Assembly: GCA_012727955.1 (NCBI GenBank)
Contig: JAAYGB010000021.1
Location: forward strand, 1 to 64,000
Origin: Bacillota bacterium
GTDB taxonomy: Bacteria; Bacillota; Limnochordia; DTU087; JAAYGB01
Reading direction: 5' to 3'
DNA length: 64,000 nt
The notes beneath the pieces are model-generated. The model saw nothing but the letters and a program-made list of their open reading frames with translations. It ran no database searches and was not told where the DNA came from. Within the stretch, counting starts at the first letter, position 1, and every line of letters starts with the position of its first letter. The position numbers were made by a program, and so were the translations under genes. Positions 1-64,000 of this stretch are shown here, piece by piece.

Positions 1-7
1 AGATACA

Positions 8-35
8 ACAGGAGGCACTGTAAAGTGCCTCCTGT
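8..35. terminator. Perfect 12-bp hairpin at window start
   Basis: Bases 8-19 are the exact reverse complement of 24-35 with a 4-nt loop. It probably ends a gene lying before the window. No clear T-run follows on either strand, so a factor-independent terminator is likely but not certain. Confidence 0.5.
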
Positions 36-363
36 CGTCTGAAGAGGAGAGGGTTATATTGAGTCAATCTTAGTAGCTAGACGGAATGCCTTCCACCTGG
101 AAGTCGTTACATAGTTCACTGTTCTACCCAACACTGCTTAATCCCTGTGTGAAAAGCAAAAAAGAGCAAATAAATGGAAGTTTCGGAAAATATTTGTCAG
201 AAGGTAAGGTCAGCTTCGGTGATGATAGCCGCCTTTGATGGCATAATGCCCGGTAGACGGGATTAGAATTTAGTGGCAAGAAAAAAGACTCATTTGGAGT
301 AGGGGGGAGAGCTTAATTTAGCTAGTTTCTTCGGGTAAGCAAGTAAATCAAGGAGGGAATGAC
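36..363 (+). other. Gene-free leader upstream of the solute-binding protein gene
   Basis: This stretch of about 330 bases has no convincing reading frame. It ends in a strong Shine-Dalgarno sequence (AAGGAGGG, 350-357) for the TTG start at 364. A promoter is expected here, but I could not pick -35/-10 boxes with confidence. Confidence 0.4.
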
Positions 364-2247
364 TTGAAGCTTGTTGGCAAAGTGATCGGGAGTGTCTTTT
401 TCATTGTAGCGGTGCTCTGTTTTGCTTTTGCTTCAGCGGCATGGGCTGCAAAGGAAGCCCCGGAGTTGGCGGAGTTGGTCAAGCTTGGTAAATTACCTCC
501 TGTAGAGGAACGCCTTCCCGATGACCCATTGGTTGTGGAGCCGGTGGAGGAGATCGGCAGGTATGGTGGAACTTTGAATCGGACGTATTTTGGAACCTCC
601 GATGCCGCCGGATGGGAGCGACTCACTCGGGAGCCCCTGATTGGATGGGACCGAGAGTATGTCCAGCTTCGTCCCAATGTGGCTCGGGCTTGGGAAGTAT
701 TAGAAGATGGCCGTGTGTTTGTGTTTCATCTGAGAAAGGGGATGAAGTGGTCCGACGGTACCCCCTTTACCGCGGATGACATCCTCTTTTGGTACGAAGA
801 CATCATCCTGAACAAGGAACTGAATCCCGTTCCGCCCTCCCTTTGGTCCTTTAAGGGTGAGTTGCTGCAGGTAGAGAAGATCGACGACTACACCGTCAAG
901 ATTAGCTTCAGCGAGCCCTATGGATGGTTTCCCTATCAACTGGCGGAATTCGGCAATATCTATGCTCCCAAGCATTACTTGAAACAGTTCCACATCAATT
1001 ACGCGGACCAAGAAGAATTGGAGCGGCAGACCAGGGAAGCAGGCTTTAGTACCTGGAATCAGTTGTTTACCGACAAGAACAGCGCCTTCAACAATCCCGA
1101 CTATCCCGTCATTACCGCTTGGAAGGTGGACGCACGACCGAGTGCGCGCTTCGTTGCCAGTCGAAATCCCTATTACTGGAAGGTGGATCCAGAAGGAAAC
1201 CAACTCCCCTATATCGACCGTGTCTCCCAGCAATTGATTTCCGATACGGAATTGATGGTAATGAAGGCTATCTCGGGAGAGATCGACTTTCAAATTAGGC
1301 ATTTCCATAACCGCTGGCTGGATTTCCCCTTGCTGATGCAAAATGCAGAGTCCGGCAAATATCGCGTGCTGCTTTGGAATTCAGACTATGCCGGTGCCGC
1401 GGTTCTCTACTTCAACCTCAACACCAAGAACCCAGTTCTTCGTCCCCTGTTTAACGACTCCCGTTTTCGCAGAGCCCTATCCCTGGCCATAGATCGGGAC
1501 GAGATTAATGAACTGGTCTTCCTAGGTGCTGGAGCTCCCCAACAGCCCTTCCTTACTCCCGGCTCGCCGGCCTATGATGAATCCACAGCCAGACGCTATA
1601 CCGAGTATGATCCAGCTAGAGCCAACGAGCTGTTAGACGAAATAGGATTGACCCAACGGGACAGCGCCGGTTATCGTCTCAGTCCCGATGGACAGCCAAT
1701 TGTCATTAATATCGAAGTGCGCTCCGGCGTCAGTCAAGAACAAGTCACGACGGCTGAGCTCTTTGCCGACTACTGGTCGAAGGTGGGCATTAGGGCTGTG
1801 GTCAAGGCAGAGGAGAGAAGCCTCTTTGAAACCAGGAAGGAAGCCGGAGAACATGACGTGATGATGCAGGACGCTTCCGGTGGGATGTATCCGCTGTTCC
1901 AAGCCCACTGGTACATCCCCATTCAGTCCACCAGCATCTTTGCTCCCTTCTACGGTCAGTGGTATCAGTCAGGGGGCAGAAGCGGCGAGGAGCCTCCAGC
2001 GGAAATCAAGAGATTGTATGATCTTTATGAGAAAGCTCTGGCCACCAGTGATTCCCAGGAACGTTTGGCTCTAGAAAGGGAGATTATGGAAATCAATGGG
2101 GAAAACCTTTGGATGATTGGTACCGTCAGCATTCCGAAAAATATCTGTATTGCAAAAGAGAATCTAAGGAATGTACCGGAGGTAGGAGCCTTTACCATGG
2201 CCTGGCCCGTCAGTGCCAATCCAGAACAGTTCTTCTTCCAAGACTAG
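364..2247 (+). CDS. ABC transporter substrate-binding protein, family 5
   Basis: This is the exported solute-binding component of a peptide/nickel/oligosaccharide-type ABC importer (SBP_bac_5 family), 627 aa. Residues 1-28 form a signal peptide: a basic start, a hydrophobic core, and a cleavage-like AAWA site. The mature start has the 'RYGGTLNR' segment typical of this family, and 'GMKWSDGTPFTADD' near residue 130 is a family hallmark. The TTG start at 364 is supported by AAGGAGGG 7 nt upstream. No permease or ATPase gene lies next to it on the right; partners may be before the window. The next gene encodes a rhamnosidase-like glycosidase, so the ligand may be a plant-type oligosaccharide rather than a peptide; that is inference from context. 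Confidence 0.9.
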   Translation: MKLVGKVIGSVFFIVAVLCFAFASAAWAAKEAPELAELVKLGKLPPVEERLPDDPLVVEPVEEIGRYGGTLNRTYFGTSDAAGWERLTREPLIGWDREYVQLRPNVARAWEVLEDGRVFVFHLRKGMKWSDGTPFTADDILFWYEDIILNKELNPVPPSLWSFKGELLQVEKIDDYTVKISFSEPYGWFPYQLAEFGNIYAPKHYLKQFHINYADQEELERQTREAGFSTWNQLFTDKNSAFNNPDYPVITAWKVDARPSARFVASRNPYYWKVDPEGNQLPYIDRVSQQLISDTELMVMKAISGEIDFQIRHFHNRWLDFPLLMQNAESGKYRVLLWNSDYAGAAVLYFNLNTKNPVLRPLFNDSRFRRALSLAIDRDEINELVFLGAGAPQQPFLTPGSPAYDESTARRYTEYDPARANELLDEIGLTQRDSAGYRLSPDGQPIVINIEVRSGVSQEQVTTAELFADYWSKVGIRAVVKAEERSLFETRKEAGEHDVMMQDASGGMYPLFQAHWYIPIQSTSIFAPFYGQWYQSGGRSGEEPPAEIKRLYDLYEKALATSDSQERLALEREIMEINGENLWMIGTVSIPKNICIAKENLRNVPEVGAFTMAWPVSANPEQFFFQD

Positions 2248-2377
2248 AGGAGAAGGGCTAAACTTGATTCATCGATAGCTTACCGTGGAGTTGGGACCCT
2301 GGGGTCTCACTCCACGGTTGATTTTGCTGCTCTACGGTGTTCTCCGATATTCCGCATCATCCTTACAAGGAGTGATA

Positions 2378-5300
2378 ATGCAGATGGCTGCAAGGGTTGG
2401 GGACAAGGGACGGGGCATAGTTCCCTTCTGGTTTTGGAATGGCGATATGGAGGATTCTCAAATAGTTGCCCAGATTGAGGCGATGGGCGCGCAAGGGGTG
2501 GCCGGATTCTCTATTCATCCCCGCCAGGGGTTGACGGTACCCTATCTATCCAAGGAGTGGTTTCGTAAGGTCAAGTTGGCGGTGGAGACCGGTAAGAAAC
2601 TGGGGCTTCGGGTTTGGTTTAATGACGAGTATCCCTATCCCAGTGGAGCCAGTGGGGGAGAGGTATTCTTAGATCACCCACAGTACTTGGCCAGAGAGCT
2701 GCGGCGGATTACCCTTGAGGTGCAAGGCGAGGCCGTTGTTGACCGCAGGCTGGCCTGGGGAAGGGTGGTCTTTGCCAAGGCCTATCCCGTCAAGGATGGC
2801 GTTGTGGCTTGGGAGGAAAGCATCGATCTTAGGGAGTACATCGGCTCCTATCAAGAAGAGCAGATCTATCAGGACACGGGCCTGTCCCAGTATAACCGCT
2901 CCCGCTATTTCACCGGCAATCCAGTGAAGCGCCTTGTCTGGCAATGTCCTCCGGGAAATTGGCAGATTTTCATCTTCCTGGAGTGTATCGTTCAGCCCTT
3001 TAAGTACTTCGGCTACTATATCGATGTCCTCAACCCTAAGGCCATCGAATACTTCCTGACCACCACCTACCAGCGCTACCTAGACCAACTGGGTTCGGAG
3101 CTTTTCCGGGAGATTGAGGCGGTCTTTGTCGATGAGATCAGTGCCGGCGGGGCGTTAACGGGGATGGGAATTCCCTGGTCTCCTTGTCTGCCGGAGTATT
3201 TTGAGAAACTAAATGGCTATAAACTAGTTGACCACCTTCCTGCTCTAGTGGCCGATGTGCCCGGTGGAGCCCAGGTACGCTACGATTTTCGCAAAACTCT
3301 TCTCAGTGCCTTCATTAACAGCTTTGAGCGCCCCGTCCAGGACTGGTGTGCCCGCCATGGGATCAAGTACGCCGGGGAAAAGCCCATCCTGCGCAGTACC
3401 CAACTGGAATACATGGATATTCCTGGAATCGACGCCGGCCACTTGAAGGTGGGGGCGGAGGTGCCCTTGGGATCCCTGAATTATCGCAGTAACCCTAAGT
3501 TAGTCTCTTCAGCGGCCCACTTTTTACATAAACCGGAGGTTCTGTGCGAAGCCTTCCACAGTATCGGCTGGGACATGACCATCCAAGACATGAAGTGGAT
3601 CACCGACTGGCTGGCGGTGCAGGGGATCAACCTCATAGTGCCCCACGGGTTTTTCTATACCACCGACGGATTGACCAAACACGATGCACCACCCTCTTCC
3701 TTCTGGCAAAATCCCTATTGGGAGCACTATGATCAGCTGGCGCAATATACCAGCCATCTCTGCGCCCGGCTGTCCGGTGGATACGCACCCGCCAAGATTC
3801 TGGTGTTAGATCCTGTCACCTCCCTTTGGACCCGCTACCCCGGCGATCCCCTGACGGAACAATTGCTGGAGGACTGGCAGTATCTTCAGGAGAAGTTGTT
3901 GCGGCATCACTGGGAATTTCATATCGCCGATCCGCAGCTGCTTACCAGAGGTCGGCTGGAGGGCTCCAGGCTGAAACTTGGAGACAACCCCTTCGAAGTG
4001 ATCATCCTTCCTCCCACCACCAACTTAGAGGAGAGGGCGGCGGAAGTTCTCTTGGCTGCCATCGAGGCGGGAGTTCACGTTGTTTTCCTTGGCACCTTGC
4101 CCTTTGAACAAATTGAACCAGGAGCCAAAGGGGTAGAAGAGATTGCTGCGCTCTTTGAGGTGAACCCTTGCCAAGCTGGGCAGGACTACTTGGCCGCCAC
4201 TGCCGGCGGGAATTGGTTCCACCGGGGAAGGACTGCCTGGTATGCCACCAGGGGCAGCCTCAAGGCAAATGACGGCTTTGCCGAGTTGGAGCGGCACCTA
4301 GAAGAGATAGCTGGGCGATGGGTGCGAATAGTTGATCCCGCCCAGGGAGAGGAGCTGCGGGAGGTTTTGTTCCTGCGGTACCGTAAGGGTGAGGATGAGG
4401 CTTGCTTCTTGGTGAATACCAGCGGCCAGCAGTTTACCGCTGAAATCCAGTTATCGAGGCCCGTTGAGGGAGTTTCCCTAGTTGACCTAGTGACCAATAA
4501 GTCCCAGCCCTTGGATGACCCTAGCTTTACAGGAAGCACCTTTGCTCTAGACTTTGACCGGTACCAATCTTATTTTCTCCACTTCAAGCCCGTTGAAAGG
4601 CAGCAATTACCAACTGCAAGAGTCTATCGTATTGATACCGAGGGGCAGTGGAGTATTACCCTGAAGGCAAAGAATCTCTGCCGCTTGGGGCATTGGCAGA
4701 TGCAGGCAGTGCTTGACGAAGATCTAGATCTGGCGGACCCAGCCTATGATACCTCCCAGTGGCCTGTGGTCACCCCCAAGACCGGGATTACCCAGATCCG
4801 GGATAGCCAGCTGCCCGTTAGTATTGAGCTGTCCGATGCCTTCGGAGCGGTGCCGAAGATCCTGTTACCTTCCGGGCTGAACCTGTGGTATCGATCCGAC
4901 TTTGAACTTGAGTGCAACAGCCCCATCTACCTTGTCCGGGAGCCCAAGGGACTGTTGGGAAAGTGGCAGGTCTTTGTCAATGGGTGGGAAATTCCTAGAG
5001 AACATTGGAAATCTGAAGGGATTTTCCTCCCGACCCATCTGGCCGCGGAGATCACCCCTTGGCTGAAGGAAGGGCGAAATGTCATCGCTGTTTGCATTCA
5101 GGTAGAGGAGCAGTACGACGGTTTGGTTAGTCCCTTGTACCTGGCAGGGGATTTTGCCGTCAGGGATGGCCATCGGCTGGCAGATCCAATTCGAGAAGGA
5201 CGGTTCAATGATCTGTTGGGCCCGGGGCTGCCCTTTTATGTGGGTAAGATTGATTATCGCCGCAGGATTCGGCTACCACAGCAGTGCCGCCAGCTGGTAT

Positions 5301-5506
5301 TAGATAGCGATGACTTTGATCAGACCTGCGAGCTGCTTCTAGACGGGAAGAGTCTGGGCTGTAGAGCCTGGTCCCCCTATGTGTGGTCCCTACCGGAGGA
5401 GACCTTCGGCGAGCATGAGCTCTGCCTGCGGATCACCACCTCACTACTGGGAGCCTTTGACGGCATGGGCTTTGACCGAGCCACCCATTCCCTCAAGCCT
5501 CTGTAG
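2378..5506 (+). CDS. GH106-like alpha-L-rhamnosidase / glycosyl hydrolase
   Basis: A large glycoside hydrolase of 1042 aa. The N-terminus has the pattern seen in GH106 alpha-L-rhamnosidases: 'PFWFWNGD' near residue 17, then 'GVAGFSIHPRQGL' and 'VWFNDEYPYPSGASGG', a TIM-barrel-like catalytic part. Acidic candidates are in 'VFVDEISAGG' (about 249-258) and 'CEAFHSIGWD' (about 389). Two beta-sandwich, GH2-like carbohydrate-binding regions occupy the C-terminal third. The ATG at 2378 is chosen over an open frame from 2285 because AAGGAGTGA lies just before it and the extra 31 residues do not match the family. No signal peptide is seen, so it probably acts in the cytosol on imported oligosaccharides. 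Rhamnose specificity is by family only. Confidence 0.8.
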   Translation: MQMAARVGDKGRGIVPFWFWNGDMEDSQIVAQIEAMGAQGVAGFSIHPRQGLTVPYLSKEWFRKVKLAVETGKKLGLRVWFNDEYPYPSGASGGEVFLDHPQYLARELRRITLEVQGEAVVDRRLAWGRVVFAKAYPVKDGVVAWEESIDLREYIGSYQEEQIYQDTGLSQYNRSRYFTGNPVKRLVWQCPPGNWQIFIFLECIVQPFKYFGYYIDVLNPKAIEYFLTTTYQRYLDQLGSELFREIEAVFVDEISAGGALTGMGIPWSPCLPEYFEKLNGYKLVDHLPALVADVPGGAQVRYDFRKTLLSAFINSFERPVQDWCARHGIKYAGEKPILRSTQLEYMDIPGIDAGHLKVGAEVPLGSLNYRSNPKLVSSAAHFLHKPEVLCEAFHSIGWDMTIQDMKWITDWLAVQGINLIVPHGFFYTTDGLTKHDAPPSSFWQNPYWEHYDQLAQYTSHLCARLSGGYAPAKILVLDPVTSLWTRYPGDPLTEQLLEDWQYLQEKLLRHHWEFHIADPQLLTRGRLEGSRLKLGDNPFEVIILPPTTNLEERAAEVLLAAIEAGVHVVFLGTLPFEQIEPGAKGVEEIAALFEVNPCQAGQDYLAATAGGNWFHRGRTAWYATRGSLKANDGFAELERHLEEIAGRWVRIVDPAQGEELREVLFLRYRKGEDEACFLVNTSGQQFTAEIQLSRPVEGVSLVDLVTNKSQPLDDPSFTGSTFALDFDRYQSYFLHFKPVERQQLPTARVYRIDTEGQWSITLKAKNLCRLGHWQMQAVLDEDLDLADPAYDTSQWPVVTPKTGITQIRDSQLPVSIELSDAFGAVPKILLPSGLNLWYRSDFELECNSPIYLVREPKGLLGKWQVFVNGWEIPREHWKSEGIFLPTHLAAEITPWLKEGRNVIAVCIQVEEQYDGLVSPLYLAGDFAVRDGHRLADPIREGRFNDLLGPGLPFYVGKIDYRRRIRLPQQCRQLVLDSDDFDQTCELLLDGKSLGCRAWSPYVWSLPEETFGEHELCLRITTSLLGAFDGMGFDRATHSLKPL

Positions 5507-5568
5507 GTAGGCGAGGGAGCTGGTACTAGACTAAGACTAAGTGGATAGGTTAAGATCGCTATCCTAAC

Positions 5569-5594
5569 GCTCGAGCTTGTTGGCTCGGGCTTTT
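5569..5594 (+). terminator. Rho-independent terminator after the GH106-like gene
   Basis: GCTCGAGC (5569-5576) pairs with GCTCGGGC (5583-5590), 8 bp with one G-T pair and a 6-nt loop, followed by TTTT. Confidence 0.65.
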
Positions 5595-5698
5595 CCATGC
5601 AATGAGCGGATAGATATTAGATGAAGGCCCCGATAGTTTAGGTATCGTCGCCAGGGCGGTGATGGGGGAAAGCGTTTTATCTACTGGAGGGAGAAAAG

Positions 5699-5741
5699 AA
5701 GCAAAGCACACCACCGAGCAGCCCCGTGGTGTGCTTTGCTT
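5699..5741. repeat. Perfect 16-bp inverted repeat in an intergenic region
   Basis: Bases 5699-5714 and 5726-5741 are exact reverse complements with an 11-nt loop. No T-run follows. The only gene calls across it are poor open frames. It could be a second terminator, a structured small RNA or a mobile hairpin of the REP type. Confidence 0.6.
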
Positions 5742-6063
5742 ATGGCGAAGTACGGTGTATTCTGATGTGTGCAACTAGAGAACTCGGCACCAAAATAATC
5801 TCAGAGCAAACAGCAAAGACCTAATAGTGCCGTGTGTTACAAAATCAATTCTCCACAAGTTGGGTTTGTCCTGGTTATTTTTTCAAAATAGGCTGAAGAA
5901 AAGAAAATATCCGGCTAAAGACTTGGTAAAGGGTACTGCTAAGTCTAGCAGCTGCAGCAAAGGGGAGGCGGGAAGGGAAAAACTACTAGCCAAATAGCGT
6001 GAAGCACTTTACAATCTACTTTTGTGACCAGCACTTTTTACAGCAATATTGTGAGGAGATAAC
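5742..6063 (+). other. Gene-free stretch before the YpsC-like methyltransferase
   Basis: With 5507-5741, this makes 557 bases without a supported gene. It is more A/T-rich than the flanking genes. I recognise no known RNA family in it. It ends with GAGGAG just before the ATG at 6064. A promoter for the next gene is expected here. Confidence 0.35.
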
Positions 6064-7227
6064 ATGGAAAAAGTTGAGTTAATCGCGACGGCAACCTTTG
6101 GGCTGGAAGCGGTGGTAGCCCAGGAGCTGAGGGATTTGGGGTATACTGACCTGTCCGTTGAAAACGGCAAAGTGACCTTTACTGCTGACCTACAGGCCAT
6201 TTGTCGGACCAATCTGTGGCTGCGGACCGCGGATCGGGTCCGGGTAAAGGTCGGGGAGTTTACCGCAACTACCTTCGAGGAATTGTTCGAACAAACCAAG
6301 GCCTTGCCCTGGGCCCAATGGATACCGGAAAACGCTGAGTTTCCTGTCACCGGTAAGTCTGTTAAGTCCACACTCTACAGCGTTCCCGATTGCCAAGCCA
6401 TCGTCAAGAAGGCCGTGGTGGAGAGTATGAAGCAGCAGTACAAAAGGCAGTGGTTTCCCGAGGATGGCCCATTGTACAAAATCGAGGTGGCCCTTCTTAA
6501 AGACGTTGCTACCTTGACCATCGATACCAGCGGCCCTGGCCTACATAAGCGGGGCTATCGGGATTTTATCGGTACCGCTCCCCTCAAGGAGACTCTGGCT
6601 GCGGCGATGATCATCCTTTCTCGTTGGCGGCCAGACACCGTCTTAATTGATCCCTTCTGCGGCTCCGGCACCATCCCCATCGAGGCAGCACTGATTGGCA
6701 AGAACATTGCTCCGGGAATGAACCGGGAGTTTGTCAGTGAAAACTGGCCGGTGATCCCCAAGCAGTTGTGGTGGGAGGCTCGTCAGGAAACCCATGACCG
6801 GGCCAATTACGACCAGCCCCTCCAGATCATCGGCACCGACATCGATGATCGGGTGATGAAGGTGGCTCGGCGCAACGCTAAGGAGGCAGGGGTAGAGGAG
6901 GACCTTCACCTGCAGACTATGGATGTGCGGCAGCTAAGTTCCAGCAAGAAATACGGCAAGATTATCTGCAACCCGCCCTATGGTGAACGGATTGGCGAGG
7001 AAAAGGAGGTAGAAACCCTGTATCGGGATATGGGCAAGATCTTTTCCCGATTGGACACTTGGTCCTTTTACATCTTGACTTCCCACCCCCGCTTTGAAAG
7101 CCTCTTTGGTCGGGTCGCCTCCAAGCGCCGCAAGCTCTATCACGGCAACATCAAGGTAAATTTCTTTCAATACTATGGTCCCAGGCCTCCCCGGGCCAGG
7201 CGGGAGACTGGGGACAGTTCTGAGTAA
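6064..7227 (+). CDS. ypsC: THUMP-domain class I SAM RNA methyltransferase (YpsC/RlmL-like)
   Basis: A predicted 23S rRNA guanine-N2 methyltransferase (m2G), the YpsC branch of the RlmL family, 387 aa, the usual length for the Firmicutes form. A THUMP-type RNA-binding region covers about residues 1-160. The Rossmann methyltransferase domain follows: 'LIDPFCGSGTIPIEAAL' (SAM-binding motif I, about 197-213) and the catalytic motif 'NPPYGERIG' (about 302-310) for exocyclic amino groups. The start has GAGGAG upstream. It is followed by a bidirectional terminator and stands alone. Confidence 0.9.
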   Translation: MEKVELIATATFGLEAVVAQELRDLGYTDLSVENGKVTFTADLQAICRTNLWLRTADRVRVKVGEFTATTFEELFEQTKALPWAQWIPENAEFPVTGKSVKSTLYSVPDCQAIVKKAVVESMKQQYKRQWFPEDGPLYKIEVALLKDVATLTIDTSGPGLHKRGYRDFIGTAPLKETLAAAMIILSRWRPDTVLIDPFCGSGTIPIEAALIGKNIAPGMNREFVSENWPVIPKQLWWEARQETHDRANYDQPLQIIGTDIDDRVMKVARRNAKEAGVEEDLHLQTMDVRQLSSSKKYGKIICNPPYGERIGEEKEVETLYRDMGKIFSRLDTWSFYILTSHPRFESLFGRVASKRRKLYHGNIKVNFFQYYGPRPPRARRETGDSSE

Positions 7228-7235
7228 GAACCAGC

Positions 7236-7284
7236 AAAAAACCCCCAAGGCAAGGGGCCTAGCTCCCTGCCTGGGGGTTTTTAT
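7236..7284. terminator. Bidirectional terminator between convergent genes
   Basis: A-run, then ACCCCCAAGGCA paired with TGCCTGGGGGT, then a T-run. It serves both the methyltransferase gene (+) and the MFS gene (-). Confidence 0.9.
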
Positions 7285-7300
7285 CTTGCACGGCTTAATG

Positions 7301-8563
7301 TTAAGAGGCCGAAGCTGCTGGCTCTTGGGGTTTGAAAAACCTGGCCGCCTGGATAACCAAGATCGCCCCGAGGACAAACAGGCCGATGTTCATCATGAAG
7401 GGCAGTCTCTGATCCGCCTCCGCCATCAGTCCGGCCAGCCAGCCAAAGGGTGAGGTCAAGCTGATCACCACCACGTTGAGCAGCGCCATGATGCGAGCCC
7501 GTTCCCTGGCATCTACAGACCGGGCAACCAAGGAGTCCATAAAGGGTTGGATTAAGACCAGGCTGCAGGCTTCCAGCACCATGCTGACCAGCAAGATGAC
7601 ATAGCCTCCCACTGGTGAGGAGACTAAGAGCAGCTGGCTGAGAATAAAGAGGGCAAAACCCGTCAGCATCGGTCGGCGAAAGTGCAGGCGGCTGATCTTG
7701 GGCATTACAAAGAAGAAGCACCCTAACATCACCACGGACTTGACGAAGGGAAACATGGCGATGTTCTGCTGGGGGATTTGCAGCCTTTCGGTGACGAGAA
7801 TCGCCCAGAAGGTGCCGTTGACCATGGTACAGATGCTCATCACCAACATAATCCCCAGGCTGATGAGAGTTTGTCGAGCCTGCAGGATTTGGCGCATTAC
7901 CTCACCGTATTGCCCCAGGATCGAGAGGATGCTCTGGTTCGCGGTTTCTCGCTGGCGAATTTCCCCCTGCTTGGTCTCCGTGGCAAAGACATTGAGGATG
8001 ACAAACTTGGCCGTCATAGAGACAAAGGCAAAGAGATACAGCACCCTCACCGTGGGGACCAATCCGTACCTGCCGACAAAAACCCCGGCTAAGGGAGCGA
8101 CAAAGGCTGCCAAAAGCCCCGCGATATGGGTCCAGGAAAAGATGTCTACTAAGGTATCGGGGTTGGCATCCTCCACCAGTAGGCAGCTCCAGGAGTTGGC
8201 GGTAATTCTCCAAAGGCCATTGATAATCGCCGCGATGACAAAGTAGGTGAAGTTTTGGGCCACCGCCCAGATGAGACAGGGAATACTCCAGGAGATAAGA
8301 TCAAAGATGAAAGTAGTCCGCTTTCTTCCCAGCTTGTCGGTAATGGCGCCGCTGACCAGGGCTGAGAATACCTGGACAAACATCCCCAGACTGGCGATCA
8401 ATCCCACCTGGCTGGTGGTCACCCCCAGAGCAATCATGTACAGTGAGGCATAGGGTGCGTAAAGGTTAAAGGGAATTCCCCACAGGGGCTCTGTCCAGAC
8501 GCAGGCCCTGGGATTGCCCTTCAGCTGCACCAAGGTGTTAAACAAAGGATTAGATTTGAACAT
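7301..8563 (-). CDS. MFS transporter, 12 TM
   Basis: A major facilitator superfamily permease of 420 aa with about 12 hydrophobic segments. A motif-A-like loop, 'GAITDKLGRKRT', lies between TM2 and TM3 (about residue 76). The N-terminus is soluble for about 30 residues. The substrate cannot be read from the sequence; drug or sugar efflux are both possible. The ATG at 8563 has AGAGGAC upstream. It is transcribed towards the ypsC-like gene and is separated from the next gene by a divergent intergenic space of about 220 bases. Confidence 0.85.
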   Translation of the reverse strand: MFKSNPLFNTLVQLKGNPRACVWTEPLWGIPFNLYAPYASLYMIALGVTTSQVGLIASLGMFVQVFSALVSGAITDKLGRKRTTFIFDLISWSIPCLIWAVAQNFTYFVIAAIINGLWRITANSWSCLLVEDANPDTLVDIFSWTHIAGLLAAFVAPLAGVFVGRYGLVPTVRVLYLFAFVSMTAKFVILNVFATETKQGEIRQRETANQSILSILGQYGEVMRQILQARQTLISLGIMLVMSICTMVNGTFWAILVTERLQIPQQNIAMFPFVKSVVMLGCFFFVMPKISRLHFRRPMLTGFALFILSQLLLVSSPVGGYVILLVSMVLEACSLVLIQPFMDSLVARSVDARERARIMALLNVVVISLTSPFGWLAGLMAEADQRLPFMMNIGLFVLGAILVIQAARFFKPQEPAASAS

Positions 8564-8787
8564 AACCGGTGTCCTCTCATAGATGTAGTGGTCAAAGATT
8601 CACACCTTCTGATCTTATCATGTTTTCCTTCCTTTGCCCACACCGCGATCCCAGCTTGACAGCCTCTGTTGTCCCAAATTATGGCAGGACAAGAACCGCC
8701 GGAATCGAAGGTAACAAAGGGCTGGAAGGGAATTGAAGACAGTAGGTTTGCTGGACAGATTGGGGCAGAAGGACGAGGTGGGAAGAC

Positions 8788-9879
8788 TTGCAGCAGCGTC
8801 TTCGCAAACTGGCAGTTTTTTTGCTTGCAGTTGTACTTGTTACTGTCTTACCGGCATGGGTCGGGGCAACGGAGCTGGCGGTACATATCATTGATATCGG
8901 TCAGGGTGATGCCATCGCCATCTCCAGTCCCACGGGGAAATGGGTACTAATCGACGGTGGAGAAGCGGGACCGGGGCGACGGACCCTAGTTCCCTACCTG
9001 CAAGGACAGGGAGTGGACCAACTGGAGCTGATGGTTATGACCCATCCCCATGCCGACCACATTGGTGGGCTGTTACCGGTGGTAGAGAATTTCCCGATCA
9101 AATCCATCATCGCCGATGGTCAGATTCATACCTCGGCTACCTACGAAAGGTTATTGCTGGCCATTAAGGAGCGGCAAATTCCCTTTTCCCTGGCTCGGCG
9201 GGGACAGGTCTACGAATTAGGTGGGGGAGCGCTCCTCACGGTTTTGCATCCCCAAGAGCTGCTCTATGACGATCTCAATAACAACAGTGTGGTTTTGCGC
9301 CTGGACTTTGGCGAGGTGGCCTTTCTCTTTACCGGAGACGCAGAAACACCGGCGGAGTTGGAGATGATTGAAGCTAACGTAGCGCTGGATGTCGATGTCC
9401 TCAAGGTGGGGCATCATGGCAGCATTACCTCCACCTCACCGGAATTCTTGCAGGTCCTTTCACCGACGGTGGCGGTGATCAGTGTCGGGGCGGGGAATCG
9501 CTACAATCACCCCTCAAGGGAAGTAATCCAGCGACTAGAGGCCAGTGGTGTCACCGTCTATCGCACCGATGTCCACGGCACCGTGGTGATTGCCACCGAT
9601 GGCAGTCAACTGACGGTGACCAGCCAGAGGGGCAAGGAGACCTTTACCGGGAAGGGTCCCAGTACTTCCCCGGGAGGGATACAGGACTCAAGGCTTGATC
9701 TCAACACCGCTACCCTTGATGAACTCTTGGAGCTGCCGGGGGTTGGGCCGGTACTGGCGGAACGGATTATTGCCCATCGCCGGGCTAAGCCCTTTAAGTC
9801 CGTCGATGAACTCCTTCAGATCAAGGGCATTGGCGCCAAGACCCTGGAGAATCTGAAACCTTGGGTGAAAGTAGATTAA
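8788..9879 (+). CDS. Secreted ComEC-type metallo-beta-lactamase hydrolase with C-terminal HhH domain
   Basis: A 363-aa exported protein. A signal peptide covers about residues 1-27. The metallo-beta-lactamase fold follows, with 'DIGQGDA', the zinc motif 'HPHADHIGG' (about 87-95), 'FTGDAE' and 'KVGHHGS', as in the ComEC/Rec2 nuclease domain. The last 60 residues are a ComEA-like double helix-hairpin-helix DNA-binding unit beginning 'LDLNTATLDELLELPGVG'. This pairing suggests a cell-surface DNA-processing nuclease or phosphodiesterase; the role is inferred. Start is TTG with GAGGTGGG upstream. A DUF3006 gene follows after 28 bp, a common neighbour of such proteins. Confidence 0.88.
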   Translation: MQQRLRKLAVFLLAVVLVTVLPAWVGATELAVHIIDIGQGDAIAISSPTGKWVLIDGGEAGPGRRTLVPYLQGQGVDQLELMVMTHPHADHIGGLLPVVENFPIKSIIADGQIHTSATYERLLLAIKERQIPFSLARRGQVYELGGGALLTVLHPQELLYDDLNNNSVVLRLDFGEVAFLFTGDAETPAELEMIEANVALDVDVLKVGHHGSITSTSPEFLQVLSPTVAVISVGAGNRYNHPSREVIQRLEASGVTVYRTDVHGTVVIATDGSQLTVTSQRGKETFTGKGPSTSPGGIQDSRLDLNTATLDELLELPGVGPVLAERIIAHRRAKPFKSVDELLQIKGIGAKTLENLKPWVKVD

Positions 9880-9907
9880 TAATACTTCCTGATGGGAAGG
9901 TGAATGT

Positions 9908-10141
9908 ATGACCCGAAGGTACAAGACAGTATACGATCGCCGGGAGGGCAATTGGGTCGTCCTGATCCCCGATGAAGGAGAACTAGGTGAGATCTTGGTT
10001 CCGGCCAAGATGCTCACTGGATATGCTAGGGAAGGCGATGTGATCAACGTAGCCTTTACCAAGGACTCCGAGGATACTCAGCGGCGCCGGGAACGGGTAA
10101 GCAACCTGCTCCAGGAACTGCTGGGAAACAAAGACCAATAA
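9908..10141 (+). CDS. DUF3006 domain protein
   Basis: A small, 77-aa cytosolic protein of the DUF3006 family, an SH3-like beta-barrel of unknown function. It shows the family pattern: 'YDRREGNWVVLIPD', then 'ILVPAKML', then 'AREGDVINVAF', and a charged C-terminal helix. It sits in the MBL-HhH/PHP operon, and DUF3006 genes often lie beside ComEC-type MBL genes. A second, exported DUF3006 protein is encoded at 11003-11353. Confidence 0.85.
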   Translation: MTRRYKTVYDRREGNWVVLIPDEGELGEILVPAKMLTGYAREGDVINVAFTKDSEDTQRRRERVSNLLQELLGNKDQ

Positions 10142-10175
10142 TGAAGATAGGTAAACAATATGGAGGAGTAATTTG

Positions 10176-10934
10176 ATGCTGATCGATCTACACACCCACA
10201 CCTGTCGCTATTCGGCCTGCAGTAATTTTACCCCTCAGAGTATGGTGCGGGGTGCCATTGCCGCCGGTTTGGATGGAATGGTGATTACCGAGCATGATCA
10301 TATTTGGGGTAAGGACGAAATTGAGGAGCTACGGGCAGAGTTTCCCGAGATTAAGATTTTCCGGGGGATTGAGGTGTCCTGTGGTTTAGACCATTTCCTG
10401 GTATACGGCGTCCTGGAGGAAGGGTTGTTCTATCGGGATATGCCGGTGAGAAAGCTGCTGGACATCGTCGATGAGCGGGGCGGATGCGTCGTTCTGGCCC
10501 ATGCCTATCGCTATTACGATGGTGTGCCAGATACCCTCTTTGAGACTCCTACCATCGATGCCATTGAGTTTCGCAGCAGTAACATTCGCCGGTACACCCA
10601 AGAACCTCTGGAGCAATTGGCTCAGCGCCTGAAAGTACCGAAGGTGGCCGGGAGCGATGGTCACGCCGAGACCACCATTGGGATGTTTGCCACTCGCTTT
10701 CCCCAAGATATTGCCAACGAGCAGGAATTGGTGGCTGCAATTAAAGCTGGGGAAATGGAGATCCACGTCAATGAGGAACGGGTAGGCTGGGCCAATGCCA
10801 AGATCGAAGCCTCCGCCCATTGGGTCAAGGGGCTGTTGGCCGGCGGCGCCGATCCCGAAGAGATTCGGCGGCGGCACAAGGTCTCCAAGACCTTGGTCTA
10901 TGCGTTGACCAATCACTTAGATGTTCGAGTGTAG
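10176..10934 (+). CDS. PHP-domain phosphoesterase
   Basis: A 252-aa PHP-family metal-dependent phosphoesterase. Metal-binding motifs include 'DLHTHT' near the N-terminus, 'TEHDH' (about residue 39), 'GIEVSC', 'LAHAYRY' and 'GSDGHAE'. Substrates in this family include nucleotides, histidinol phosphate and RNA ends, so none is assigned. GGAGGAG (10162-10168) favours the ATG at 10176 over the TTG at 10173. The last 50 residues include an HTH-like segment ('EEIRRRHKVSKTLVYALTNHL'-type), possibly nucleic-acid-contacting. It is the last gene of the MBL/DUF3006/PHP operon. Confidence 0.85.
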   Translation: MLIDLHTHTCRYSACSNFTPQSMVRGAIAAGLDGMVITEHDHIWGKDEIEELRAEFPEIKIFRGIEVSCGLDHFLVYGVLEEGLFYRDMPVRKLLDIVDERGGCVVLAHAYRYYDGVPDTLFETPTIDAIEFRSSNIRRYTQEPLEQLAQRLKVPKVAGSDGHAETTIGMFATRFPQDIANEQELVAAIKAGEMEIHVNEERVGWANAKIEASAHWVKGLLAGGADPEEIRRRHKVSKTLVYALTNHLDVRV

Positions 10935-10939
10935 CGAAA

Positions 10940-10976
10940 ATGGCAGTGGGAAGAGTTGGTTTCTTCCCGCTGCCAT
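10940..10976. terminator. Strong hairpin between PHP gene and convergent DUF3006 gene
   Basis: ATGGCAGTGGGAAGA (10940-10954) pairs with TCTTCCCGCTGCCAT (10962-10976), 15 bp with one G-T pair. The T-run is weak on both strands. It probably terminates both convergent genes. Confidence 0.65.
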
Positions 10977-11002
10977 CTGGTTAATGCTAATTGAATTCAA
11001 CT

Positions 11003-11353
11003 CTAGTCCCCGCTGATTAGTCTCTGCAGCAGGGAGCGGTTGCGCTCCAGCGCGATTCTCGTTTCCACCCAGTCAATCTCGGCGGTACGTACCTTGCCTT
11101 CTTCGTCGAAGGCAATGCGGAGGATATCTCCCTCCCTTGCCAAGGCCGGTAGGTCTTCGACCGGCAGATGGACACAGGTATCGAGCTCAGAATACAATAC
11201 AGCCCAATCTCCTTCAATCCTATCTAGCACCAGGACATGGTCGAAGGCTGACGGAGGCTCTGCCTGCGGCGAGGCCAGGGATAGGCCCAAGGCCGCCAGG
11301 GTGACGAGAGGAAAAATGGCGTACAATGGGAATCTGTTAGGGTGATGGGACAT
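11003..11353 (-). CDS. Exported DUF3006 protein
   Basis: A 116-aa protein. Residues 1-30 form a signal peptide or membrane anchor ('FPLYAIFPLVTLAALGLSLA'). The rest fits DUF3006: 'LVLDRIEGDWAVLY', 'VHLPVEDLPALAREGDILRIAF', then a charged helix. It resembles the cytosolic DUF3006 protein at 9908-10141 but is exported and convergent to that operon. It may match the exported MBL-HhH protein, with the short form acting inside the cell; that is inference. Function is unknown. Confidence 0.75.
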   Translation of the reverse strand: MSHHPNRFPLYAIFPLVTLAALGLSLASPQAEPPSAFDHVLVLDRIEGDWAVLYSELDTCVHLPVEDLPALAREGDILRIAFDEEGKVRTAEIDWVETRIALERNRSLLQRLISGD

Positions 11354-11500
11354 GTAAAACCCCTCCTGCCCGAGGGGCAGGCCTAGGTGTCCTGGGGACT
11401 TGAGGGTAATCTTCGGCGGGCAGTAAGCTACTCCTGCTCACTGCCTGGTAGCGTAACGACTGGTTAGTAACCTTTCTATGGACAGAAGGAGGAATGCTAG

Positions 11501-14632
<3,132 letters not shown>

Positions 14633-14643
14633 TAGACGGGAAA

Positions 14644-14672
14644 GGGGCAGGCGGCACTATGCTGCCTGCTCC
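14644..14672. repeat. Hairpin between lacZ and the M42 peptidase gene
   Basis: GGGGCAGGCGGC (14644-14655) pairs with GCTGCCTGCTCC (14661-14672) with two G-T pairs and a 5-nt loop. No T-run follows, so it may be a weak terminator or an mRNA-stabilising hairpin. Confidence 0.45.
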
Positions 14673-14720
14673 TGAACTTACTCGGGAAGCATTGATTCCA
14701 CAAGGAGGACGGAAACAAAC

Positions 14721-15794
14721 ATGGATCCACGCTTAGAGATGTTAAAGGATTTAACGGAAGTAAAGGGAGTCCCTGGCTTTGAATATGAGGTCAAGGAAGT
14801 AATCGCCCGGTATCTTGAGGGCAAGGCAGAACTAGATCAGGACAATCTCGGCAGCATCATCGCCAAGAAGGAGGGAACCAGTTCTGGTCCCAGGATCATG
14901 CTGCCGGGTCACATGGATGAAATTGGGTTCATGGTCAGTTTCATCACCGAGGAAGGTTACCTCAAGTTCGTGCCCCTAGGAGGCTGGTGGGACCAGGTCC
15001 TTTTGGGTCACCGGGTAATTGTTCGTACCGATAACGGCGATGTTCCTGGAGTCATCGGTTCTAAGCCTCCCCATATTCTCGCCCCAGAGGATCGGAACAA
15101 AGTAGTCGAGAAAAAGGATATGTTCATTGACGTGGGAGCCGCCGATCGGAAGGAAGCCGAGGAGGTCTTTGGCATTCGGGTTGGCGATCCCATCGTTCCC
15201 GACAGCAGCTTCCAGGTAATGAAAAACGAGAAGTACCTGATGGCCAAGGCCTGGGATAACCGGATTGGCTGCGGGATTTTCATCGATGTGATCAATAACC
15301 TTCAGGGTGTCGATCATCCTAACACCGTTTATGGGGTTGGTACCGTGCAGGAGGAAGTGGGGCTTAGGGGAGCCCGCACCTCGGCCAGCAAAATTGATCC
15401 CGATGTCTGTATCGCGGTGGAAGTAGGCATTGCCGGGGATATGCCGGGAGTGAGGGAAGAGGACGCTCCGCCCAAGCTGGGCAAGGGCCCGATTCTGCTG
15501 GTGGCCGATGCCTCCTTGGTGGCCCATCGGGGACTGCGTTCCTTGGTAATAGAGACGGCTAAGTCTGCAGGTATTCCCCTGCAATATGCCACACTGATGG
15601 GCGGCGGTACCGATGCTGGAGCGGTACACCTCAACAAGGCCGGAGTTCCCAGTGTGTGCCTCGCCGTTCCCACCCGATACATCCACACCCACACCGGCAT
15701 CATTCACCGCGATGACTATGATGCCACCGTTAACTTGATTACTGAGGTAGTAAAGCGGTTAGACGCTGAGACGGTAGCGGGGTTAGTGCGCTAG
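14721..15794 (+). CDS. M42 family metallopeptidase (glutamyl aminopeptidase type)
   Basis: A 357-aa M42 dizinc aminopeptidase, historically also annotated as endoglucanase M. Metal and catalytic motifs are 'GHMDEIGF' (His ligand, about 55-62), 'KAWDNRIGCG' (bridging Asp), 'VQEEVGLRGA' (catalytic and ligand Glu), 'VEVGIAGDMPG' (ligand Asp region), and 'THTGIIHRDDY' near the C-terminus (last His). The family forms large tetrahedral dodecamers trimming peptides in the cytosol. Start ATG 14721 has AAGGAGGA upstream. It is followed by a strong terminator and appears to be monocistronic. Confidence 0.93.
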   Translation: MDPRLEMLKDLTEVKGVPGFEYEVKEVIARYLEGKAELDQDNLGSIIAKKEGTSSGPRIMLPGHMDEIGFMVSFITEEGYLKFVPLGGWWDQVLLGHRVIVRTDNGDVPGVIGSKPPHILAPEDRNKVVEKKDMFIDVGAADRKEAEEVFGIRVGDPIVPDSSFQVMKNEKYLMAKAWDNRIGCGIFIDVINNLQGVDHPNTVYGVGTVQEEVGLRGARTSASKIDPDVCIAVEVGIAGDMPGVREEDAPPKLGKGPILLVADASLVAHRGLRSLVIETAKSAGIPLQYATLMGGGTDAGAVHLNKAGVPSVCLAVPTRYIHTHTGIIHRDDYDATVNLITEVVKRLDAETVAGLVR

Positions 15795-15836
15795 AAAAAC
15801 CCCGACAAGAGAGCTAGAAAAGTACCAGACAAGAAT

Positions 15837-15870
15837 AAAGGTAGGAAACCTCAACGGGTTCCTACCTTTG
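15837..15870. terminator. Bidirectional terminator between convergent genes
   Basis: AAAGGTAGGAA and TTCCTACCTTT form a long stem (15838-15869), with A-rich sequence before and T-rich after. It serves the M42 peptidase and lpd genes. Confidence 0.8.
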
Positions 15871-15891
15871 TTCAATGCTACACCAAATTAC

Positions 15892-17304
15892 TCAAATATG
15901 AATCGCCAGACCTTTGGTGGCTAGGGATGCTTCATGCACCGCCTCAGCCACGGTCGGGTGAGCGTGAATAGTAGCTGCGATGTCGGCAGCTGTCAGACCC
16001 TGCTTTACCGCCAAGGTTAGCTCGGCGATTAGCTCCGTCGCTTGAGGCCCAATGATCCCTGCACCTATAATCTTGCCCGAGGATTTCTCAGTAATAACCT
16101 TGACCATACCGCGGTTGGTTCCATAGGTCAGGGCCTTGCCGTTGGCGGCAAAGGGGAAGGTGCCTACCTGGTAATCAATTCCCTGGGCCTTGGCCTCTGC
16201 TTCCGAAAGGCCCACGGTGGCAATCTCTGGTTGAGTAAAGAGCGCATTGGGAACCGCGCTGTAGTCCATCACAACGTCATTACCCACGATATTCTCCACC
16301 GCGACGATACCCTGTTGGGAAGCCACATGGGCCAGCTGTATCCTGTCCGTTACATCCCCAACAGCATAGATGTGGGGAATATTGGTCTGCATCCGGTTAT
16401 TGACCTTGATTCCCCGACGGGAGTCGTTGAGCTCAATGCCGATCCGCTTAAGCTCCAGGCCACCAAGGTTTGGTCGACGTCCAACGGCAACCAGTACTCG
16501 GTCGACACTGAGGGACTTAACTTCCCCCTTGTGGGTAAAGGAAAGAACACAGCCTCCATCTTCCGCCTCCTCGATGGCTTCAGCCCTCGCTCCGGTGTAG
16601 AGCTTGATTCCCGCCCGGCGGGCACTGAGGGCGATTTGGCGGCGAAGGTCGGTGTCTAGCATGGAGAGGATATCGTCGAGGAACTCGATGACACTGACTT
16701 CCACCCCGAAACTGGCGTAGATAAAGGCAAACTCCATCCCGATGATTCCACCGCCGATAATCGCCAGGGACTTAGGCAGCTCCTTGGTTTCCAAAGCCTC
16801 GGTGGAATCCATCACCTGAGGCAGATCGCTGCCGGGAATCGGCAATCGGATGGGATTAGAGCCGGTGGCAATGATGATGTTTTTTGATTGAACCGTTGTC
16901 TTAGTACCACCACCATCATCTACGATGACAGTATGGGCATCTTGAAGTTGAGCAGTTCCGGTAAGCAGAGTAACTTGGTTCTTCTTCAGTAAGTGTTCGA
17001 TGCCCCTTACTAACTGACCGACAATTTGGTCCTTGCGGTCAATAACCGCGGCCATATCCACTCCTACATCCTGGGCGATGCAGCCAAAATCCTTGGCGTT
17101 TTTCAGGCTTTCATACACTTCTGCTGAGCGAACCAAAGCTTTAGTAGGGATACAGCCCCGATTGAGACAGGTTCCACCCACTTTGTCCTTCTCAATTAAG
17201 ACTACCTTTGCTCCCAGTTTAGCACCCTGGATGGCGGCTACGTAGCCACCGGGCCCCGCGCCGATAATGGTAATGTCGCTGTTTATTACCCCTGCAGATT
17301 CCAT
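15892..17304 (-). CDS. lpdA: Dihydrolipoyl dehydrogenase
   Basis: The E3 flavoenzyme (FAD, NAD) that reoxidises lipoyl groups of 2-oxoacid dehydrogenases or the glycine cleavage system, 470 aa. It shows an FAD-binding 'IIGAGPGGYVAA' at the N-terminus, the redox-active disulfide C46/C51 in 'GGTCLNRGCIPTK', the NAD-binding 'IIGGGIIGMEFAF' near residue 182, and the catalytic His-Glu in 'HAHPTVAEAVHEA' near the C-terminus. GGGAGG lies 8 nt before the ATG. No E1, E2 or lipoate genes are adjacent, so its partner complex cannot be told. The upstream side borders the remnant island. Confidence 0.95.
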   Translation of the reverse strand: MESAGVINSDITIIGAGPGGYVAAIQGAKLGAKVVLIEKDKVGGTCLNRGCIPTKALVRSAEVYESLKNAKDFGCIAQDVGVDMAAVIDRKDQIVGQLVRGIEHLLKKNQVTLLTGTAQLQDAHTVIVDDGGGTKTTVQSKNIIIATGSNPIRLPIPGSDLPQVMDSTEALETKELPKSLAIIGGGIIGMEFAFIYASFGVEVSVIEFLDDILSMLDTDLRRQIALSARRAGIKLYTGARAEAIEEAEDGGCVLSFTHKGEVKSLSVDRVLVAVGRRPNLGGLELKRIGIELNDSRRGIKVNNRMQTNIPHIYAVGDVTDRIQLAHVASQQGIVAVENIVGNDVVMDYSAVPNALFTQPEIATVGLSEAEAKAQGIDYQVGTFPFAANGKALTYGTNRGMVKVITEKSSGKIIGAGIIGPQATELIAELTLAVKQGLTAADIAATIHAHPTVAEAVHEASLATKGLAIHI

Positions 17305-17405
17305 CTCATAGCCCTCCCGATTTTGAGAATTAAGCAGACCTAGCCAGTGACTATCAGTGGGTGGGATGTGTCAGTCAATTGCTAACTTCGGCTAGGTATT
17401 GGTGA

Positions 17406-18500
17406 GTCCTTCTTGTATTGCACAGCCGGAACTGTAGGGCAATCAAAGAATATTTGGATGAGCGATACTCGCTTCCTGAACGACCGTATAGATTCGAAGA
17501 TATTCGATATGAGTTTCGATGTTTTGAGGCTATCAAGACATTATTGAGTGTATATGAGCTTCCGTTTCGGAAAAAGTACCAGCCGGCGATTGAGGCCGAC
17601 AACGCTTTGGATGCTTCCATTACGTATAAGACCTTCCATCTACTGAATGCCCTTAATCTAGATGGAGTCATGTGTGCTCTTGTAAACGTAGTGCTCCACA
17701 GTTTCTCGAGTCAGTGTTATGAAGAGTTCGATATGACAGAGTTTGAGAGGTTCTTGAAGGAGCTCAAAAAGGATAGTGACCATACTGATAATAGGTTCAT
17801 GTACATACATAGTTGTGCCCATGATCTTTCAAGGCTAGCAATCATGTCTAAGGACTTCAAGCTACCTAGGGAGGCAGCAAAGAGGATCATTAAGGATGCA
17901 CATTACGGAAGACCAGAGTTATATTGCTTTAGTTTGACCAGAGACGAATTTAGGAAGGCTGAAAAGGAATTTACTGATTGGACCGACCAATGGATGAAAG
18001 ATAGGAACCAGGATCAGAATTTCAAGATAAAACTACTCTTCATGAGATTGCTTCGTACCGACAAGCGAGATAATCATCTTCACTATGCAAACAGTCAACC
18101 TCTCTTTACGAAAGTGAAAACGCTTGAACTAGATCACTTTGAGCCAGAAAACATAGATGAATCCAAACGTGATGAGTACTTCCATCCGAAAGATACTGAT
18201 TCAAGACAGAGGAAACAGTACGTAAATGAACTCGGAAACTTCATGCTCCTGGACAGACCGAGTAACAGTCGACTGGGAAATAAGCCGGCTAAAGAGTCGT
18301 TCAAGGCATATCAGGAAGTGGGGTTGGGTGACCACTGGTTGGTCAAAGAGTTAGGTGAGATGCTGCAAGAGCTGGGTGAGCGCGAAGTCCCAACAGAGCG
18401 CTTCTTTAGTGAGCGCAAGAAGAAGCTGCAGCAATATTTCTTAACGATCCTGGATATGGGACTAGGAGATACCCGGGTGAAGATTCGTTCTGCTACATAG
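17406..18500 (+). pseudogene. 5'-truncated GmrSD-type protein, DUF1524 (HNH) part only
   Basis: The open frame covers about 360 residues and resembles only the C-terminal half of DUF262/DUF1524 proteins, the GmrSD type IV restriction family. The HNH-like DUF1524 signature is visible: 'LELDHFEPEN' (about 233-242), 'YVNELGNFMLLDRPSNSRLG' and 'NKPAKESF'. The N-terminal DUF262 domain (ParB-like NTPase) is missing: an in-frame TGA lies at 17403, and the nearest start is TTG 17418 without a Shine-Dalgarno. Base composition is more A/T-rich than its neighbours, suggesting horizontal transfer. The coding part itself has no stop, so a functional stand-alone HNH protein cannot be excluded. Confidence 0.65.
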
Positions 18501-19131
18501 GTACTTTCGCACCGGGAACATTGGATAAGTGCCGGCAATCAACGTTGCGGCGAAAAAGATGGTCTTATCGAAGAGGCACGTGCGGACGTAGGGGATATAT
18601 CTAGATACGTCCAGTAGAAAAAACGTGTATTTCGGTTAATTCGATCACCGAATTCGGTTCAAATCGGGAGTGCGGACAGAGACCTGGTAGACTGTCGGGT
18701 CTCTTTCTTGTTGGCTGTGTATTGGATGAGTTGTTATCTTTCGTTGTTGTCGAATGTTGGGCAAGCTTGTAGAAGTCGTAGAACTCCTCGTATGGTCGTC
18801 CCATAGATTCGAGATCGCTATGATGACATGGTCCCATTTGGAACTTTTCGGTGGAGTCGGTTATACGGTTAGGAGACACGTGGGCCATGGGGGTACCGCC
18901 GGCAAAGCTTCGTACTATTCCAATTGCTCGATGGTTCCGCACTGAAGTTTTTCAAGATGTAGTCGTGTTCGGAAGCATCGGCTTCCAATACTGTATGGCG
19001 ATATGGGTAAGTTCCTTCTCATGCTCTTGGCGGTGCTGCTTCGAGTGCGGATATCGACTCTCTTGTCAAGATATTGCCCGAGCCGTACCGCACTGGAAGC
19101 AACTACCGATGGAGCATTGAGAAGATCTGTA
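18501..19131. other. Gene-free remnant DNA after the GmrSD-type fragment
   Basis: About 630 bases with no reading frame that I can support. The longest frames (113 aa on the minus strand from 18942, 89 aa on the plus strand) match no family I know. The composition is unlike the neighbours. It probably belongs to the same acquired and decayed segment as the DUF1524 fragment. Confidence 0.5.
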
Positions 19132-20523
19132 TTAAGAAGCTAGGCTTTCAGTAGTACGTTGCGGTTCGATATGCCGCACGTTTCGGATCCATTTTCTGCT
19201 TCGGAGCCGGAAAATGCACCAGAAGGACTTAATCGCAAAGTCTATATATAGACAGAAATAGACTATGTAGGGGGGCATGTTCCATACAAGACCTGTTAGG
19301 TAACCTAGAGGGATAGAGGCCACCCATAGGAAAAGGGCATCGGCCAGCATGAGGAACTTGGTGTCTCCTCCCCCTCGGAGTACCCCTTTGGTCATCACCG
19401 ATTGGACGCATTGGAAAAGAACGATCAGAGCCATGACCGACAACAGCTGAGAGGCCACCGCCCGGGTCTCAGCGGTTACGTTGTACAGGCTGAGCACAAA
19501 GGGTTTGGTCACCAGAATGAAGATTCCGGCGAAGATGCCAATAAACACGCTTAAGGTTAAGAAGGTATACCCTTGGGCCTGGGCCTTGTCATATTCCTCC
19601 CGGCCCACGGTGTTGGAGGTCATCACCGAACTAGTACTAGACAGTCCTTGAGTAGCTACAGTGCTGAGCTGCATGGTAACATTGGTGATGGCGTGGGCAG
19701 CCACCATCGCGGTGCCCATCCGGCCCATGATCATCGCCAAGGCATTGTTTCCCAAGGTAAGCAATCCGTCACTGACGATTACCGGCACAGCCATATGGAT
19801 GAACTGCTTCACGATATGCAGATCGATCCGGCGGAAGAAGTCGGTAATTTTCACCTTCAGTCTTTCGTCAAACCACAACAGGTAGCCGAAGGTAACGGAG
19901 AACTCACAGATGCGGGCGATCACGGTAGTAATGGCCGCCCCTGCAATCTCCAACCGAGGCGCTCCCAGATTCCCGAAGATCAGGACCCAGTTGAAGAACA
20001 GCTTGACAAGAAAGGCTACCAGAGATGCCAGAAGTCCAATCCGGACAATTCTGGCGGTGCGCAGGACGATAATCGTTGTTAGGTTGAGTCCGTGAAAGAG
20101 AAAAGCGAAGGCCAGGATGCGCAAATACCTAGCCCCACTGACAATTACCTCTGGGTCCTTGGTATAGATCGAAAGGATTTGCCTAGGAAAGGTGAAGGCC
20201 AAGAGAGAAAATAACAGGGCAAAGGAGACACACACCCGCCACATCAGGGCCAGGGTTTTGCGGAAGGACTGGGTGTCTTCGATGCCCCAGTATTGGCCAG
20301 TCATCACCGCGGCACCGCCGCCCATTCCCAAACAGAGTACGTTAAAGATGAAAAAGAATTGATTACCCAGGGAGGATCCGGCAATTTGGACATCTCCCAG
20401 GGAGCCGAGCATGATGGTATCTACTAGGTTCACCGAAATATTAATGATCGATTGAGCTACTACCGGAACAGCGATCATTAGAGCTGTCTTGTAGAAGTCT
20501 CTATCCCTGACTAATAATTGCAT
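19132..20523 (-). CDS. MATE family efflux transporter
   Basis: A 463-aa multidrug and toxic compound extrusion protein with about 12 membrane segments in two six-helix halves. The N-terminal 'VPVVAQSIINISVNLVDTIM' and 'LGMGGGAAVMTGQYWG' segments are MATE-typical, and the second half starts around 'HMAVPVIVSDGLLTLGNNAL'. It likely exports cationic compounds using a Na+ or H+ gradient. It is 39 bp downstream of a MerR-family gene on the same strand, which probably regulates it. The last 20 residues are hydrophilic and lie at the edge of the remnant island. Confidence 0.92.
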   Translation of the reverse strand: MQLLVRDRDFYKTALMIAVPVVAQSIINISVNLVDTIMLGSLGDVQIAGSSLGNQFFFIFNVLCLGMGGGAAVMTGQYWGIEDTQSFRKTLALMWRVCVSFALLFSLLAFTFPRQILSIYTKDPEVIVSGARYLRILAFAFLFHGLNLTTIIVLRTARIVRIGLLASLVAFLVKLFFNWVLIFGNLGAPRLEIAGAAITTVIARICEFSVTFGYLLWFDERLKVKITDFFRRIDLHIVKQFIHMAVPVIVSDGLLTLGNNALAMIMGRMGTAMVAAHAITNVTMQLSTVATQGLSSTSSVMTSNTVGREEYDKAQAQGYTFLTLSVFIGIFAGIFILVTKPFVLSLYNVTAETRAVASQLLSVMALIVLFQCVQSVMTKGVLRGGGDTKFLMLADALFLWVASIPLGYLTGLVWNMPPYIVYFCLYIDFAIKSFWCIFRLRSRKWIRNVRHIEPQRTTESLAS

Positions 20524-20562
20524 TACTGCACTCCTTATCCATCTAATTTGCGATTGATTAGA

Positions 20563-21033
20563 TCATTTGTCTTCTCGAGATAGGCGTCTTTCCTGGAGAA
20601 TTCGCTGCAAGGTGGCCGAATCCAGGACGGGGTATAGGCTGGTTAGTTCCTTGGGGGTTAATCGGTCCTTGGCCCTTTGTTCCTCCGTGTGGTAGTCGGC
20701 GTCCTGGATGTTTTCGCCTTCGAGAATTTCTTTGATAGCTTCCGTGGTGAGATTCTTCTGGATTAGGTCTTTGATCAGCAGCAAACGTTGGATATCTCTG
20801 TCGGAAAATCTCCGCTGATTTCCCGCGGTTCGCTGTGGGGAAATCAATCCCACTTGATCATAGTAGCGAATCTGTCGGGCCGATAGCCCGGTTTTCTCCA
20901 TCACATGACCAATGGAGTAGACATGAAGATCGGTCTTGTTGGTATCCATATCCTCAGACCGGCTGCACTTGCTTTCACCGCGCAGTCGGGTACCCTCCCT
21001 CCATGTAGAATCATAAACCCATGGCTTTCCCAT
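20563..21033 (-). CDS. MerR-family regulator, GlnR/TnrA-like
   Basis: A 156-aa transcription regulator. The winged-helix DNA-binding domain is 'VYSIGHVMEKTGLSARQIRY' onward, including 'YDQVGLISPQRTAGNQRRFS', which most resembles GlnR/TnrA. The C-terminus is short, without the effector domain of large MerR proteins. Two starts are possible: ATG 21033 has AAGGAG 8 nt upstream and adds 28 unusual residues; ATG 20949 fits the family length but has only GAGG very close to it. It lies 39 bp upstream of the MATE gene, so control of the pump is a reasonable inference; no glnA is adjacent. Confidence 0.85.
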   Translation of the reverse strand: MGKPWVYDSTWREGTRLRGESKCSRSEDMDTNKTDLHVYSIGHVMEKTGLSARQIRYYDQVGLISPQRTAGNQRRFSDRDIQRLLLIKDLIQKNLTTEAIKEILEGENIQDADYHTEEQRAKDRLTPKELTSLYPVLDSATLQRILQERRLSREDK

Positions 21034-21211
21034 CTACAGTACTCCTTGGAGCTGGGGTTGGTCCCTGCTTGGAGCACCCGGGGTAACCTTAGTAGCAAAT
21101 CTTCCCGAAAAAACCCCAGGATCCTTCTTGGATCAGATTTGCAACTCTGGGCTGGCCCTTTAGGAGGAAAAGAGCCGCGAAGTCACTAATAAATGGGTGC
21201 GGTGCAATTTA

Positions 21212-21240
21212 TTGACAACCCCAAAGCTCGGTAGTACCAT
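21212..21240 (+). promoter_or_regulatory. Sigma-70-type promoter for the ferredoxin gene
   Basis: TTGACA (21212-21217), a 17-nt spacer, then TACCAT (21235-21240), about 90 bases before the ferredoxin start. The -35 box is perfect and the -10 is fair. Confidence 0.6.
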
Positions 21241-21331
21241 ATAGGAGGCAGCGGATATAGTTTAGTTTAGTCTGAAAGCTAGCTGAACCTGTCTAGCTGG
21301 ACCTGTATAGAGGATTAGGGAGGTGCGTGTA

Positions 21332-21502
21332 ATGGCTCACGTGATCAGCGACGACTGTATCGCTTGCGGCGTCTGCGCCGACGAGTGTCCAGTTGAAGCC
21401 ATCAGCGAGGGCGACGACAAGTACGTTATCGATGCCGATCTGTGCACTGATTGCGGTGCTTGTGCCGACGTCTGTCCGACCGATGCTGCTCAACCGGAAT
21501 AA
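21332..21502 (+). CDS. 2[4Fe-4S] ferredoxin
   Basis: A 56-aa clostridial-type ferredoxin. Cluster ligands are Cys 9, 12, 15 and 19 in 'CIACGVCADECP', and Cys 38, 41, 44 and 48 in 'CTDCGACADVCP'; each four-Cys set shares ligands between the two cubanes in the usual way. It is strongly acidic, like low-potential electron carriers of anaerobes. AGGGAGGTG precedes the ATG. It has its own promoter and terminator, so it is monocistronic and possibly highly expressed. Confidence 0.95.
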   Translation: MAHVISDDCIACGVCADECPVEAISEGDDKYVIDADLCTDCGACADVCPTDAAQPE

Positions 21503-21523
21503 TAGTTGGATTTAGTACAAAAG

Positions 21524-21550
21524 CAGCGGGGCCTTTAGTGGCCCCTTTTT
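21524..21550 (+). terminator. Rho-independent terminator of the ferredoxin gene
   Basis: GGGGCC (21528-21533), loop TTTAGT, GGCCCC (21540-21545), then TTTTT. Confidence 0.9.
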
Positions 21551-21583
21551 GTATCTATAAACATATATTAAGAGGTGATCGGG

Positions 21584-22066
21584 ATGCTGGAGATGACCAC
21601 TCAGCGGGTATGTATCAATGGGATAGAAAAGGATTACAAGATAGTGCGCCACTCCGGAGCTGTGGCCATTTTGGCCATTGACGGTGATCGGATGGCCTTT
21701 GTGTGGCAAACTAGGCCTGCGATTGGGCGCAAGATGCTGGAGATTCCCGCTGGGACTCTGGAATTCAACGAGGATCCCGATGAGTGTGCGGTGCGGGAGT
21801 TAGAGGAAGAGACCGGTTGTCGAGCGGCCCGCTGGGAAAAGCTCGGGGTGCTGCATATCGCTCCAGGCTACAGTACCGAGGTAATTCACTTGTACCTGGC
21901 AGAGGATTTGACTATGGGAGAGCAGAATTTGGATGATACAGAGGATATTGAAGTTAGGTGGATTCCTCTGAATAAACTAGACCAGATGATCAGATCCGGT
22001 GAGATTACCGATGCCAAGACTGTGGCAGGTCTTATGCATCTGCGTTTGCGAAATGGGGAAAGGTAA
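21584..22066 (+). CDS. NUDIX hydrolase, ADP-ribose pyrophosphatase type
   Basis: A 160-aa NUDIX protein, probably hydrolysing ADP-ribose to AMP and ribose 5-phosphate. The NUDIX box starts at 'GTLEFNEDPDECAVRELEEE' and continues TG, matching G-x5-E-x7-REUxEExG. The N-terminal beta strands 'VAILAIDGDRMAFVWQTRPA' and the AGTLE sequence fit the NudF/ADPRase branch. AGAGGTGAT lies 6 nt before the ATG at 21584; the GTG at 21575 overlaps that ribosome binding site and is rejected. The next gene, of unknown function, starts 26 bp later. Confidence 0.9.
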   Translation: MLEMTTQRVCINGIEKDYKIVRHSGAVAILAIDGDRMAFVWQTRPAIGRKMLEIPAGTLEFNEDPDECAVRELEEETGCRAARWEKLGVLHIAPGYSTEVIHLYLAEDLTMGEQNLDDTEDIEVRWIPLNKLDQMIRSGEITDAKTVAGLMHLRLRNGER

Positions 22067-22091
22067 GTTTTGGTTACAGACGTAATAATCG

Positions 22092-23639
22092 ATGTCTCAA
22101 GTAGAAAGCGAGGTCTGCAGGGTGCGAGCCAGACATTGGGATATTTTTCGTGAGCTGGAGTATGTCGTTGATTTTGATGGCTTCGTTGAGACCTGCCTCG
22201 ACCTACGTGACAACATGCTCTTTTACGACCGGGGACTGATTCTAGCAGGGTATGCCAGTACCGTGGAGTTATTGATTACCTTGGCCTATATGTGGGCCAG
22301 TCTAGCCTCGGAGGAAGAAGCAGAAGCGATTTTTGACCTAGTGGAATCCTTGATTCATCAGTCAGAAGGGCGATTGACCGCTCCAGATATGCCCATCGAT
22401 GTGCGGATGATGGTGGACGGTTACCTGGACACCGGGGGCTGGATTATCAAGGAACGGCTTCCCTTGTATCGGCGCATGTTCGCAGCCTACATGAACAACG
22501 ACTACAACCCCAACAAGAACATCAACGAGTTGTTGTATAAGGCGCAGAAGGAAATCGATGGGTCCTATGAGAAGGCCCTTCACCTGGTGTCCCAGGTAGG
22601 GGCGATGGCCCTTCGGGGAAGGCGAATTAGACCCTCCTGGCTTTACGTTCTCAAGGGCCAGCTGCAGATCTGGGTCCGAGGAATCTTGAGTCTGGTGGGC
22701 AATTTTGCCGCGGCCCCACACTTTTCCTTTCCCTTCGATGAGATCTCCAGAGAACGGGAAAAGTGGAGCAGCCAGCAATCCGCGGCTGTCATCGATCTCA
22801 AGGCCTTTCGGAACCGCCGATACCCCTTCAGTTCCCTGGACTATACCAATGGCGAAGTATTGGAAAACGACGAGTTAGATCATCTATTGACCCTGATCTT
22901 TTCCGGAACACCGGATCTCGACATCGAAAGAAGGGTTAGGCCCAGCGATTTTCGACCGGTGCGACCGCTGCTGCAAGCGGTAATCGAGACTCCTGGAATG
23001 CTAAGACCAGAGGCTCCCGGCGATGGGTGGGCAGCCCTTTATTGCCTTCGCATCCTGCGCCACATCCCAACCAACGCAGTGATCGACTCCATGGTCGATG
23101 CGATCCTGTGGGGTGGGCTTCAGGGACCGCTGCTAGAGGAGGCCATCGGGGCCCTGCGCTTCATTGGACAGAAGGCCGTTAACCGGATTGTCAAAAGGAT
23201 CGAGACCCTGGACAGTGACGAAGCCAAGGTGATCCTAGCGAGGGTATTGTCCGGTGTCAGCCCCAGCGAAGAAGTGTTAAATACCCTGGTAGGCCTCTTT
23301 CAGACCCTGCGTCCGGCAAGTCAGAGGATATCCATCCTCCAGGCTTTGGTTGAGTACGGAGATCCCCAGGTTCTGCCGGTTTTGCAGTCGGCGTTGATGG
23401 AGGAAGGTGAGCTGGGCCCAGGTGAGTGTCTTACTCAAGATGAAGACAGAAATAAGAGCCTAACCAAGGGCCCTTGGGGTGAAGCTGCTCCCAATCCCAT
23501 CCCCACGGGAGAGCTTCTCCCGGAAGAGAAGACCTTCGGTGACGTTGGACCGGACTCTGAAGGAGAATTGCCACGGAAACTGCAGTGGGCCATCAGGCAG
23601 CTCCAGGAAAGCGCCAAGGCTTCGAGACACAGCAATTGA
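22092..23639 (+). CDS. Unknown protein with HEAT-like repeats
   Basis: A 515-aa soluble protein that I do not recognise. No signal peptide or membrane segment is evident. About residues 310-440 show repeated helix pairs resembling HEAT/armadillo repeats ('EEAIGALRFIGQKAVNRIVK', 'SILQALVEYGDPQVLPVLQSAL'-type units). The final 80 residues are low-complexity and charged. The start at 22092 lacks a good Shine-Dalgarno, so it may depend on translation of the NUDIX gene 26 bp upstream. It ends in a strong terminator. HEAT-like repeats suggest a scaffold or binding role. Confidence 0.7.
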   Translation: MSQVESEVCRVRARHWDIFRELEYVVDFDGFVETCLDLRDNMLFYDRGLILAGYASTVELLITLAYMWASLASEEEAEAIFDLVESLIHQSEGRLTAPDMPIDVRMMVDGYLDTGGWIIKERLPLYRRMFAAYMNNDYNPNKNINELLYKAQKEIDGSYEKALHLVSQVGAMALRGRRIRPSWLYVLKGQLQIWVRGILSLVGNFAAAPHFSFPFDEISREREKWSSQQSAAVIDLKAFRNRRYPFSSLDYTNGEVLENDELDHLLTLIFSGTPDLDIERRVRPSDFRPVRPLLQAVIETPGMLRPEAPGDGWAALYCLRILRHIPTNAVIDSMVDAILWGGLQGPLLEEAIGALRFIGQKAVNRIVKRIETLDSDEAKVILARVLSGVSPSEEVLNTLVGLFQTLRPASQRISILQALVEYGDPQVLPVLQSALMEEGELGPGECLTQDEDRNKSLTKGPWGEAAPNPIPTGELLPEEKTFGDVGPDSEGELPRKLQWAIRQLQESAKASRHSN

Positions 23640-23649
23640 TCAAAAACAC

Positions 23650-23675
23650 AAGCGGAGGGAAGTCCCTCCGCTTTT
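23650..23675. terminator. Terminator between convergent genes
   Basis: AGCGGAGGG (23651-23659) pairs with CCCTCCGCT (23664-23672), followed by TTT on the plus strand. Confidence 0.85.
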
Positions 23676-23696
23676 CGATCGGTATTTGTCTTTCCT

Positions 23697-25127
23697 CTAG
23701 ATGCCAGAACCGATGATAAAGGCCGAGGATGAGATGATATCACCCATCCCCACGGTAATGGCCGGTCTGGCTACCACCTTCGTAGGCGTCATCACCACAT
23801 AGTGTTCGCCAACCTTGGTGTATCCTTTTTCCGCGAGCTCCGGTGCACCTAGACTGGTCGCCAGTTGCTCCAGTTTGCTCATGCCATCGGCGGACAACTC
23901 TACATCGAGGCCCTGGGCGATTTCGTCGTCGGTACCGATCCTGCCCAGGAGAGCCCGGCTGGCTGCTAGGGTGGCGGCAAGCAGGGAACCCCGCAGGGTG
24001 GTCTCGCCATCGGAATAGCGGCAGTCCACTAGGGTTAAGTAGTAGCCCAGATCATGGAGCTGAATCCGCTTAATTCCAGTAATCTCCATCAGCCGATTGA
24101 CTCCGGCAAAAACCGCTTCGATGGAATTCTCCTTTTCCAGGTTAGCCGCAAGTTCCTCTTCACCAATGTCCTTGAGAATGGCCAGAAGCTCTACTTCGTT
24201 TAGGCCTAGGCTGTGTACCACCGTTAAGATGTGATCCACAATGCCCTTGCGGATCTGACCGCTGGCAATGGAGGCAAACTCGTAGTGCATCTTCAGGTTG
24301 GGGTTCTCCAGCTTCACCTGCTTGAGGTAGTCTGCCACCGGCAGCAGGTAATCCTTCCAAGTGGTTCCATCGGGATAGCTTTCCGAGAGGATGTGGAACC
24401 CACTGACCAGCATATGGGTAAACTCATTGATGTGCTCCTGCAGCCCGGCTTTGAAGTTCGGGTCGATCTGCAGCTTGTTGTTGATTGGATTCCAGGCAGC
24501 AATAAAGCGATTGGCCCTGGGTGTAGTGAATTTCAATCCCGGCAGGTCGATTTCTTCGCCGGCTTGATACTCAAAGATCCAGTGCAGCGCGTAAATGCCC
24601 TCATTTTCCCAGGCCTGATGGGGGTGGGCCAGGCGATGATCCGAAGTAAGTACATTGAGATTAGGTGCATCGGCGAAGAGTTCTGCCTGCTCCCTGGTTA
24701 AGGGATTGGCGTAGACCAGGATCTTATCAAAGGGGAGGGGGCAGAGGGAATTGGCCATGTTGCCGGAAGTGCCTCCCATCCGGATTTCATCATAACCGAA
24801 ATTCTCCATAGTCCAATCGGCGGTCTCTTGGTTGCGGATCATCAGCTGCAGGGCTTTGCCCCTTTGCATCGAATCGATCAGTGCCACCAAGAGATCTACG
24901 GGACCGTTAATTTCCGGGGGTACCGACCCTAACCGATCCAACACCTGTTGCAGCAGTGATTCATCCTTGGTCAGGATTTCTTGGAGGATCGGAGCGGTGA
25001 TTCGCTTCAGTCCGTCGATGGTTGAGTGAAATCCTAAAATGATACCTGGGACATCGCGAACTTCCTGTAGACTTTGCGGCAATGCTTCTTGATACAGTTG
25101 ATTCCAGGTTTGCCTTTTGTTATTCAA
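23697..25127 (-). CDS. ADP-dependent sugar kinase (glucokinase/phosphofructokinase family)
   Basis: A 476-aa ribokinase-fold kinase of the ADPGK/ADP-PFK family, which uses ADP rather than ATP to phosphorylate glucose or fructose 6-phosphate. Visible signs are 'MGGTSGNMANSL' (substrate-side Gly-rich loop, about 118), 'MHYEFASIAS' (metal-binding Glu region, about 281), 'IQLHDLGYYLTL', and 'TVGMGDIISSSAF' near the C-terminus, containing the GxGD catalytic Asp. Length matches archaeal members. A divergent paralogue lies at 52146-53585. Which sugar is used cannot be read from sequence. It is divergent from the IMPACT-family gene. Confidence 0.85.
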   Translation of the reverse strand: MNNKRQTWNQLYQEALPQSLQEVRDVPGIILGFHSTIDGLKRITAPILQEILTKDESLLQQVLDRLGSVPPEINGPVDLLVALIDSMQRGKALQLMIRNQETADWTMENFGYDEIRMGGTSGNMANSLCPLPFDKILVYANPLTREQAELFADAPNLNVLTSDHRLAHPHQAWENEGIYALHWIFEYQAGEEIDLPGLKFTTPRANRFIAAWNPINNKLQIDPNFKAGLQEHINEFTHMLVSGFHILSESYPDGTTWKDYLLPVADYLKQVKLENPNLKMHYEFASIASGQIRKGIVDHILTVVHSLGLNEVELLAILKDIGEEELAANLEKENSIEAVFAGVNRLMEITGIKRIQLHDLGYYLTLVDCRYSDGETTLRGSLLAATLAASRALLGRIGTDDEIAQGLDVELSADGMSKLEQLATSLGAPELAEKGYTKVGEHYVVMTPTKVVARPAITVGMGDIISSSAFIIGSGI

Positions 25128-25234
25128 GACCAGAAGCCTCCTTTAAATCTGGTTTTCCCCTACCAAGGAACTACTATTTAGGGACCAACAGTCCTGCAAA
25201 TTCGTTGACTTTTAGCAACCTTCGAGGTGATGTT

Positions 25235-25873
25235 ATGCAGTTACCGGAATATTTGAGTGTCGCCGGCCCTGGCTCAGACCTCATCGTGGTGAAACGCTCG
25301 AAGTTCATTGGTCACGCTGCCCCCGCGGAGTCTGAGGCCGAGGCGATGGAATTTATCGCCAAGATCTCCGACGAACACAAGACCGCTACCCATAACGTCT
25401 GGGCCTATCAAATCGGGGAACAGGACCAATGGCAGCGCTACAGCGACGATGGGGAGCCCAGCGGGACCGCGGGAGTTCCCACCCTGGAAGTGTTGAAGCA
25501 AATGGGCTTGAAAAATACCGTTGTTGTCGTCACCCGGTACTTCGGGGGTACTCTCCTGGGGGCCAGCGGTTTGGTGCGGGCCTACAGTAGAGGCGCCAAG
25601 GTGGGAATTGAAGCCGCGGGCGTTGTGCGCAAGGTTTTGCACAATCGCATCCAAATTACCGTGGACTACTCCACCAGTGGGAAAATGGAGAACGAGCTGC
25701 ACGGCTATGATCAACTGATCCTGGAACCGGTATCCTATACCGACAGGGTCACCTTTTCCGGCCTAGTTCCCCCGGCGAGACTGGGAGGCCTTGAGACCCT
25801 GGTGCAGGAGCTGACTGGGGGACAGAGCCACGTGGAAGTCCTGGGAAGTGAATACGTAGATTTCCCCGTCTAG
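25235..25873 (+). CDS. IMPACT/YigZ family protein
   Basis: A 212-aa protein of the YigZ/IMPACT (UPF0029) family. The conserved block includes 'KRSKFIGHAAP', 'ATHNVWAYQIG', 'DDGEPSGTAGVPTLEVL' and 'VVVTRYFGGTLLGASGLVRA'. The C-terminal 70 residues form the DUF1949 ferredoxin-like domain. Bacterial members are linked to translation or nucleic-acid binding, without a settled reaction. An open frame runs back to 25082, but GAGGTGAT before the ATG at 25235 and the family N-terminus decide the start. Confidence 0.9.
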   Translation: MQLPEYLSVAGPGSDLIVVKRSKFIGHAAPAESEAEAMEFIAKISDEHKTATHNVWAYQIGEQDQWQRYSDDGEPSGTAGVPTLEVLKQMGLKNTVVVVTRYFGGTLLGASGLVRAYSRGAKVGIEAAGVVRKVLHNRIQITVDYSTSGKMENELHGYDQLILEPVSYTDRVTFSGLVPPARLGGLETLVQELTGGQSHVEVLGSEYVDFPV

Positions 25874-25911
25874 AGCAAGAACTTACCAAAGCCAGCGCAA
25901 TGTCTACCAAG

Positions 25912-25964
25912 AGGTGTGAGCAGAGCTTCTCCAGAATTTAATCCTAAAGGGATTACTCACACCT
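25912..25964. repeat. Nested inverted repeats between the IMPACT-family and EEP genes
   Basis: AGGTGTGAG (25912-25920) pairs with CTCACACCT (25956-25964). Inside, AATCC (25940-25944) pairs with GGATT (25950-25954). GTTTC follows. It is probably a terminator or leader structure; the CTCACACC arms could also be an operator. Confidence 0.45.
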
Positions 25965-26007
25965 GTTTCTAACCTCTGCTGCTGAACCCGTGGGAGGTGG
26001 GTAGCAC

Positions 26008-26943
26008 TTGCGCCAATCTAGACTGGGGGTTTTAGCCCTGGCAGTGATTTTGCTGGTTCAGGGCTTTTTTTATCTACAAGTAGAAGGAGTTCTCTTGCCA
26101 GGATTTGAAGCACAATCGGGTAACGAAAAATGGAGCCCAGAGGATGAGTTAGTTGAACCATCAGGGGCAGTAGCTGAGAAACAGGTGATTTCAATGGAGA
26201 TGGATGCAGCCCGTCAGTGGAAAATTCGAGTAGTAACCTATAACATCAGACACGGCGAGGGCTTAGATGGGATCTTAGATTTAGCGCGCATTGCCGCCAT
26301 CCTGCGGGAACTAGATCCCGATGTCATCGCCCTCCAGGAAGTAGACAACAACTTTTCACCTCGGTCAGACTGGGAGGATCAAGCTCAAGTCTTAGCGGAA
26401 CTGCTGGATATGGAAGTGGCCTATGGACCAGCTTTGCGAAGTCTTTTGAACCTCGGACGAGGTCCCGGATACTATGGTAACGCCATTTTAAGCAAGTATC
26501 CTCTGCAAAATGTCAACAACGTAGTTGTCGAGGCCCCGGGACTGACGGAAAACCGTGCCTTTTTGCACAGTGAGATTACCAGCCCCATTGGCAGCTTTCA
26601 CTTTATCTCTACCCACTTGGGGCTTGAGCACGATCACCGGTTAACCCACCTGACCAAGATGTTGGCTTACGTCGCCGAATTGGAGGGGCCGGTAATTGTC
26701 GCCGGGGATTTTAACAGCACTTCCACCAGTCTAGAAGTCAAGGCGATGTTTGAGGCCGGTTTACGGGATTCTGCCGCCTTGCTTGGCCGAGGGTTGGAAC
26801 CAACCTTGATTGGCCCCAAGGCTGCCCGCATTGATTATGTATTTACTACTGCTGACATCACCGTCAAAGATGTGGCGGTAGTGGATGCCGATGGTTCCGA
26901 TCACCGACCGGTGGTGGTGGACTTAACCCTTCCGCTGCTCTAA
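26008..26943 (+). CDS. Exported endonuclease/exonuclease/phosphatase (EEP) family protein
   Basis: A 311-aa protein. Residues 1-30 are a signal anchor, then a 40-residue acidic linker, then an EEP-fold catalytic domain. Active-site elements are all present: 'VVTYNIRHGEG' (Asn), 'DVIALQEVDN' (Glu), 'FISTHLGL' (His), 'VAGDFNST' (Asp, Asn), 'RIDYVFTT' and 'GSDHRPVVVDL' (Asp-His). The family hydrolyses phosphodiesters or phosphomonoesters with Mg; an extracellular DNase or lipid/inositol phosphatase is possible. Start is TTG with GGGAGGTGGG upstream. About 116 bases separate it from the threonine aldolase gene. Confidence 0.88.
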   Translation: MRQSRLGVLALAVILLVQGFFYLQVEGVLLPGFEAQSGNEKWSPEDELVEPSGAVAEKQVISMEMDAARQWKIRVVTYNIRHGEGLDGILDLARIAAILRELDPDVIALQEVDNNFSPRSDWEDQAQVLAELLDMEVAYGPALRSLLNLGRGPGYYGNAILSKYPLQNVNNVVVEAPGLTENRAFLHSEITSPIGSFHFISTHLGLEHDHRLTHLTKMLAYVAELEGPVIVAGDFNSTSTSLEVKAMFEAGLRDSAALLGRGLEPTLIGPKAARIDYVFTTADITVKDVAVVDADGSDHRPVVVDLTLPLL

Positions 26944-27059
26944 TTCCCGGCAGTAAGTTCCTGTTACCAACGACTTCGCGTCCCGTGGGTGGACAGGATG
27001 CAGGAGATGACTTAGGCGGCGGGGAATATCTGTCCATACGCTGGATGGAAGGTGATGGC

Positions 27060-28100
27060 ATGGACAAAGTTATTGACCTACGCAGTGATACAGTAACACA
27101 ACCAACGCCCCAGATGCGGGAGGCGATGGCAGCAGCCCCCGTTGGCGATGACGTCTATGGAGAAGACCCGACGATCAATCGGTTAGAGGCCTTGGCCGCG
27201 GAGAAGGTTGGTAAGGAAGCTGCCTTGTTTGTCCCCTCAGGGACCATGGGTAACCTGTTGGCATTGCTGTCCCATACCCGCCCAGGCCAAGAAGTGATCC
27301 TGGAGGCCAACAGCCACATTTACAACTATGAAGTGGGGGGCATCGGAGCCATTGCGGGACTGATCCCCAGGGCTATTTCCGCTCCCGATGGGGTGGTTAC
27401 CCCTGAGCTGGTACAGTCCGTCCTGCGAAATCGAGAACTGCACTTTCCCGATCAAGCCCTGTTGTGTTTAGAAAATACCCACAATGTGGCGGGAGGTACC
27501 GTTACCCCTCCGGAAACCTTGGCGGAAGTAGCGACGGTGGCCAGGAGCGCAGGTTTGGCTGTGCACCTTGACGGAGCCCGGGTGTTCAATGCCGCTACTT
27601 ACCTAAAAAGGCCGGTAACGGATATTACTGACCAGGTAGATTCGGTGATGTTTTGTTTGTCTAAGGGCCTGGCGGCTCCCGTGGGATCAATTTTGTCCGG
27701 CAGCCAAGAGTTTATTAATCGGGCCCGGAAGTTTCGCAAACAATTGGGCGGAGGAATGCGCCATGCCGGGGTTCTAGCGGCCGCTGGGATCATTGCCTTA
27801 GAGCAAATGACTACCCGGTTGGATCAGGACCATGCCAATGCCAGGGCCCTGGCTGAAGGTTTAACCCAGGTGCCGGGCTTTACCGTGGATCTAAGCCGGG
27901 TGCAGACTAATATCGTCTTTGCGACCATCGACCCCGAGTTGATTTCCGCCCCGGAAGTGTGCCGGCGCCTAGCCCAACGGGGAATTGTGTTGTCTCCGAG
28001 AACGGAGCAATCCATTAGATTTGTCACCCATTATCAAATCAGTGCCGAAGATGTTAGCTATGTATTAGCCTGTTTGCAGGAAGTAATGAATGAGATTTAG
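27060..28100 (+). CDS. ltaE: Low-specificity L-threonine aldolase
   Basis: A 346-aa PLP enzyme splitting L-threonine/allo-threonine to glycine and acetaldehyde (and reversibly handling beta-hydroxy amino acids). Fold-type I signs are 'DLRSDTVTQPTPQMREAM' at the N-terminus, 'VPSGTMGNLLAL', 'HLDGARVFNAA' and the PLP lysine in 'FCLSKGLAAPVGS' (about residue 200). The frame is open back to 26985, but the conserved N-terminus begins at the ATG at 27060, with AAGGTGAT just before it. A TrpB-like gene follows 31 bp downstream, so they may be one transcript; both act on beta-substituted or hydroxylated amino acids. Confidence 0.92.
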   Translation: MDKVIDLRSDTVTQPTPQMREAMAAAPVGDDVYGEDPTINRLEALAAEKVGKEAALFVPSGTMGNLLALLSHTRPGQEVILEANSHIYNYEVGGIGAIAGLIPRAISAPDGVVTPELVQSVLRNRELHFPDQALLCLENTHNVAGGTVTPPETLAEVATVARSAGLAVHLDGARVFNAATYLKRPVTDITDQVDSVMFCLSKGLAAPVGSILSGSQEFINRARKFRKQLGGGMRHAGVLAAAGIIALEQMTTRLDQDHANARALAEGLTQVPGFTVDLSRVQTNIVFATIDPELISAPEVCRRLAQRGIVLSPRTEQSIRFVTHYQISAEDVSYVLACLQEVMNEI

Positions 28101-28131
28101 CTGAGTTTGAGAACAGCGAGGAGGAGCCTAG

Positions 28132-29385
28132 ATGAGCAAAGAGCAAAAAGCTGTGATTAGCCAGGGTAAGACTAATTCTGTATCGGGAGACCAGTTGGGG
28201 GTTAACGGGCTTTACGGGGAGTTTGGCGGCAGTTATGTTTCACCGGAGCTGCAGCGGGTCCTGGATCACTTAGAGGAAGCCTTTCTTCGCTATCGGGATG
28301 ACCCAGAGTTCTTGGCGGAATTAGACTACTACAATCGGGAGTATGTTGGTCGTCCCAGTCCGCTGTATTTTGCCGAAGGGCTAACAGAGCATGTCGGTGG
28401 TGCCAAGATCTATCTCAAGCGAGAGGATCTCAACCATACCGGAGCCCATAAGATTAACAATGTCATCGGTCAAGCCCTGCTGGCCAAGCGCATGGGAATC
28501 AAGCGGGTGATCGCCGCGCCCGGTGCCGGTCAGCATGGGGTGGCGCCGGCAACGGCCTGCGCCATGTTTGGGATGGACTGCACGGTGTATATGGGCGAGG
28601 AAGATACTAAACGCCAGGCTCTGAATGTATTCCGGATGGAGCTTTTGGGAGCCAAGGTGGTCCCGGTGACCACGGGAACGAGAACCTTGAAGGATGCCGT
28701 CGATGAAGCCCTCCGGGATTTAACCGCCAACTATGAAACTACATACTATATGTTGGGTTCCGTCGTTGGGCCTCACCCCTTCCCCCTGATCGTGCGTCAC
28801 TTCCAGTCGATTATCGGGCGGGAAGCTCGGGCCCAGATTCTAGAGAAAGAAGGCCGACTTCCAGATTATCTAGTGGCCTGTGTTGGCGGCGGGAGCAACT
28901 CCATTGGTCTATTTGCTCCCTTCTATGACGATACTAGTGTTGCTATGATCGGCGTTGAGCCGGGAGGGGTTGGCAGCGGCCCCGGTGAACACGCCGCTCC
29001 CCTGACCTATGGTCAACCGGGCATTCTCCATGGTTTCAAATGCTTTGCCACCCTCGATGCCTCCGGGGAGCCGATTCCCACCCATTCCGTAGCCGCAGGT
29101 TTAGACTATCCCGGAGTGGGGCCGGAACACAGCTTCTACAAGGTCTCTGGAAGAGCCAAGTATGTCACCATCACCGATGACGAGGCGCTAAAGGCTTTCA
29201 AGGATCTCTCCCGGCTGGAGGGAATTATCCCCGCTCTGGAAAGTGCCCATGCCGTAGCCCATGGGATGAAACTAGCCGCCCAGTGTGACCGGGATCAGAT
29301 TATCATCGTCAATGTATCTGGCCGGGGTGACAAGGACGCCGCCCAGGTCTTTGCGATGATGGAGAAGAAGCAGTTTAGTTTGTAA
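28132..29385 (+). CDS. trpB: TrpB-like enzyme lacking the catalytic glutamate
   Basis: A 417-aa fold-type II PLP enzyme aligning over its full length with tryptophan synthase beta chain (serine + indole to tryptophan). The PLP lysine is K107 in 'HTGAHKINN', the phosphate loop is 'GGGSNSIG', and 'SGRGDKD' binds the pyridine ring. The loop that reads AETGAGQHG in TrpB reads 'AAPGAGQHG' here: the catalytic Glu (E109 in Salmonella, 22 residues after the PLP Lys) is A129 and the next Thr is P130. Q134 is kept. No trpA or other trp gene is adjacent. The reaction may therefore differ (another nucleophile or beta-elimination). GGAGGAG precedes the ATG. The gene ends with a perfect palindrome. Confidence 0.85.
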
Positions 29386-29416
29386 TCCTTTAAAGCATGG
29401 TAAGTCAAGGAAAAGA

Positions 29417-29442
29417 AGCCCTGCAGGTACCTGCAGGGCTTA
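29417..29442. terminator. Perfect 26-bp palindrome after the trpB-like gene
   Basis: AAGCCCTGCAG (29417-29427) and CTGCAGGGCTT (29432-29442) are exact reverse complements around GTAC. It can act as a terminator on either strand, although the T-run is short. Confidence 0.65.
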
Positions 29443-29464
29443 TGGTAGTATTGCCGGCGTTGCT

Positions 29465-29490
29465 TTGCGATGGCATCTTGCGATGTCATC
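29465..29490 (+). repeat. Tandem 13-bp repeat with two GATGNCATC palindromes
   Basis: TTGCGATGGCATC (29465-29477) is followed directly by TTGCGATGTCATC (29478-29490). Each holds the palindrome GATGNCATC. They lie 31 bases before the GTG of the lactate-racemase-domain gene, so an operator is plausible. Confidence 0.5.
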
Positions 29491-29520
29491 CTGGGTTGAT
29501 CAGACAAGGAGGCAAGGGCT

Positions 29521-30795
29521 GTGCCGATAATTGAAGGTGGATTTGACATCAATTTTCCCCAGATGGTAACAATTAGACAGAGTTTCGTCGCTGACAAAAT
29601 CGATGATATCGAGGCTGCCGTGGCCGCGGAACTGGCCAAACCGGAAATTCGTGGTCAGTTTCAGGCGGGACAATCGTTGGCGGTAACCGTGGGCAGCCGG
29701 GGGATCAGCAATATTGCCCGGATCACCAAGGCCGTCATCGACAACCTCAAGGCCCTGGGTGTTGCTCCCTTTATCGTTCCAGCCATGGGCAGTCACGGAG
29801 GCGCCAATCCCGAGGGTCAACGGGAGGTCTTGGCCAGTTACGGTGTGACCGAGGAAACCATGGGTGTACCCATTCGCGCGGAAATGGATGTTGTTTTGGT
29901 GGGCCATACCCCCGATGGTGTAGAGGTCTATGTCTCCAAGCCCGCGATGGAAGCTGATGGCATATTTGTGGTCGGGCGAGTGAAGCCCCACACTGCCTTT
30001 CGGGGCAAGGTTGAGAGCGGCTTGATGAAGATGATGGTGATTGGTCTAGGAAAGCACAAGGGTGCCACCGTCATTCATCGCCAAGGATTCGCCCGCTTTG
30101 CCGAGTTAATCCCCGCGGCCGGGCGAGTAATCCTCGAGAAGGCGCCGATTCTGGCGGGGCTGGCCATCGTGGAAAATGGTTACGATGAAACGATGCTGCT
30201 GCAGGCAGTGCATCCCAATGATTTTGAGGCAGAGGATGCCCGTTTGTTGACCATTGCCCGGGAGAACATGCCCCGGATTCTCTTCGACGACTTTGATCTT
30301 TTGATCGTGGAGGAGATCGGTAAGGACATCAGCGGCGATGGGATGGATCCCAACGTCACCGGACGCTATATCCCTCGGCATTTGGATGTGATGGATCATA
30401 CTCCCCGGATTCAGAAGGTGGTGGTCCTGGACCTCACCGAGGAAACCCACGGCAATGCCAACGGTTTAGGTATGGCCGATGTTATTACCCGGCGGCTCTT
30501 TGAAGGGATCAATTTCCAGTACACCTACGCCAACTCCATCACCTCTACGGAAATAAGGGGTGCTAAGATCCCTATGGTTATGGAGACGGACCATCAGGCC
30601 ATTGTGGTGGGCTTGCGTACCTGTAACGGCGTGGAACCGGAAGAGGCCAAGGTAGTGCGCATCAAGAATACCTTGGAGCTGTCGACGATTGAGATTTCCA
30701 CTGCTTTGCTGCCGGAAGCTAAGGCGAATCCCAGGATCGAAATAGTGGGAGAGCCAAAGGCCATGGAGTTTACCACCGATGGTCGGTTGATTTAA
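29521..30795 (+). CDS. Lactate racemase-domain (LarA-like, DUF2088) protein
   Basis: A 424-aa protein of the LarA/DUF2088 family. LarA proteins racemise 2-hydroxy acids with a nickel-pincer cofactor. Two His-containing motifs are seen: 'AMGSHGGANPEGQ' (about 79-91) and 'GRVKPHTAFRGKVESG' (about 151-166), followed by 'GLGKHKGAT'. The LarA motif GGRKS with the cofactor-bound lysine is not obvious; 'FRGK' may stand in its place. The cofactor makers LarB, LarC and LarE are not in the window. Substrate is therefore open. Start is GTG with AAGGAGG upstream, downstream of the repeat at 29465-29490. Confidence 0.82.
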   Translation: MPIIEGGFDINFPQMVTIRQSFVADKIDDIEAAVAAELAKPEIRGQFQAGQSLAVTVGSRGISNIARITKAVIDNLKALGVAPFIVPAMGSHGGANPEGQREVLASYGVTEETMGVPIRAEMDVVLVGHTPDGVEVYVSKPAMEADGIFVVGRVKPHTAFRGKVESGLMKMMVIGLGKHKGATVIHRQGFARFAELIPAAGRVILEKAPILAGLAIVENGYDETMLLQAVHPNDFEAEDARLLTIARENMPRILFDDFDLLIVEEIGKDISGDGMDPNVTGRYIPRHLDVMDHTPRIQKVVVLDLTEETHGNANGLGMADVITRRLFEGINFQYTYANSITSTEIRGAKIPMVMETDHQAIVVGLRTCNGVEPEEAKVVRIKNTLELSTIEISTALLPEAKANPRIEIVGEPKAMEFTTDGRLI

Positions 30796-30803
30796 GTGTT
30801 TTT

Positions 30804-32417
30804 ATGGGAAAAGCAAGTGCCAGGGAAGGGAGTAGAAGTTCAGTGACAGGCCCAATCACTCAGGAAATTGCCAAGGAAGAAGTGGAAAGACTCTTAGCCT
30901 ATGGGCTAGATCGGGGCTTGGTCGTGCCGGTTGACCTAGTGGAGATCCGCAACGCCCTGCTAGAGGTGATGGGACTGGCGGAGCCAGCCGCAGTCCTTGC
31001 CCCCGATCCGCAGATCGAAGTTCCCCCAACCCCGGAGGCTGCCGTAGCTAAGCTCGTGGACTATGCCGTGCAGGAGGGTTTCATCGAGGATACCACCACC
31101 CATCGGGATCTCTTTGACACCAAGCTGATGGGGTTGTTAACTCCCCGTTCCTCCCAGGTGATTGAACAGTTTCAACGGGACAAAACCACCTACGGTGTGG
31201 CAGAAGCCTTGGATCGCTTTTACCAGTTCAGCCAGGACACCTTGTACATCCGCCAAGGGCGGATCGCCAAGAATGTAATCTGGACAAGCCAGACGGAGTA
31301 TGGCGAGCTGGAGATTACCATCAATCTGTCAAAACCCGAAAAGGATCCCCGGGAGATTGCTGCTGCCCGTAATGCCCCCCAAAGTGGGTATCCCGCCTGT
31401 GCTCTGTGTCGGGAAAACGTAGGCTATCCCGGGCGGATTAATCACCCGGCTAGACAAAACCATCGCATTTTGCCTCTGACCTTGAACGGGAAGCAGTGGT
31501 ATTTCCAATACTCACCCTATGTGTACTACCATCAGCACTGTATCGTGCTCCACGCAGAGCACGTCCCGATGGAGATCAATCGGGAGACCTTTGCCAATCT
31601 CATCGCCTTTGTCCGGCAGGTACCCCACTACTTCATCGGGTCCAATGCCGACTTGCCCATCGTCGGTGGCTCCATCCTCAGCCACGATCACTACCAGGGC
31701 GGCTTTCACCGGTTCCCGATGGAAAGGGCGGCGGTGCGCACTGTCTTGAGGCACCGAGAATGGCCGGAGGTTGAGGCTGCCATCTTGCACTGGCCATTGT
31801 CAACTCTGAGACTGCGCTGTGCAGATGGGGAGGCGCTGATTCCTTTGGCGACACAGGTGCTGGAGGCCTGGAGGGGATATTCCGATCCCGAGGTGGAGAT
31901 TTTGGCCACCAGTCAAGGTGAAGATCAACAGGTGGTGCGGCACAATACCATCACTCCCATCGCACGGCGAGGGGAGGATGGCCGCTTTGAGCTGGACCTA
32001 GTTTTACGCAACAACCGCACCAGCGATGAGCATCCCTTGGGAATTTTCCACCCCCATGGGGATTTGCACCACATCAAGAAGGAGAATATCGGGCTCATCG
32101 AGGTAATGGGACTGGCGGTATTGCCGGGCCGATTGCAGCGGGAACTCCAGGAGATTGCGGAAATTCTGCTGGGCAACCGTTCTCTATCCGAGGCCGAAGA
32201 CCACGGACTGGAGCAACACCTGCCCTGGATTGCTGAACTGCAGCAGCGGTACAGTCCCCAGGATTACTCCCAGGCGATGGCAATTCTTCAGGATGAGGTG
32301 GGAGCCAAGTTTGCCCGGGTGCTGGAGGATGCCGGGGTCTTTAAGCTGGATGAGACAGGGCAAAGGGCCTTCCTGGCCTTCCTGGCAGAGTGCGGGTTTT
32401 CCCCAGTAGCCCAATAA
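30804..32417 (+). CDS. galT: UDP-glucose--hexose-1-phosphate uridylyltransferase, Firmicutes type
   Basis: A 537-aa type-2 GalT of the Leloir pathway: galactose 1-phosphate + UDP-glucose to UDP-galactose + glucose 1-phosphate. Family signs are 'YPACALCRENVGYPGR' (about residue 197), 'VYYHQHCIVLHAEHVPM', the active-site region 'ILSHDHYQGGFHRFPME' (about 293), and 'FHPHGDLHHIKKENIGLIEV' (about 415). It is longer than E. coli GalT, as usual for this branch. It follows the LarA-like gene after 8 bp, with a weak Shine-Dalgarno, so it is probably translationally coupled. No galK or galE is adjacent. It may work with LacZ at 11501. Confidence 0.93.
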   Translation: MGKASAREGSRSSVTGPITQEIAKEEVERLLAYGLDRGLVVPVDLVEIRNALLEVMGLAEPAAVLAPDPQIEVPPTPEAAVAKLVDYAVQEGFIEDTTTHRDLFDTKLMGLLTPRSSQVIEQFQRDKTTYGVAEALDRFYQFSQDTLYIRQGRIAKNVIWTSQTEYGELEITINLSKPEKDPREIAAARNAPQSGYPACALCRENVGYPGRINHPARQNHRILPLTLNGKQWYFQYSPYVYYHQHCIVLHAEHVPMEINRETFANLIAFVRQVPHYFIGSNADLPIVGGSILSHDHYQGGFHRFPMERAAVRTVLRHREWPEVEAAILHWPLSTLRLRCADGEALIPLATQVLEAWRGYSDPEVEILATSQGEDQQVVRHNTITPIARRGEDGRFELDLVLRNNRTSDEHPLGIFHPHGDLHHIKKENIGLIEVMGLAVLPGRLQRELQEIAEILLGNRSLSEAEDHGLEQHLPWIAELQQRYSPQDYSQAMAILQDEVGAKFARVLEDAGVFKLDETGQRAFLAFLAECGFSPVAQ

Positions 32418-32429
32418 CTAAGATAACAG

Positions 32430-33515
32430 TTACCTTTCAGGTCGCTCGTGATAGCTTGCGATCAAGCTGCGAGCGGCCTTTGTGTTGATCTGTTTTAGAG
32501 CCCACAGGGCAGCCTCTTGCACCTGGGGTTTGGGATCCTGGAGGGCATGGGCCAGGGGCTCGACGGCCTGGGGTAATCTGGTATTCCCAAGGACGATGGC
32601 CGCGTTGCGCTGCAGTACCCGACGTCCCCGCCAACTGGCGGCCGTCTGGCCGTAGGCGGCAGCAAACTCCTTCTTGGACATGGTAAGTATTGCCCCTAGA
32701 TCCGGGGTTGGGCCCGCCGGACCGGGCTCAAACTCCTTGTGGTTGCCCCGAAGGGCGGCCCTGTTGTGGGGACAGACTGCTTGACAGGTATCGCAGCCAA
32801 AGAGCCGTCGTCCCATGCTTGCCCGGAACTTCTCGGGAATGGGGGATTTCATTTGGGTGAGGTAGGATAGGCACTTAAAGGGGTTAACCCTGTAGGGCGC
32901 CTCAATGGCTCCGGTGGGACAGGCCTCGTGGCAGCGGCCGCATTGTCGGCAGGTTCCCTCCTGGGGTGGGTCGGGAGGCAGCGCCAGATCGGTGATGATT
33001 TCCGCCAAGAAGACCCAGGATCCGTAGTCGGGGGTAATCAAGGCGGAGTTCCAGCCAAAGACTCCCAATCCCGCTCGGTTGGCCGCGGCGCGATCACTTA
33101 AAGGTCCGGTATCGCTCATGAATACACAACGATAGGTTCCTAGATTCTCGATAAAGGCGGCCAGCTTTTCCAGCCGGGGCCGAAGCACGTGATGATAATC
33201 CTGGCCCCAGGCGTACCGGGACAAAACTCCCTGTAGGGAATCCTCCGGGGGGCTGGGAGGTTCGATGGTGGCATAGGATACCGCCAAGGAAATGATGGTC
33301 TTGGCTCCAGGCAAGATCCGCTGGGGCTCTGTACGAAGCCGCAGGTCCGATTCCGCCAGTCCCTGGGGGTAGATTCCCGCCTTGACCCGCTGCTCCATCA
33401 CCTGGAAGCTGCGGACAAAGGGTTGGGCGTCGGTAAATCCAATTAGATCGAAGCCGCAGCTTTGGGCAAATTCTATGATCTTGGTTTTTAGGATCCTGGA
33501 ACTGCTGCTGTTCAT
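32430..33515 (-). CDS. queG: Epoxyqueuosine reductase
   Basis: A 361-aa cobalamin- and iron-sulfur-dependent enzyme for the last step of queuosine synthesis in tRNA. Cluster motifs are 'CRQCGRCHEACPTGAI' (about 193-208), 'CLSYLTQ', and 'CDTCQAVCPHN' (about 248-258), giving two [4Fe-4S] clusters. 'SDTGPLSDRAAANRAGLG' is the family cobalamin/substrate region. The C-terminal 90 residues are HEAT-like, as in QueG. It is convergent to galT with only 12 bp between. No other queuosine genes are nearby. Confidence 0.93.
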   Translation of the reverse strand: MNSSSSRILKTKIIEFAQSCGFDLIGFTDAQPFVRSFQVMEQRVKAGIYPQGLAESDLRLRTEPQRILPGAKTIISLAVSYATIEPPSPPEDSLQGVLSRYAWGQDYHHVLRPRLEKLAAFIENLGTYRCVFMSDTGPLSDRAAANRAGLGVFGWNSALITPDYGSWVFLAEIITDLALPPDPPQEGTCRQCGRCHEACPTGAIEAPYRVNPFKCLSYLTQMKSPIPEKFRASMGRRLFGCDTCQAVCPHNRAALRGNHKEFEPGPAGPTPDLGAILTMSKKEFAAAYGQTAASWRGRRVLQRNAAIVLGNTRLPQAVEPLAHALQDPKPQVQEAALWALKQINTKAARSLIASYHERPER

Positions 33516-33565
33516 CGGTTGCCACCACCCTGTCAGCGAGAACTGGCCAAAACCTTTGCTGAAGG

Positions 33566-33593
33566 CAAAAAGGGACGGAAGAATCCGCCCCTT
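33566..33593 (-). terminator. Terminator of the NifU-like gene
   Basis: On the minus strand AAGGGGCGGA, loop TTCT, TCCGTCCCTT, then TTT. Plus coordinates of the arms are 33584-33593 and 33570-33579. Confidence 0.75.
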
Positions 33594-33617
33594 AAAGCCG
33601 CATGCTCAATGAGTCCA

Positions 33618-33839
33618 TTAAACCGCTTCGACGCTCACTACCTCGGGAACGTGCTCCTTGAGAATGCGCTCAATTCCATTTTTCAAAGTTATTTGCGACA
33701 TCGGGCAACCGGCGCAGGCACCTACGAGGCGGACCTGAACGATGCCGTCGTCGGATACGTTAACCAGTTCCACGTCTCCACCGTCGGCCTGCAAGCTGGG
33801 ACGGATTCTATCCAGAATGTCAACTACCTTTTCCTTCAC
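33618..33839 (-). CDS. NifU C-terminal domain protein
   Basis: A 73-aa NifU-like scaffold or carrier for iron-sulfur cluster assembly. It has the NFU pattern '[16 protein letters not shown]' followed by the cluster-binding CxxC in '[13 protein letters not shown]'. The start is GTG at 33839, since AAGGAGG (33847-33853, minus strand) lies 7 nt upstream; a longer frame to 33872 would include the ribosome binding site. It is a single gene with its own promoter and terminator. Confidence 0.92.
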
Positions 33840-33891
33840 AATGCCACCTCCTTGACCACAGAGGACATCCAATAGATGCCTCTTCCATCAA

Positions 33892-33920
33892 AGTATACTA
33901 CAACACTAGGAATTGCACAA
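33892..33920 (-). promoter_or_regulatory. Likely promoter of the NifU-like gene
   Basis: On the minus strand TTGTGC (33915-33920), a 17-nt spacer, then TATACT (33892-33897). The -10 box is good and the -35 box is weak. Confidence 0.5.
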
Positions 33921-34014
33921 GCCTTAAGGTGGGAAATTTCTCTGACTATATGGTGACTGATCCGGGCGGCGAATATGCCCGGTGTTGATTGGCCGAAGAA
34001 AGGGAGGAGTTGTT

Positions 34015-35163
34015 TTGCTGAGCACCGAACCAAGGGCCAAAGTAGCCCTGATCCCCGTCGATGATTACTCGCCGACGAAGGTAAAGACTGCAATGCAGGA
34101 AGGGATGGATCTGCTGGGAATACCCTCCCAGCCCTTTGCCGGTCAGCGCCTTCTCATTAAGCCCAATCTCCTGACGGCTTCCACTCCGGAACAGGCCGTC
34201 TGTACCCATCCGGAAGTGGTTGGCGCGGTGATTGATACTCTGGGAAGGGGAGCCAGGGAGGTATGGGTAGGAGACAGCCCTGGGATCGGGTCTGGAGTCA
34301 AGGTGGCGGCACGCCTTGGCTTGACGGAGGTCTGCGCCAGTCGAGGGGCACAGTTGTTGGATTTGACGGAGCCAGAGGAAGCAGCTTGTCCGAAGGGTGC
34401 GGTGGTCAAGCGCTTGCCCATCAGCCGAAGGGTCTTGGCCGCGGATGCCGTTGTGACTTGTGCTAAGCTGAAGACCCACGGCCTTACCGGCTACACCGGG
34501 GCGGTGAAAAATCTCTACGGCTGCATTCCCGGGACCTTTAAGGCGCAGCTGCATCTGCGGTTTCGTGAGATTGAGGACTTCTCCGGGATGTTGGTGGACT
34601 TGTATCAACGCATTAGCCCCCAATTAGCGGTAATCGATGGTATCGTTGCCATGGAGGGGCCGGGACCTCGCAACGGGCAGCCAAAGAAGTTGGGGGCCTT
34701 GATCGTCAGTAGGGACGGGGTGGCTGCCGATGCCGTTGCCTGTCAGTTAATCGGAGTAGATCCCTTATCCATTGTCCCATTGCGCCTTGCCGAGGAGAGG
34801 GGAGTGGGGCGGGCCAACCCTAAGTTTATTGATGTGGTCGGCGCCTCAATCTCACAACTGAAACAGGATGATTTTCAAACCGTGTCGGGGACCCATACTT
34901 CCATTAGAGGTCTTCCGCCACTGCTGCATCGTTGGCTCCAGGCCTATGCCTTTGCCCAACCGGTGGTGGAGCCTGAGTTGTGTCAAAGCTGCCGCATCTG
35001 TGAGCGCCATTGTCCCCCTGGGGCGATTACCATGAAGGATGTCGCCGTCATTGATTACCAAAGCTGCATTCGCTGCTATTGTTGTCAGGAGCTGTGTCCC
35101 CATGCCGCCATTACCCTCCAGCGGGGGTGGCTCAATCGGCTGCTTAGTCGTTGGCATCGGTAG
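34015..35163 (+). CDS. DUF362 protein with C-terminal 2[4Fe-4S] ferredoxin domain
   Basis: A 382-aa protein. Residues 1-300 are the DUF362 domain ('LLIKPNLLTASTPEQAVCTH', 'GDSPGIGSG', 'KLKTHGLTGYTGAVKNLYG'), of unknown reaction. The C-terminus has two four-Cys ferredoxin motifs: 'CQSCRICERHCPPGAI' (about 322-337) and 'CIRCYCCQELCPHAAI'. Such proteins are common in anaerobes. TTG at 34015 is chosen because GGGAGGAG lies 5-6 nt upstream. Its end overlaps the convergent small regulator gene by 20 bp. Confidence 0.88.
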   Translation: MLSTEPRAKVALIPVDDYSPTKVKTAMQEGMDLLGIPSQPFAGQRLLIKPNLLTASTPEQAVCTHPEVVGAVIDTLGRGAREVWVGDSPGIGSGVKVAARLGLTEVCASRGAQLLDLTEPEEAACPKGAVVKRLPISRRVLAADAVVTCAKLKTHGLTGYTGAVKNLYGCIPGTFKAQLHLRFREIEDFSGMLVDLYQRISPQLAVIDGIVAMEGPGPRNGQPKKLGALIVSRDGVAADAVACQLIGVDPLSIVPLRLAEERGVGRANPKFIDVVGASISQLKQDDFQTVSGTHTSIRGLPPLLHRWLQAYAFAQPVVEPELCQSCRICERHCPPGAITMKDVAVIDYQSCIRCYCCQELCPHAAITLQRGWLNRLLSRWHR

Positions 35164-35542
35164 GAGATTGGTGATCGGAGGCGGCTCCCTTCCAGTACCA
35201 ACGTTTGTCTTGATCCTGACAAACCTGTGAGTCCGGATGTTTTTTTAGATGGTGAAGTAGGGCAAGAATACTATTATGAGGGTTGGTGGCCTTTTGCCGA
35301 ACCCCCATCTCGCGAACTTTACTGCATATTTCCTTAGCCGATAAAGGAGTCGGCGAGTCTTGCAAAATTTGGATGATCACTTCGCTAATGGTCAGCTTCG
35401 GTGATGGCGTAGCTGACCCGTGCACTAGGCGGTTTAACTGATCGAGTTTGGCCTGTTTGCTTTCGATGGTCTCCTGCAGCTGTCTGACTTCCTCCTGCAA
35501 CAGGTCTCTGGCTTGCCGAAGCAGTTGATAGGACTCAGTCAT
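35144..35542 (-). CDS. Small protein: N-terminal coiled coil plus winged-helix-like domain
   Basis: A 132-aa protein that I do not recognise by name. Residues 1-40 are a likely coiled coil ('QEEVRQLQETIESKQAKLDQ'). Residues 55-120 resemble a HARE-HTH/winged-helix module: 'TISEVIIQILQDSPTPLSAK', 'NSILALLHHLKKHPD', then 'KRWYWK'. It may bind DNA as a dimer. The ATG at 35542 is chosen because AGGAGG lies 6 nt upstream. Its 3' end overlaps the DUF362 gene on the other strand. Confidence 0.65.
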   Translation of the reverse strand: MTESYQLLRQARDLLQEEVRQLQETIESKQAKLDQLNRLVHGSATPSPKLTISEVIIQILQDSPTPLSAKEICSKVREMGVRQKATNPHNSILALLHHLKKHPDSQVCQDQDKRWYWKGAASDHQSPTDAND

Positions 35543-35641
35543 AAAAATTCCTCCTAGTCCGAGCAAAGCTGATGGTGAATTTGTGCTCACTTTAATTTAT
35601 GAACCGCCGTTGGTGGGTGTGAGCAGTTACCCCTTGGGTTT

Positions 35642-36970
35642 GTGGTCGTGGTAGAAGAAAGGGTGAAAACTAAGATGGGATTTGTGTCCCACCAGTTACA
35701 GGATGGGGTGAAATTGTGGGTATGGCCCACGCCGAAGTTCAAAAATGTCAGCATCAAGATTGTTTTGCATCGCCATCTGGCCGATAACACGGCAGCATCG
35801 GCGCTGCTGCCCTTTGTCAATGCCCGGGGAACGGAGCAGTGGGGTACCACTAGAGAGATCGCCCTGCGGATGGCGGATCTCTACGGGACCCGCCATGGTT
35901 CCGACGTGATGAAGATCGGTGAGCAGCAGCTGATCACCACTGAGGTGTTGACGGTAAATCCCAAATATGTTTCCGAGCCTGGTTTACTAGCGGCAGCCTT
36001 ATCCATGGCAGCCCAGTTGGCCTTTTATCCCCGCATGGAGCGGGGCCAATTTATTGATGAATATCTTGATCAGGAAAAGGCCTTGATGCGTCAGCGGATT
36101 GCCGCAGTGATCAACGACAAACGGGGATACGCTCACCAAAGATTTAACGAAGCGATGTACGCCACGGAAGCTGCGTCCCGCTATAAATATGGAACCATTG
36201 AAGAACTGGAGGTGGTTACTAGCTCCAGTTTGACTGAACATTGGCAAAGGGTCAGGGGTACGGCACCGATCAATGTGTTTGTCGTCGGCGATATCCAGGC
36301 CGATGAGGTGGTGGACCTACTGCTTCCATTGCTTCCTCCCCGGACCGGAACCACGGAATCGATTCCTCCGGCGGTGGTCAAATCCACCGTGGCCGAAGTC
36401 AAGGAAGTAATCGAGCACCAGCCCATTAACCAAGCGATATTGCTCTTAGGGTATCGGACCGGGATCACTGTGGCGGATCCCCTCTACTTTGCTGCCCTGG
36501 TGGCCAACGGGATTTTGGGGGGCTTTCCCCATTCTAAGTTGTTTGTCAATGTGCGGGAGAAGGCCAGCCTAGCTTATTATGCCTCATCAAATCTCAATAC
36601 CACCAAGGGTACCTTGGTAGCTACTGCTGGGATCGATCCCCAGAATTACCGCCGGGCAGTGGAGATCATCACAGACCAGGTGGCCTCTCTCCAAGGGGGA
36701 GAGATTACGGAAGCTGAGCTGTCGGCCACGAAGAAGGGATTGATCAACCAGCTGAAGTCCGCGGGTGATTCCGCGGGGTTGGTAATTGACCGAACGGTCG
36801 CGGGCATCGTTAGAGGCAAGATCCTTTCCATTGACGAGATGGTGAGGGGAATTGAGTCCGTCACCAAGGATGAGGCGGTGGCCGCCGCCCAGCGGTTCCT
36901 ACTGGATACAGTGTATTGTTTGACCAATCAAGAGGGGAGGGAAAAGGGTGAAAATATCAACCCTCAGTAA
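35642..36970 (+). CDS. yfmF: M16-like protein, YfmF type
   Basis: A 442-aa member of the insulinase-like M16 family, the partner without the zinc motif. The N-terminus 'GVKLWVWPTPKFKNVSIKIV' and 'FVNARGTEQWGTTREIALRM' align with YfmF/YmfF, but the HxxEH motif is absent, so it is probably the noncatalytic subunit of a pair with the next gene. YfmF/YfmH are linked in Bacillus to EF-P 5-aminopentanol modification. The GTG at 35642 has little Shine-Dalgarno support; ATG 35675 is an alternative. It overlaps the next gene by 23 bp. Confidence 0.87.
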   Translation: MVVVEERVKTKMGFVSHQLQDGVKLWVWPTPKFKNVSIKIVLHRHLADNTAASALLPFVNARGTEQWGTTREIALRMADLYGTRHGSDVMKIGEQQLITTEVLTVNPKYVSEPGLLAAALSMAAQLAFYPRMERGQFIDEYLDQEKALMRQRIAAVINDKRGYAHQRFNEAMYATEAASRYKYGTIEELEVVTSSSLTEHWQRVRGTAPINVFVVGDIQADEVVDLLLPLLPPRTGTTESIPPAVVKSTVAEVKEVIEHQPINQAILLLGYRTGITVADPLYFAALVANGILGGFPHSKLFVNVREKASLAYYASSNLNTTKGTLVATAGIDPQNYRRAVEIITDQVASLQGGEITEAELSATKKGLINQLKSAGDSAGLVIDRTVAGIVRGKILSIDEMVRGIESVTKDEAVAAAQRFLLDTVYCLTNQEGREKGENINPQ

Positions 36971-38240
36971 TACTCATCTTCAGGAAACCCTTCACTACTG
37001 CAAACTGCCCCAGGGTCTAGAGGTCTTTGTTCTGCCCCGGCCGGGGTTTCAGAAAAAGTACGCGGTGTACTCCACGAAATACGGAGCCATCGACAGCGAA
37101 TTTGTCGACCCCAGCACTGGACAAAGGGTGAAGGTGCCCGACGGCATAGCCCATTTCCTGGAGCATAAGTTGTTTGAATCAGAGGACCGGCCGGTCTTCG
37201 ATCGCTTTGCCGAACTGGGGGCCGCGGCCAACGCCTACACCAGCAACACCATTACCTCGTACCTCTTTTCCGGTACCGATATGTTTACCGAAGCCCTGGT
37301 AACCTTGCTGGAGTTTGTCCAAACCCCCTATCTCACCGATGCCAATGTGGCCAAGGAGAAGGGGATTATCGAGCAGGAATTGAGAATGTATGCCGACAGT
37401 CCCGGTCGCCGAGTTTACTCCAACCTGCTGCAGGCCCTGTATCAAAAAAATCCCGTGCGCATTGAGGTGGGGGGCACCGTCGAGTCCATCTATCAGATCA
37501 CCAAAGAGGATCTGTTGCTATGTTACCGCACCTTCTACCATCCCGGGAATATGGCTTTGTTTGTCATCGGGGATGTGAATCCCCAGGCAGTGGTAGAACT
37601 AGCTGCAGCCCATGTGCGTCAACCGGAAAACCCCTTGGATCAGGGAATTGAGCGGATTTATCCCGAAGAGCCCGACGAGATTAACCAGGAGCGGATTATC
37701 GAAGAGATGGTGGTGTCAAGGCCCCTGGTGTACCTGGGGCTGAAGGATAATTCCCCGGGAGAAGGGCTTGAGCTGCTGCGCCAGACGGTGGTTACTAACC
37801 TTTTGCACAAGGTGGTGTTTGGGCCCACCTCAAGTCTGTACACCGAACTTTATGAGGCCGGTCTCATCGATGACGGTTTTGGTGCCTTCTACACCGCCGA
37901 ACCCCAATATGGGTTTACCATGTTAGGCGGGGAAACCACCGACCCGGAGGGATTAATCGAAAAGATCAAAGGGGACCTTGAGGATAAGTTGGCTCGGGGC
38001 TTTGACCACGATGCCTTCCTGCGGGTGAAGCGGCAAGCCATCGGCGAATTTCTTCAGGCCTTTGATTCCCTGGAATTTATCGCCAACAATTACATTCGCT
38101 ACCACTTCCGGGGCACGTCTTTGTTCGACTACCTCAGTGTCCTAGAAGGAATTACGCCTGAAGATGGGGAACAACGCCTGAAACAACATTTTGCCCCGGA
38201 TAACATGGCGGTGTCTTTGGTGCTGCCCAAGGGGCAATAG
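36948..38240 (+). CDS. yfmH: M16 zinc peptidase-like protein, YfmH type
   Basis: A 430-aa M16 metallopeptidase-like protein. The inverted zinc motif is present as 'AHFLEHKLFES' (about residue 66), with 'EKGIIEQELRMYADSP' giving the third ligand Glu (about 141). It is the catalytic partner of YfmF. The start is GTG inside the end of the YfmF gene, with GGGGAGGG upstream, so the two are translationally coupled. Proteolytic activity on a defined substrate is not established from the sequence. Confidence 0.9.
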   Translation: MKISTLSNTHLQETLHYCKLPQGLEVFVLPRPGFQKKYAVYSTKYGAIDSEFVDPSTGQRVKVPDGIAHFLEHKLFESEDRPVFDRFAELGAAANAYTSNTITSYLFSGTDMFTEALVTLLEFVQTPYLTDANVAKEKGIIEQELRMYADSPGRRVYSNLLQALYQKNPVRIEVGGTVESIYQITKEDLLLCYRTFYHPGNMALFVIGDVNPQAVVELAAAHVRQPENPLDQGIERIYPEEPDEINQERIIEEMVVSRPLVYLGLKDNSPGEGLELLRQTVVTNLLHKVVFGPTSSLYTELYEAGLIDDGFGAFYTAEPQYGFTMLGGETTDPEGLIEKIKGDLEDKLARGFDHDAFLRVKRQAIGEFLQAFDSLEFIANNYIRYHFRGTSLFDYLSVLEGITPEDGEQRLKQHFAPDNMAVSLVLPKGQ

Positions 38241-38248
38241 CTGAGGCG

Positions 38249-39211
38249 ATGAGTTTGAACAATGACATTGATATCCAATCAGCAAAGGAAACGGTAGACC
38301 TCCGGGGTGGATCCCGCCTTGCCTATGGGGCTCTAATCCTGGCAGTGGCTGCTGTTTCCTTTGCTGCCGTTTTGGTGCGGCTTACCGATGTGTCTCCCAT
38401 TGCCGTTGCCTTCTACCGTCTTTTCTTTTCTGCTGTGGTCCTAGTTCCGGTCTGCTGCAGTGAGGTGCGGCGGTATCGCCGGGAGGGACAGCTAACGGCC
38501 CAAGGGAAGAACTTTGCCTTGGCGGCACTGTCGGGAGTGTTCTTGGCGCTGCATTACTATACCTGGTTTCAATCCCTGCGTCTGACCACCGTCGCCAGCT
38601 CCACGGTGCTGGTGACGCTGCATCCCTTCTTTGTGTTAGGCATCTCGTGGCTGTTGTGGCGGGAGCCCGTCAGTTCCAAGCTGATTGCCGCCCTGGCGGT
38701 AACCCTAGTTGGGGGATATATTATCGGCAGTCAAGATCTTCAGGCATCGCAGCAATATCTGGTGGGGGATCTGTTGGCCTTGGTGGCCGCGGGTTTCATG
38801 GCGGGATATTTGCTGTTGGGGCAGGTGGTGCGGCGTGAGCTTTCCCTAGGCTTGTATGTCACCATTGTCTACGGGGTCGGCGCGTTGGTCGCGGCTTTGA
38901 TCATGGCCCTTGGCCAGGTACCCTTCTTTGGTTACTCTCTTTGGGATTATCTCATTCTCTTGGCCTTGGCCCTGGGTCCCAACCTCTTAGGACATACCCT
39001 CTTTAACTGGTCCTTGGCCTATTTGCCGGTGTCTGTGGTTTCGGTATCGGTGTTGGCGGAACCGGTGGGGGCTGTGATCTTGGCGATGATCTTCCTCCAT
39101 GAGATCCCCACGGGGGCACAGCTCTTGGGAGGCCTGATCATCTTTTGGGGAATTGGCTGGTTTGTCTTGGAGAAAAACCGGTTGCAAAGGGGCAGGCAGG
39201 TAAGGGAATAG
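38249..39211 (+). CDS. EamA/DMT family transporter
   Basis: A 320-aa permease with 10 membrane segments in two EamA repeats. The first half includes 'VLVRLTDVSPIAVAFYRLFF' and the second half 'NWSLAYLPVSVVSVSVLAEP' with 'GAVILAMIFLHE'. Metabolite or amino acid export is usual for the family; no substrate can be assigned. It starts 8 bp after yfmH and is probably in the same operon, ending near the folate cyclo-ligase gene. Confidence 0.9.
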   Translation: MSLNNDIDIQSAKETVDLRGGSRLAYGALILAVAAVSFAAVLVRLTDVSPIAVAFYRLFFSAVVLVPVCCSEVRRYRREGQLTAQGKNFALAALSGVFLALHYYTWFQSLRLTTVASSTVLVTLHPFFVLGISWLLWREPVSSKLIAALAVTLVGGYIIGSQDLQASQQYLVGDLLALVAAGFMAGYLLLGQVVRRELSLGLYVTIVYGVGALVAALIMALGQVPFFGYSLWDYLILLALALGPNLLGHTLFNWSLAYLPVSVVSVSVLAEPVGAVILAMIFLHEIPTGAQLLGGLIIFWGIGWFVLEKNRLQRGRQVRE

Positions 39212-39223
39212 AGGTGAAGGGAT

Positions 39224-39808
39224 TTGGCGGCAAACAAGAGGCAGCTGCGGCAAAGGGTGCTGGCTCGACGGGATGGGCTCAGCCCCAAGGAGCGACAAGA
39301 GAAGAGTCATCAAGTGGTGACTCGCTTACTGGCCATGCCCGAAGTGCAGGGGGCCAAGGTGCTGATGGTCTATGCCAGTATGGGTAGTGAGGTGGATACC
39401 ACTGAGTTGGTTAACTGGGCCTGGCGCCAGGGCAAGAGGGTCGCCTTTCCCCTCACCGTTCCGCGAACTAAAGAGCTACTTGCCGTGCCGGTGGTAGGCT
39501 GGGAGCAGCTTAGCCCTGGCACTTTTGGTGTCCGTGAGCCGGACTTGAGGGAAGGCCAAATTCCAGGCCAGGAAATTGATGCCGTCATCGTGCCGGCACT
39601 GGCCTTTGACCCCCGGGGGTATCGGATTGGATATGGTGCTGGGTATTACGATCGTTTCTTGCCAAAAGTTACCGGTAGCAAGATAGGGATAGCCTTTAAA
39701 GAGCAGTTGCTACCGATGGTTCCCGGGGAAGTCCACGATGTTCCCGTGGATTGGGTGGTTACGGATCAAGAAACAATCCTCTGTCGGCGGGGTAGCGACA
39801 TCGGCTAG
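39224..39808 (+). CDS. 5-formyltetrahydrofolate cyclo-ligase
   Basis: A 194-aa enzyme converting 5-formyl-THF and ATP to 5,10-methenyl-THF. It shows N-terminal 'NKRQLRQRVLARRDGLSPKE', and the signature 'PRGYRIGYGAGYYDRFL' (about residue 127) that binds ATP/Mg. Start is TTG at 39224 with GAGGTGAAGG upstream. It follows the DMT transporter by 12 bp and probably shares its transcript. Confidence 0.93.
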   Translation: MAANKRQLRQRVLARRDGLSPKERQEKSHQVVTRLLAMPEVQGAKVLMVYASMGSEVDTTELVNWAWRQGKRVAFPLTVPRTKELLAVPVVGWEQLSPGTFGVREPDLREGQIPGQEIDAVIVPALAFDPRGYRIGYGAGYYDRFLPKVTGSKIGIAFKEQLLPMVPGEVHDVPVDWVVTDQETILCRRGSDIG

Positions 39809-39882
39809 AGGAGTACCTTGGACCCTTGACGCAGGGTTCTTGCCGGCGAAGTTGAAGTATTGGGAGAGGAGGTGCCGCCGGG

Positions 39883-40479
39883 ATGCAAACTCTGGCGCAA
39901 CATTTTCGGCAGGCTCCGATCATTGCCGGGCTGCGGGAAGCGGCTGAGGTAGAAGCGGCCATTGCCAAGGGCGTACAGACGGTGTTTTTCCTCGGAGGGA
40001 GTATCTTTAAGTTGCGGGATCTGGTCTCCCGGGCGGCGGACGATGGTCTGTTGACCTTCGCCCATGTGGACTTGACCACCGGAATTGGACGGGATCTCGA
40101 TGGGATGCGGTTTTTGTCCGAGGAAGTGGGGTTAGACGGCATCGTCACCACCCGCAGTCACCTGATCAGGTATGCCAAGGAGTGTCAGTTACTGACAATT
40201 CAGCGGGTTTTTCTCCTTGACTCCGAGAGCCTGCGCACTGGGATCCAGGTGATCCGCAACTCCCAACCCGATGCCGTCGAGGTGCTGCCGGCACTGGTGG
40301 TGCCCTACTGGACCGATGTTTTGGCCAAGGAGGTCCAGGTACCCATTATTGCCGGTGGACTGATCCGGGACCAGCAGGATATCGATATGGTCCTAGGGGG
40401 CCCAGTGGTTGCCGTATCCACTAGTCGAAAGGAACTGTGGCAAAGACCAGGACAGTTAGATACACGAGACGGGATGTGA
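39883..40479 (+). CDS. glpP: Glycerol-3-phosphate responsive antiterminator GlpP
   Basis: A 198-aa antiterminator that, with glycerol 3-phosphate, lets RNA polymerase read through glp leader terminators. The N-terminal 'PIIAGLREAAEVEAAIAKGV' and 'VFFLGGSIFKL', 'HVDLTTGIGRD', 'VEVLPALVVP' and 'PIIAGGLIRDQQDI' blocks are family-typical, on a TIM-like fold. Expected targets (glpF, glpK, glpD) are not in the window. It abuts a HAD phosphatase gene 5 bp downstream, which may act on a small phosphometabolite such as glycerol phosphate; that is inference. Confidence 0.9.
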   Translation: MQTLAQHFRQAPIIAGLREAAEVEAAIAKGVQTVFFLGGSIFKLRDLVSRAADDGLLTFAHVDLTTGIGRDLDGMRFLSEEVGLDGIVTTRSHLIRYAKECQLLTIQRVFLLDSESLRTGIQVIRNSQPDAVEVLPALVVPYWTDVLAKEVQVPIIAGGLIRDQQDIDMVLGGPVVAVSTSRKELWQRPGQLDTRDGM

Positions 40480-40484
40480 TAACT

Positions 40485-41273
40485 ATGCAGCTATTTGATG
40501 GATATATCTTTGACCTCGATGGAACAGTGTACCTAGGCGACGAGCTGATCCCTGGGGCGCGGGAGACCATTCTGCGGCTAAGGGAGTTGGGAAAGAAAGT
40601 AGTCTTTCTCTCGAACAAACCCTTGGAAACCCGAGCCGATTACGCGGCGAAATTGACCCGACTGGGAATCCCAACCCAGGAAGAAGAGGTAGTCAACTCC
40701 ACCTACGTCCTCGCCCAATACCTGAAGAAACGGGACCCCAAGGCCTTGACCTATGTCATCGGAGAACAGGCGCTGCTAACCGATTTAGAACGGGCAGGAA
40801 TCGCCTATACCCTCAGTCCCGACGAAGTGAACTATGAAATAGATTATGTGATCATCGCCTTTGACCGCACCTTCCACTACGACAAGCTTAATCATGCCCT
40901 GCAGGCAGTGAAGAAGGGCGCTAAGCTCATTGCTACCAATGCCGATCGGACCTGTCCCGTTCCCGGTGGGGAAGTTCCCGACGCGGCGGGAATGATCGGA
41001 GCCATTGAAGGTGTCACCGGCAAGAAGGTGGAGGTGGTCGTTGGCAAGCCCAGTCCCATCACGGTGGACATCGCCCTCAGTGCTCTCCAGGTAGCCGGTC
41101 AGGATTGCATCATGGTGGGAGACCGTCTGGAGACGGATATGGTGATGGCGCAAAATGCCGGAATTCCATCGGCTCTGGTGATGACCGGCGTTACCGATGA
41201 GGCAATGTTGGCCAGTTCTGAGATCCGTCCGGATTTTGTGTTGTCTTCGATTGCTGACTTACTGGCAGAGTAG
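40485..41273 (+). CDS. HAD-IIA family phosphatase (NagD/PGP type)
   Basis: A 262-aa HAD phosphatase with C2 cap. Motif I is '[17 protein letters not shown]' (nucleophile Asp near residue 10), motif II '[14 protein letters not shown]', then the cap, and motif III/IV 'GKPSPIT' and '[19 protein letters not shown]'. Known members hydrolyse glycerol 3-phosphate, 2-phosphoglycolate or nucleotide monophosphates. The ATG at 40485 starts the conserved domain; the frame is open upstream into glpP. It is 5 bp from the glpP stop. Confidence 0.9.
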
Positions 41274-41320
41274 CTAATGGGTACCGAGCAGGGTTACCCC
41301 ATGAGAAGGGGAGGTTAATC

Positions 41321-42106
41321 ATGAACGCAGAGCTGATTCTCCGGGTCAGGCATGGGTTGGTGGAGTATTTCCATTCCCTGGGACGAAGGGATATCCCCTC
41401 GGAGAATCCAGAACCCAGGGACATTACCGACTGGGAAGGGCAAACTTCATTGTGCAAAAGGATCGATCACACTTTACTGAAGCCACAGGCCACTGCGGTA
41501 GATGTTTGTGAGCTGTGTGATGAAGCGATGGAGTATGACTTTGCCTCGGTATGTGTTAATCCCGTCTGGGTCGAGGTTGCCGCAAAGCGCCTGGAGAATT
41601 CCTCCGTTGCGGTGTGTACGGTAATTGGGTTTCCCTTGGGCGCCACCCTTCCCCAGGTCAAGGCCTATGAAGCTCGCCAGGCCCTAGAGCAGGGCGCCAG
41701 GGAAGTGGATATGGTGATTAACATCGGAGCCCTACTAGGCGGCAACTACCAGCTGGTCTATGAAGACATTAAGGCCGTGGTGGAGGCAGTCAAGGGTGAG
41801 GCCTTGGTTAAGGTGATCATTGAGTCGGGACTGTTGTCGGAGGAGAAGAAGATTGCGGCCTGTATTCTTGCCTCGGCCGCGGGGGCAGACTTCGTGAAGA
41901 CGTCGACGGGATTTAGTGGCGGTGGTGCCACGGTGGAAGACGTGGTCTTGATGCGGACGGTAGTGGGAAATACAGCGCAGGTCAAGGCCTCCGGAGGAAT
42001 TCGGGACTATCCCGGAGCGATGGCTATGATCAGGGCCGGCGCCGATCGCCTCGGTACCAGCTCGGGAGTCACCATAGCCAGGGGAGAAAGGGAAGCCAGC
42101 GTCTAA
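41321..42106 (+). CDS. deoC: Deoxyribose-phosphate aldolase with N-terminal extension
   Basis: A 261-aa class I aldolase splitting 2-deoxyribose 5-phosphate into glyceraldehyde 3-phosphate and acetaldehyde. The barrel begins at '[13 protein letters not shown]' (about residue 46); the Schiff-base Lys is in '[14 protein letters not shown]' (about 190), with 'VKASGGIRD' downstream. The first 45 residues are an extra segment compared with the usual 220-aa enzyme. GAAGGGGAGG lies before the ATG. It follows the HAD gene by 47 bp. Confidence 0.93.
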
Positions 42107-42158
42107 GTGAGGAATAGGCGGAGAAAGGTTTTCATACAGAAGGGTTTGTGGTTACATA

Positions 42159-42800
42159 GTGAGTGAGCATTTTCCTCGTATTGGTACCGATGAAGCAGGC
42201 AAAGGTGATTACTTCGGATATCTAGTAGTCGCCGGAGTGATGCTTCGCAGTAACGATGAACAGGAGCTGTTGCTCCAGGCGGGAGTCGCTGACTCGAAGC
42301 GGCTCTCCGATGGGAGAGTCAACCAACTGGCGGATCTGATTACTGCCTCCTGCTTACAAGAAATAGTGATGATTTCACCGGCCATGTACAATGAGTTGTA
42401 TCGGAAGTGTGCCAATTTAAATCGGCTCTCGGCCTGGGCCCATGGTAGGGTGATTGAAAATCTCTTGGCGAAACACCCCTGTGATTTAGCGATTATCGAC
42501 CAATTTGGCAGTGAGCAAGTGGTACTAGATGCCCTGCAAAGGCGGGGTCGGCGGATCGAGATCCAGCAGCGGCCTCGAGCTGAAGCCGATGTGGCAGTGG
42601 CCGCGGCTTCGATTCTGGCCCGTTCGGTCTTCGTCAAGACTCTGGAGCGATTATCAAAGCAGGTGGGGATGACGCTGCCTAAGGGTGCAACGCACATTAT
42701 TGAACCGGGCAAGAAATTGGTGGCTGCCAAGGGTCCGAAGATTTTAGAAAGTGTAGCAAAACTGCATTTCCGCAGCACCGACCAAATCTTGAAAGGGTAG
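42159..42800 (+). CDS. rnhC: RNase HIII-like nuclease lacking the N-terminal domain
   Basis: A 213-aa type-2 RNase H. The start 'IGTDEAGKGDYFGYLVVAGV' carries the RNase HIII signature (catalytic Asp-Glu), and 'VADSKRLSDGRV', 'IDQFGSEQVVL' and 'EADVAVAAASILARSVFV' follow with further acidic residues. Bacillus RnhC is about 310 aa because of an N-terminal TBP-like substrate-binding domain; here it is missing, since the catalytic motif starts at residue 8. The GTG start has a weak Shine-Dalgarno. Hybrid RNA:DNA cleavage is expected, with possibly altered binding. Confidence 0.85.
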   Translation: MSEHFPRIGTDEAGKGDYFGYLVVAGVMLRSNDEQELLLQAGVADSKRLSDGRVNQLADLITASCLQEIVMISPAMYNELYRKCANLNRLSAWAHGRVIENLLAKHPCDLAIIDQFGSEQVVLDALQRRGRRIEIQQRPRAEADVAVAAASILARSVFVKTLERLSKQVGMTLPKGATHIIEPGKKLVAAKGPKILESVAKLHFRSTDQILKG

Positions 42801-42805
42801 TCGGG

Positions 42806-44365
42806 ATGGTTCCCAAAGGGGATGTCGAAACCAGGATGCTCCCTTTGGGTCTCAGCCGAAACTCGGAAAATGAGGTGTTACTGTTGCCCAGAAGGTTGCA
42901 GTGGTCGTGGGTGGTGATTTTGCTTATCGTCTTGGCCCCAGTGACGGTTCTTGCGGCCCAGTCCTTTACGGAACCGTCGGAACCCGTGGATTTGGCCAAG
43001 ATCCAGGTAATGCTATCGGGCTTTCAACGGGCCTTTAGCTTCCCAACGCAGTTCTCTGCCGATGTGGTTGTCTCTCTCCAAGGACAAATTGAACCCTTGA
43101 GTATGGAACTGGCGGGAACTTTGGAGGTCTATGACCAGGATCTGTATCGCTTTAGTTATTACAGTCCCGATAATCTGGCCGGTCGCCGGGTTGTGGTCAG
43201 TGACGGTTTGGGATATGCCTATTGGACCAACAAAGGAGAATCGGGGGATTGGCTCTACTATCCCCAAGGGGTGGGTTATCTCATCCCGATGGTGCGGCTG
43301 GCCAGTCTCGGCGAATACCTTGGGTCGCTGCTGGTATTGACGGCCCAGAGAGAGGTTTGGTCAGGACAGGACGTTCTGGTCTTGGATATCATTCCCGACC
43401 CGTCGGTGCTTAAGCAGAGGGAACAGCAGGAACCAACGGTAGTCCCCTGGACTGGACGGGTATGGCTGGATTGGCAGCGGGGGGTTCCTCTGCGCTATGA
43501 GCTCAGCGGCGATCAGTGGCGGGAGATTCTTGAGGTCAGCCTAGTCCAACGGGATGATGATAGCGGCCAAATTACCGCCTTTACCCTCAGCGGAGTAGGC
43601 CATCCCTCGGGGGAGCAATTGGTGGCGGTCTTCCGCCGTCACGATGATCACCGGTGGTTTCCTACCATGATTCGAGTGACCTCGGAGATGGCAACCATGG
43701 AGATGCAGCTAAGTCAGGTGGAGTGGGACCAACATTGGGAGCGCAGGGATCTGGAAGTAGCTCTGCTGGAGGAAATGCGGATTAACCTACAGACAGGACA
43801 GGCTGCCAGGGCAGAGGGCGATTTCACCAAAATGGCCCAATCCTTTACCAAGGTAGTACAGTTGGATCCCTATAACATTGCCGTTCATTTGGACCTGGGG
43901 TATGCCTACTTGATTTTGGGCGACGATGTCAAGGCAGAGGCCCACTTACAGCAGGCCCTGATGCTTGACTCGAAGCTGGCTGTGGCTTATAACAATTTGG
44001 CCTACTTGTATATCGAAGGGAACCGCCATATCGCTAAGGCAGTATCCCTAGCAGAAACTGCCGTTGGTCTCGAGCCCAATAACGCCGCCTACTTAGATAC
44101 TCTTGGTTGGGGTTACTACCACCAAGGGCGGTATCTGGAGGCTGTTCGGTTGTTGAAGCGAGCCCTGGCGGTGGGGGAGGATCAGCTGGATCCCCAGGCC
44201 CTGCCAGAGGTGTACTACCACTTGGCCTTAGCCTATTGGGCCAGTGGGGCCGAGGCTGCGGCGGCCAAGGCTGTGAAGGATGGCCTCAAGGCGGCAGATG
44301 TGGATAGTCCCTTTCGACAGGAATTGGTGAAACTGGCTCAGGAACTGGAGATTGATGGGGAGTAG
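42806..44365 (+). CDS. Exported LolA-like domain plus TPR protein
   Basis: A 519-aa protein. A membrane anchor or signal lies at about residues 30-50 ('WVVILLIVLAPVTVLAA'). Residues 60-300 look like a LolA/outer-membrane-lipoprotein-sorting-type beta fold ('FSADVVVSLQGQIEPLSMEL', 'VVVSDGLGYAYWTNKG'). Residues 330-510 hold TPR units ('NIAVHLDLGYAYLILGDDVK', 'KLAVAYNNLAYLYIEG', 'NAAYLDTLGWGYYHQGRYLE'). It probably lies outside the membrane and binds a partner through the TPRs. Function is unknown. It begins 5 bp after the RNase HIII-like gene, so they are likely co-transcribed. Confidence 0.7.
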   Translation: MVPKGDVETRMLPLGLSRNSENEVLLLPRRLQWSWVVILLIVLAPVTVLAAQSFTEPSEPVDLAKIQVMLSGFQRAFSFPTQFSADVVVSLQGQIEPLSMELAGTLEVYDQDLYRFSYYSPDNLAGRRVVVSDGLGYAYWTNKGESGDWLYYPQGVGYLIPMVRLASLGEYLGSLLVLTAQREVWSGQDVLVLDIIPDPSVLKQREQQEPTVVPWTGRVWLDWQRGVPLRYELSGDQWREILEVSLVQRDDDSGQITAFTLSGVGHPSGEQLVAVFRRHDDHRWFPTMIRVTSEMATMEMQLSQVEWDQHWERRDLEVALLEEMRINLQTGQAARAEGDFTKMAQSFTKVVQLDPYNIAVHLDLGYAYLILGDDVKAEAHLQQALMLDSKLAVAYNNLAYLYIEGNRHIAKAVSLAETAVGLEPNNAAYLDTLGWGYYHQGRYLEAVRLLKRALAVGEDQLDPQALPEVYYHLALAYWASGAEAAAAKAVKDGLKAADVDSPFRQELVKLAQELEIDGE

Positions 44366-44388
44366 TCTAAGGGGGAGGCTGGTGGGCT

Positions 44389-45366
44389 GTGTCGGGATTG
44401 TCGCTGAAGAAACGACTGCGGGAAAGGCAAGGGTGCAGACTGCCGGCTCCCCAGGGCACCACAGCTAGGGGCGCAGGGAATTTGGCTCCACCGGAGCCGG
44501 CCCTAGATTTTCCCGGTTCCCGGATTGTCACAACCCCACAGGGCACCTATTTGCACCTGACAGAGAACCGCTCAGGCACCTTTGAGGTCGGAGGCGATCC
44601 CCAGAAGTTGTACTCCTGTCTGGAGTTACTCTATGGGGTAGGTCCCTATAATGCCCGCAAGTTGCGAGAAGAGGGATACACCGATCTTCGCTCCTTGGTC
44701 AATCATCAGCGGTGGGGGAGGCAGGCCCGGAAGTTGGTGCAGGCCATTGCCGATGGCGATATTGCCTACCTAGGGCGGTTCGGAGCCGATGAGTACTACC
44801 TCTTGGGATATTTTGGCTCCGGGGACGTGGTGTTTCTGGACCTGGAGACCACGGGCTTAAACGGAACTCGCCCGCTATTCTTGATCGGCACGATGGTTCA
44901 GCGGGAAGGTGGGTTAGCCTGCCAGCAGTACCTGGCCCGAAGTTTTGACGAGGAAGCGGCGGCGGTGGCTGCAGCCCTGGAGTTCTTAAAGGGGTATCCA
45001 GTGTGGGTTAGTTTCAATGGTCGCTGCTTTGATGCTCCTTACCTGCGGACTCGGGCTGAATACTATGGAATGTCCTTCCAGCAGCCGATCCTGCATATCG
45101 ACTTGTTAAGCGCTGCCCGAAAGCTGTATCGAGGCATCTTGCCCAACTGCCGGTTGACCACCTTGGAGGCATATTTGCTCAATCGGGTGCGCTTAGATGA
45201 TGTGCCTGGACACTTGATTCCAGACTTGTATCATCGGTTTGTGGTGGAGCAGAAACCGGAGCTGATGTTAGGCATCCTTCGCCATAACGTTGAGGACTTG
45301 TACAGTCTCTTCCAGTTGATGTCCTTGGTCAGGGAGCGACAGCAAATGGTGCAACGGGTAAGTTGA
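44389..45366 (+). CDS. yprB: YprB-type RNase H-like exonuclease
   Basis: A 325-aa protein with an RNase H-like, DEDD-type 3'-5' exonuclease fold (YprB family). 'VVFLDLETTGLNGTRPLFLI' (about residue 146) carries the first Asp-Glu, 'VSFNGRCFDAPYLRTRAEYY' the next Asp, and 'DLYHRF' follows. An HhH-like segment ('LYGVGPYNARKLREEGYTDL') precedes it, near residue 83. Start is GTG. It lies in a run of nucleic-acid genes (rnhC, yhaM, methyltransferase). Confidence 0.83.
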   Translation: MSGLSLKKRLRERQGCRLPAPQGTTARGAGNLAPPEPALDFPGSRIVTTPQGTYLHLTENRSGTFEVGGDPQKLYSCLELLYGVGPYNARKLREEGYTDLRSLVNHQRWGRQARKLVQAIADGDIAYLGRFGADEYYLLGYFGSGDVVFLDLETTGLNGTRPLFLIGTMVQREGGLACQQYLARSFDEEAAAVAAALEFLKGYPVWVSFNGRCFDAPYLRTRAEYYGMSFQQPILHIDLLSAARKLYRGILPNCRLTTLEAYLLNRVRLDDVPGHLIPDLYHRFVVEQKPELMLGILRHNVEDLYSLFQLMSLVRERQQMVQRVS

Positions 45367-45394
45367 CGCCTGGAGTGTAAACGGGAGGTTGGTT

Positions 45395-46390
45395 ATGTAT
45401 ATTCGAGATTTGCAGGAGGGACAGGGCTTCTCCAGTTTCTTCCTGGTAGCGGAAAAGCAACTGCAGTCCTTTGCCCGCAAGCCCGGCAATTTTCTTTCCT
45501 TAGTGCTTCAGGATAAGAGTGGGACGGTGCAGGCCAAGGTCTGGGAGAATGCCGATTACCTGTCCCGTTGTTTTCGGGTCGGTGATGTCGTCTACGCCAG
45601 TGGCAGTGTCGGCAGCTTTAAGGGCGAATTGCAGTTGACCATTACCGACTTGCAGAAGGCCGTCGAGGGTAGTTATCGATTGGCCGACCTAGTGCCCAGT
45701 ACCAGCCGGAGCATCGAAGAAATGAAGCGGGAAGTTCAGGCCCTTGTAAAATCCGTGGAAGACCGCTACTTGCGTCAACTTCTCGGCGTGTTCTTCGGCA
45801 ACGAAGAGATCTTTGAAGCCTTTGCTACCGCTCCGGCGGCCAAAGGCGTCCACCAGGCTTACCTGGGAGGACTGATTGAGCATACCCTTAATGTCTGGCA
45901 GTTTGCTCGGACCGCCGCTACCCTGTACCCCACCTTCGTCGACCGGGATCTTCTGGCCGTGGGAGTGCTCTTGCACGATGTTGGCAAGATCAGGGAGTAT
46001 TCCTACCAGGGTGTAATCGAAATGACCGACGTGGGAAGACTATTGGGGCATATTATCGTGGGGGCAAATTGGGTCCAGGATGCTGTTGCCAAAATTCCCG
46101 GCTTTCCCGAAGAGACCGCGCAACGAGTTTTGCATATGATTGTTAGTCATCACGGGAGATTAGAGTACGGTTCGCCAAAGCGTCCCCAGACGGTGGAAGC
46201 TTGTATCCTGCACCAAGCCGATATGATGGATGCGCAAATTGCCCACTTTTCCGAGCTGGCCCAGGCTACTGCCGAAAGCGGAGACTCCTGGAGCAGTTTT
46301 GATCGAATTATCGAAGGGGCGGTATTCATTGGTTCCAAGGGAACCAAGGGTGAGGTTGCTGCCGCCGAAGAAGAGGAGTTACCCTTTTAA
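45395..46390 (+). CDS. yhaM: 3'-5' exoribonuclease YhaM
   Basis: A 331-aa protein with an N-terminal OB-fold (residues 1-95, 'LVLQDKSGTVQAKVWENADY') and an HD domain (about 150-290, 'IEHTLNVW', 'VLLHDVGKIREY', 'HMIVSHHGRLEYG'). YhaM degrades RNA and some DNA from the 3' end with Mn. GGGAGG 6 nt upstream favours ATG 45395 over TTG 45389. The last 15 residues are acidic. It is 28 bp downstream of yprB. Confidence 0.92.
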   Translation: MYIRDLQEGQGFSSFFLVAEKQLQSFARKPGNFLSLVLQDKSGTVQAKVWENADYLSRCFRVGDVVYASGSVGSFKGELQLTITDLQKAVEGSYRLADLVPSTSRSIEEMKREVQALVKSVEDRYLRQLLGVFFGNEEIFEAFATAPAAKGVHQAYLGGLIEHTLNVWQFARTAATLYPTFVDRDLLAVGVLLHDVGKIREYSYQGVIEMTDVGRLLGHIIVGANWVQDAVAKIPGFPEETAQRVLHMIVSHHGRLEYGSPKRPQTVEACILHQADMMDAQIAHFSELAQATAESGDSWSSFDRIIEGAVFIGSKGTKGEVAAAEEEELPF

Positions 46391-46391
46391 G

Positions 46392-47000
46392 ATGTCATCA
46401 CAACACTACTTTACTGCACAACCGGAAAGCAAAACCGATGAGAGGGAGATCACTGCCTCCCTGCGGGGAAAAAGCTATCGGTTTGTCACCGATGCTGGAG
46501 TGTTTTCCAAAGGGCATGTTGACGAAGGTACCCGCCTGTTGATTGAGACTGTGGAGTTTCCCGCCTCCGGTTTGATCTGTGATCTTGGCTGTGGCTATGG
46601 TCCCATTGGACTGGTGGCCGCGGACCAATCTCCGGCCTGTATGGTGCACCTGGTGGATGTCAATGCCAGGGCTGTGGCCTTGGCAGAGCGTAACCTAGAG
46701 CTGAACAATGTGACCAATGCTGAGGTGTTTCTGGGAGACGGTTTTGCTCCCCTGCCCGCCGGAAATTATCACCTGATTCTCACCAATCCTCCCATTCGGG
46801 CGGGAAAAAAGGTGGTCTATCCTCTGGTGGAAGAAGCCTACCAGCGATTAGAGCCGGGAGGCCGTCTCTGTCTGGTGATTCGCACCAAGCAGGGGGCCAA
46901 GAGCATGGAGAAGCACATGGCCAGCCTCTTCGGCAACGTCGCTACCTTGGCTAAGGATAAGGGATTTCGGATCCTGCAGTCGGTGCGCGCATCCCAGTAG
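46392..47000 (+). CDS. Class I SAM methyltransferase, RsmC-like
   Basis: A 202-aa methyltransferase of the MTS (RsmC/YbxB) group, predicted to modify guanine N2 in 16S rRNA. Motif I is 'ICDLGCGYGPIGLVAA' (about 62-77), motif II 'LVDVNARAVALAERN', and the catalytic motif is 'LTNPPIRAGK' (about 127-136). It starts 1 bp after the yhaM stop without a close Shine-Dalgarno, so it depends on coupling; an open frame from 46230 lies inside yhaM and is rejected. Confidence 0.88.
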   Translation: MSSQHYFTAQPESKTDEREITASLRGKSYRFVTDAGVFSKGHVDEGTRLLIETVEFPASGLICDLGCGYGPIGLVAADQSPACMVHLVDVNARAVALAERNLELNNVTNAEVFLGDGFAPLPAGNYHLILTNPPIRAGKKVVYPLVEEAYQRLEPGGRLCLVIRTKQGAKSMEKHMASLFGNVATLAKDKGFRILQSVRASQ

Positions 47001-47062
47001 GAGGCCCCTTAGGAAGGGAGCACCTACGACAAGGAACCGGTGGCTGAAGGAGGAATAGGTAA

Positions 47063-47092
47063 GTGAGGGGTGTCCTTGGGGGCACCCCTTAG
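47063..47092 (+). other. Leader micro-ORF overlapping a hairpin
   Basis: AAGGAGG (47047-47053) is followed 9 nt later by GTG and a 9-codon frame ending at TAG (47090-47092). AGGGGTGTCC (47066-47075) pairs with GGGCACCCCT (47080-47089), so the frame sits in a 10-bp hairpin just upstream of the DUF58 gene. It may be an attenuator-like leader or chance. Confidence 0.35.
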
Positions 47093-47124
47093 TGCTACCT
47101 GGGGATAGGGGGGAAGGAGGCCCG

Positions 47125-48342
47125 TTGGTCAGTGGTGTCAACAACGGGTACCGCATAGGGATGAACTGGTGGAAACTCTATCTCGTATTGTTGGCGCTGA
47201 TCTCAGTGATGTGGCCGGTCCGGATTGCCTACCTTGGCCTATTGACCCTTGGATTGGTGTACTTCATCGGTGGTAGGGTGCTGATGGCAGTGGTGGAGCG
47301 GATCAGCCTAGAGCGAGTGACGGATCAAACTCGCCTTTTTCCCGGAGATACCACCGGTATTGCTCTGAAGCTTACTAATCCCACACCGCTGCCCATTGCT
47401 TGGTTGTCGGTAAGGGAGCATCTGCCCGTAGAGATCCAAGGAGGAGCAGTGCGGCAATGGGTTCTGTCGCTGCCGGCAAAGGCCACTGGCCAGGTCCAAT
47501 ATGTGGTGACCGGTCGTCGGCGGGGAATCTATCAACTGGGACCGGTAACGGTAACTGCTGGAGATTATTTTGGCCTTCATCAGGTCCAGCGTTCCTTTGC
47601 CCTATTTCATCAGCTAATCGTATATCCCAGGGTTTATCCCTTGCAGGAATTGGGCCTAAATCCAACCTCGCCCATCGGGCCTTTACCGCCGCCGCAGAGG
47701 ATTTACCCCGATCCCTCTCGTTTTGCTGGAGTTCGTGGTTACCAACCGGGAGATCCCCGCCGGGCGATTCACTGGAAGGCTACCGCCAGGACGGGACAAC
47801 TTCAGGTGAAACAGTTCGATCACACCATCACCGCGGATACCCTGTTGGCCCTCAATCTCGATGCCCGGGAATACTCTGTGGATTCCTGGCTCACCGATAG
47901 CGAACTGGCCATTGAAACCGCGGCCTCCCTGGCCTATTATCTGGGCCAGCGGGACCAACCCTACACCTTTCTCCTTAATTCATCGCTGCCAGGCAGCCCC
48001 CAGGATTGGCTGCGGATCCCTTGGGGCAAGGGGCAAAGCCATCTAATGGAAACCTTAGAGGTACTGGCCAGGGCCCGATGTGCTCCTGCTGGAGATTTTC
48101 CCCAGCTTGTTGCCCACCAGGCCCGGAGTTCTCCCCGGGGAGCCACTTTGCTGCTGGTCTCCCCTGGGGATTCCGCTGCCCTGGTGGCTACCGCTTTGTC
48201 CTTGGTTGAGTCGGGTTATGTGGTGAAGATTTTCGTTACCGGAGGGGTAAGTCACCGGCAGTGGCTGCACCGACCCTCGGGATCGCCGCTGCAGATCCTG
48301 CAGGTCCGTGGGCAGCAGTTGCGGCAAAGCGGTGTGATTTAG
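47125..48342 (+). CDS. DUF58 membrane protein
   Basis: A 405-aa protein. Two membrane segments lie near the N-terminus ('LYLVLLALISVMWPVRIA' and 'YLGLLTLGLVYFIGG'), then a beta-domain, then the DUF58 hallmark 'GYQPGDPRRAIHWKATARTG' (about residue 212) and a VWA-like part. It is the usual partner of MoxR AAA ATPases. TTG 47125 with AAGGAGG 4-5 nt upstream is preferred; ATG 47161 is an alternative without a good Shine-Dalgarno. It starts the DUF58-DUF4129-MoxR cluster. Function in cell-envelope or complex assembly is inferred. Confidence 0.85.
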   Translation: MVSGVNNGYRIGMNWWKLYLVLLALISVMWPVRIAYLGLLTLGLVYFIGGRVLMAVVERISLERVTDQTRLFPGDTTGIALKLTNPTPLPIAWLSVREHLPVEIQGGAVRQWVLSLPAKATGQVQYVVTGRRRGIYQLGPVTVTAGDYFGLHQVQRSFALFHQLIVYPRVYPLQELGLNPTSPIGPLPPPQRIYPDPSRFAGVRGYQPGDPRRAIHWKATARTGQLQVKQFDHTITADTLLALNLDAREYSVDSWLTDSELAIETAASLAYYLGQRDQPYTFLLNSSLPGSPQDWLRIPWGKGQSHLMETLEVLARARCAPAGDFPQLVAHQARSSPRGATLLLVSPGDSAALVATALSLVESGYVVKIFVTGGVSHRQWLHRPSGSPLQILQVRGQQLRQSGVI

Positions 48343-48370
48343 CCCTGGAGAAAGAAGGGAGGCGGAGGTC

Positions 48371-49942
48371 ATGGCTGGGGATATGGAGTACTTGGCCCAG
48401 CGTCAAAGTCACTGGATGGAGCAACTGGTGCTGCCGGCCTTGGCGACGATTTTCGTCGCCGCGACGGTGATGGTGATGCGGGAGTTTCTGCAGATCTTTT
48501 TGCCGGCATTGGGGATTCCTCCTTGGGTGGTGCTGGCAGCTGCGGCAGCGGCTCTAGAAGGTGTCTGGTTGACTCCGATTCTGATCAAGGCCAGAACTCC
48601 CGTCACCACCAGAGTCCTGGAACTGGCTGTGATCCTAGCGGGAACCTATCTGCTGTTGTACCTTGGCAGTAAAGGGGCTCTGCCACCTTCGCCTTTAGCT
48701 GTGTGGCGGGAGTCTAAGGTGTATGTACCGGTCCTGTTGGTCACCTTCGGGTGGCTTGAGGGTTGCAGCTTGGGAGGGCAGTTTTTCACCCTTGGCACCC
48801 TGCGGGATATCCAGTCCGACTACAGCCAGGGCAATTTGTCCTGGGAGCAAGAGGCGATGTTTTCCCAGTATCGGGCTGACCTTGGGCGGGTGAGCGTTGT
48901 CGGGCAGATGACCCGGAAGGTACTGGGTTGGCTGGCCTGCTTTGCTTTGGCCGGGGCGATAGCCATCGAAGTTGCCGCCAGCCGCGGTTTCCCTTTAGAG
49001 TGGAAGCCAAGCCTGGTGCTTTCCGCTGCGCTCCTTGTGGCCTCTGGTTTGGCCCTGCAGGGATGTGTCTATCTTTATCGGCTGCAAACTATCTGGCGCG
49101 AGAGTCGGGTACAGGTCGACGGAGCTTTGCCGGGCCGGTGGCTTTCCGGTTTGCTGGTGACCGCGACGGGAGTTGTCGGTTTCTGTTTGTTGGTGCCCGG
49201 TCCTTGGCCGATTCTACCCTTCACCGCAGTGATGCAGTGGTTAGGGAGGCTGCTGGCACCGATTACCAGGTTAGAGGGAACCTGGAGTAATCCGGCGGAA
49301 GTTGCGGCCCCACCGGCCGGGCAGTCTCCTTCCCCTTGGCTAGCGGAGGATGTTGAGGCCCCTTTGCTGGAATCGCTGCTTTTTCTTCTGCTAATTCTGT
49401 TGGTGCTAGGAACAATATTGGCAATGGTCGGGGCGGTAGTAGTGATGTTCATCGGCGAGGAGATCGCCCGGGTGCCCGGGCTGCTGAGGCTTCCCCTCTT
49501 GATCTTCCTGCATCTTCGTCGGTGCTATGCCCTTTTGCTGCGGTGGGGAAGGCGAACCCTGAAGGGCCTTGTCCCAAGGCCCTCGGGTTTGAAGGACCGG
49601 TCAAGAACCGCTGCAGAACCCATCAAGGGTGAGTTTTCCTGGGACCAGGGTCCACCGTCGACTCTGAGTTTGTATCTGCGCTATGTGTTTGTCGCTCTAG
49701 CCAAAAGGGCCAAGAGCTATGGCGCAGCCAGGGCGAGACATCAGACCGCGCAGGAATACGGATCACGGCTGAAGCAGGTTTTTAGTCAGTACCAGGACGC
49801 CGTTGCGATTATTGTGCAGGCCTACCAGGAAGCACGATATGGCTATTATCTGCCCCAGGCTGGGGTGAGGGATAGGGTCGAGGCGGCCTGGACTGAGATT
49901 CAAGGTGCGGAAGGGGAAAGGGACAGCAGTCACCCCAATTGA
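48371..49942 (+). CDS. Multi-pass membrane protein with DUF4129-like C-terminus
   Basis: A 523-aa protein with about 7-8 membrane segments in residues 18-375, including a hydrophobic run at about 335-365 ('LLESLLFLLLILLVLGTILA'). The C-terminal 80 residues match DUF4129: 'YLRYVFVALAKRAKSYG', 'QTAQEYGSRLKQVF', 'VQAYQEARYGYY'. DUF4129 domains usually sit beside MoxR and DUF58, often with a transglutaminase gene, which is missing here. Role is unknown; envelope complex assembly is inferred. It is 28 bp after the DUF58 gene, and ggaggtc precedes the ATG. Confidence 0.75.
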   Translation: MAGDMEYLAQRQSHWMEQLVLPALATIFVAATVMVMREFLQIFLPALGIPPWVVLAAAAAALEGVWLTPILIKARTPVTTRVLELAVILAGTYLLLYLGSKGALPPSPLAVWRESKVYVPVLLVTFGWLEGCSLGGQFFTLGTLRDIQSDYSQGNLSWEQEAMFSQYRADLGRVSVVGQMTRKVLGWLACFALAGAIAIEVAASRGFPLEWKPSLVLSAALLVASGLALQGCVYLYRLQTIWRESRVQVDGALPGRWLSGLLVTATGVVGFCLLVPGPWPILPFTAVMQWLGRLLAPITRLEGTWSNPAEVAAPPAGQSPSPWLAEDVEAPLLESLLFLLLILLVLGTILAMVGAVVVMFIGEEIARVPGLLRLPLLIFLHLRRCYALLLRWGRRTLKGLVPRPSGLKDRSRTAAEPIKGEFSWDQGPPSTLSLYLRYVFVALAKRAKSYGAARARHQTAQEYGSRLKQVFSQYQDAVAIIVQAYQEARYGYYLPQAGVRDRVEAAWTEIQGAEGERDSSHPN

Positions 49943-50004
49943 CGAGGAAGGGTTACAGGGTTCATTCCGGGGAAGTAGGTCTGGGGCGATATGGAGGTGC
50001 TAGT

Positions 50005-51006
50005 ATGCAGGAATCAGAGACAAGGTCACCAGATAATTGGCTGCATCGGCAAGATGCGGAAAGGATTGCAGATCTAGGAGAGAAAATCATGGGGGACATC
50101 TCCCAGGTGATTGTGGGCAAAGAGAGGACAGTGGAACTACTGCTGGTTGCCCTCCTCAGCAGGGGACATGTACTGCTGGAGGATGTTCCCGGAGTGGGCA
50201 AGACGATGCTGGCCCGGGCGGCGGCCATCTCCTGGGGCGGTGTTTTTCAGCGGGTTCAGTTTACCCCCGATCTTTTGCCCTCCGATGTGATGGGGGTATC
50301 GGTCTTTGATCAAAAACACCAGGACTTTCGCTTTCGCCCCGGTCCGATTTTCGCCAATCTAGTGCTGGCCGATGAAATTAACCGCGCCACTCCCAGAACC
50401 CAAGCCAGCCTCCTGGAATGCATGGCTGAGGGCCAAGTTACCGTTGACGGGGTAAGTCACCAACTACCCCGGCCCTTCATGGTGTTGGCTACGCAAAATC
50501 CCATCGAGTACGAAGGCACCTTTCCTCTACCGGAGGCGCAGCTGGATCGCTTCTTCCTGCGCCTTAGGTTGGGTTATCCCAGCTTTTCCGAAGAGCTGGA
50601 GGTCTTGGCCCGCCTGAGAGAAGATCATCCCATTACCACCCTCAAGCCCGTTGTCCAGCCAGAGGATATCCTTCAGGCCCAGGCACTGATTGGAAGGGTC
50701 TACGTGGAATCCTCGGTGGCGGAGTACATAGTTCGTCTCGTTCACAGCACGAGAAACCACAGGGATGTCAGCCTCGGGGCTAGTCCCCGGGCTTCCTTGG
50801 CCCTAATGCGGGGCAGCCAGGCCCGGGCAGCTCTTCAGGGCCGAGAGTTTGTCCTTCCCGATGACGTCAAGGCTCTGGCGACCGCGGTCTTGGCCCATCG
50901 CATTCTGCTGCGACCGGAAAGCCAGCTGCGGGGGATTACTCCCGAGGGGTTGATTGAGCAGCTGGTTGATAGTGTGCCCATCGAGTTAGAAGAGGAGCTG
51001 GCCTAA
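50005..51006 (+). CDS. MoxR-family AAA+ ATPase
   Basis: A 333-aa chaperone-like AAA+ ATPase. Walker A is 'EDVPGVGKTMLARAAA' (about 55-70), Walker B 'LVLADEINRATPRTQ' (about 112-126), sensor 1 'VLATQNPIEYEGTFPLPEAQ' (about 155-174), and the arginine-finger region is 'LDRFFLRL'. MoxR proteins help mature metal- or VWA-containing partners; the DUF58 protein at 47125 is the obvious one. The ATG at 50005 is chosen because GGAGGTG lies 6 nt upstream. It abuts the racemase gene. Confidence 0.92.
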   Translation: MQESETRSPDNWLHRQDAERIADLGEKIMGDISQVIVGKERTVELLLVALLSRGHVLLEDVPGVGKTMLARAAAISWGGVFQRVQFTPDLLPSDVMGVSVFDQKHQDFRFRPGPIFANLVLADEINRATPRTQASLLECMAEGQVTVDGVSHQLPRPFMVLATQNPIEYEGTFPLPEAQLDRFFLRLRLGYPSFSEELEVLARLREDHPITTLKPVVQPEDILQAQALIGRVYVESSVAEYIVRLVHSTRNHRDVSLGASPRASLALMRGSQARAALQGREFVLPDDVKALATAVLAHRILLRPESQLRGITPEGLIEQLVDSVPIELEEELA

Positions 51007-51007
51007 G

Positions 51008-52051
51008 GTGCCTCCGATTTTACGCATCAATCTTGCAGCAGTCGAAGCCAACGCTAGGGTGATCGTGGATTGGTTTGCTGCCTACGGGGTAGAAGTATAT
51101 GGGGTGACCAAGGCTGCTTTGGGCAATCCCAGGATCGGGTCGGCGATGTTAGCCGGTGGCTGCCAGGGTCTGGCAGACTCCCGCTGGGAAAATCTGCGGC
51201 GGTTGCGGGAAGCTGGAATCACCGCGCCATTGATGTTAATTCGTACCCCCGCCCTGTCGGAGGTAGAGGCGGTGGTGCGGTGGGCTGACCTTTCCGTCAA
51301 TACGGAGCCGGTGGTTCTAAAGGCCCTGGATCAAGCCGCGGGGAAAGCTCACACCCGGCACAGGATTATATTAATGGTAGAGGCCGGGGATCTCAGGGAA
51401 GGAAAGGAACTGGCCGAGCTCTTGGACCTGGTGGACCTGTGCCAGTCCCTTCCCAATTTAGAGTTAGCAGGCATCGGGTGCAACATGGGGTGTTTGTCGA
51501 CGTCAGGACCCTCAGCCACTAGTCAAGGGATTTTGCAGCAGGCGGTGGCGTTGGTGGAAGGGCGCCTGGAAAAGAAACTGGCCATTGTATCCGGCGGTAA
51601 CAGCGGATTACTGTACCGGGAAGGCCTGCTGACCTTGAGCGCGGCTGTTACCCAGGTGAGGGTGGGGGAGGCTTTGCTCTTGGGCAAGGATCCCGTGGAG
51701 GAGCAGTTCTTGCCTACCCTGCGCCAGGATGGCTTTGTGCTGGAGGCGGAGGTAATTGAGGTGGGGACCAAACAGAGCCCCGAGGGGGATGGGGCAGTGG
51801 GGCAAACCCAGGTGGTCTCGGCCCTGGGGCGACAGGACCTGGGAGCAGGGAGCTTGGTGGTTCCTGAGGATATGGTGCTCCTTGGGGTGTCTAGTGATCA
51901 TTTGGTCCTCCGCTGGATGGGAGGAGATGGAGCCAGCAGCCAACGGATGCCTCCCAGAGTAGGTGAGAGGGTGAAGTTTCTTCCCGATTATGAGGCCCTG
52001 GTGGGATTGATGACCTCACCCTTTGTGACAAAAACCTTTGTCAAGGCCTGA
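51008..52051 (+). CDS. PLP-dependent alanine/ornithine racemase-like enzyme
   Basis: A 347-aa fold-type III PLP enzyme with the alanine racemase N-terminal domain. The PLP lysine is in 'YGVTKAALGNPRIG' (about residue 34). 'LADSRWENLRRLREAGI', 'LMLIRTPALSEVEAVV' and 'LMVEAGDLREG' match the ornithine racemase/YhfX-type branch rather than cell-wall Alr. The substrate may be ornithine or another amino acid. The GTG start is 1 bp after the moxR stop, so expression is coupled to the MoxR cluster. Confidence 0.8.
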   Translation: MPPILRINLAAVEANARVIVDWFAAYGVEVYGVTKAALGNPRIGSAMLAGGCQGLADSRWENLRRLREAGITAPLMLIRTPALSEVEAVVRWADLSVNTEPVVLKALDQAAGKAHTRHRIILMVEAGDLREGKELAELLDLVDLCQSLPNLELAGIGCNMGCLSTSGPSATSQGILQQAVALVEGRLEKKLAIVSGGNSGLLYREGLLTLSAAVTQVRVGEALLLGKDPVEEQFLPTLRQDGFVLEAEVIEVGTKQSPEGDGAVGQTQVVSALGRQDLGAGSLVVPEDMVLLGVSSDHLVLRWMGGDGASSQRMPPRVGERVKFLPDYEALVGLMTSPFVTKTFVKA

Positions 52052-52145
52052 GGCCCTGCGGGGCAGGATTAGTGGTGAGGGTGAAGAATCTTTATAGAGA
52101 ATTGAAGTCTGTGAATTTCGTAGCAATATAGGAGGGTCGAATACG

Positions 52146-53585
52146 TTGAATACTGAACTCTGGCAAGGGTATTTGCAGCAGGCCTGTCAAGAAAATTTAA
52201 ACCTTCGCGTCTTTGCAGCCTTCAATACTAATGTTGACGTGGTGGCTCACATTACCAGTGAAAAGATCCAGCGATTGCTTCAAGACAATCCTGATATCGA
52301 TATGCAAGCTGTGCAAAATCGCAGTGTTGAAGACGTTGGGGTAATCCGTTCCAAGGAAGACTTCCTCGTGGTCCTCCGAGACATGATGCAAGAGGGCAAG
52401 AGCTTTCACATCGTCCTTGAGGGACGGGAGTTGATGAACTGGTTAGACAAGCAGTTTGCCGGCGAATCTGAGCGTATGGGCGGACAGGCGGGAATCATCG
52501 CCAACCAAATGGCTGCCCTGGGGGCAGAAGCCATCGCCTATACCGCTCTGCTGTCACCGAAGCAAAGCAGTCTCTTCGATGACCGGGTGAAAACTCCCCT
52601 GATCGATGACGGCTTTGGACTGGCTCCCATCCGGGAGGCGGCCCGACCCGAGGACGAGACGAAGATCAACTGGATCTTTGAGTATGGCAAGGGTATTGAG
52701 GTAGACTTTGGAGTTGCTAAGGTGGTCACTCCCCGGGCCAATCGAGTGATTGTGGCAACGCGACCGGCCGGTGCCGTGATGTCCTTCCAGGAACCTGTGG
52801 TAGAGTACTTACCGGAATTAGGTGCCTCCAGCGAAGTGGCCTTTATGGCTGGTTACCATTACGTTGACACCACCAATCCCGATGGCCGCAGCTACGAAGA
52901 ATTCATGCAGGACACCGTGGACCATCTGCGGGCGCTGAAGAGTAAGAACCCTGCCCTGAAGCTGCATTACGAATATGTACCGATGAAGTACGCGGAAATG
53001 GAACCGGAAACCTTGCTGCGGGTGGCCAGCGAGATCAAGAGCTTTGGCATCAATGAAAACGAAATTCGGCGAGTCTTGACGGAGTTTGGGTTTGAGGCCG
53101 AATCCCAGGCCATTGCCGAGGACGAACGGGCCTATTCCCTGTATCAGGGCGGCCTGCGTCTGCTGGAAAAGATGCAGGTGGAGCGGGTTCAGGTACATAA
53201 CCTCGGTTATTACGTGCTGTTGCTCAGGAAGGACTACCCCATTGCACCGGAGAAGGTCCGTCAAGCCTGTCTCTTTGCCTCTGCAGTGAACGCGATGAAG
53301 GCGCGGTATGGCGGCTATCCCGGTCCCAGTCAACTGGAGGAAGCCAAGGATATCCAGTTGTCGGATATTGGCTACACTCAACTAAAGGGCTTTGCCAAGG
53401 AAATGGCTGAAAAGCACGGACTGGATGCCCAACAGTTGATGGAAACCGGCTATGCCGTGATGGAGGACCATATCGTGATGGTGGTTCCTGCCCATGTGAT
53501 TCCGGATCCCGTCAGCACTGTAGGGATGGGGGACACCATTTCCTCTTCCTCCTATGCCATGGAGGTTCAACTGGGCAAGGAATAA
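52146..53585 (+). CDS. ADP-dependent sugar kinase, second paralogue
   Basis: A 479-aa ribokinase-fold kinase of the ADPGK/ADP-PFK family. Visible motifs are 'FNTNVDVVAHIT' near the N-terminus, 'RMGGQAGIIANQMAAL' (about 116), 'LHYEYVPMKYAEM' (metal-Glu region), 'VQVHNLGYYVLLL', and 'STVGMGDTISSSSYA' (GxGD, about 459). It is clearly diverged from the paralogue at 23697-25127, so the two may split the glucokinase and phosphofructokinase roles. Start is TTG with AGGAGGGTCG upstream. It stands just before the tandem T-box leader. Confidence 0.87.
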   Translation: MNTELWQGYLQQACQENLNLRVFAAFNTNVDVVAHITSEKIQRLLQDNPDIDMQAVQNRSVEDVGVIRSKEDFLVVLRDMMQEGKSFHIVLEGRELMNWLDKQFAGESERMGGQAGIIANQMAALGAEAIAYTALLSPKQSSLFDDRVKTPLIDDGFGLAPIREAARPEDETKINWIFEYGKGIEVDFGVAKVVTPRANRVIVATRPAGAVMSFQEPVVEYLPELGASSEVAFMAGYHYVDTTNPDGRSYEEFMQDTVDHLRALKSKNPALKLHYEYVPMKYAEMEPETLLRVASEIKSFGINENEIRRVLTEFGFEAESQAIAEDERAYSLYQGGLRLLEKMQVERVQVHNLGYYVLLLRKDYPIAPEKVRQACLFASAVNAMKARYGGYPGPSQLEEAKDIQLSDIGYTQLKGFAKEMAEKHGLDAQQLMETGYAVMEDHIVMVVPAHVIPDPVSTVGMGDTISSSSYAMEVQLGKE

Positions 53586-53610
53586 TTATTCAAGATATTG
53601 CAAAATACCA

Positions 53611-53640
53611 TTGACACTTCTGAAGTAGGTGTAGTATACT
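53611..53640 (+). promoter_or_regulatory. Sigma-70-type promoter for the tandem T-box transcript
   Basis: TTGACA (53611-53616), an 18-nt spacer, then TATACT (53635-53640). Transcription should start near 53647, just before the first T-box. Confidence 0.8.
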
Positions 53641-53654
53641 ATCAAAAATAGTTG

Positions 53655-53934
53655 GTATGCTAATCTAACAGAGCAAACGTGGCGTTGAACAGGAGAGTAC
53701 CAACTTCACTCCGTCCTCTAGAGAGTTGTCGGTGGGTGCAAGACAACGGCGATGAGTTGGGAAGGCCACCTGGGAGCCGGTGCCGATAGGCGATGTGCTG
53801 TAAGGTACCCGGAGAGCACACTCCGTTAACAAAGGGCAGTCGAGGAGACTGCATGAGGTTGCCTTTGCGAAAAGGTAACGAATTTGGGTGGTAACACGAG
53901 GCCTTTCGTCCCAAAGGGATGAAGGGCCTTTTTG
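53655..53934 (+). promoter_or_regulatory. T-box riboswitch 1, predicted alanine-specific
   Basis: A T-box leader senses uncharged tRNA. Stem I elements are AGGAGAGTA (about 53690-53698) and AGAGAGTTGTCGGTGGGTGC (from about 53719). The specifier loop reads GGAAGGCCACCTGGGAGC; aligned with the usual NNN-A-CCTGGGAG arrangement the codon is GCC (53765-53767), alanine. The T-box sequence TTGGGTGGTAACACGAG (53884-53900) offers UGGU to pair with the tRNA ACCA end. Its own terminator follows. It lies in series with a second T-box. Confidence 0.85.
53899..53934 (+). terminator. Terminator of T-box 1
   Basis: AGGCCTTTCGTCCC (53899-53912) pairs with GGGATGAAGGGCCT (53916-53929), then a T-run. It competes with the antiterminator that uses the T-box sequence. 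Confidence 0.88.
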
Positions 53935-53957
53935 TCTTTGGGAATTACCAATTTCAC

Positions 53958-54211
53958 AGCAAAAGCGTTGACGAAGCGAAGCAATGGTTTGGTGGGTTGC
54001 AGAGAGAAGCCGGTGGGTGCAAGGCTTTAATCCCCTTCATTGCGAGCCACTTCTGAGTTGGGCTGGTGCTTTCCCACCGGGAAAGCACGGGAAAACAGCC
54101 TCGGTTTGACACCGTTATCATCGCCAAGAGGGGCTTATCCCAACGGGGATAGGCAATCAGAGTGGTACCGCGGTCATGGCCGTCTCTGCAGGCGCAGAGG
54201 CGGTTTTTTTG
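53958..54211 (+). promoter_or_regulatory. T-box riboswitch 2, predicted alanine-specific
   Basis: A second complete T-box. Stem I shows AGAGAGAAGCCGGTGGGTGC (54001-54020). The specifier loop reads GCGAGCCACTTCTGAG, giving GCC (54046-54048), alanine, by the same alignment as T-box 1. The T-box sequence AGAGTGGTACCGCGG (54160-54174) precedes a terminator. It lies 24 bases after the first T-box terminator and directly upstream of an aminotransferase gene. Confidence 0.85.
54180..54211 (+). terminator. Terminator of T-box 2
   Basis: CCGTCTCTGC (54180-54189), loop AGGC, GCAGAGGCGG (54194-54203), then seven T. Confidence 0.9.
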
Positions 54212-54249
54212 TTAGCGATTTTACCTGGGTGATAAGGAGGCCGAATTTC

Positions 54250-55467
54250 ATGAACTATAACGAGTTTTGGGCGAAGCGAGCACAGGGTATGCGTTCATCG
54301 GCTATCCGGGATGCCTTTAGTGTTGCTGAAGAAAGTCAGGCAATCTCCTTTGCCGGGGGATTTCCTGCCAAAGAGACCTTCCCCGTGGAGTTAATTCAAG
54401 AGATTCACGCCAAAATGCTTCGGGAAGATAACTCCGCGGCCCTACAGTACGGGCCTACCGAGGGTCTGAAGGAACTCAGGTTGCTGATCGCAGAGCAGAT
54501 GCAGTCCGAGGGAGTGGACTGTGACTGGGAAAACATCCTGATTACCAGCGGCTCACAGCAGGGACTGGATCTGATCGCCAAGGTAATGGTGGATCCCGGT
54601 GATGTGGTGCTGGTGGAGATGCCCGGATATATCGGGGGGCTATCCGCGGTCAATAACTACGAGGCGGAGCTAGTTGGCATTCCCTTGGATGAAGAGGGGA
54701 TCCGCACCGATCTCTTGGAAAGTAAGCTGACGGAGCTGAGGATGCGGGGCCGACGGGTAAAGTTTGTCTATGTAGTTCCCAACTTCCATAATCCCACGGG
54801 AGCAACTTTGTCCCTATCCCGCCGGCAGGAACTGCTCCGGGTGGCGGAGGAATATAACCTGATCATCCTCGAGGATAATCCCTATGGACAGCTGAGATTT
54901 ACCGGGGAATCCCTGCCCCATCTCAAGGCCCTCGATGAAAACAATCGAGTGGTCTACTTGGGCTCCTTCTCCAAGGTATTTAGTCCCGGAGTTCGGGTTG
55001 GGTGGCTGGTAGGGGACAAGGAAGTGGTGAGAAAACTCACCATTGCCAAGCAGGGAACGGATCTGTGTTCCCCTTCCTACGGCCAGAAGCTGGTGGCTGA
55101 GGTACTGAAGGCCAAGGTTTTGCCAGAGCACATCGCATCGCTCCGGTCGGTGTACGCGGCCCGAAGGGATGCCATGCTAGAGGCTTTGGCTCGGTTCATG
55201 CCCCAGGGCTGTACTTGGACTCGGCCTGAGGGAGGTTTCTTCGTTTGGCTGCAGCTGCCTGCGGGCATCGACGCGCAAAGGATGTTACCCGCGGCCATCG
55301 AAGAGGGTGTGGCCTATGTCAGCGGTGGTCCCTTTCACGTCGATAACATCGGCCAGAATACCATTCGTCTTGCCTATTCCCAAGTAACCCCGGAGGAAAT
55401 CACTGAAGGAGTGAGGAGGCTGGCACGGGCAGTCAAAGGAGTACTCAAATTGCCTGTCAATTTCTAA
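54250..55467 (+). CDS. PLP-dependent aminotransferase under tandem T-box control
   Basis: A 405-aa fold-type I aminotransferase of the 2-aminoadipate/LysN-like branch (also the C-terminal domain of MocR proteins). It shows 'ISFAGGFPAKETFPVELIQE', 'ALQYGPTEGLKELR', 'ITSGSQQGLDLIAKVMVDPG', 'VVPNFHNPTGATLS', and the PLP lysine in 'YLGSFSKVFSPGVRVGW' (about residue 242). These enzymes have broad specificity. Because both T-boxes read as Ala, an alanine-forming (alanine-glyoxylate, alanine-2-oxoglutarate or valine-pyruvate) activity is suggested by inference. AAGGAGG precedes the ATG at 54250; a longer frame from 54040 runs through the T-box and is rejected. Confidence 0.9.
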   Translation: MNYNEFWAKRAQGMRSSAIRDAFSVAEESQAISFAGGFPAKETFPVELIQEIHAKMLREDNSAALQYGPTEGLKELRLLIAEQMQSEGVDCDWENILITSGSQQGLDLIAKVMVDPGDVVLVEMPGYIGGLSAVNNYEAELVGIPLDEEGIRTDLLESKLTELRMRGRRVKFVYVVPNFHNPTGATLSLSRRQELLRVAEEYNLIILEDNPYGQLRFTGESLPHLKALDENNRVVYLGSFSKVFSPGVRVGWLVGDKEVVRKLTIAKQGTDLCSPSYGQKLVAEVLKAKVLPEHIASLRSVYAARRDAMLEALARFMPQGCTWTRPEGGFFVWLQLPAGIDAQRMLPAAIEEGVAYVSGGPFHVDNIGQNTIRLAYSQVTPEEITEGVRRLARAVKGVLKLPVNF

Positions 55468-55501
55468 AGGGGTAGGAATGCCAGCGCAATTAGTAGAAAT
55501 G

Positions 55502-55541
55502 AAAGGAGTGCAGCCGGAAGATGGACTGCACTTCTTTTTTT
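55502..55541 (+). terminator. Terminator after the aminotransferase gene
   Basis: AAAGGAGTGCAG (55502-55513) pairs with CTGCACTTCTTT (55526-55537), in a stem of about 12 bp with one G-T pair, followed by further T. Confidence 0.85.
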
Positions 55542-55620
55542 GCTAGGACTGCCCCTGGTAAGATGCCTAGCCCTGCGGGATGTTATAGATCACGACGTCT
55601 TGTCTGCTTGGAGGAATTTA

Positions 55621-56052
55621 ATGAACAAGGATCTACCTATTTTACAGGTCTGCTTTGTCGCTTGGTTTGTAGCTCAGGTGTTGAAGACCGTTCTTCATGC
55701 CTTTCGCCATAGACAGTTGGATTTGCGTCGCCTGGTGGGCGCGGGAGGAATGCCCAGTTCCCACTCGGCGCTGGTGTGCTCCCTCTCCACTGCCGTGGCA
55801 CTGAAGGAAGGGATTGATTCAACGCTTTTTGCCATTAGCGTTGTCTTGTCCTTAATTGTAATGTACGACGCGGCGGGGGTGCGAAGGGCTGCAGGACGTC
55901 AAGCCCGGATTTTGAACCAGATGGTGGTGGATTTCTACCAGAACAGAGAACTGCACCCGGAGCGGTTGAAGGAGCTGCTGGGACACACGCCCTACGAAGT
56001 CCTTGCCGGGGCGCTCTTGGGAATAGCGATTCCGCTGTTGTATGCCCGGTAA
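55621..56052 (+). CDS. DUF212 / YuiD family membrane protein
   Basis: A 143-aa membrane protein of the YuiD (DUF212, PAP2-related) family. The motif 'GAGGMPSSHSALVCSLSTAV' (about 40-59) is characteristic; its Ser-His residues match the acid-phosphatase/haloperoxidase core. Membrane helices flank it. The C-terminal 'LLGHTPYEVLAGALLGIAI' is also conserved. A lipid phosphatase role is suspected for the family but not proven. ATG 55621 has GGAGGAATTTA upstream; the frame is open back to 55540 without support. Confidence 0.88.
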   Translation: MNKDLPILQVCFVAWFVAQVLKTVLHAFRHRQLDLRRLVGAGGMPSSHSALVCSLSTAVALKEGIDSTLFAISVVLSLIVMYDAAGVRRAAGRQARILNQMVVDFYQNRELHPERLKELLGHTPYEVLAGALLGIAIPLLYAR

Positions 56053-56188
56053 TGTGCTATATTGAGACCCCAAGCCAATCCTGGTCCCAGGAGTAAATGC
56101 CCTGTCTGCTCTATTGTTTCTGCCTTCCTGCTGGGATATACTTGTAGCAAATTTGGCGAAGGGGCAGATTTGCCAGACGGAGGTTTCT

Positions 56189-57853
56189 ATGGAGCTAATA
56201 GACAAGACCATTGGACAAGTATTGAATCACGTTGCTCAATTATATCCCAGTAGCCCCGCGGTGATCTATCCGCAGCGGAATCTACAGTGGAGCTATCAAG
56301 AGTTTGCCGCTTTGTGTCGGCAAATCGCAAAGGCACTCTTGGCAGCGGGAGTAAAACCTGGAGAGCACATCGCAGTGTGGGCCACCAACACACCGGAGTG
56401 GCTCTTGCTGCAGTTTGGATCGGCGCAGATGGGTGCGGTCTTGGTGACCGTCAATACCAACTATCAGTTATCGGAATTGGAGTACATTCTCTCCCATTCA
56501 GACACGACGACTCTGTTTCTGACGGCGGGATTTAAGGATTCTGATTATATCGCCCATGTCAACTCCCTTTGCCCTGATCTGGCTGCGGCAGAGCCCGGTC
56601 AGTGGCATTCCACCCAGGTGCCCTTGCTGCGGCGATTAATCTACATGCCCAGTGAACACGGTCCCGACGAAGTGCCCGCTGGGATGGTGGGGTGGGATGA
56701 GTTTTTGGCCGGCGCTGCCAAGATTACCGATGAGGAATTGGAGCAGGTGGCAGCCAGTCTCACTCCCGACGATGTGATCAACATGCAGTACACCTCTGGT
56801 ACCACGGGTTTTCCCAAGGGAGTGATGTTGACCCATCATAACCTGGTCAACAATGGTAATGCCATCGGTGCTTGCATGCAATTGACGGAGCAGGACCGGT
56901 TGTGTATCCCCGTGCCTTTGTTCCACTGCTTCGGCTCGGTATTGGGAACGATGGCCTGTGTCACCAAGGGAACGGCGATGGTGGTAATCGATCACTTCAA
57001 TCCTGTGCACACCCTGCAGGCCATTGAACAGGCTCGCTGCACCGGAGTACACGGGGTACCAACGATGTTTATCGCCATGTTGGGGTTAGAGGACTTTGAC
57101 CGGTATGATTTGTCCACGCTGCGAACGGGAATCATGGCTGGTTCCACCTGTCCTGCTCCGGTGATGCGCCAAGTGATGGAGCGAATGGGTGTGAGGGAAA
57201 TAACCATTGCCTACGGCCAGACGGAGTCCTCGCCGGTGATCACCCAGACCAGAGTCGATGATCCCCTGGAGGTGCGGGTAAATACCGTGGGTCGGCCTTT
57301 GCCGGGAGTTGAGGTGAAGATCGTTGATCCCGAGACCGGTCGGGAACTGCCTCCTGGGCAGCCCGGTGAGCTGTGTACTCGGGGTTATCTGGTGATGAAG
57401 GGATACTACAAGGATCCGGTGGCCACGGCTCAGGTAATCGACGAGGACCGCTGGTTGCATACCGGTGACTTGGCCATGGAGCGGGAGGATGGGTATTTTG
57501 TCATCACCGGCAGGCTCAAGGATATGATCGTGCGGGGAGGGGAAAATATCTATCCCCGGGAAGTGGAGGAGTTCCTGCTGACCCATCCTGATATCGTCGA
57601 CGTTCAGGTGGTAGGTGTGCCCGATCCCAAGTATGGAGAGGAAGTCATGGCCTTTATTCGGACCCGAGGGGGACGGAACATCACTGCGGAAGAGATCCGA
57701 GACTATATGCAGGGCAAAATCGCCCGATACAAGATCCCCCGGTACGTGAATATAGTGGAGGAATTTCCCCTCACCGCCAATGGTAAGGTGCAAAAATATA
57801 AGTTGCGGGAAATGGGACGACAACTCTTGGCCCTGGGACTTGCTCCCATTTAA
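56189..57853 (+). CDS. AMP-forming acyl-CoA synthetase (fatty acid--CoA ligase type)
   Basis: A 554-aa adenylate-forming enzyme that activates a carboxylic acid with ATP and CoA. Signatures are 'YTSGTTGFPKGVMLTHHN' (A3/P-loop, about 197-214), 'AYGQTESSPV' (A5), 'TGDLAMEREDGYFVITGRLK' (A7/A8), 'GGENIYPREVEEFL', and the catalytic Lys in 'LTANGKVQKYKLRE' near the C-terminus (A10). The acyl chain length is not determined by sequence; medium- or long-chain acids are common. GGAGG precedes the ATG at 56189; an open frame from 56114 is not supported. Confidence 0.9.
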   Translation: MELIDKTIGQVLNHVAQLYPSSPAVIYPQRNLQWSYQEFAALCRQIAKALLAAGVKPGEHIAVWATNTPEWLLLQFGSAQMGAVLVTVNTNYQLSELEYILSHSDTTTLFLTAGFKDSDYIAHVNSLCPDLAAAEPGQWHSTQVPLLRRLIYMPSEHGPDEVPAGMVGWDEFLAGAAKITDEELEQVAASLTPDDVINMQYTSGTTGFPKGVMLTHHNLVNNGNAIGACMQLTEQDRLCIPVPLFHCFGSVLGTMACVTKGTAMVVIDHFNPVHTLQAIEQARCTGVHGVPTMFIAMLGLEDFDRYDLSTLRTGIMAGSTCPAPVMRQVMERMGVREITIAYGQTESSPVITQTRVDDPLEVRVNTVGRPLPGVEVKIVDPETGRELPPGQPGELCTRGYLVMKGYYKDPVATAQVIDEDRWLHTGDLAMEREDGYFVITGRLKDMIVRGGENIYPREVEEFLLTHPDIVDVQVVGVPDPKYGEEVMAFIRTRGGRNITAEEIRDYMQGKIARYKIPRYVNIVEEFPLTANGKVQKYKLREMGRQLLALGLAPI

Positions 57854-57958
57854 AAAATCTCCCAACATTTTCTTCCAATGGGGTTTATTGTTAAGTTAGA
57901 CGGGGAATAGTGTACAGTAGTGATTCCTATAGAACCCAGGGTTGGAGGAGATGTACAT

Positions 57959-58120
57959 ATGAAGAAATGGGAATGCACAGTATGTGGGTACATTTACGAT
58001 CCGGAATTGGGGGATCCCGACAACGGTGTCGAGCCCGGTACTGCCTTTGAGGATGTCCCCGAGGATTGGGTTTGTCCCGACTGTGGCGTGGGCAAGGATC
58101 TCTTTGAGGAACTTGACTAG
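57959..58120 (+). CDS. Rubredoxin
   Basis: A 53-aa rubredoxin: an iron atom held by four Cys in '[10 protein letters not shown]' and '[16 protein letters not shown]'. The '[20 protein letters not shown]' segment is the family core. It carries electrons in oxygen-defence or other redox chains of anaerobes. GGAGGAG lies 8 nt before the ATG. It has its own terminator and no redox partner next to it. Confidence 0.97.
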
Positions 58121-58149
58121 ATTCTAGCTAGTCACTAACTTGCTAACCG

Positions 58150-58189
58150 GCGTGAGTCTTACCTGTTGGTAGGACTTACGCTATTTTTT
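58150..58189 (+). terminator. Terminator after rubredoxin
   Basis: GCGTGAGTCTTACC (58150-58163) pairs with GGTAGGACTTACGC (58168-58181) with minor mismatches, then a run of T. Confidence 0.9.
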
Positions 58190-58209
58190 CAAAGAGGCGC
58201 TTTACCCGA

Positions 58210-58530
58210 CTAAGGGCGAAGCGCCTTTCCACAGTGAGTGCAGTAGATGTAATCGGGGTGTTCCACTGGTGTGCCGCACCATCCGCAGTTGTTGATCTGG
58301 TCACCGGCGGCCCTGGGGTTGCTGTGAATCAAGGCCAGTTGGATTCCCGCTCTACCATGATTTATTTTCTTCACCAACCGATTCTCTTCCAGTTCCTTGA
58401 CTGCGTTGGCTACCTCTTTCTTACTCAATTGAGTGGCTTGGGAGAGATCACTATAGGTTCCGTACCAGCTGTCTCCGATGGAGACCTTTGACTGTAGGTA
58501 TTCCCAGAGTTTTTTCGCTCGCGGTCGCAT
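58210..58530 (-). CDS. Small winged-helix plus zinc-ribbon protein
   Basis: A 106-aa protein. Residues 1-65 look like a winged helix ('YGTYSDLSQATQLSKKEVAN', 'AVKELEENRLVKKI'), a MarR/ArsR-like arrangement. The end has a zinc ribbon with four Cys in 'CGWCGTPVEHPDYIYCTHCG'. It may regulate transcription in response to metal or redox. The ATG at 58530 is supported by AAGGAGG 7 nt upstream; a longer frame to 58656 is not. It is convergent to rubredoxin and could be an unrelated neighbour. Confidence 0.65.
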   Translation of the reverse strand: MRPRAKKLWEYLQSKVSIGDSWYGTYSDLSQATQLSKKEVANAVKELEENRLVKKINHGRAGIQLALIHSNPRAAGDQINNCGWCGTPVEHPDYIYCTHCGKALRP

Positions 58531-58782
58531 CCCAAGTCCTCCTTCCTCAGAATAATGCCTGAACCACCGACTGTTACATGGTATGCGAATCGGGATGGGA
58601 TATTGCTTGGATACCGGCAAAAAATTCCTTTCCCTTGCCAGCGAAGCCCTTTTCACCGCTTTCAGCTATTGGTTAGATAAGGCCGAATCTTGCTAAGTCT
58701 GAGAAGGGATCTATCAATAACAACCGAAGGTTTATCAAGCGGCTGGATTTACCAATCATGGAAGCGGAGGGATATCAAGGAA

Positions 58783-59586
58783 ATGCGTCTGGGATGCTGT
58801 ACCAATTGGTTCGGTGGAGAGGATAAACAGCGGCTGGCATTAATGGACGAAAGACTCACGGTGCTCGATGAGGCCGGTTACGATTTTGCTGAATTGGCCG
58901 TCGGGATGTTGACGGCCGAGGTATCGGAACGGGAATACTCCGATTTGGTCAAGCTGGTCAATGACCATCGGGTTACCGTCGATGCCTTTAACGTATTTAT
59001 TCCCCCTAAGTACTCCCTGGTGGGTCCCGACCGAGATTTGGCAGGGGTGTTAGAGCACGTGGATCTGGTCGCAGATCGAATGGCGGGGCTTGGCGGCAAG
59101 ATTGTCGTCTTTGGCAGTGGCGGCGCCCGCCGGCGACCGGAAGGGGTAACTGAGGAAGAGGCAATTGCGCAGATTCTGGAGTTTATCGACGGGGCTGCTC
59201 CCCTGCTGAAGAGCCGGGGAATCACCATGGCTCTGGAGCACCTAAACAGCGGGGAGACCAACACCATTAACAGCGTGGCCGAGGCCAAGGCCCTGCTGCC
59301 GCGAATCGACCACGATAACGTGAAACTGTTGGTGGATCTCTACCATATGCTCCAGGAAGGGGAATCCTTAGATGTCCTCGAAGACGGGGAGGGATTGGTG
59401 GCCCATGTCCACGTCGCGGATACCGGTCGGGTTCGCCCAGGGGCTGGAGAGGCGGATTTCCCAGCTTTTCGGGATCAGCTGCGGAAAATCAATTACACCG
59501 GTGGAATTTCCGTAGAGTGCCGGTTTGAAGATTTTGCAGCGGAAGCTGCGCCTACCTATGAGTTTTTACGATCAATTTGGGGCTAA
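58783..59586 (+). CDS. Sugar phosphate isomerase/epimerase, TIM barrel, copy 1
   Basis: A 267-aa AP-endonuclease-2/xylose-isomerase-like TIM barrel. Motifs include 'GYDFAELAV' (first barrel strands), 'IVVFGSGGARRRPEGV', 'MALEHLNSGETNTINSVAEA' (metal Glu), 'KLLVDLYHMLQEGESLD' (Asp/His) and 'AHVHVADTGRVRPGAGEADF' (His). It likely isomerises or epimerises a sugar with divalent metal. The ATG at 58783 begins the conserved core. A second, related but distinct gene follows after 39 bp. Confidence 0.85.
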   Translation: MRLGCCTNWFGGEDKQRLALMDERLTVLDEAGYDFAELAVGMLTAEVSEREYSDLVKLVNDHRVTVDAFNVFIPPKYSLVGPDRDLAGVLEHVDLVADRMAGLGGKIVVFGSGGARRRPEGVTEEEAIAQILEFIDGAAPLLKSRGITMALEHLNSGETNTINSVAEAKALLPRIDHDNVKLLVDLYHMLQEGESLDVLEDGEGLVAHVHVADTGRVRPGAGEADFPAFRDQLRKINYTGGISVECRFEDFAAEAAPTYEFLRSIWG

Positions 59587-59625
59587 GGAGAGGCAATATA
59601 CTTACTTAATCGTGGAGGTGCCAAC

Positions 59626-60453
59626 ATGGTAACACTAACGGGATTTGCCGATGAGATTTCCCAGAATCTCGATGAACAGGTGGCTACTTTGCAGGAACTG
59701 GGAATCCGATATTTGGAGCTTCGGGGCGTGAATGGAAAAAACGTTCTGAACCTCACCGATGAAGAAGTGGAATCCGTCAAGAAGACCCTACAGGAAGCGG
59801 GAATTGGTGTTTCCGCCATTGGATCCCCCATCGGGAAATATGGGATTGCCGATGATTTTGACACCCAGATGGAGCAGCTGAAGCGGATTATCACCATCGC
59901 CAAGGCCCTGGATACCAAGTACATCCGGGGATTCTCCTTCTGGATGCCAAAGGACGAGGATCCGGCAACCTATCGGGATGAAGTAATGCGGCGGATGAAG
60001 GCCATGGTGGAACTGACCACAGAGAATGGTCTGCGCTATCTCCATGAAAATGAAAAGGGAATCTATGGTGATACCGCAGCCCGCTGCGTCGATTTGCTGG
60101 ATACCGTAGGGCCCCAGTTGGGGTGCATTTTTGATCCTGCCAACTTTGTCCAGGTAGGCGAAGACGTCCCCGGCGAGTGCTTCCCGGCACTGCGGGATCG
60201 GATTGAGTATGTGCACGTTAAGGATGCCCGGGCCAGCGATGGAGTCAATGTGCCTGCGGGCGAAGGTGATGGAGGACTGCCGGAGGTTCTCAAGGGCCTG
60301 ATCGTGGAGGATGGCTTTGACGGCTTCCTCAGCTTAGAGCCCCACCTGCAAATTGCCGGTGCTTCCAGCGGCTTCTCAGGACCGCAGCTCTTTAAGCAGG
60401 CTACTGATGCCTTGAAGAAGATTCTCGATGAGCTGGGAGTAGAGTATCAGTAG
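59626..60453 (+). CDS. Sugar phosphate isomerase/epimerase, TIM barrel, copy 2
   Basis: A 275-aa TIM-barrel isomerase/epimerase. Motifs are 'GFADEISQNLDEQVATLQEL' at the start, 'YLELRGVNGKNVLNL', 'YLHENEKGIYGDT' (Glu), 'CIFDPANFVQVGEDV' (Asp), 'YVHVKDARASDGVNVPAGEG' (His-Lys-Asp) and 'GFLSLEPHLQIAG'. It resembles the IolE/hydroxypyruvate isomerase group in layout, but no inositol genes are adjacent. GGAGGTGCC precedes the ATG. It is probably co-transcribed with the previous gene. Confidence 0.88.
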   Translation: MVTLTGFADEISQNLDEQVATLQELGIRYLELRGVNGKNVLNLTDEEVESVKKTLQEAGIGVSAIGSPIGKYGIADDFDTQMEQLKRIITIAKALDTKYIRGFSFWMPKDEDPATYRDEVMRRMKAMVELTTENGLRYLHENEKGIYGDTAARCVDLLDTVGPQLGCIFDPANFVQVGEDVPGECFPALRDRIEYVHVKDARASDGVNVPAGEGDGGLPEVLKGLIVEDGFDGFLSLEPHLQIAGASSGFSGPQLFKQATDALKKILDELGVEYQ

Positions 60454-60481
60454 AAAGCAATTTCTGTTGTAGAGATATAAG

Positions 60482-60521
60482 AAGCGGCCCGCCGTTAATG
60501 AAAACGGTGGGCCGCTTGGTT
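60482..60521. terminator. Bidirectional terminator between convergent genes
   Basis: AAGCGGCCCGCCGTT (60482-60496) pairs with AACGGTGGGCCGCTT (60503-60517) with a G-T pair, followed by GGTTTT. It serves the isomerase gene and the ABC exporter gene. Confidence 0.88.
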
Positions 60522-60550
60522 TTGGACGGCAGAACAGGGCTGTGGTAGGC

Positions 60551-62668
60551 TTAGGTAGCCACGGAGTTATCGGCGCTGACTTCAGGCTGGGATCCCAGCT
60601 GTTCCTTGTACTGCAGTTGATATAGGGTGTAGTACAGGCCCCGTTGGCGCAGCAGCTCCTGATGGGTTCCCTGCTCCCGGATGACGCCCTTATGGAGGAC
60701 GATAATCTTATCGGCCTTCTGAATCGTTGACAACCGGTGCGCGATGACAAAGGTGGTCCGGTCCTTGGTCAATTTATCCAAGGCGTCTTGGATCAGGAGC
60801 TCCGTCTCCGTGTCAATGTTTGCGGTGGCCTCATCGAGTACCAAGATCGCTGGGTCGAAGGCCAGAGCCCGGGCAAAGGCCAAAAGCTGCCTTTGACCCA
60901 TGGAGAGGGTGGATCCCCGCTCCATTACCGGCTCGTCGTATCCGCCGGGCAGGCGGGAAATGAACTTATCGGCATTGACATACTCCGCTACCCGCTTCAC
61001 TGTCTCGTCGGAGATATCGGTGTTGTTGAGGCGGATATTGGAGCGAATGTCGCCACTGAAGAGGAAGACATCCTGCAGTACCGTGGCGATGTTGCGCCGC
61101 AGATCCTCGGTTCGAACCTGGCGGATGTCGATACCGTCGATGAGGATTTCTCCCTTTTGAATATCGTAGAACCTATTCAACAAACTGATAATCGAAGTCT
61201 TTCCTGCCCCGGTGGCGCCGACAAAGGCCACCGTTTCACCGGGCTCCACCGAGAAGTTAACATCCTTGAGTACCCATTCTCCCGGCTCATAGGCAAACCA
61301 GACGTTCTTAAACTCCACCTTCCCTCGGACCTTGGGCAGGGGAAGGGGCTCACTGGGCTCGGGGATTACGTCTTGAGTATCCAAGAGGTGGAAGATCCGC
61401 TCCGAGGAAGCCATGGCCGACTGGAGGATGTTGTATTTGTCTGTCAAGGCGTTGATGGGACGAAACAGCTGACCGACGTAGTTAATAAAGGCGTAGAGGA
61501 CACCAAATTCCAAGTTGCCCTGAAGCACCTGTTGCCCGCCAAACCACACCAACAGGACAGTGCCCACGGAGCCTAGGAACTCCATCAGGGGACGGAATAT
61601 CGCAAAGATGGTTAGCTCCTTCATTGTACTGTCCCGATAACTGGCGTTGATCTCGTCAAATTGCCGGGTTTTCTTCTCCTCCTGGGCAAAGATCTGAATC
61701 ACTTTCATACCGGAGAAGTTTTCCGCCAAGGTAGAGTTGATCCGAGCCAGTTTCAGCCGCACCTCTCGGTAGGCTGCCCGCACCTTGGTTCGAAAGACAA
61801 TACTGATGGCCACAATTACCGGCAGCAGGACAAATACGATTAATGCCAATCGCCAGTTGAGGTGCAGCATTACCAGGACGACGCCCAAGAGGGTGAAGAT
61901 GTCCCGGAAAATATTGACCAGTACATCGCTGTACATTTCATTGAGGGTTTCGGTGTCATTGGTAACCCTGGTTACCAGACGACCTACAGGGTTCTTGTCA
62001 AAAAAGGAAATCGACAGTCCTTCCAAGTGAGTAAAGAGGTCTTGCCTAATGTTGAAAATAATCTTCTGTCCCGTGTAGGCCATCAGATTGGCCTGCAGGT
62101 AGTTAAGGATAAATCCCAGGACGACAATTGCCAGAAAGATAATCCCCACTTTGATAATCGCAGCTAAGTCCTTGGTCCGAAGCTGCTTTAAATCCGAGGA
62201 ATCCAGGATTTCCGCCGGGTATTCGGCATACTCCTGATCCGGCGGGGTGACAATCACCCAGCCATCATCCCGTGGTTCAGCCCTGAGGCTTCTAGTATCC
62301 CCATGCCAGCCAGTCATCAGCCAGAACTTACCCTTGTCTTCAACTATCTGGTATGAAGTTCCCCGTTGGGCAGTAAGGGGATCGAGGGTGTCGGCAACAA
62401 AAAAGACTTGACCGGCAAATTCTACCCCACCCTCAGGGGCTTCTGACGTTGGAAGGGCAACAAGATGCCGATCATAGGCCGTTATGTAGTCGTCGATGAC
62501 TACCTTAATGAGATAGGGGCGTACCAAGTCTGTGCCCGTTACGAACAAGACCAAGAGAATCGATAGGACAAACAAATACCAGTAGGGTCTTGCATAGGAC
62601 AATAACCGTCGCATCAGTCGGGAGTCATAGGCTTTACCTAGAATATCTTCTTCGCGGAAATCGGCCAT
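60551..62668 (-). CDS. ABC exporter half with extra extracytoplasmic insert
   Basis: A 705-aa ABC transporter with fused membrane and ATPase domains. TM1 is about 30-52, but TM2 begins only near 163, leaving about 110 residues (polar, beta-rich) in the external loop, far more than the usual 15-20. The NBD has Walker A 'GATGAGKTSI', signature 'LSMGQRQL' (Met in place of Gly) and canonical Walker B 'AILVLDEATANIDTETE'. The signature change fits a heterodimer whose other half carries the defective Walker B. ATG 62668 has AAGGTGG upstream; GTG 62677 is rejected. It pairs with the next gene. Confidence 0.9.
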   Translation of the reverse strand: MADFREEDILGKAYDSRLMRRLLSYARPYWYLFVLSILLVLFVTGTDLVRPYLIKVVIDDYITAYDRHLVALPTSEAPEGGVEFAGQVFFVADTLDPLTAQRGTSYQIVEDKGKFWLMTGWHGDTRSLRAEPRDDGWVIVTPPDQEYAEYPAEILDSSDLKQLRTKDLAAIIKVGIIFLAIVVLGFILNYLQANLMAYTGQKIIFNIRQDLFTHLEGLSISFFDKNPVGRLVTRVTNDTETLNEMYSDVLVNIFRDIFTLLGVVLVMLHLNWRLALIVFVLLPVIVAISIVFRTKVRAAYREVRLKLARINSTLAENFSGMKVIQIFAQEEKKTRQFDEINASYRDSTMKELTIFAIFRPLMEFLGSVGTVLLVWFGGQQVLQGNLEFGVLYAFINYVGQLFRPINALTDKYNILQSAMASSERIFHLLDTQDVIPEPSEPLPLPKVRGKVEFKNVWFAYEPGEWVLKDVNFSVEPGETVAFVGATGAGKTSIISLLNRFYDIQKGEILIDGIDIRQVRTEDLRRNIATVLQDVFLFSGDIRSNIRLNNTDISDETVKRVAEYVNADKFISRLPGGYDEPVMERGSTLSMGQRQLLAFARALAFDPAILVLDEATANIDTETELLIQDALDKLTKDRTTFVIAHRLSTIQKADKIIVLHKGVIREQGTHQELLRQRGLYYTLYQLQYKEQLGSQPEVSADNSVAT

Positions 62669-62726
62669 AGGAACCACCTTTCTAATCGTCGATGTTCAAC
62701 CGATGGGAAGCCCACTACAGGAGGGG

Positions 62727-64000
62727 CTATGCCCCTTGCAACTCCTCTTGCAGCAGCTGCTTTTGGTAGATATCCCAGTACAATCCCCGTTTTGCCAACA
62801 ACTCTTGGTGAGAGCCCTGCTCGATGATCTGACCATCGTCCAGGACTAGGATGTTGTCGGCGTGCTTTACCGTCGAAATTCGATGGGAAATGATGATGCT
62901 GGTTCGAGTCTTCATGATCTCCTCAAGTTCCGCCAAGATTCGCTCTTCGGTGTTGGTATCTACGGCCGAAAGACTATCGTCAAGGATGAGAATTGTCGGG
63001 TTCTTGATCAACGCTCGGGCGATGGCCACCCTTTGCTTTTGACCTCCCGAGAGAGTAACTCCCCGCTCTCCAATCACCGTCTGATATCCCTGGGAAGTCT
63101 CCAGGATATCTCCGTGAACTTGGGCCCTTTTGGCGGCAGCCATCGCCTTCTCTTCCGTAATCTCCGACTCCTCCAATCCAAAACCTATGTTATCCAGCAA
63201 AGAGGTGGAAAACAGGAAGGTATCCTGGGGTACATAGCCGATGGAGGAGCGCAGTTGCTTCAAGGGGATATCCCTGATCTCTCGCCCGTCCAAAAGGATG
63301 GTGCCCCGGGGCGGATTGTAAAGGCGCAGCAACAGATTCATCAAGGTGGTCTTGCCCGAGCCCGTCCGCCCGACGATGGCCAGGGTGGAACCCGCGGGAA
63401 CATGAAAAGAGATGTTTTTCAGTACCGGCTCTTGTTTCTTTTCGTAGGCAAAGGTCAGATTTCGCACCTCAATCTCCCCTTGGAGGGGTACCGGTCCTTG
63501 AGTGGACTTACTTTCATCCCGCACCTCGGGTTTGTTCTCAAAGAGAGTGTTGAGGCGGTCCATGGAGGCTTTCCCCCGTTGAATGACGTTGATTACCATC
63601 CCAAAGCCGACCATGGGCCAAATGAGCATCCCAAGGTAGGTGTTGAAGGCGATGAAGTCACCTAAACTGATGTTTCCGTAGATGACCATGGTACCGCCCA
63701 TGGTGAGCACAATGAGAAAGCTAACCGCGGCAATTAGCTGGACCAGTGGGTGAAAAAGAGCCCAGACCCTAACTAAGCGCATATTCTCATCGAAATAGTC
63801 CTGATTGCTGTACATGAAGCGCTCAATCTCAGGCTTTTCCTGCACAAAGGACTTGACTACCCTCATCCCGGCAAAGTTTTCCTGGACTCGCTCCGTCATT
63901 CGGGCGAAGGCCGCTTGCACCCGAGTGAATCGCCGGTGAATCACCCGGCCAAATCCCAAGGAGAGGGCAAAGAGTAGAGGTAGGGGGGCCATCGCCATCA
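62727..64000 (-). CDS. ABC exporter half, partial at window end
   Basis: At least 424 residues of an ABC exporter, continuing past the window, so the N-terminus and first membrane segments are missing. The NBD shows Walker A 'GRTGSGKTTL', intact signature 'LSGGQKQR' and Walker B 'ILILDDSLSAVDT', where Asp stands in place of the catalytic Glu. That marks the degenerate site of a heterodimeric exporter such as TM287/288 or BmrCD. It lies 58 bp upstream of the partner gene (60551-62668) in the same operon. Confidence 0.92.
   Translation of the reverse strand, partial: MAMAPLPLLFALSLGFGRVIHRRFTRVQAAFARMTERVQENFAGMRVVKSFVQEKPEIERFMYSNQDYFDENMRLVRVWALFHPLVQLIAAVSFLIVLTMGGTMVIYGNISLGDFIAFNTYLGMLIWPMVGFGMVINVIQRGKASMDRLNTLFENKPEVRDESKSTQGPVPLQGEIEVRNLTFAYEKKQEPVLKNISFHVPAGSTLAIVGRTGSGKTTLMNLLLRLYNPPRGTILLDGREIRDIPLKQLRSSIGYVPQDTFLFSTSLLDNIGFGLEESEITEEKAMAAAKRAQVHGDILETSQGYQTVIGERGVTLSGGQKQRVAIARALIKNPTILILDDSLSAVDTNTEERILAELEEIMKTRTSIIISHRISTVKHADNILVLDDGQIIEQGSHQELLAKRGLYWDIYQKQLLQEELQGA

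Follow-up and report, generated by a model that had tools for sequence, protein, structure and literature searches.

A standalone tryptophan synthase beta-subunit homologue in a Bacillota metagenome assembly with Ala-Pro in place of the catalytic Glu-Thr: possible loss of indole use

Results

The window, i.e. the whole stretch of 64,000 nucleotides that was analysed, contains an intact trpB-like gene with a strong ribosome-binding site (table 1) and, as the first-pass annotation had recognized, ltaE upstream of it. The two genes are probably co-transcribed, and the true start of ltaE may be the ATG at 27060. In relatives, ltaE is found on other contigs or far from trpB; because the adjacency is thus private to this genome, the ltaE neighbour does not discriminate between the readings of trpB discussed below, and the neighbour genes in the window give no pointer to a phenol or thiol pathway. 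A nickel-pincer-cofactor isomerase gene follows just 3' of trpB. The window also holds two paralogous ADP-dependent phosphofructokinase/glucokinase-like genes, both scoring under the NCBIfam equivalog cut-offs.

Table 1. Features of the trpB locus and its surroundings (window coordinates).
Feature	Position	Strand	Basis or remark
ADP-dependent phosphofructokinase/glucokinase-like gene, first paralogue	23697-25127	-	PF04587
ltaE / GntG-type PLP aldolase gene, 31 nt upstream of trpB	26985-28100	+	ORF list, profile search
AGGAGG ribosome-binding site, 7 nt 5' of the ATG	28119-28124	+	sequence
intact ORF of the standalone TrpB1 clade, 417 aa, ATG start	28132-29385	+	TIGR00263, tree, AlphaFold
K107, PLP Schiff-base lysine (St K87)	28450-28452	+	invariant
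A129 (gcg) replacing catalytic Glu (St E109)	28516-28518	+	codon reading, alignments
P130 (ccc) replacing Thr (St T110)	28519-28521	+	codon reading, alignments
G131-A-G-Q-H135, remainder of substrate-carboxylate loop, unchanged	28522-28536	+	alignment
P139 (ccg) replacing near-invariant Thr	28546-28548	+	Thr in 101/107 relatives
R161 (St R141), salt-bridge residue, kept	28612-28614	+	alignment
D325 (St D305), salt-bridge residue, kept	29104-29106	+	alignment
nickel-pincer-cofactor isomerase gene, group 22	29521-30795	+	NF052515, 552 bits
ADP-dependent phosphofructokinase/glucokinase-like gene, second paralogue	52146-53585	+	PF04587

The comparison with the TrpB1 and TrpB2 families that had been suggested in the first-pass annotation places the product above the TrpB1 cut-off (TIGR00263, 577 bits, cut-off 392), whereas membership in TrpB2 is out, the TIGR01415 score of 182.7 bits being far under the cut-off of 518.85. 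An AlphaFold model, made from an input alignment of 38 sequences, has a pLDDT of 86.8, and its best matches in the PDB are TrpB crystal structures. The PLP lysine K107 and Q134 do sit at the spacing, coordinates and frame described before. Together with K107, the glycine-rich phosphate loop (G252-N256, GGGSN), H106, GAGQH, D158, K187, Y206, Y326, E370 and GRGDKD are all as in relatives, and so are R161 and D325, which correspond to the COMM-domain salt bridge Arg141/Asp305 in St numbering. In the carboxylate loop, T-G-A-G-Q-H has become P-G-A-G-Q-H, i.e. the first residue is altered and the other five are unchanged. An alignment of the pocket revealed no diagnostic accompanying change at its other residues; F305, T307, S257 and C385 are uncommon residues of this protein.

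A129 and P130 align gap-free onto the catalytic Glu and Thr of LBCA TrpB (5ey5) and P. furiosus TrpB (5dvz), the motif in this alignment of solved TrpB being given as (I) followed by 11 residues, and the earlier assignment of the codons gcg ccc to the Glu-Thr site of TrpB is therefore correct. All 107 aligned relatives, drawn from genomes of the class and from GTDB contigs, have E at 129 and T at 130, with the window as the sole exception. A motif census of the class, which required exact GAGQHGVA flanks such that variants with other flanks would escape, found the motif 62 times, in 51 of 73 genomes, with 61 reading GAR-ACN and the window as the odd one out; in a phylum sample of 399 genomes, every row among the matches listed reads GAR-ACN. 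An Ala-Pro orthologue group thus appeared neither in the aligned relatives nor in the class motif matches nor in the phylum matches listed. When 113 columns with at least 99% conservation were compared (leave-one-out), the window TrpB was intact at 111 and broke two only, which are the adjacent A129 and P130. By these counts, the presence of Ala-Pro exceeds chance. A check for a catalytic residue that defines the family found it missing from this record, and we therefore advise against annotating the ORF as a functional tryptophan synthase beta subunit. The same gene contains a third change, T to P at residue 139, which had been overlooked in the first-pass annotation.

A quick maximum-likelihood tree places the window TrpB among 55 standalone TrpB1 sequences, which it separates from 53 operon-type TrpB with an SH-aLRT of 100, the position of the window TrpB within the standalone clade being less firm. 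This standalone clade of Bacillota comprises loci L003-L019, L032-L067 and L069 plus the window gene (28132-29385), and its marker residues, in window positions, are D for N at 191, L for I at 208, P for A at 277 and A for S at 321. In the flanking sequence retrieved, all 54 standalone relatives lack both trpA and the gene for indole-glycerol-phosphate synthase (IGPS), in contrast to nearly all operon copies. The nearest members of the clade show 64-75% identity and have the same length as the window TrpB. The closest of them (71-75% identity) come from five genomes of the order, which contain the standalone copy only, with Glu-Thr kept, and neither TrpA nor IGPS; in Bacilli, the standalone copy usually occurs beside a second, operon-type TrpB in the genome (both in 17 of 20 genomes tested). 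Class relatives (L149-L152, L154-L158) keep the gene order ketohexokinase-like (PF25270), trpB, FMN-binding (RnfG-like) and RseC-like, and a chorismate-synthase-like gene frequently lies within a few genes of the standalone trpB. Our literature search found no paper on the role of this clade. Because the close relatives in the order hold only a standalone Glu-Thr copy and no TrpA or IGPS, the parent function most plausibly was the synthesis of tryptophan from serine and salvaged indole. It had been pointed out before that there is no trpA nearby, and indeed none adjoins the gene; by itself, however, a missing trpA is uninformative on altered function, because the entire parent clade is standalone and yet keeps Glu-Thr.

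The genome in question was assembled from a metagenome (97% complete, 66 contigs), with trpB on a contig of 74 kb. No TrpA reaches the cut-off anywhere in it, nor in 11 order-mates, and the search for a separate canonical trpA/trpB pair proposed in the first-pass annotation thus ended without a TrpA. IGPS was also found neither in this genome nor in the 11 order-mates, and chorismate synthase, which is present in 20 of 20 relatives searched alongside, was not found in this genome. Because all three are missing from a 97%-complete assembly, the organism is likely to be an aromatic-amino-acid auxotroph; with chorismate synthase undetected, the organism probably cannot make Tyr de novo. TrpB1 itself is wholly missing in six of the 11 order-mates, and the gene is therefore dispensable in this order.

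Discussion

A central question is whether the Ala-Pro pair is genuine or reflects a local error in the consensus of this metagenome-assembled genome, in which case the true organism would have Glu-Thr as well as Thr139 and thus an ordinary standalone, probably indole-salvaging TrpB. All three odd codons (129, 130 and 139) differ by one A>C, each right after a G and all within 30 nt, and none of the other eight lineage-unique changes in trpB is of this kind. This is the pattern of Illumina miscalls, which are often preceded by G and among which A-to-C has been reported to be the commonest substitution (PMC3334598), and an error would also agree with a protein that otherwise follows its family and with relatives that all keep Glu-Thr. 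Yet the pattern is partly forced, as E to A and T to P can be reached by a single base only via A>C, and the contig is long. Moreover, the organism's own RpoB (L234) breaks 15 of 567 columns that are invariant in 28 relatives, which is among the highest numbers, and not one of these breaks arises from a single A>C that follows a G. In the two neighbours of trpB, ltaE and the gene for the nickel-pincer isomerase, two conserved columns each are broken, again never in this way. An assembly that is error-ridden throughout can thus be dismissed. With its many RpoB breaks, the lineage stands alone on a long branch, which leaves room for genuine change. Branch rates on the window side versus the order side are 0.52 versus 0.41 for trpB (approx. 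1.3-fold), 0.40 versus 0.41 for rpoB and 0.58 versus 0.69 for ltaE. Decay of the whole gene was rejected, with just two near-invariant columns broken and a rate near normal, as was a templated inverted-repeat correction, in which all three changes would gain pairing in a single register (28516-28520 with 28542-28546); six registers allow this, which is about the chance level in such a G-rich stretch. Overall, we somewhat favour a genuine change over a consensus error, without certainty and with the two close in weight; the error is a serious, quite possible alternative.

Our preferred reading, with a rough probability of 0.45, is that the loss of the Glu is real and private to this lineage, that tryptophan synthesis is lost and that either residual aminoacrylate chemistry persists or the gene is being lost. 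A vertically inherited standalone TrpB1, i.e. a beta subunit working without TrpA, would here have had its indole-activating Glu and the adjacent Thr swapped for Ala-Pro, in an aromatic-amino-acid scavenger and in this lineage alone. The protein would still fold, bind PLP and turn L-serine into enzyme-bound aminoacrylate; as a tryptophan synthase, however, it would be largely dead, because it could not stabilize the charge on indole N1. The aminoacrylate might be let go as pyruvate and ammonia, which would make the protein a weak serine/threonine deaminase, or the gene may be heading for loss. P130 may also weaken serine binding, because Thr110 is part of the carboxylate loop. Glu109 hydrogen-bonds indole N1 and stabilizes charge during the attack on the aminoacrylate (PMC9512447), and a plant TSB-like protein with Glu to Ala makes no tryptophan, a little of which was restored when the Glu was put back (PMC12727527). 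Because of this role and these inactive plant proteins, the encoded protein is expected to be poor at making tryptophan or unable to make it, in line with the abnormal indole attack that the first-pass annotation had expected.

Several observations count for a real loss. The ORF is intact behind its strong ribosome-binding site and seated in a fully supported clade (SH-aLRT 100) whose members have no adjoining trpA or IGPS gene; TrpA and IGPS are missing in the genome and the 11 order-mates, chorismate synthase is missing in the genome, and order-mates can do without trpB. The A>C-after-G pattern is missing in RpoB and the two neighbours, and the contig is 74 kb long in an assembly of 66 contigs. 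The remaining active-site residues are intact, and the plant TSB-like pseudoenzymes are a precedent for Glu to Ala at the same site. What counts against a real loss is that decay should scatter lesions, yet 111 of 113 columns are intact and the branch exceeds that of the order-mates by a factor of only approx. 1.3, that the three clustered changes are as a miscall would yield, and that chorismate synthase is a single missing gene in an assembly that is 97% complete. What we observed is that the assembled sequence carries altered residues, that the protein belongs to the standalone clade, that its partner genes are missing and that the rest of it is conserved. The chemistry and a relaxed need for tryptophan synthesis are what we infer.

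Alternatively, loss of the Glu could open the aminoacrylate to phenol, giving tyrosine in a TmTyrS-like reaction, or to a thiol, i.e. the protein could be a neofunctionalized beta-substitution enzyme. TrpB variants engineered at this position (Tm9D8 E105G, TmTyrS6) convert phenols or naphthol into tyrosine derivatives (PMC12909874; PDB 8egy), and such an activity would be useful to an organism in which no chorismate synthase was detected and which probably makes no Tyr de novo. Purifying selection across the remainder of the protein and the few unusual residues (F305, T307, S257, C385) would also fit. However, no orthologue shares the change, the pocket outside the loop shows no concerted change, the neighbour genes are silent on phenols and thiols, and P130 would upset the serine-carboxylate loop as well. 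We regard such an enzyme as unlikely, and a little more so its specific form, a natural TrpB that lacks the catalytic Glu and uses a non-indole nucleophile (with phenol to tyrosine as the best-precedented case) after loss of the chorismate pathway. Of the first-pass proposal, a changed or absent use of indole is borne out by the sequence as recorded; the different beta-substitution or elimination enzyme is no more than a candidate, given an unshared change, no co-change in the pocket and a private ltaE neighbour. As a possible candidate for a new beta-substitution enzyme, the protein has the residue itself as its one positive pointer.

The identical Glu to Ala exchange in the plant TSB-like protein (PMC12727527) also raises the idea of a pseudoenzyme that allosterically activates TrpA. 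Yet TrpA and IGPS are missing in this genome and order, and the second TSB-like mark (Asp386 to Glu) is missing too, with D325 kept; with no TrpA found in a 97%-complete genome, this function is practically out. The LBCA 'Res6' account of standalone activity was likewise discarded, with none of the six Res6 letters present in the window protein.

If the lineage-private loss of the Glu is real, this would be the first bacterial TrpB seen without its indole-directing Glu, as far as our search goes, in a genome that showed no TrpA, IGPS or chorismate synthase. It would also offer an experiment of nature on the laboratory finding that this Glu bars TrpB from other nucleophiles. Should Ala-Pro instead be an error of the consensus, it cautions against inferring catalytic loss from one metagenome assembly. 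Whichever origin of Ala-Pro holds, the comparison reveals a large Bacillota clade of standalone TrpB1, all with Glu-Thr.

With this clade of bacterial TrpB1 (TIGR00263), the window protein has in common 64-75% identity, length, the PLP lysine, the phosphate loop, the COMM-domain salt-bridge pair, a TrpB-like AlphaFold model and the lack of an adjoining trpA, but it has lost the catalytic Glu (St E109 / Tm E105) and the adjacent Thr and has the extra Pro139. A trpA partner is absent from its genome, and also from order-mates whose TrpB has Glu-Thr. With TrpB2 (TIGR01415) it shares the superfamily, at 183 bits versus a cut-off of 519. The laboratory enzymes TmTyrS and Tm9D8 E105G reportedly keep the Thr that follows the Glu. 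They have in common with the window protein only a TrpB scaffold altered at the same Glu (PMC12909874; PDB 8egy), and they are laboratory-evolved with other pocket changes. The plant TSB-like pseudoenzyme (PMC12727527) shares Glu to Ala at the same catalytic position; there, the protein activates TrpA and has Asp386 changed to Glu, while the window protein, from another clade, has no TrpA and keeps this Asp (D325). Finally, plTrpB of Pelodictyon luteolum is also a TrpB1 encoded outside the trp operon and has activity of its own (PMC11917138), but its catalytic Glu (E104) is present and its genome includes a trpA, whereas the window protein lacks the Glu, trpA and all six Res6 letters.

Follow-up and report, generated by a model that had tools for sequence, protein, structure and literature searches.

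Two alanine-type T-boxes in series precede a conserved LysN/KAT-II-like aminotransferase gene in a member of the Bacillota

Within the window (the whole stretch of 64,000 nucleotides that was analysed), the locus described here consists of a promoter, two T-box riboswitches in series, each with its own terminator, a ribosome-binding site and a gene for a class I/II PLP aminotransferase (Table 1). Just upstream of the leader lie an ornithine/alanine racemase-like gene (51008-52051) and a gene of the ADP-dependent phosphofructokinase/glucokinase type (52146-53585), an enzyme type best known from archaea. Since the aminotransferase gene is followed by a hairpin and a T-run, the transcription unit is probably monocistronic.

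Table 1. Features of the leader and the aminotransferase gene, in positions of the window
Feature	Position	Strand	Support
Sigma-70-type promoter TTGACA-N18-TATACT	53611-53640	+	Consensus match at 11/12 positions
Complete Ala-type T-box 1, from stem I to antiterminator	53676-53916	+	RF00230 104.9 bits, E 4.2e-22
Specifier codon GCC, box 1 (GAAG-GCC-A)	53765-53767	+	Invariant columns G90 C91 C92 in alignment A1; neighbours vary
T-box sequence UGGUAACACG, box 1	53889-53898	+	UGGU complementary to ACCA of tRNA-Ala; UGGUAAC without change in alignment A1
Intrinsic terminator 1 with T-run	53898-53935	+	-25.9 kcal/mol, z -7.0
Complete Ala-type T-box 2; no AGUA/GAA S-turn in the specifier loop	53959-54190	+	RF00230 94.5 bits, E 2e-19
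Specifier codon GCC, box 2 (GA-GCC-A)	54046-54048	+	Invariant columns G88 C89 C90 in alignment A2
T-box sequence UGGUACCGCG, box 2	54163-54172	+	Invariant in alignment A2
Intrinsic terminator 2 with T-run	54178-54210	+	-20.7 kcal/mol, z -5.1
Ribosome-binding site AAGGAGG	54234-54240	+	9 bases before ATG
LysN/KAT-II-like PLP aminotransferase of class I/II (405 aa), proposed to form alanine	54250-55467	+	PF00155 E 2.9e-46
Hairpin and T-run 3' of the gene, probable transcript end	55507-55541	+	Fold of 55501-55548 -21.2 kcal/mol, then TTCTTTTTTT

The initial annotation of this DNA had proposed the promoter and two full T-boxes with a terminator each, and the leader bears this out. The promoter is present at the place given; weaker promoter-like sites, matching the consensus at 9 of 12 positions, are expected by chance 1.4 times per shuffle of the region. 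A search of the whole window with the Rfam T-box covariance model (RF00230) at the gathering threshold returned exactly two matches, each spanning model positions 1-219 and each above the curated cut-off of 93 bits, and no further Rfam matches besides these. In the predicted folds, both antiterminators form two helices around a bulge of seven bases, UGGUAAC in box 1 and UGGUACC in box 2, and both compete with a terminator, so that two complete units of sensor and terminator stand ahead of one gene. The terminators were located, T-runs included, at 53898-53930 and 54178-54205. The boxes are only 63% identical to each other and both are conserved in other genomes, and we therefore reject a recent duplication or an assembly artefact as the origin of the pair.

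The amino acid specificity of the boxes could not be taken from the Rfam model, which aligns the specifier region without naming a codon, and we therefore made three separate tests based on the specifier register, the discriminator base of the tRNA and conservation. Register was calibrated on the genome itself, which carries 14 T-boxes in total; the 12 besides the pair precede aminoacyl-tRNA synthetase genes, clearly so for 11 of them, while the gene downstream of the remaining one (L006, specifier GUC) is unassigned. The triplet that follows GAA(N) is UAC in the tyrS box, CUC in leuS, ACC in thrS, UUC in pheS, AAG in lysS, AUG in metS, UGG in trpS, UCC in serS and GGC in glyQ, and in both aminotransferase boxes this calibrated place is occupied by GCC followed by A, at exactly the coordinates proposed for the specifiers at the outset. 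The antiterminator bulges of the genome likewise follow the discriminator bases of its tRNAs, with U73 in tRNA-Gly and tRNA-Thr and G73 in tRNA-Ser facing UGGA in the glyQ and thrS boxes and UGGC in the serS box. The UGGU of both aminotransferase boxes matches A73, as found in tRNA-Ala(CGC) of the same genome and in tRNA-Ala(GGC) of a relative (G011). Finally, GCC is invariant among relatives while the flanking bases vary, both in an alignment of first boxes from nine genomes (A1) and in one of second boxes from ten genomes (A2). The alanine assignment of both boxes thus holds under all three tests, and no other codon fits either box. The tRNA that GCC and UGGU would fit is tRNA-Ala(GGC) with A73, as seen in G011; its gene was not found in the incomplete assembly under study, where tRNA-Ala(CGC) was the only alanine tRNA found. 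As genes for tRNA-Lys(UUU) and tRNA-Thr(UGU) were not seen there either, the gap probably lies in the assembly.

Analysis of the amino acid sequence placed the enzyme in the LysN/KAT-II-like branch of PF00155, both by the family profile (158.8 bits) and by full-length similarity to solved structures, of which the best matches were the archaeal PH1371-type and PH0207 enzymes (1x0m and PH0207 of Pyrococcus horikoshii, E about 1e-122), followed by LysN (1.5e-92). Those relatives that have been characterised favour aromatic amino acids, kynurenine or 2-aminoadipate as substrates (PMC9986279), the preference of LysN being taken from its title. The enzyme passed none of the alanine aminotransferase models, NF006230 giving 101.7 of the 534 bits required. 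No alanine dehydrogenase (TIGR00518) was found in the genome, and no other dedicated alanine transaminase was recognised among the class I/II enzymes examined. From the specificity of the T-boxes, helped by these two absences, we infer that its most likely reaction is the transfer of an amino group to pyruvate, by which it would replenish alanine.

Comparison with other genomes revealed the same pair ahead of the same gene in many relatives. Orthologues in the same order, with proteins 57-58% identical, are preceded by two T-boxes wherever enough of the upstream DNA is available (L016, L018-L023 and L025), and tandem T-boxes are also found in genomes of other families (L026, L027, L033, L155 and L163); in L166, two T-box cores were detected by pattern only and are unreported by Rfam. 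A tree built from 59 aminotransferases places the enzyme in a clade of 31 (SH-aLRT 95); two boxes are present in 15 of its members, a single box in another 15 and no box in the last, so that alanine T-boxes precede 30 of the 31. The sole exception is a divergent row from a Symbiobacterium MAG with coding sequence upstream. Outside the clade, 24 of 28 members lack a T-box, and none was seen upstream of 20 further homologues of 40-45% identity, within about 1.2 kb (0.4 kb only for one). Every box of the clade with a readable specifier reads GCC; where the script that extracted the specifiers had mis-placed a box, the specifier was read by eye. Two-sided changes were found at 31 of the 64 consensus pairs of box 1 and at 34 of the 66 of box 2. 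With the tandem present in 15 of the 31 clade members and such changes in about half of the pairs, the arrangement is, on this comparative evidence, kept by selection.

The two boxes are not interchangeable copies, as the specifier loop of second boxes is without the usual S-turn. Among the 15 first boxes, 10 were counted with GAA ahead of the specifier and at least 7 with AGUA on the opposite side, whereas both motifs were absent from all 15 second boxes; it should be noted that the count was automatic and that some boxes were mis-placed, making the figure for the first boxes an undercount. The two kinds of box may accordingly differ in their affinity for the tRNA. A tree of 47 boxes unites all 15 first boxes with four single boxes (support 95), and 12 of the 15 second boxes with three single boxes in another group (support 89). 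Since second boxes thus mostly separate from the first ones, the tandem looks old, and the tree suggests that either member was lost where a single box is left. This history is a suggestion, as three second boxes, among them that of the window, lie outside the second-box group and many forks are weakly supported.

We consider it likely, as an explanation of the locus as a whole, that two transcription-attenuating alanine T-boxes act in series to control an alanine-forming aminotransferase. Both boxes would read tRNA-Ala(GGC) through the GCC specifier and the UGGU antiterminator bulge. As long as tRNA-Ala is charged, RNA polymerase would stop at terminator 1 or terminator 2, and when uncharged tRNA-Ala accumulates, both leaders would switch to the antiterminator and allow the gene to be read through. 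As read-through would need uncharged tRNA-Ala on both leaders, the two boxes in series would constitute an AND gate with an output roughly equal to the product of two responses, and a sharper response than that of one box would be expected. The two boxes, their codons and terminators and their conservation with the gene can be read directly from the DNA, and it is on these features that the proposed tRNA binding, AND logic, steeper response and alanine formation are built. A wider version of this explanation is somewhat less likely than not: an entire aminotransferase branch in the Bacillota might be an unrecognised alanine-forming enzyme under tRNA-Ala control, with the alanine T-box placed on synthesis and not on alaS, and its ancestral form might be a pair of non-equivalent sensors, the first with and the second without the S-turn, that sets two thresholds of uncharged tRNA-Ala.

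The most probable of the alternatives concerns the product of the enzyme. Both alanine T-boxes could be real while the enzyme mainly makes a different amino acid (aromatic, 2-aminoadipate or branched-chain) and alanine starvation serves as a proxy signal. The nearest characterised enzymes are indeed aromatic, kynurenine or 2-aminoadipate transaminases, and a more distant family member from Limosilactobacillus caecicola (39% identical; L128:2140-2500) has one T-box whose specifier loop, GAATCACC, reads AUC (Ile), indicating that the branches of the family are not uniform in T-box specificity. However, the specificity of a T-box normally fits the product or substrate of the gene that it controls, and the whole clade, which spans many families, retains GCC and UGGU, a constancy scarcely to be expected of a proxy signal; we regard this alternative as unlikely.

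Less probable still is that one box regulates alone and that its partner is an orphaned or decaying leftover. In half of the clade a single box suffices, the S-turn motif is absent from the second boxes, and the distal part of stem I is disturbed in the first box of L025. Yet the specifier, the UGGU, the antiterminator and the terminator are kept by both boxes in all tandem genomes despite large divergence, compensatory changes affect about half of the pairs of each box, and both boxes are conserved with the same gene, which speaks against the degenerate or orphaned box that the initial annotation had named as a possible refutation. As to the reading of the codons, the letters GGCC in box 1 and AGCC in box 2 would permit frames one base earlier, namely glycine (GGC) in the first and serine (AGC) in the second. 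Either frame, in one or both boxes, is scarcely credible, as U73 of tRNA-Gly would need UGGA and G73 of tRNA-Ser would need UGGC, as in the glyQ and serS boxes of the same genome, whereas both boxes carry UGGU, and the base preceding GCC varies among relatives.

In their structure, the boxes resemble the transcriptional class of RF00230, as exemplified by tyrS of B. subtilis, with a stem I that holds the specifier loop, an AG bulge and a distal loop, a stem III, an antiterminator with a UGGN bulge and a competing intrinsic terminator. They differ from it in that box 2 is without the AGUA/GAA S-turn and box 1 has UGGUAAC for UGGUACC, and in principle they are the same. Serial T-boxes had been called rare at the outset; on the contrary, they are significantly enriched and often found ahead of trp, ilv/leu, thr and metNIQ genes, and the same survey of contiguous riboswitches proposed a digital, pseudo-cooperative behaviour for tandem T-boxes (PMC12452182). 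The pair shares with the tandem trp, ilv/leu and thr T-boxes of Bacillota two complete units of sensor and terminator, for which both ligands are proposed to be necessary; those tandems serve other amino acids and operons, and the main-text table of the survey holds no alanine or PF00155 case (PMC12452182).

That alanine T-boxes usually sit before alaS agrees with the literature covered, whose alanine T-boxes control alaS, mostly with GCU as the specifier (PMC4695836, PMC7778990, PMC2494555). The alaS T-box has been studied experimentally and its UGGU pairs with the ACCA of tRNA-Ala (PMC4695836). The present boxes are like those of Clostridium acetobutylicum and B. subtilis described there in reading tRNA-Ala and in pairing UGGU with ACCA, but those control alanyl-tRNA synthetase through GCU, whereas here the gene is an aminotransferase, the codon is GCC and alaS is without a T-box. 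PH1371, PH0207, LysN and KAT-II belong to the same aminotransferase family with full-length similarity; those that have been characterised favour aromatic amino acids, kynurenine or 2-aminoadipate as donors, and T-box control of a member was not found in the literature covered. Nor was an alanine T-box before an aminotransferase found in the literature covered, to which the surveys by Vitreschak (2008) and Gutierrez-Preciado (2009) did not belong. The locus combines ordinary parts and an ordinary mechanism with a target that is widely conserved and apparently unreported, and its specifier codon is an uncommon one.

The alaS gene of the genome (contig C24) carries no T-box, and the pair is not located before an alanyl-tRNA synthetase gene. 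Among 21 relatives with aminotransferase boxes, none has a T-box on alaS (one with only 36 bases upstream), compared to 3 of 24 control genomes; mutual exclusion of alanine T-boxes on alaS and on the aminotransferase is thereby not established (Fisher p 0.23). Control by tRNA-Ala would here act on how alanine is made and not on its charging, and we propose a testable function, a route to alanine, for conserved and loosely annotated aminotransferases in many uncultured relatives. Furthermore, the conserved and unequal pair of sensors could constitute a natural system in which to ask what a second serial T-box adds.

The T-box regulon of the genome (L001-L014) comprises a set of aminoacyl-tRNA synthetases and one aminotransferase, and its lysS box uses AAG, the rarer specifier. 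In two relatives, the T-box that comes next 3' of the aminotransferase has the specifier CUC (Leu) (L027:532-839 and L030:3330-3688), and a leucine T-box gene therefore lies just downstream there. A SAM riboswitch is found 3' of an aminotransferase with a single T-box in another (L156:2965-3063). The leaders of L097 and L099, from the Actinomycetes MAGs CSMAG_2519 and CSMAG_679, are near-identical, and L097 is without most of stem I including the specifier but keeps antiterminator and terminator, reflecting either a real deletion or an assembly error.
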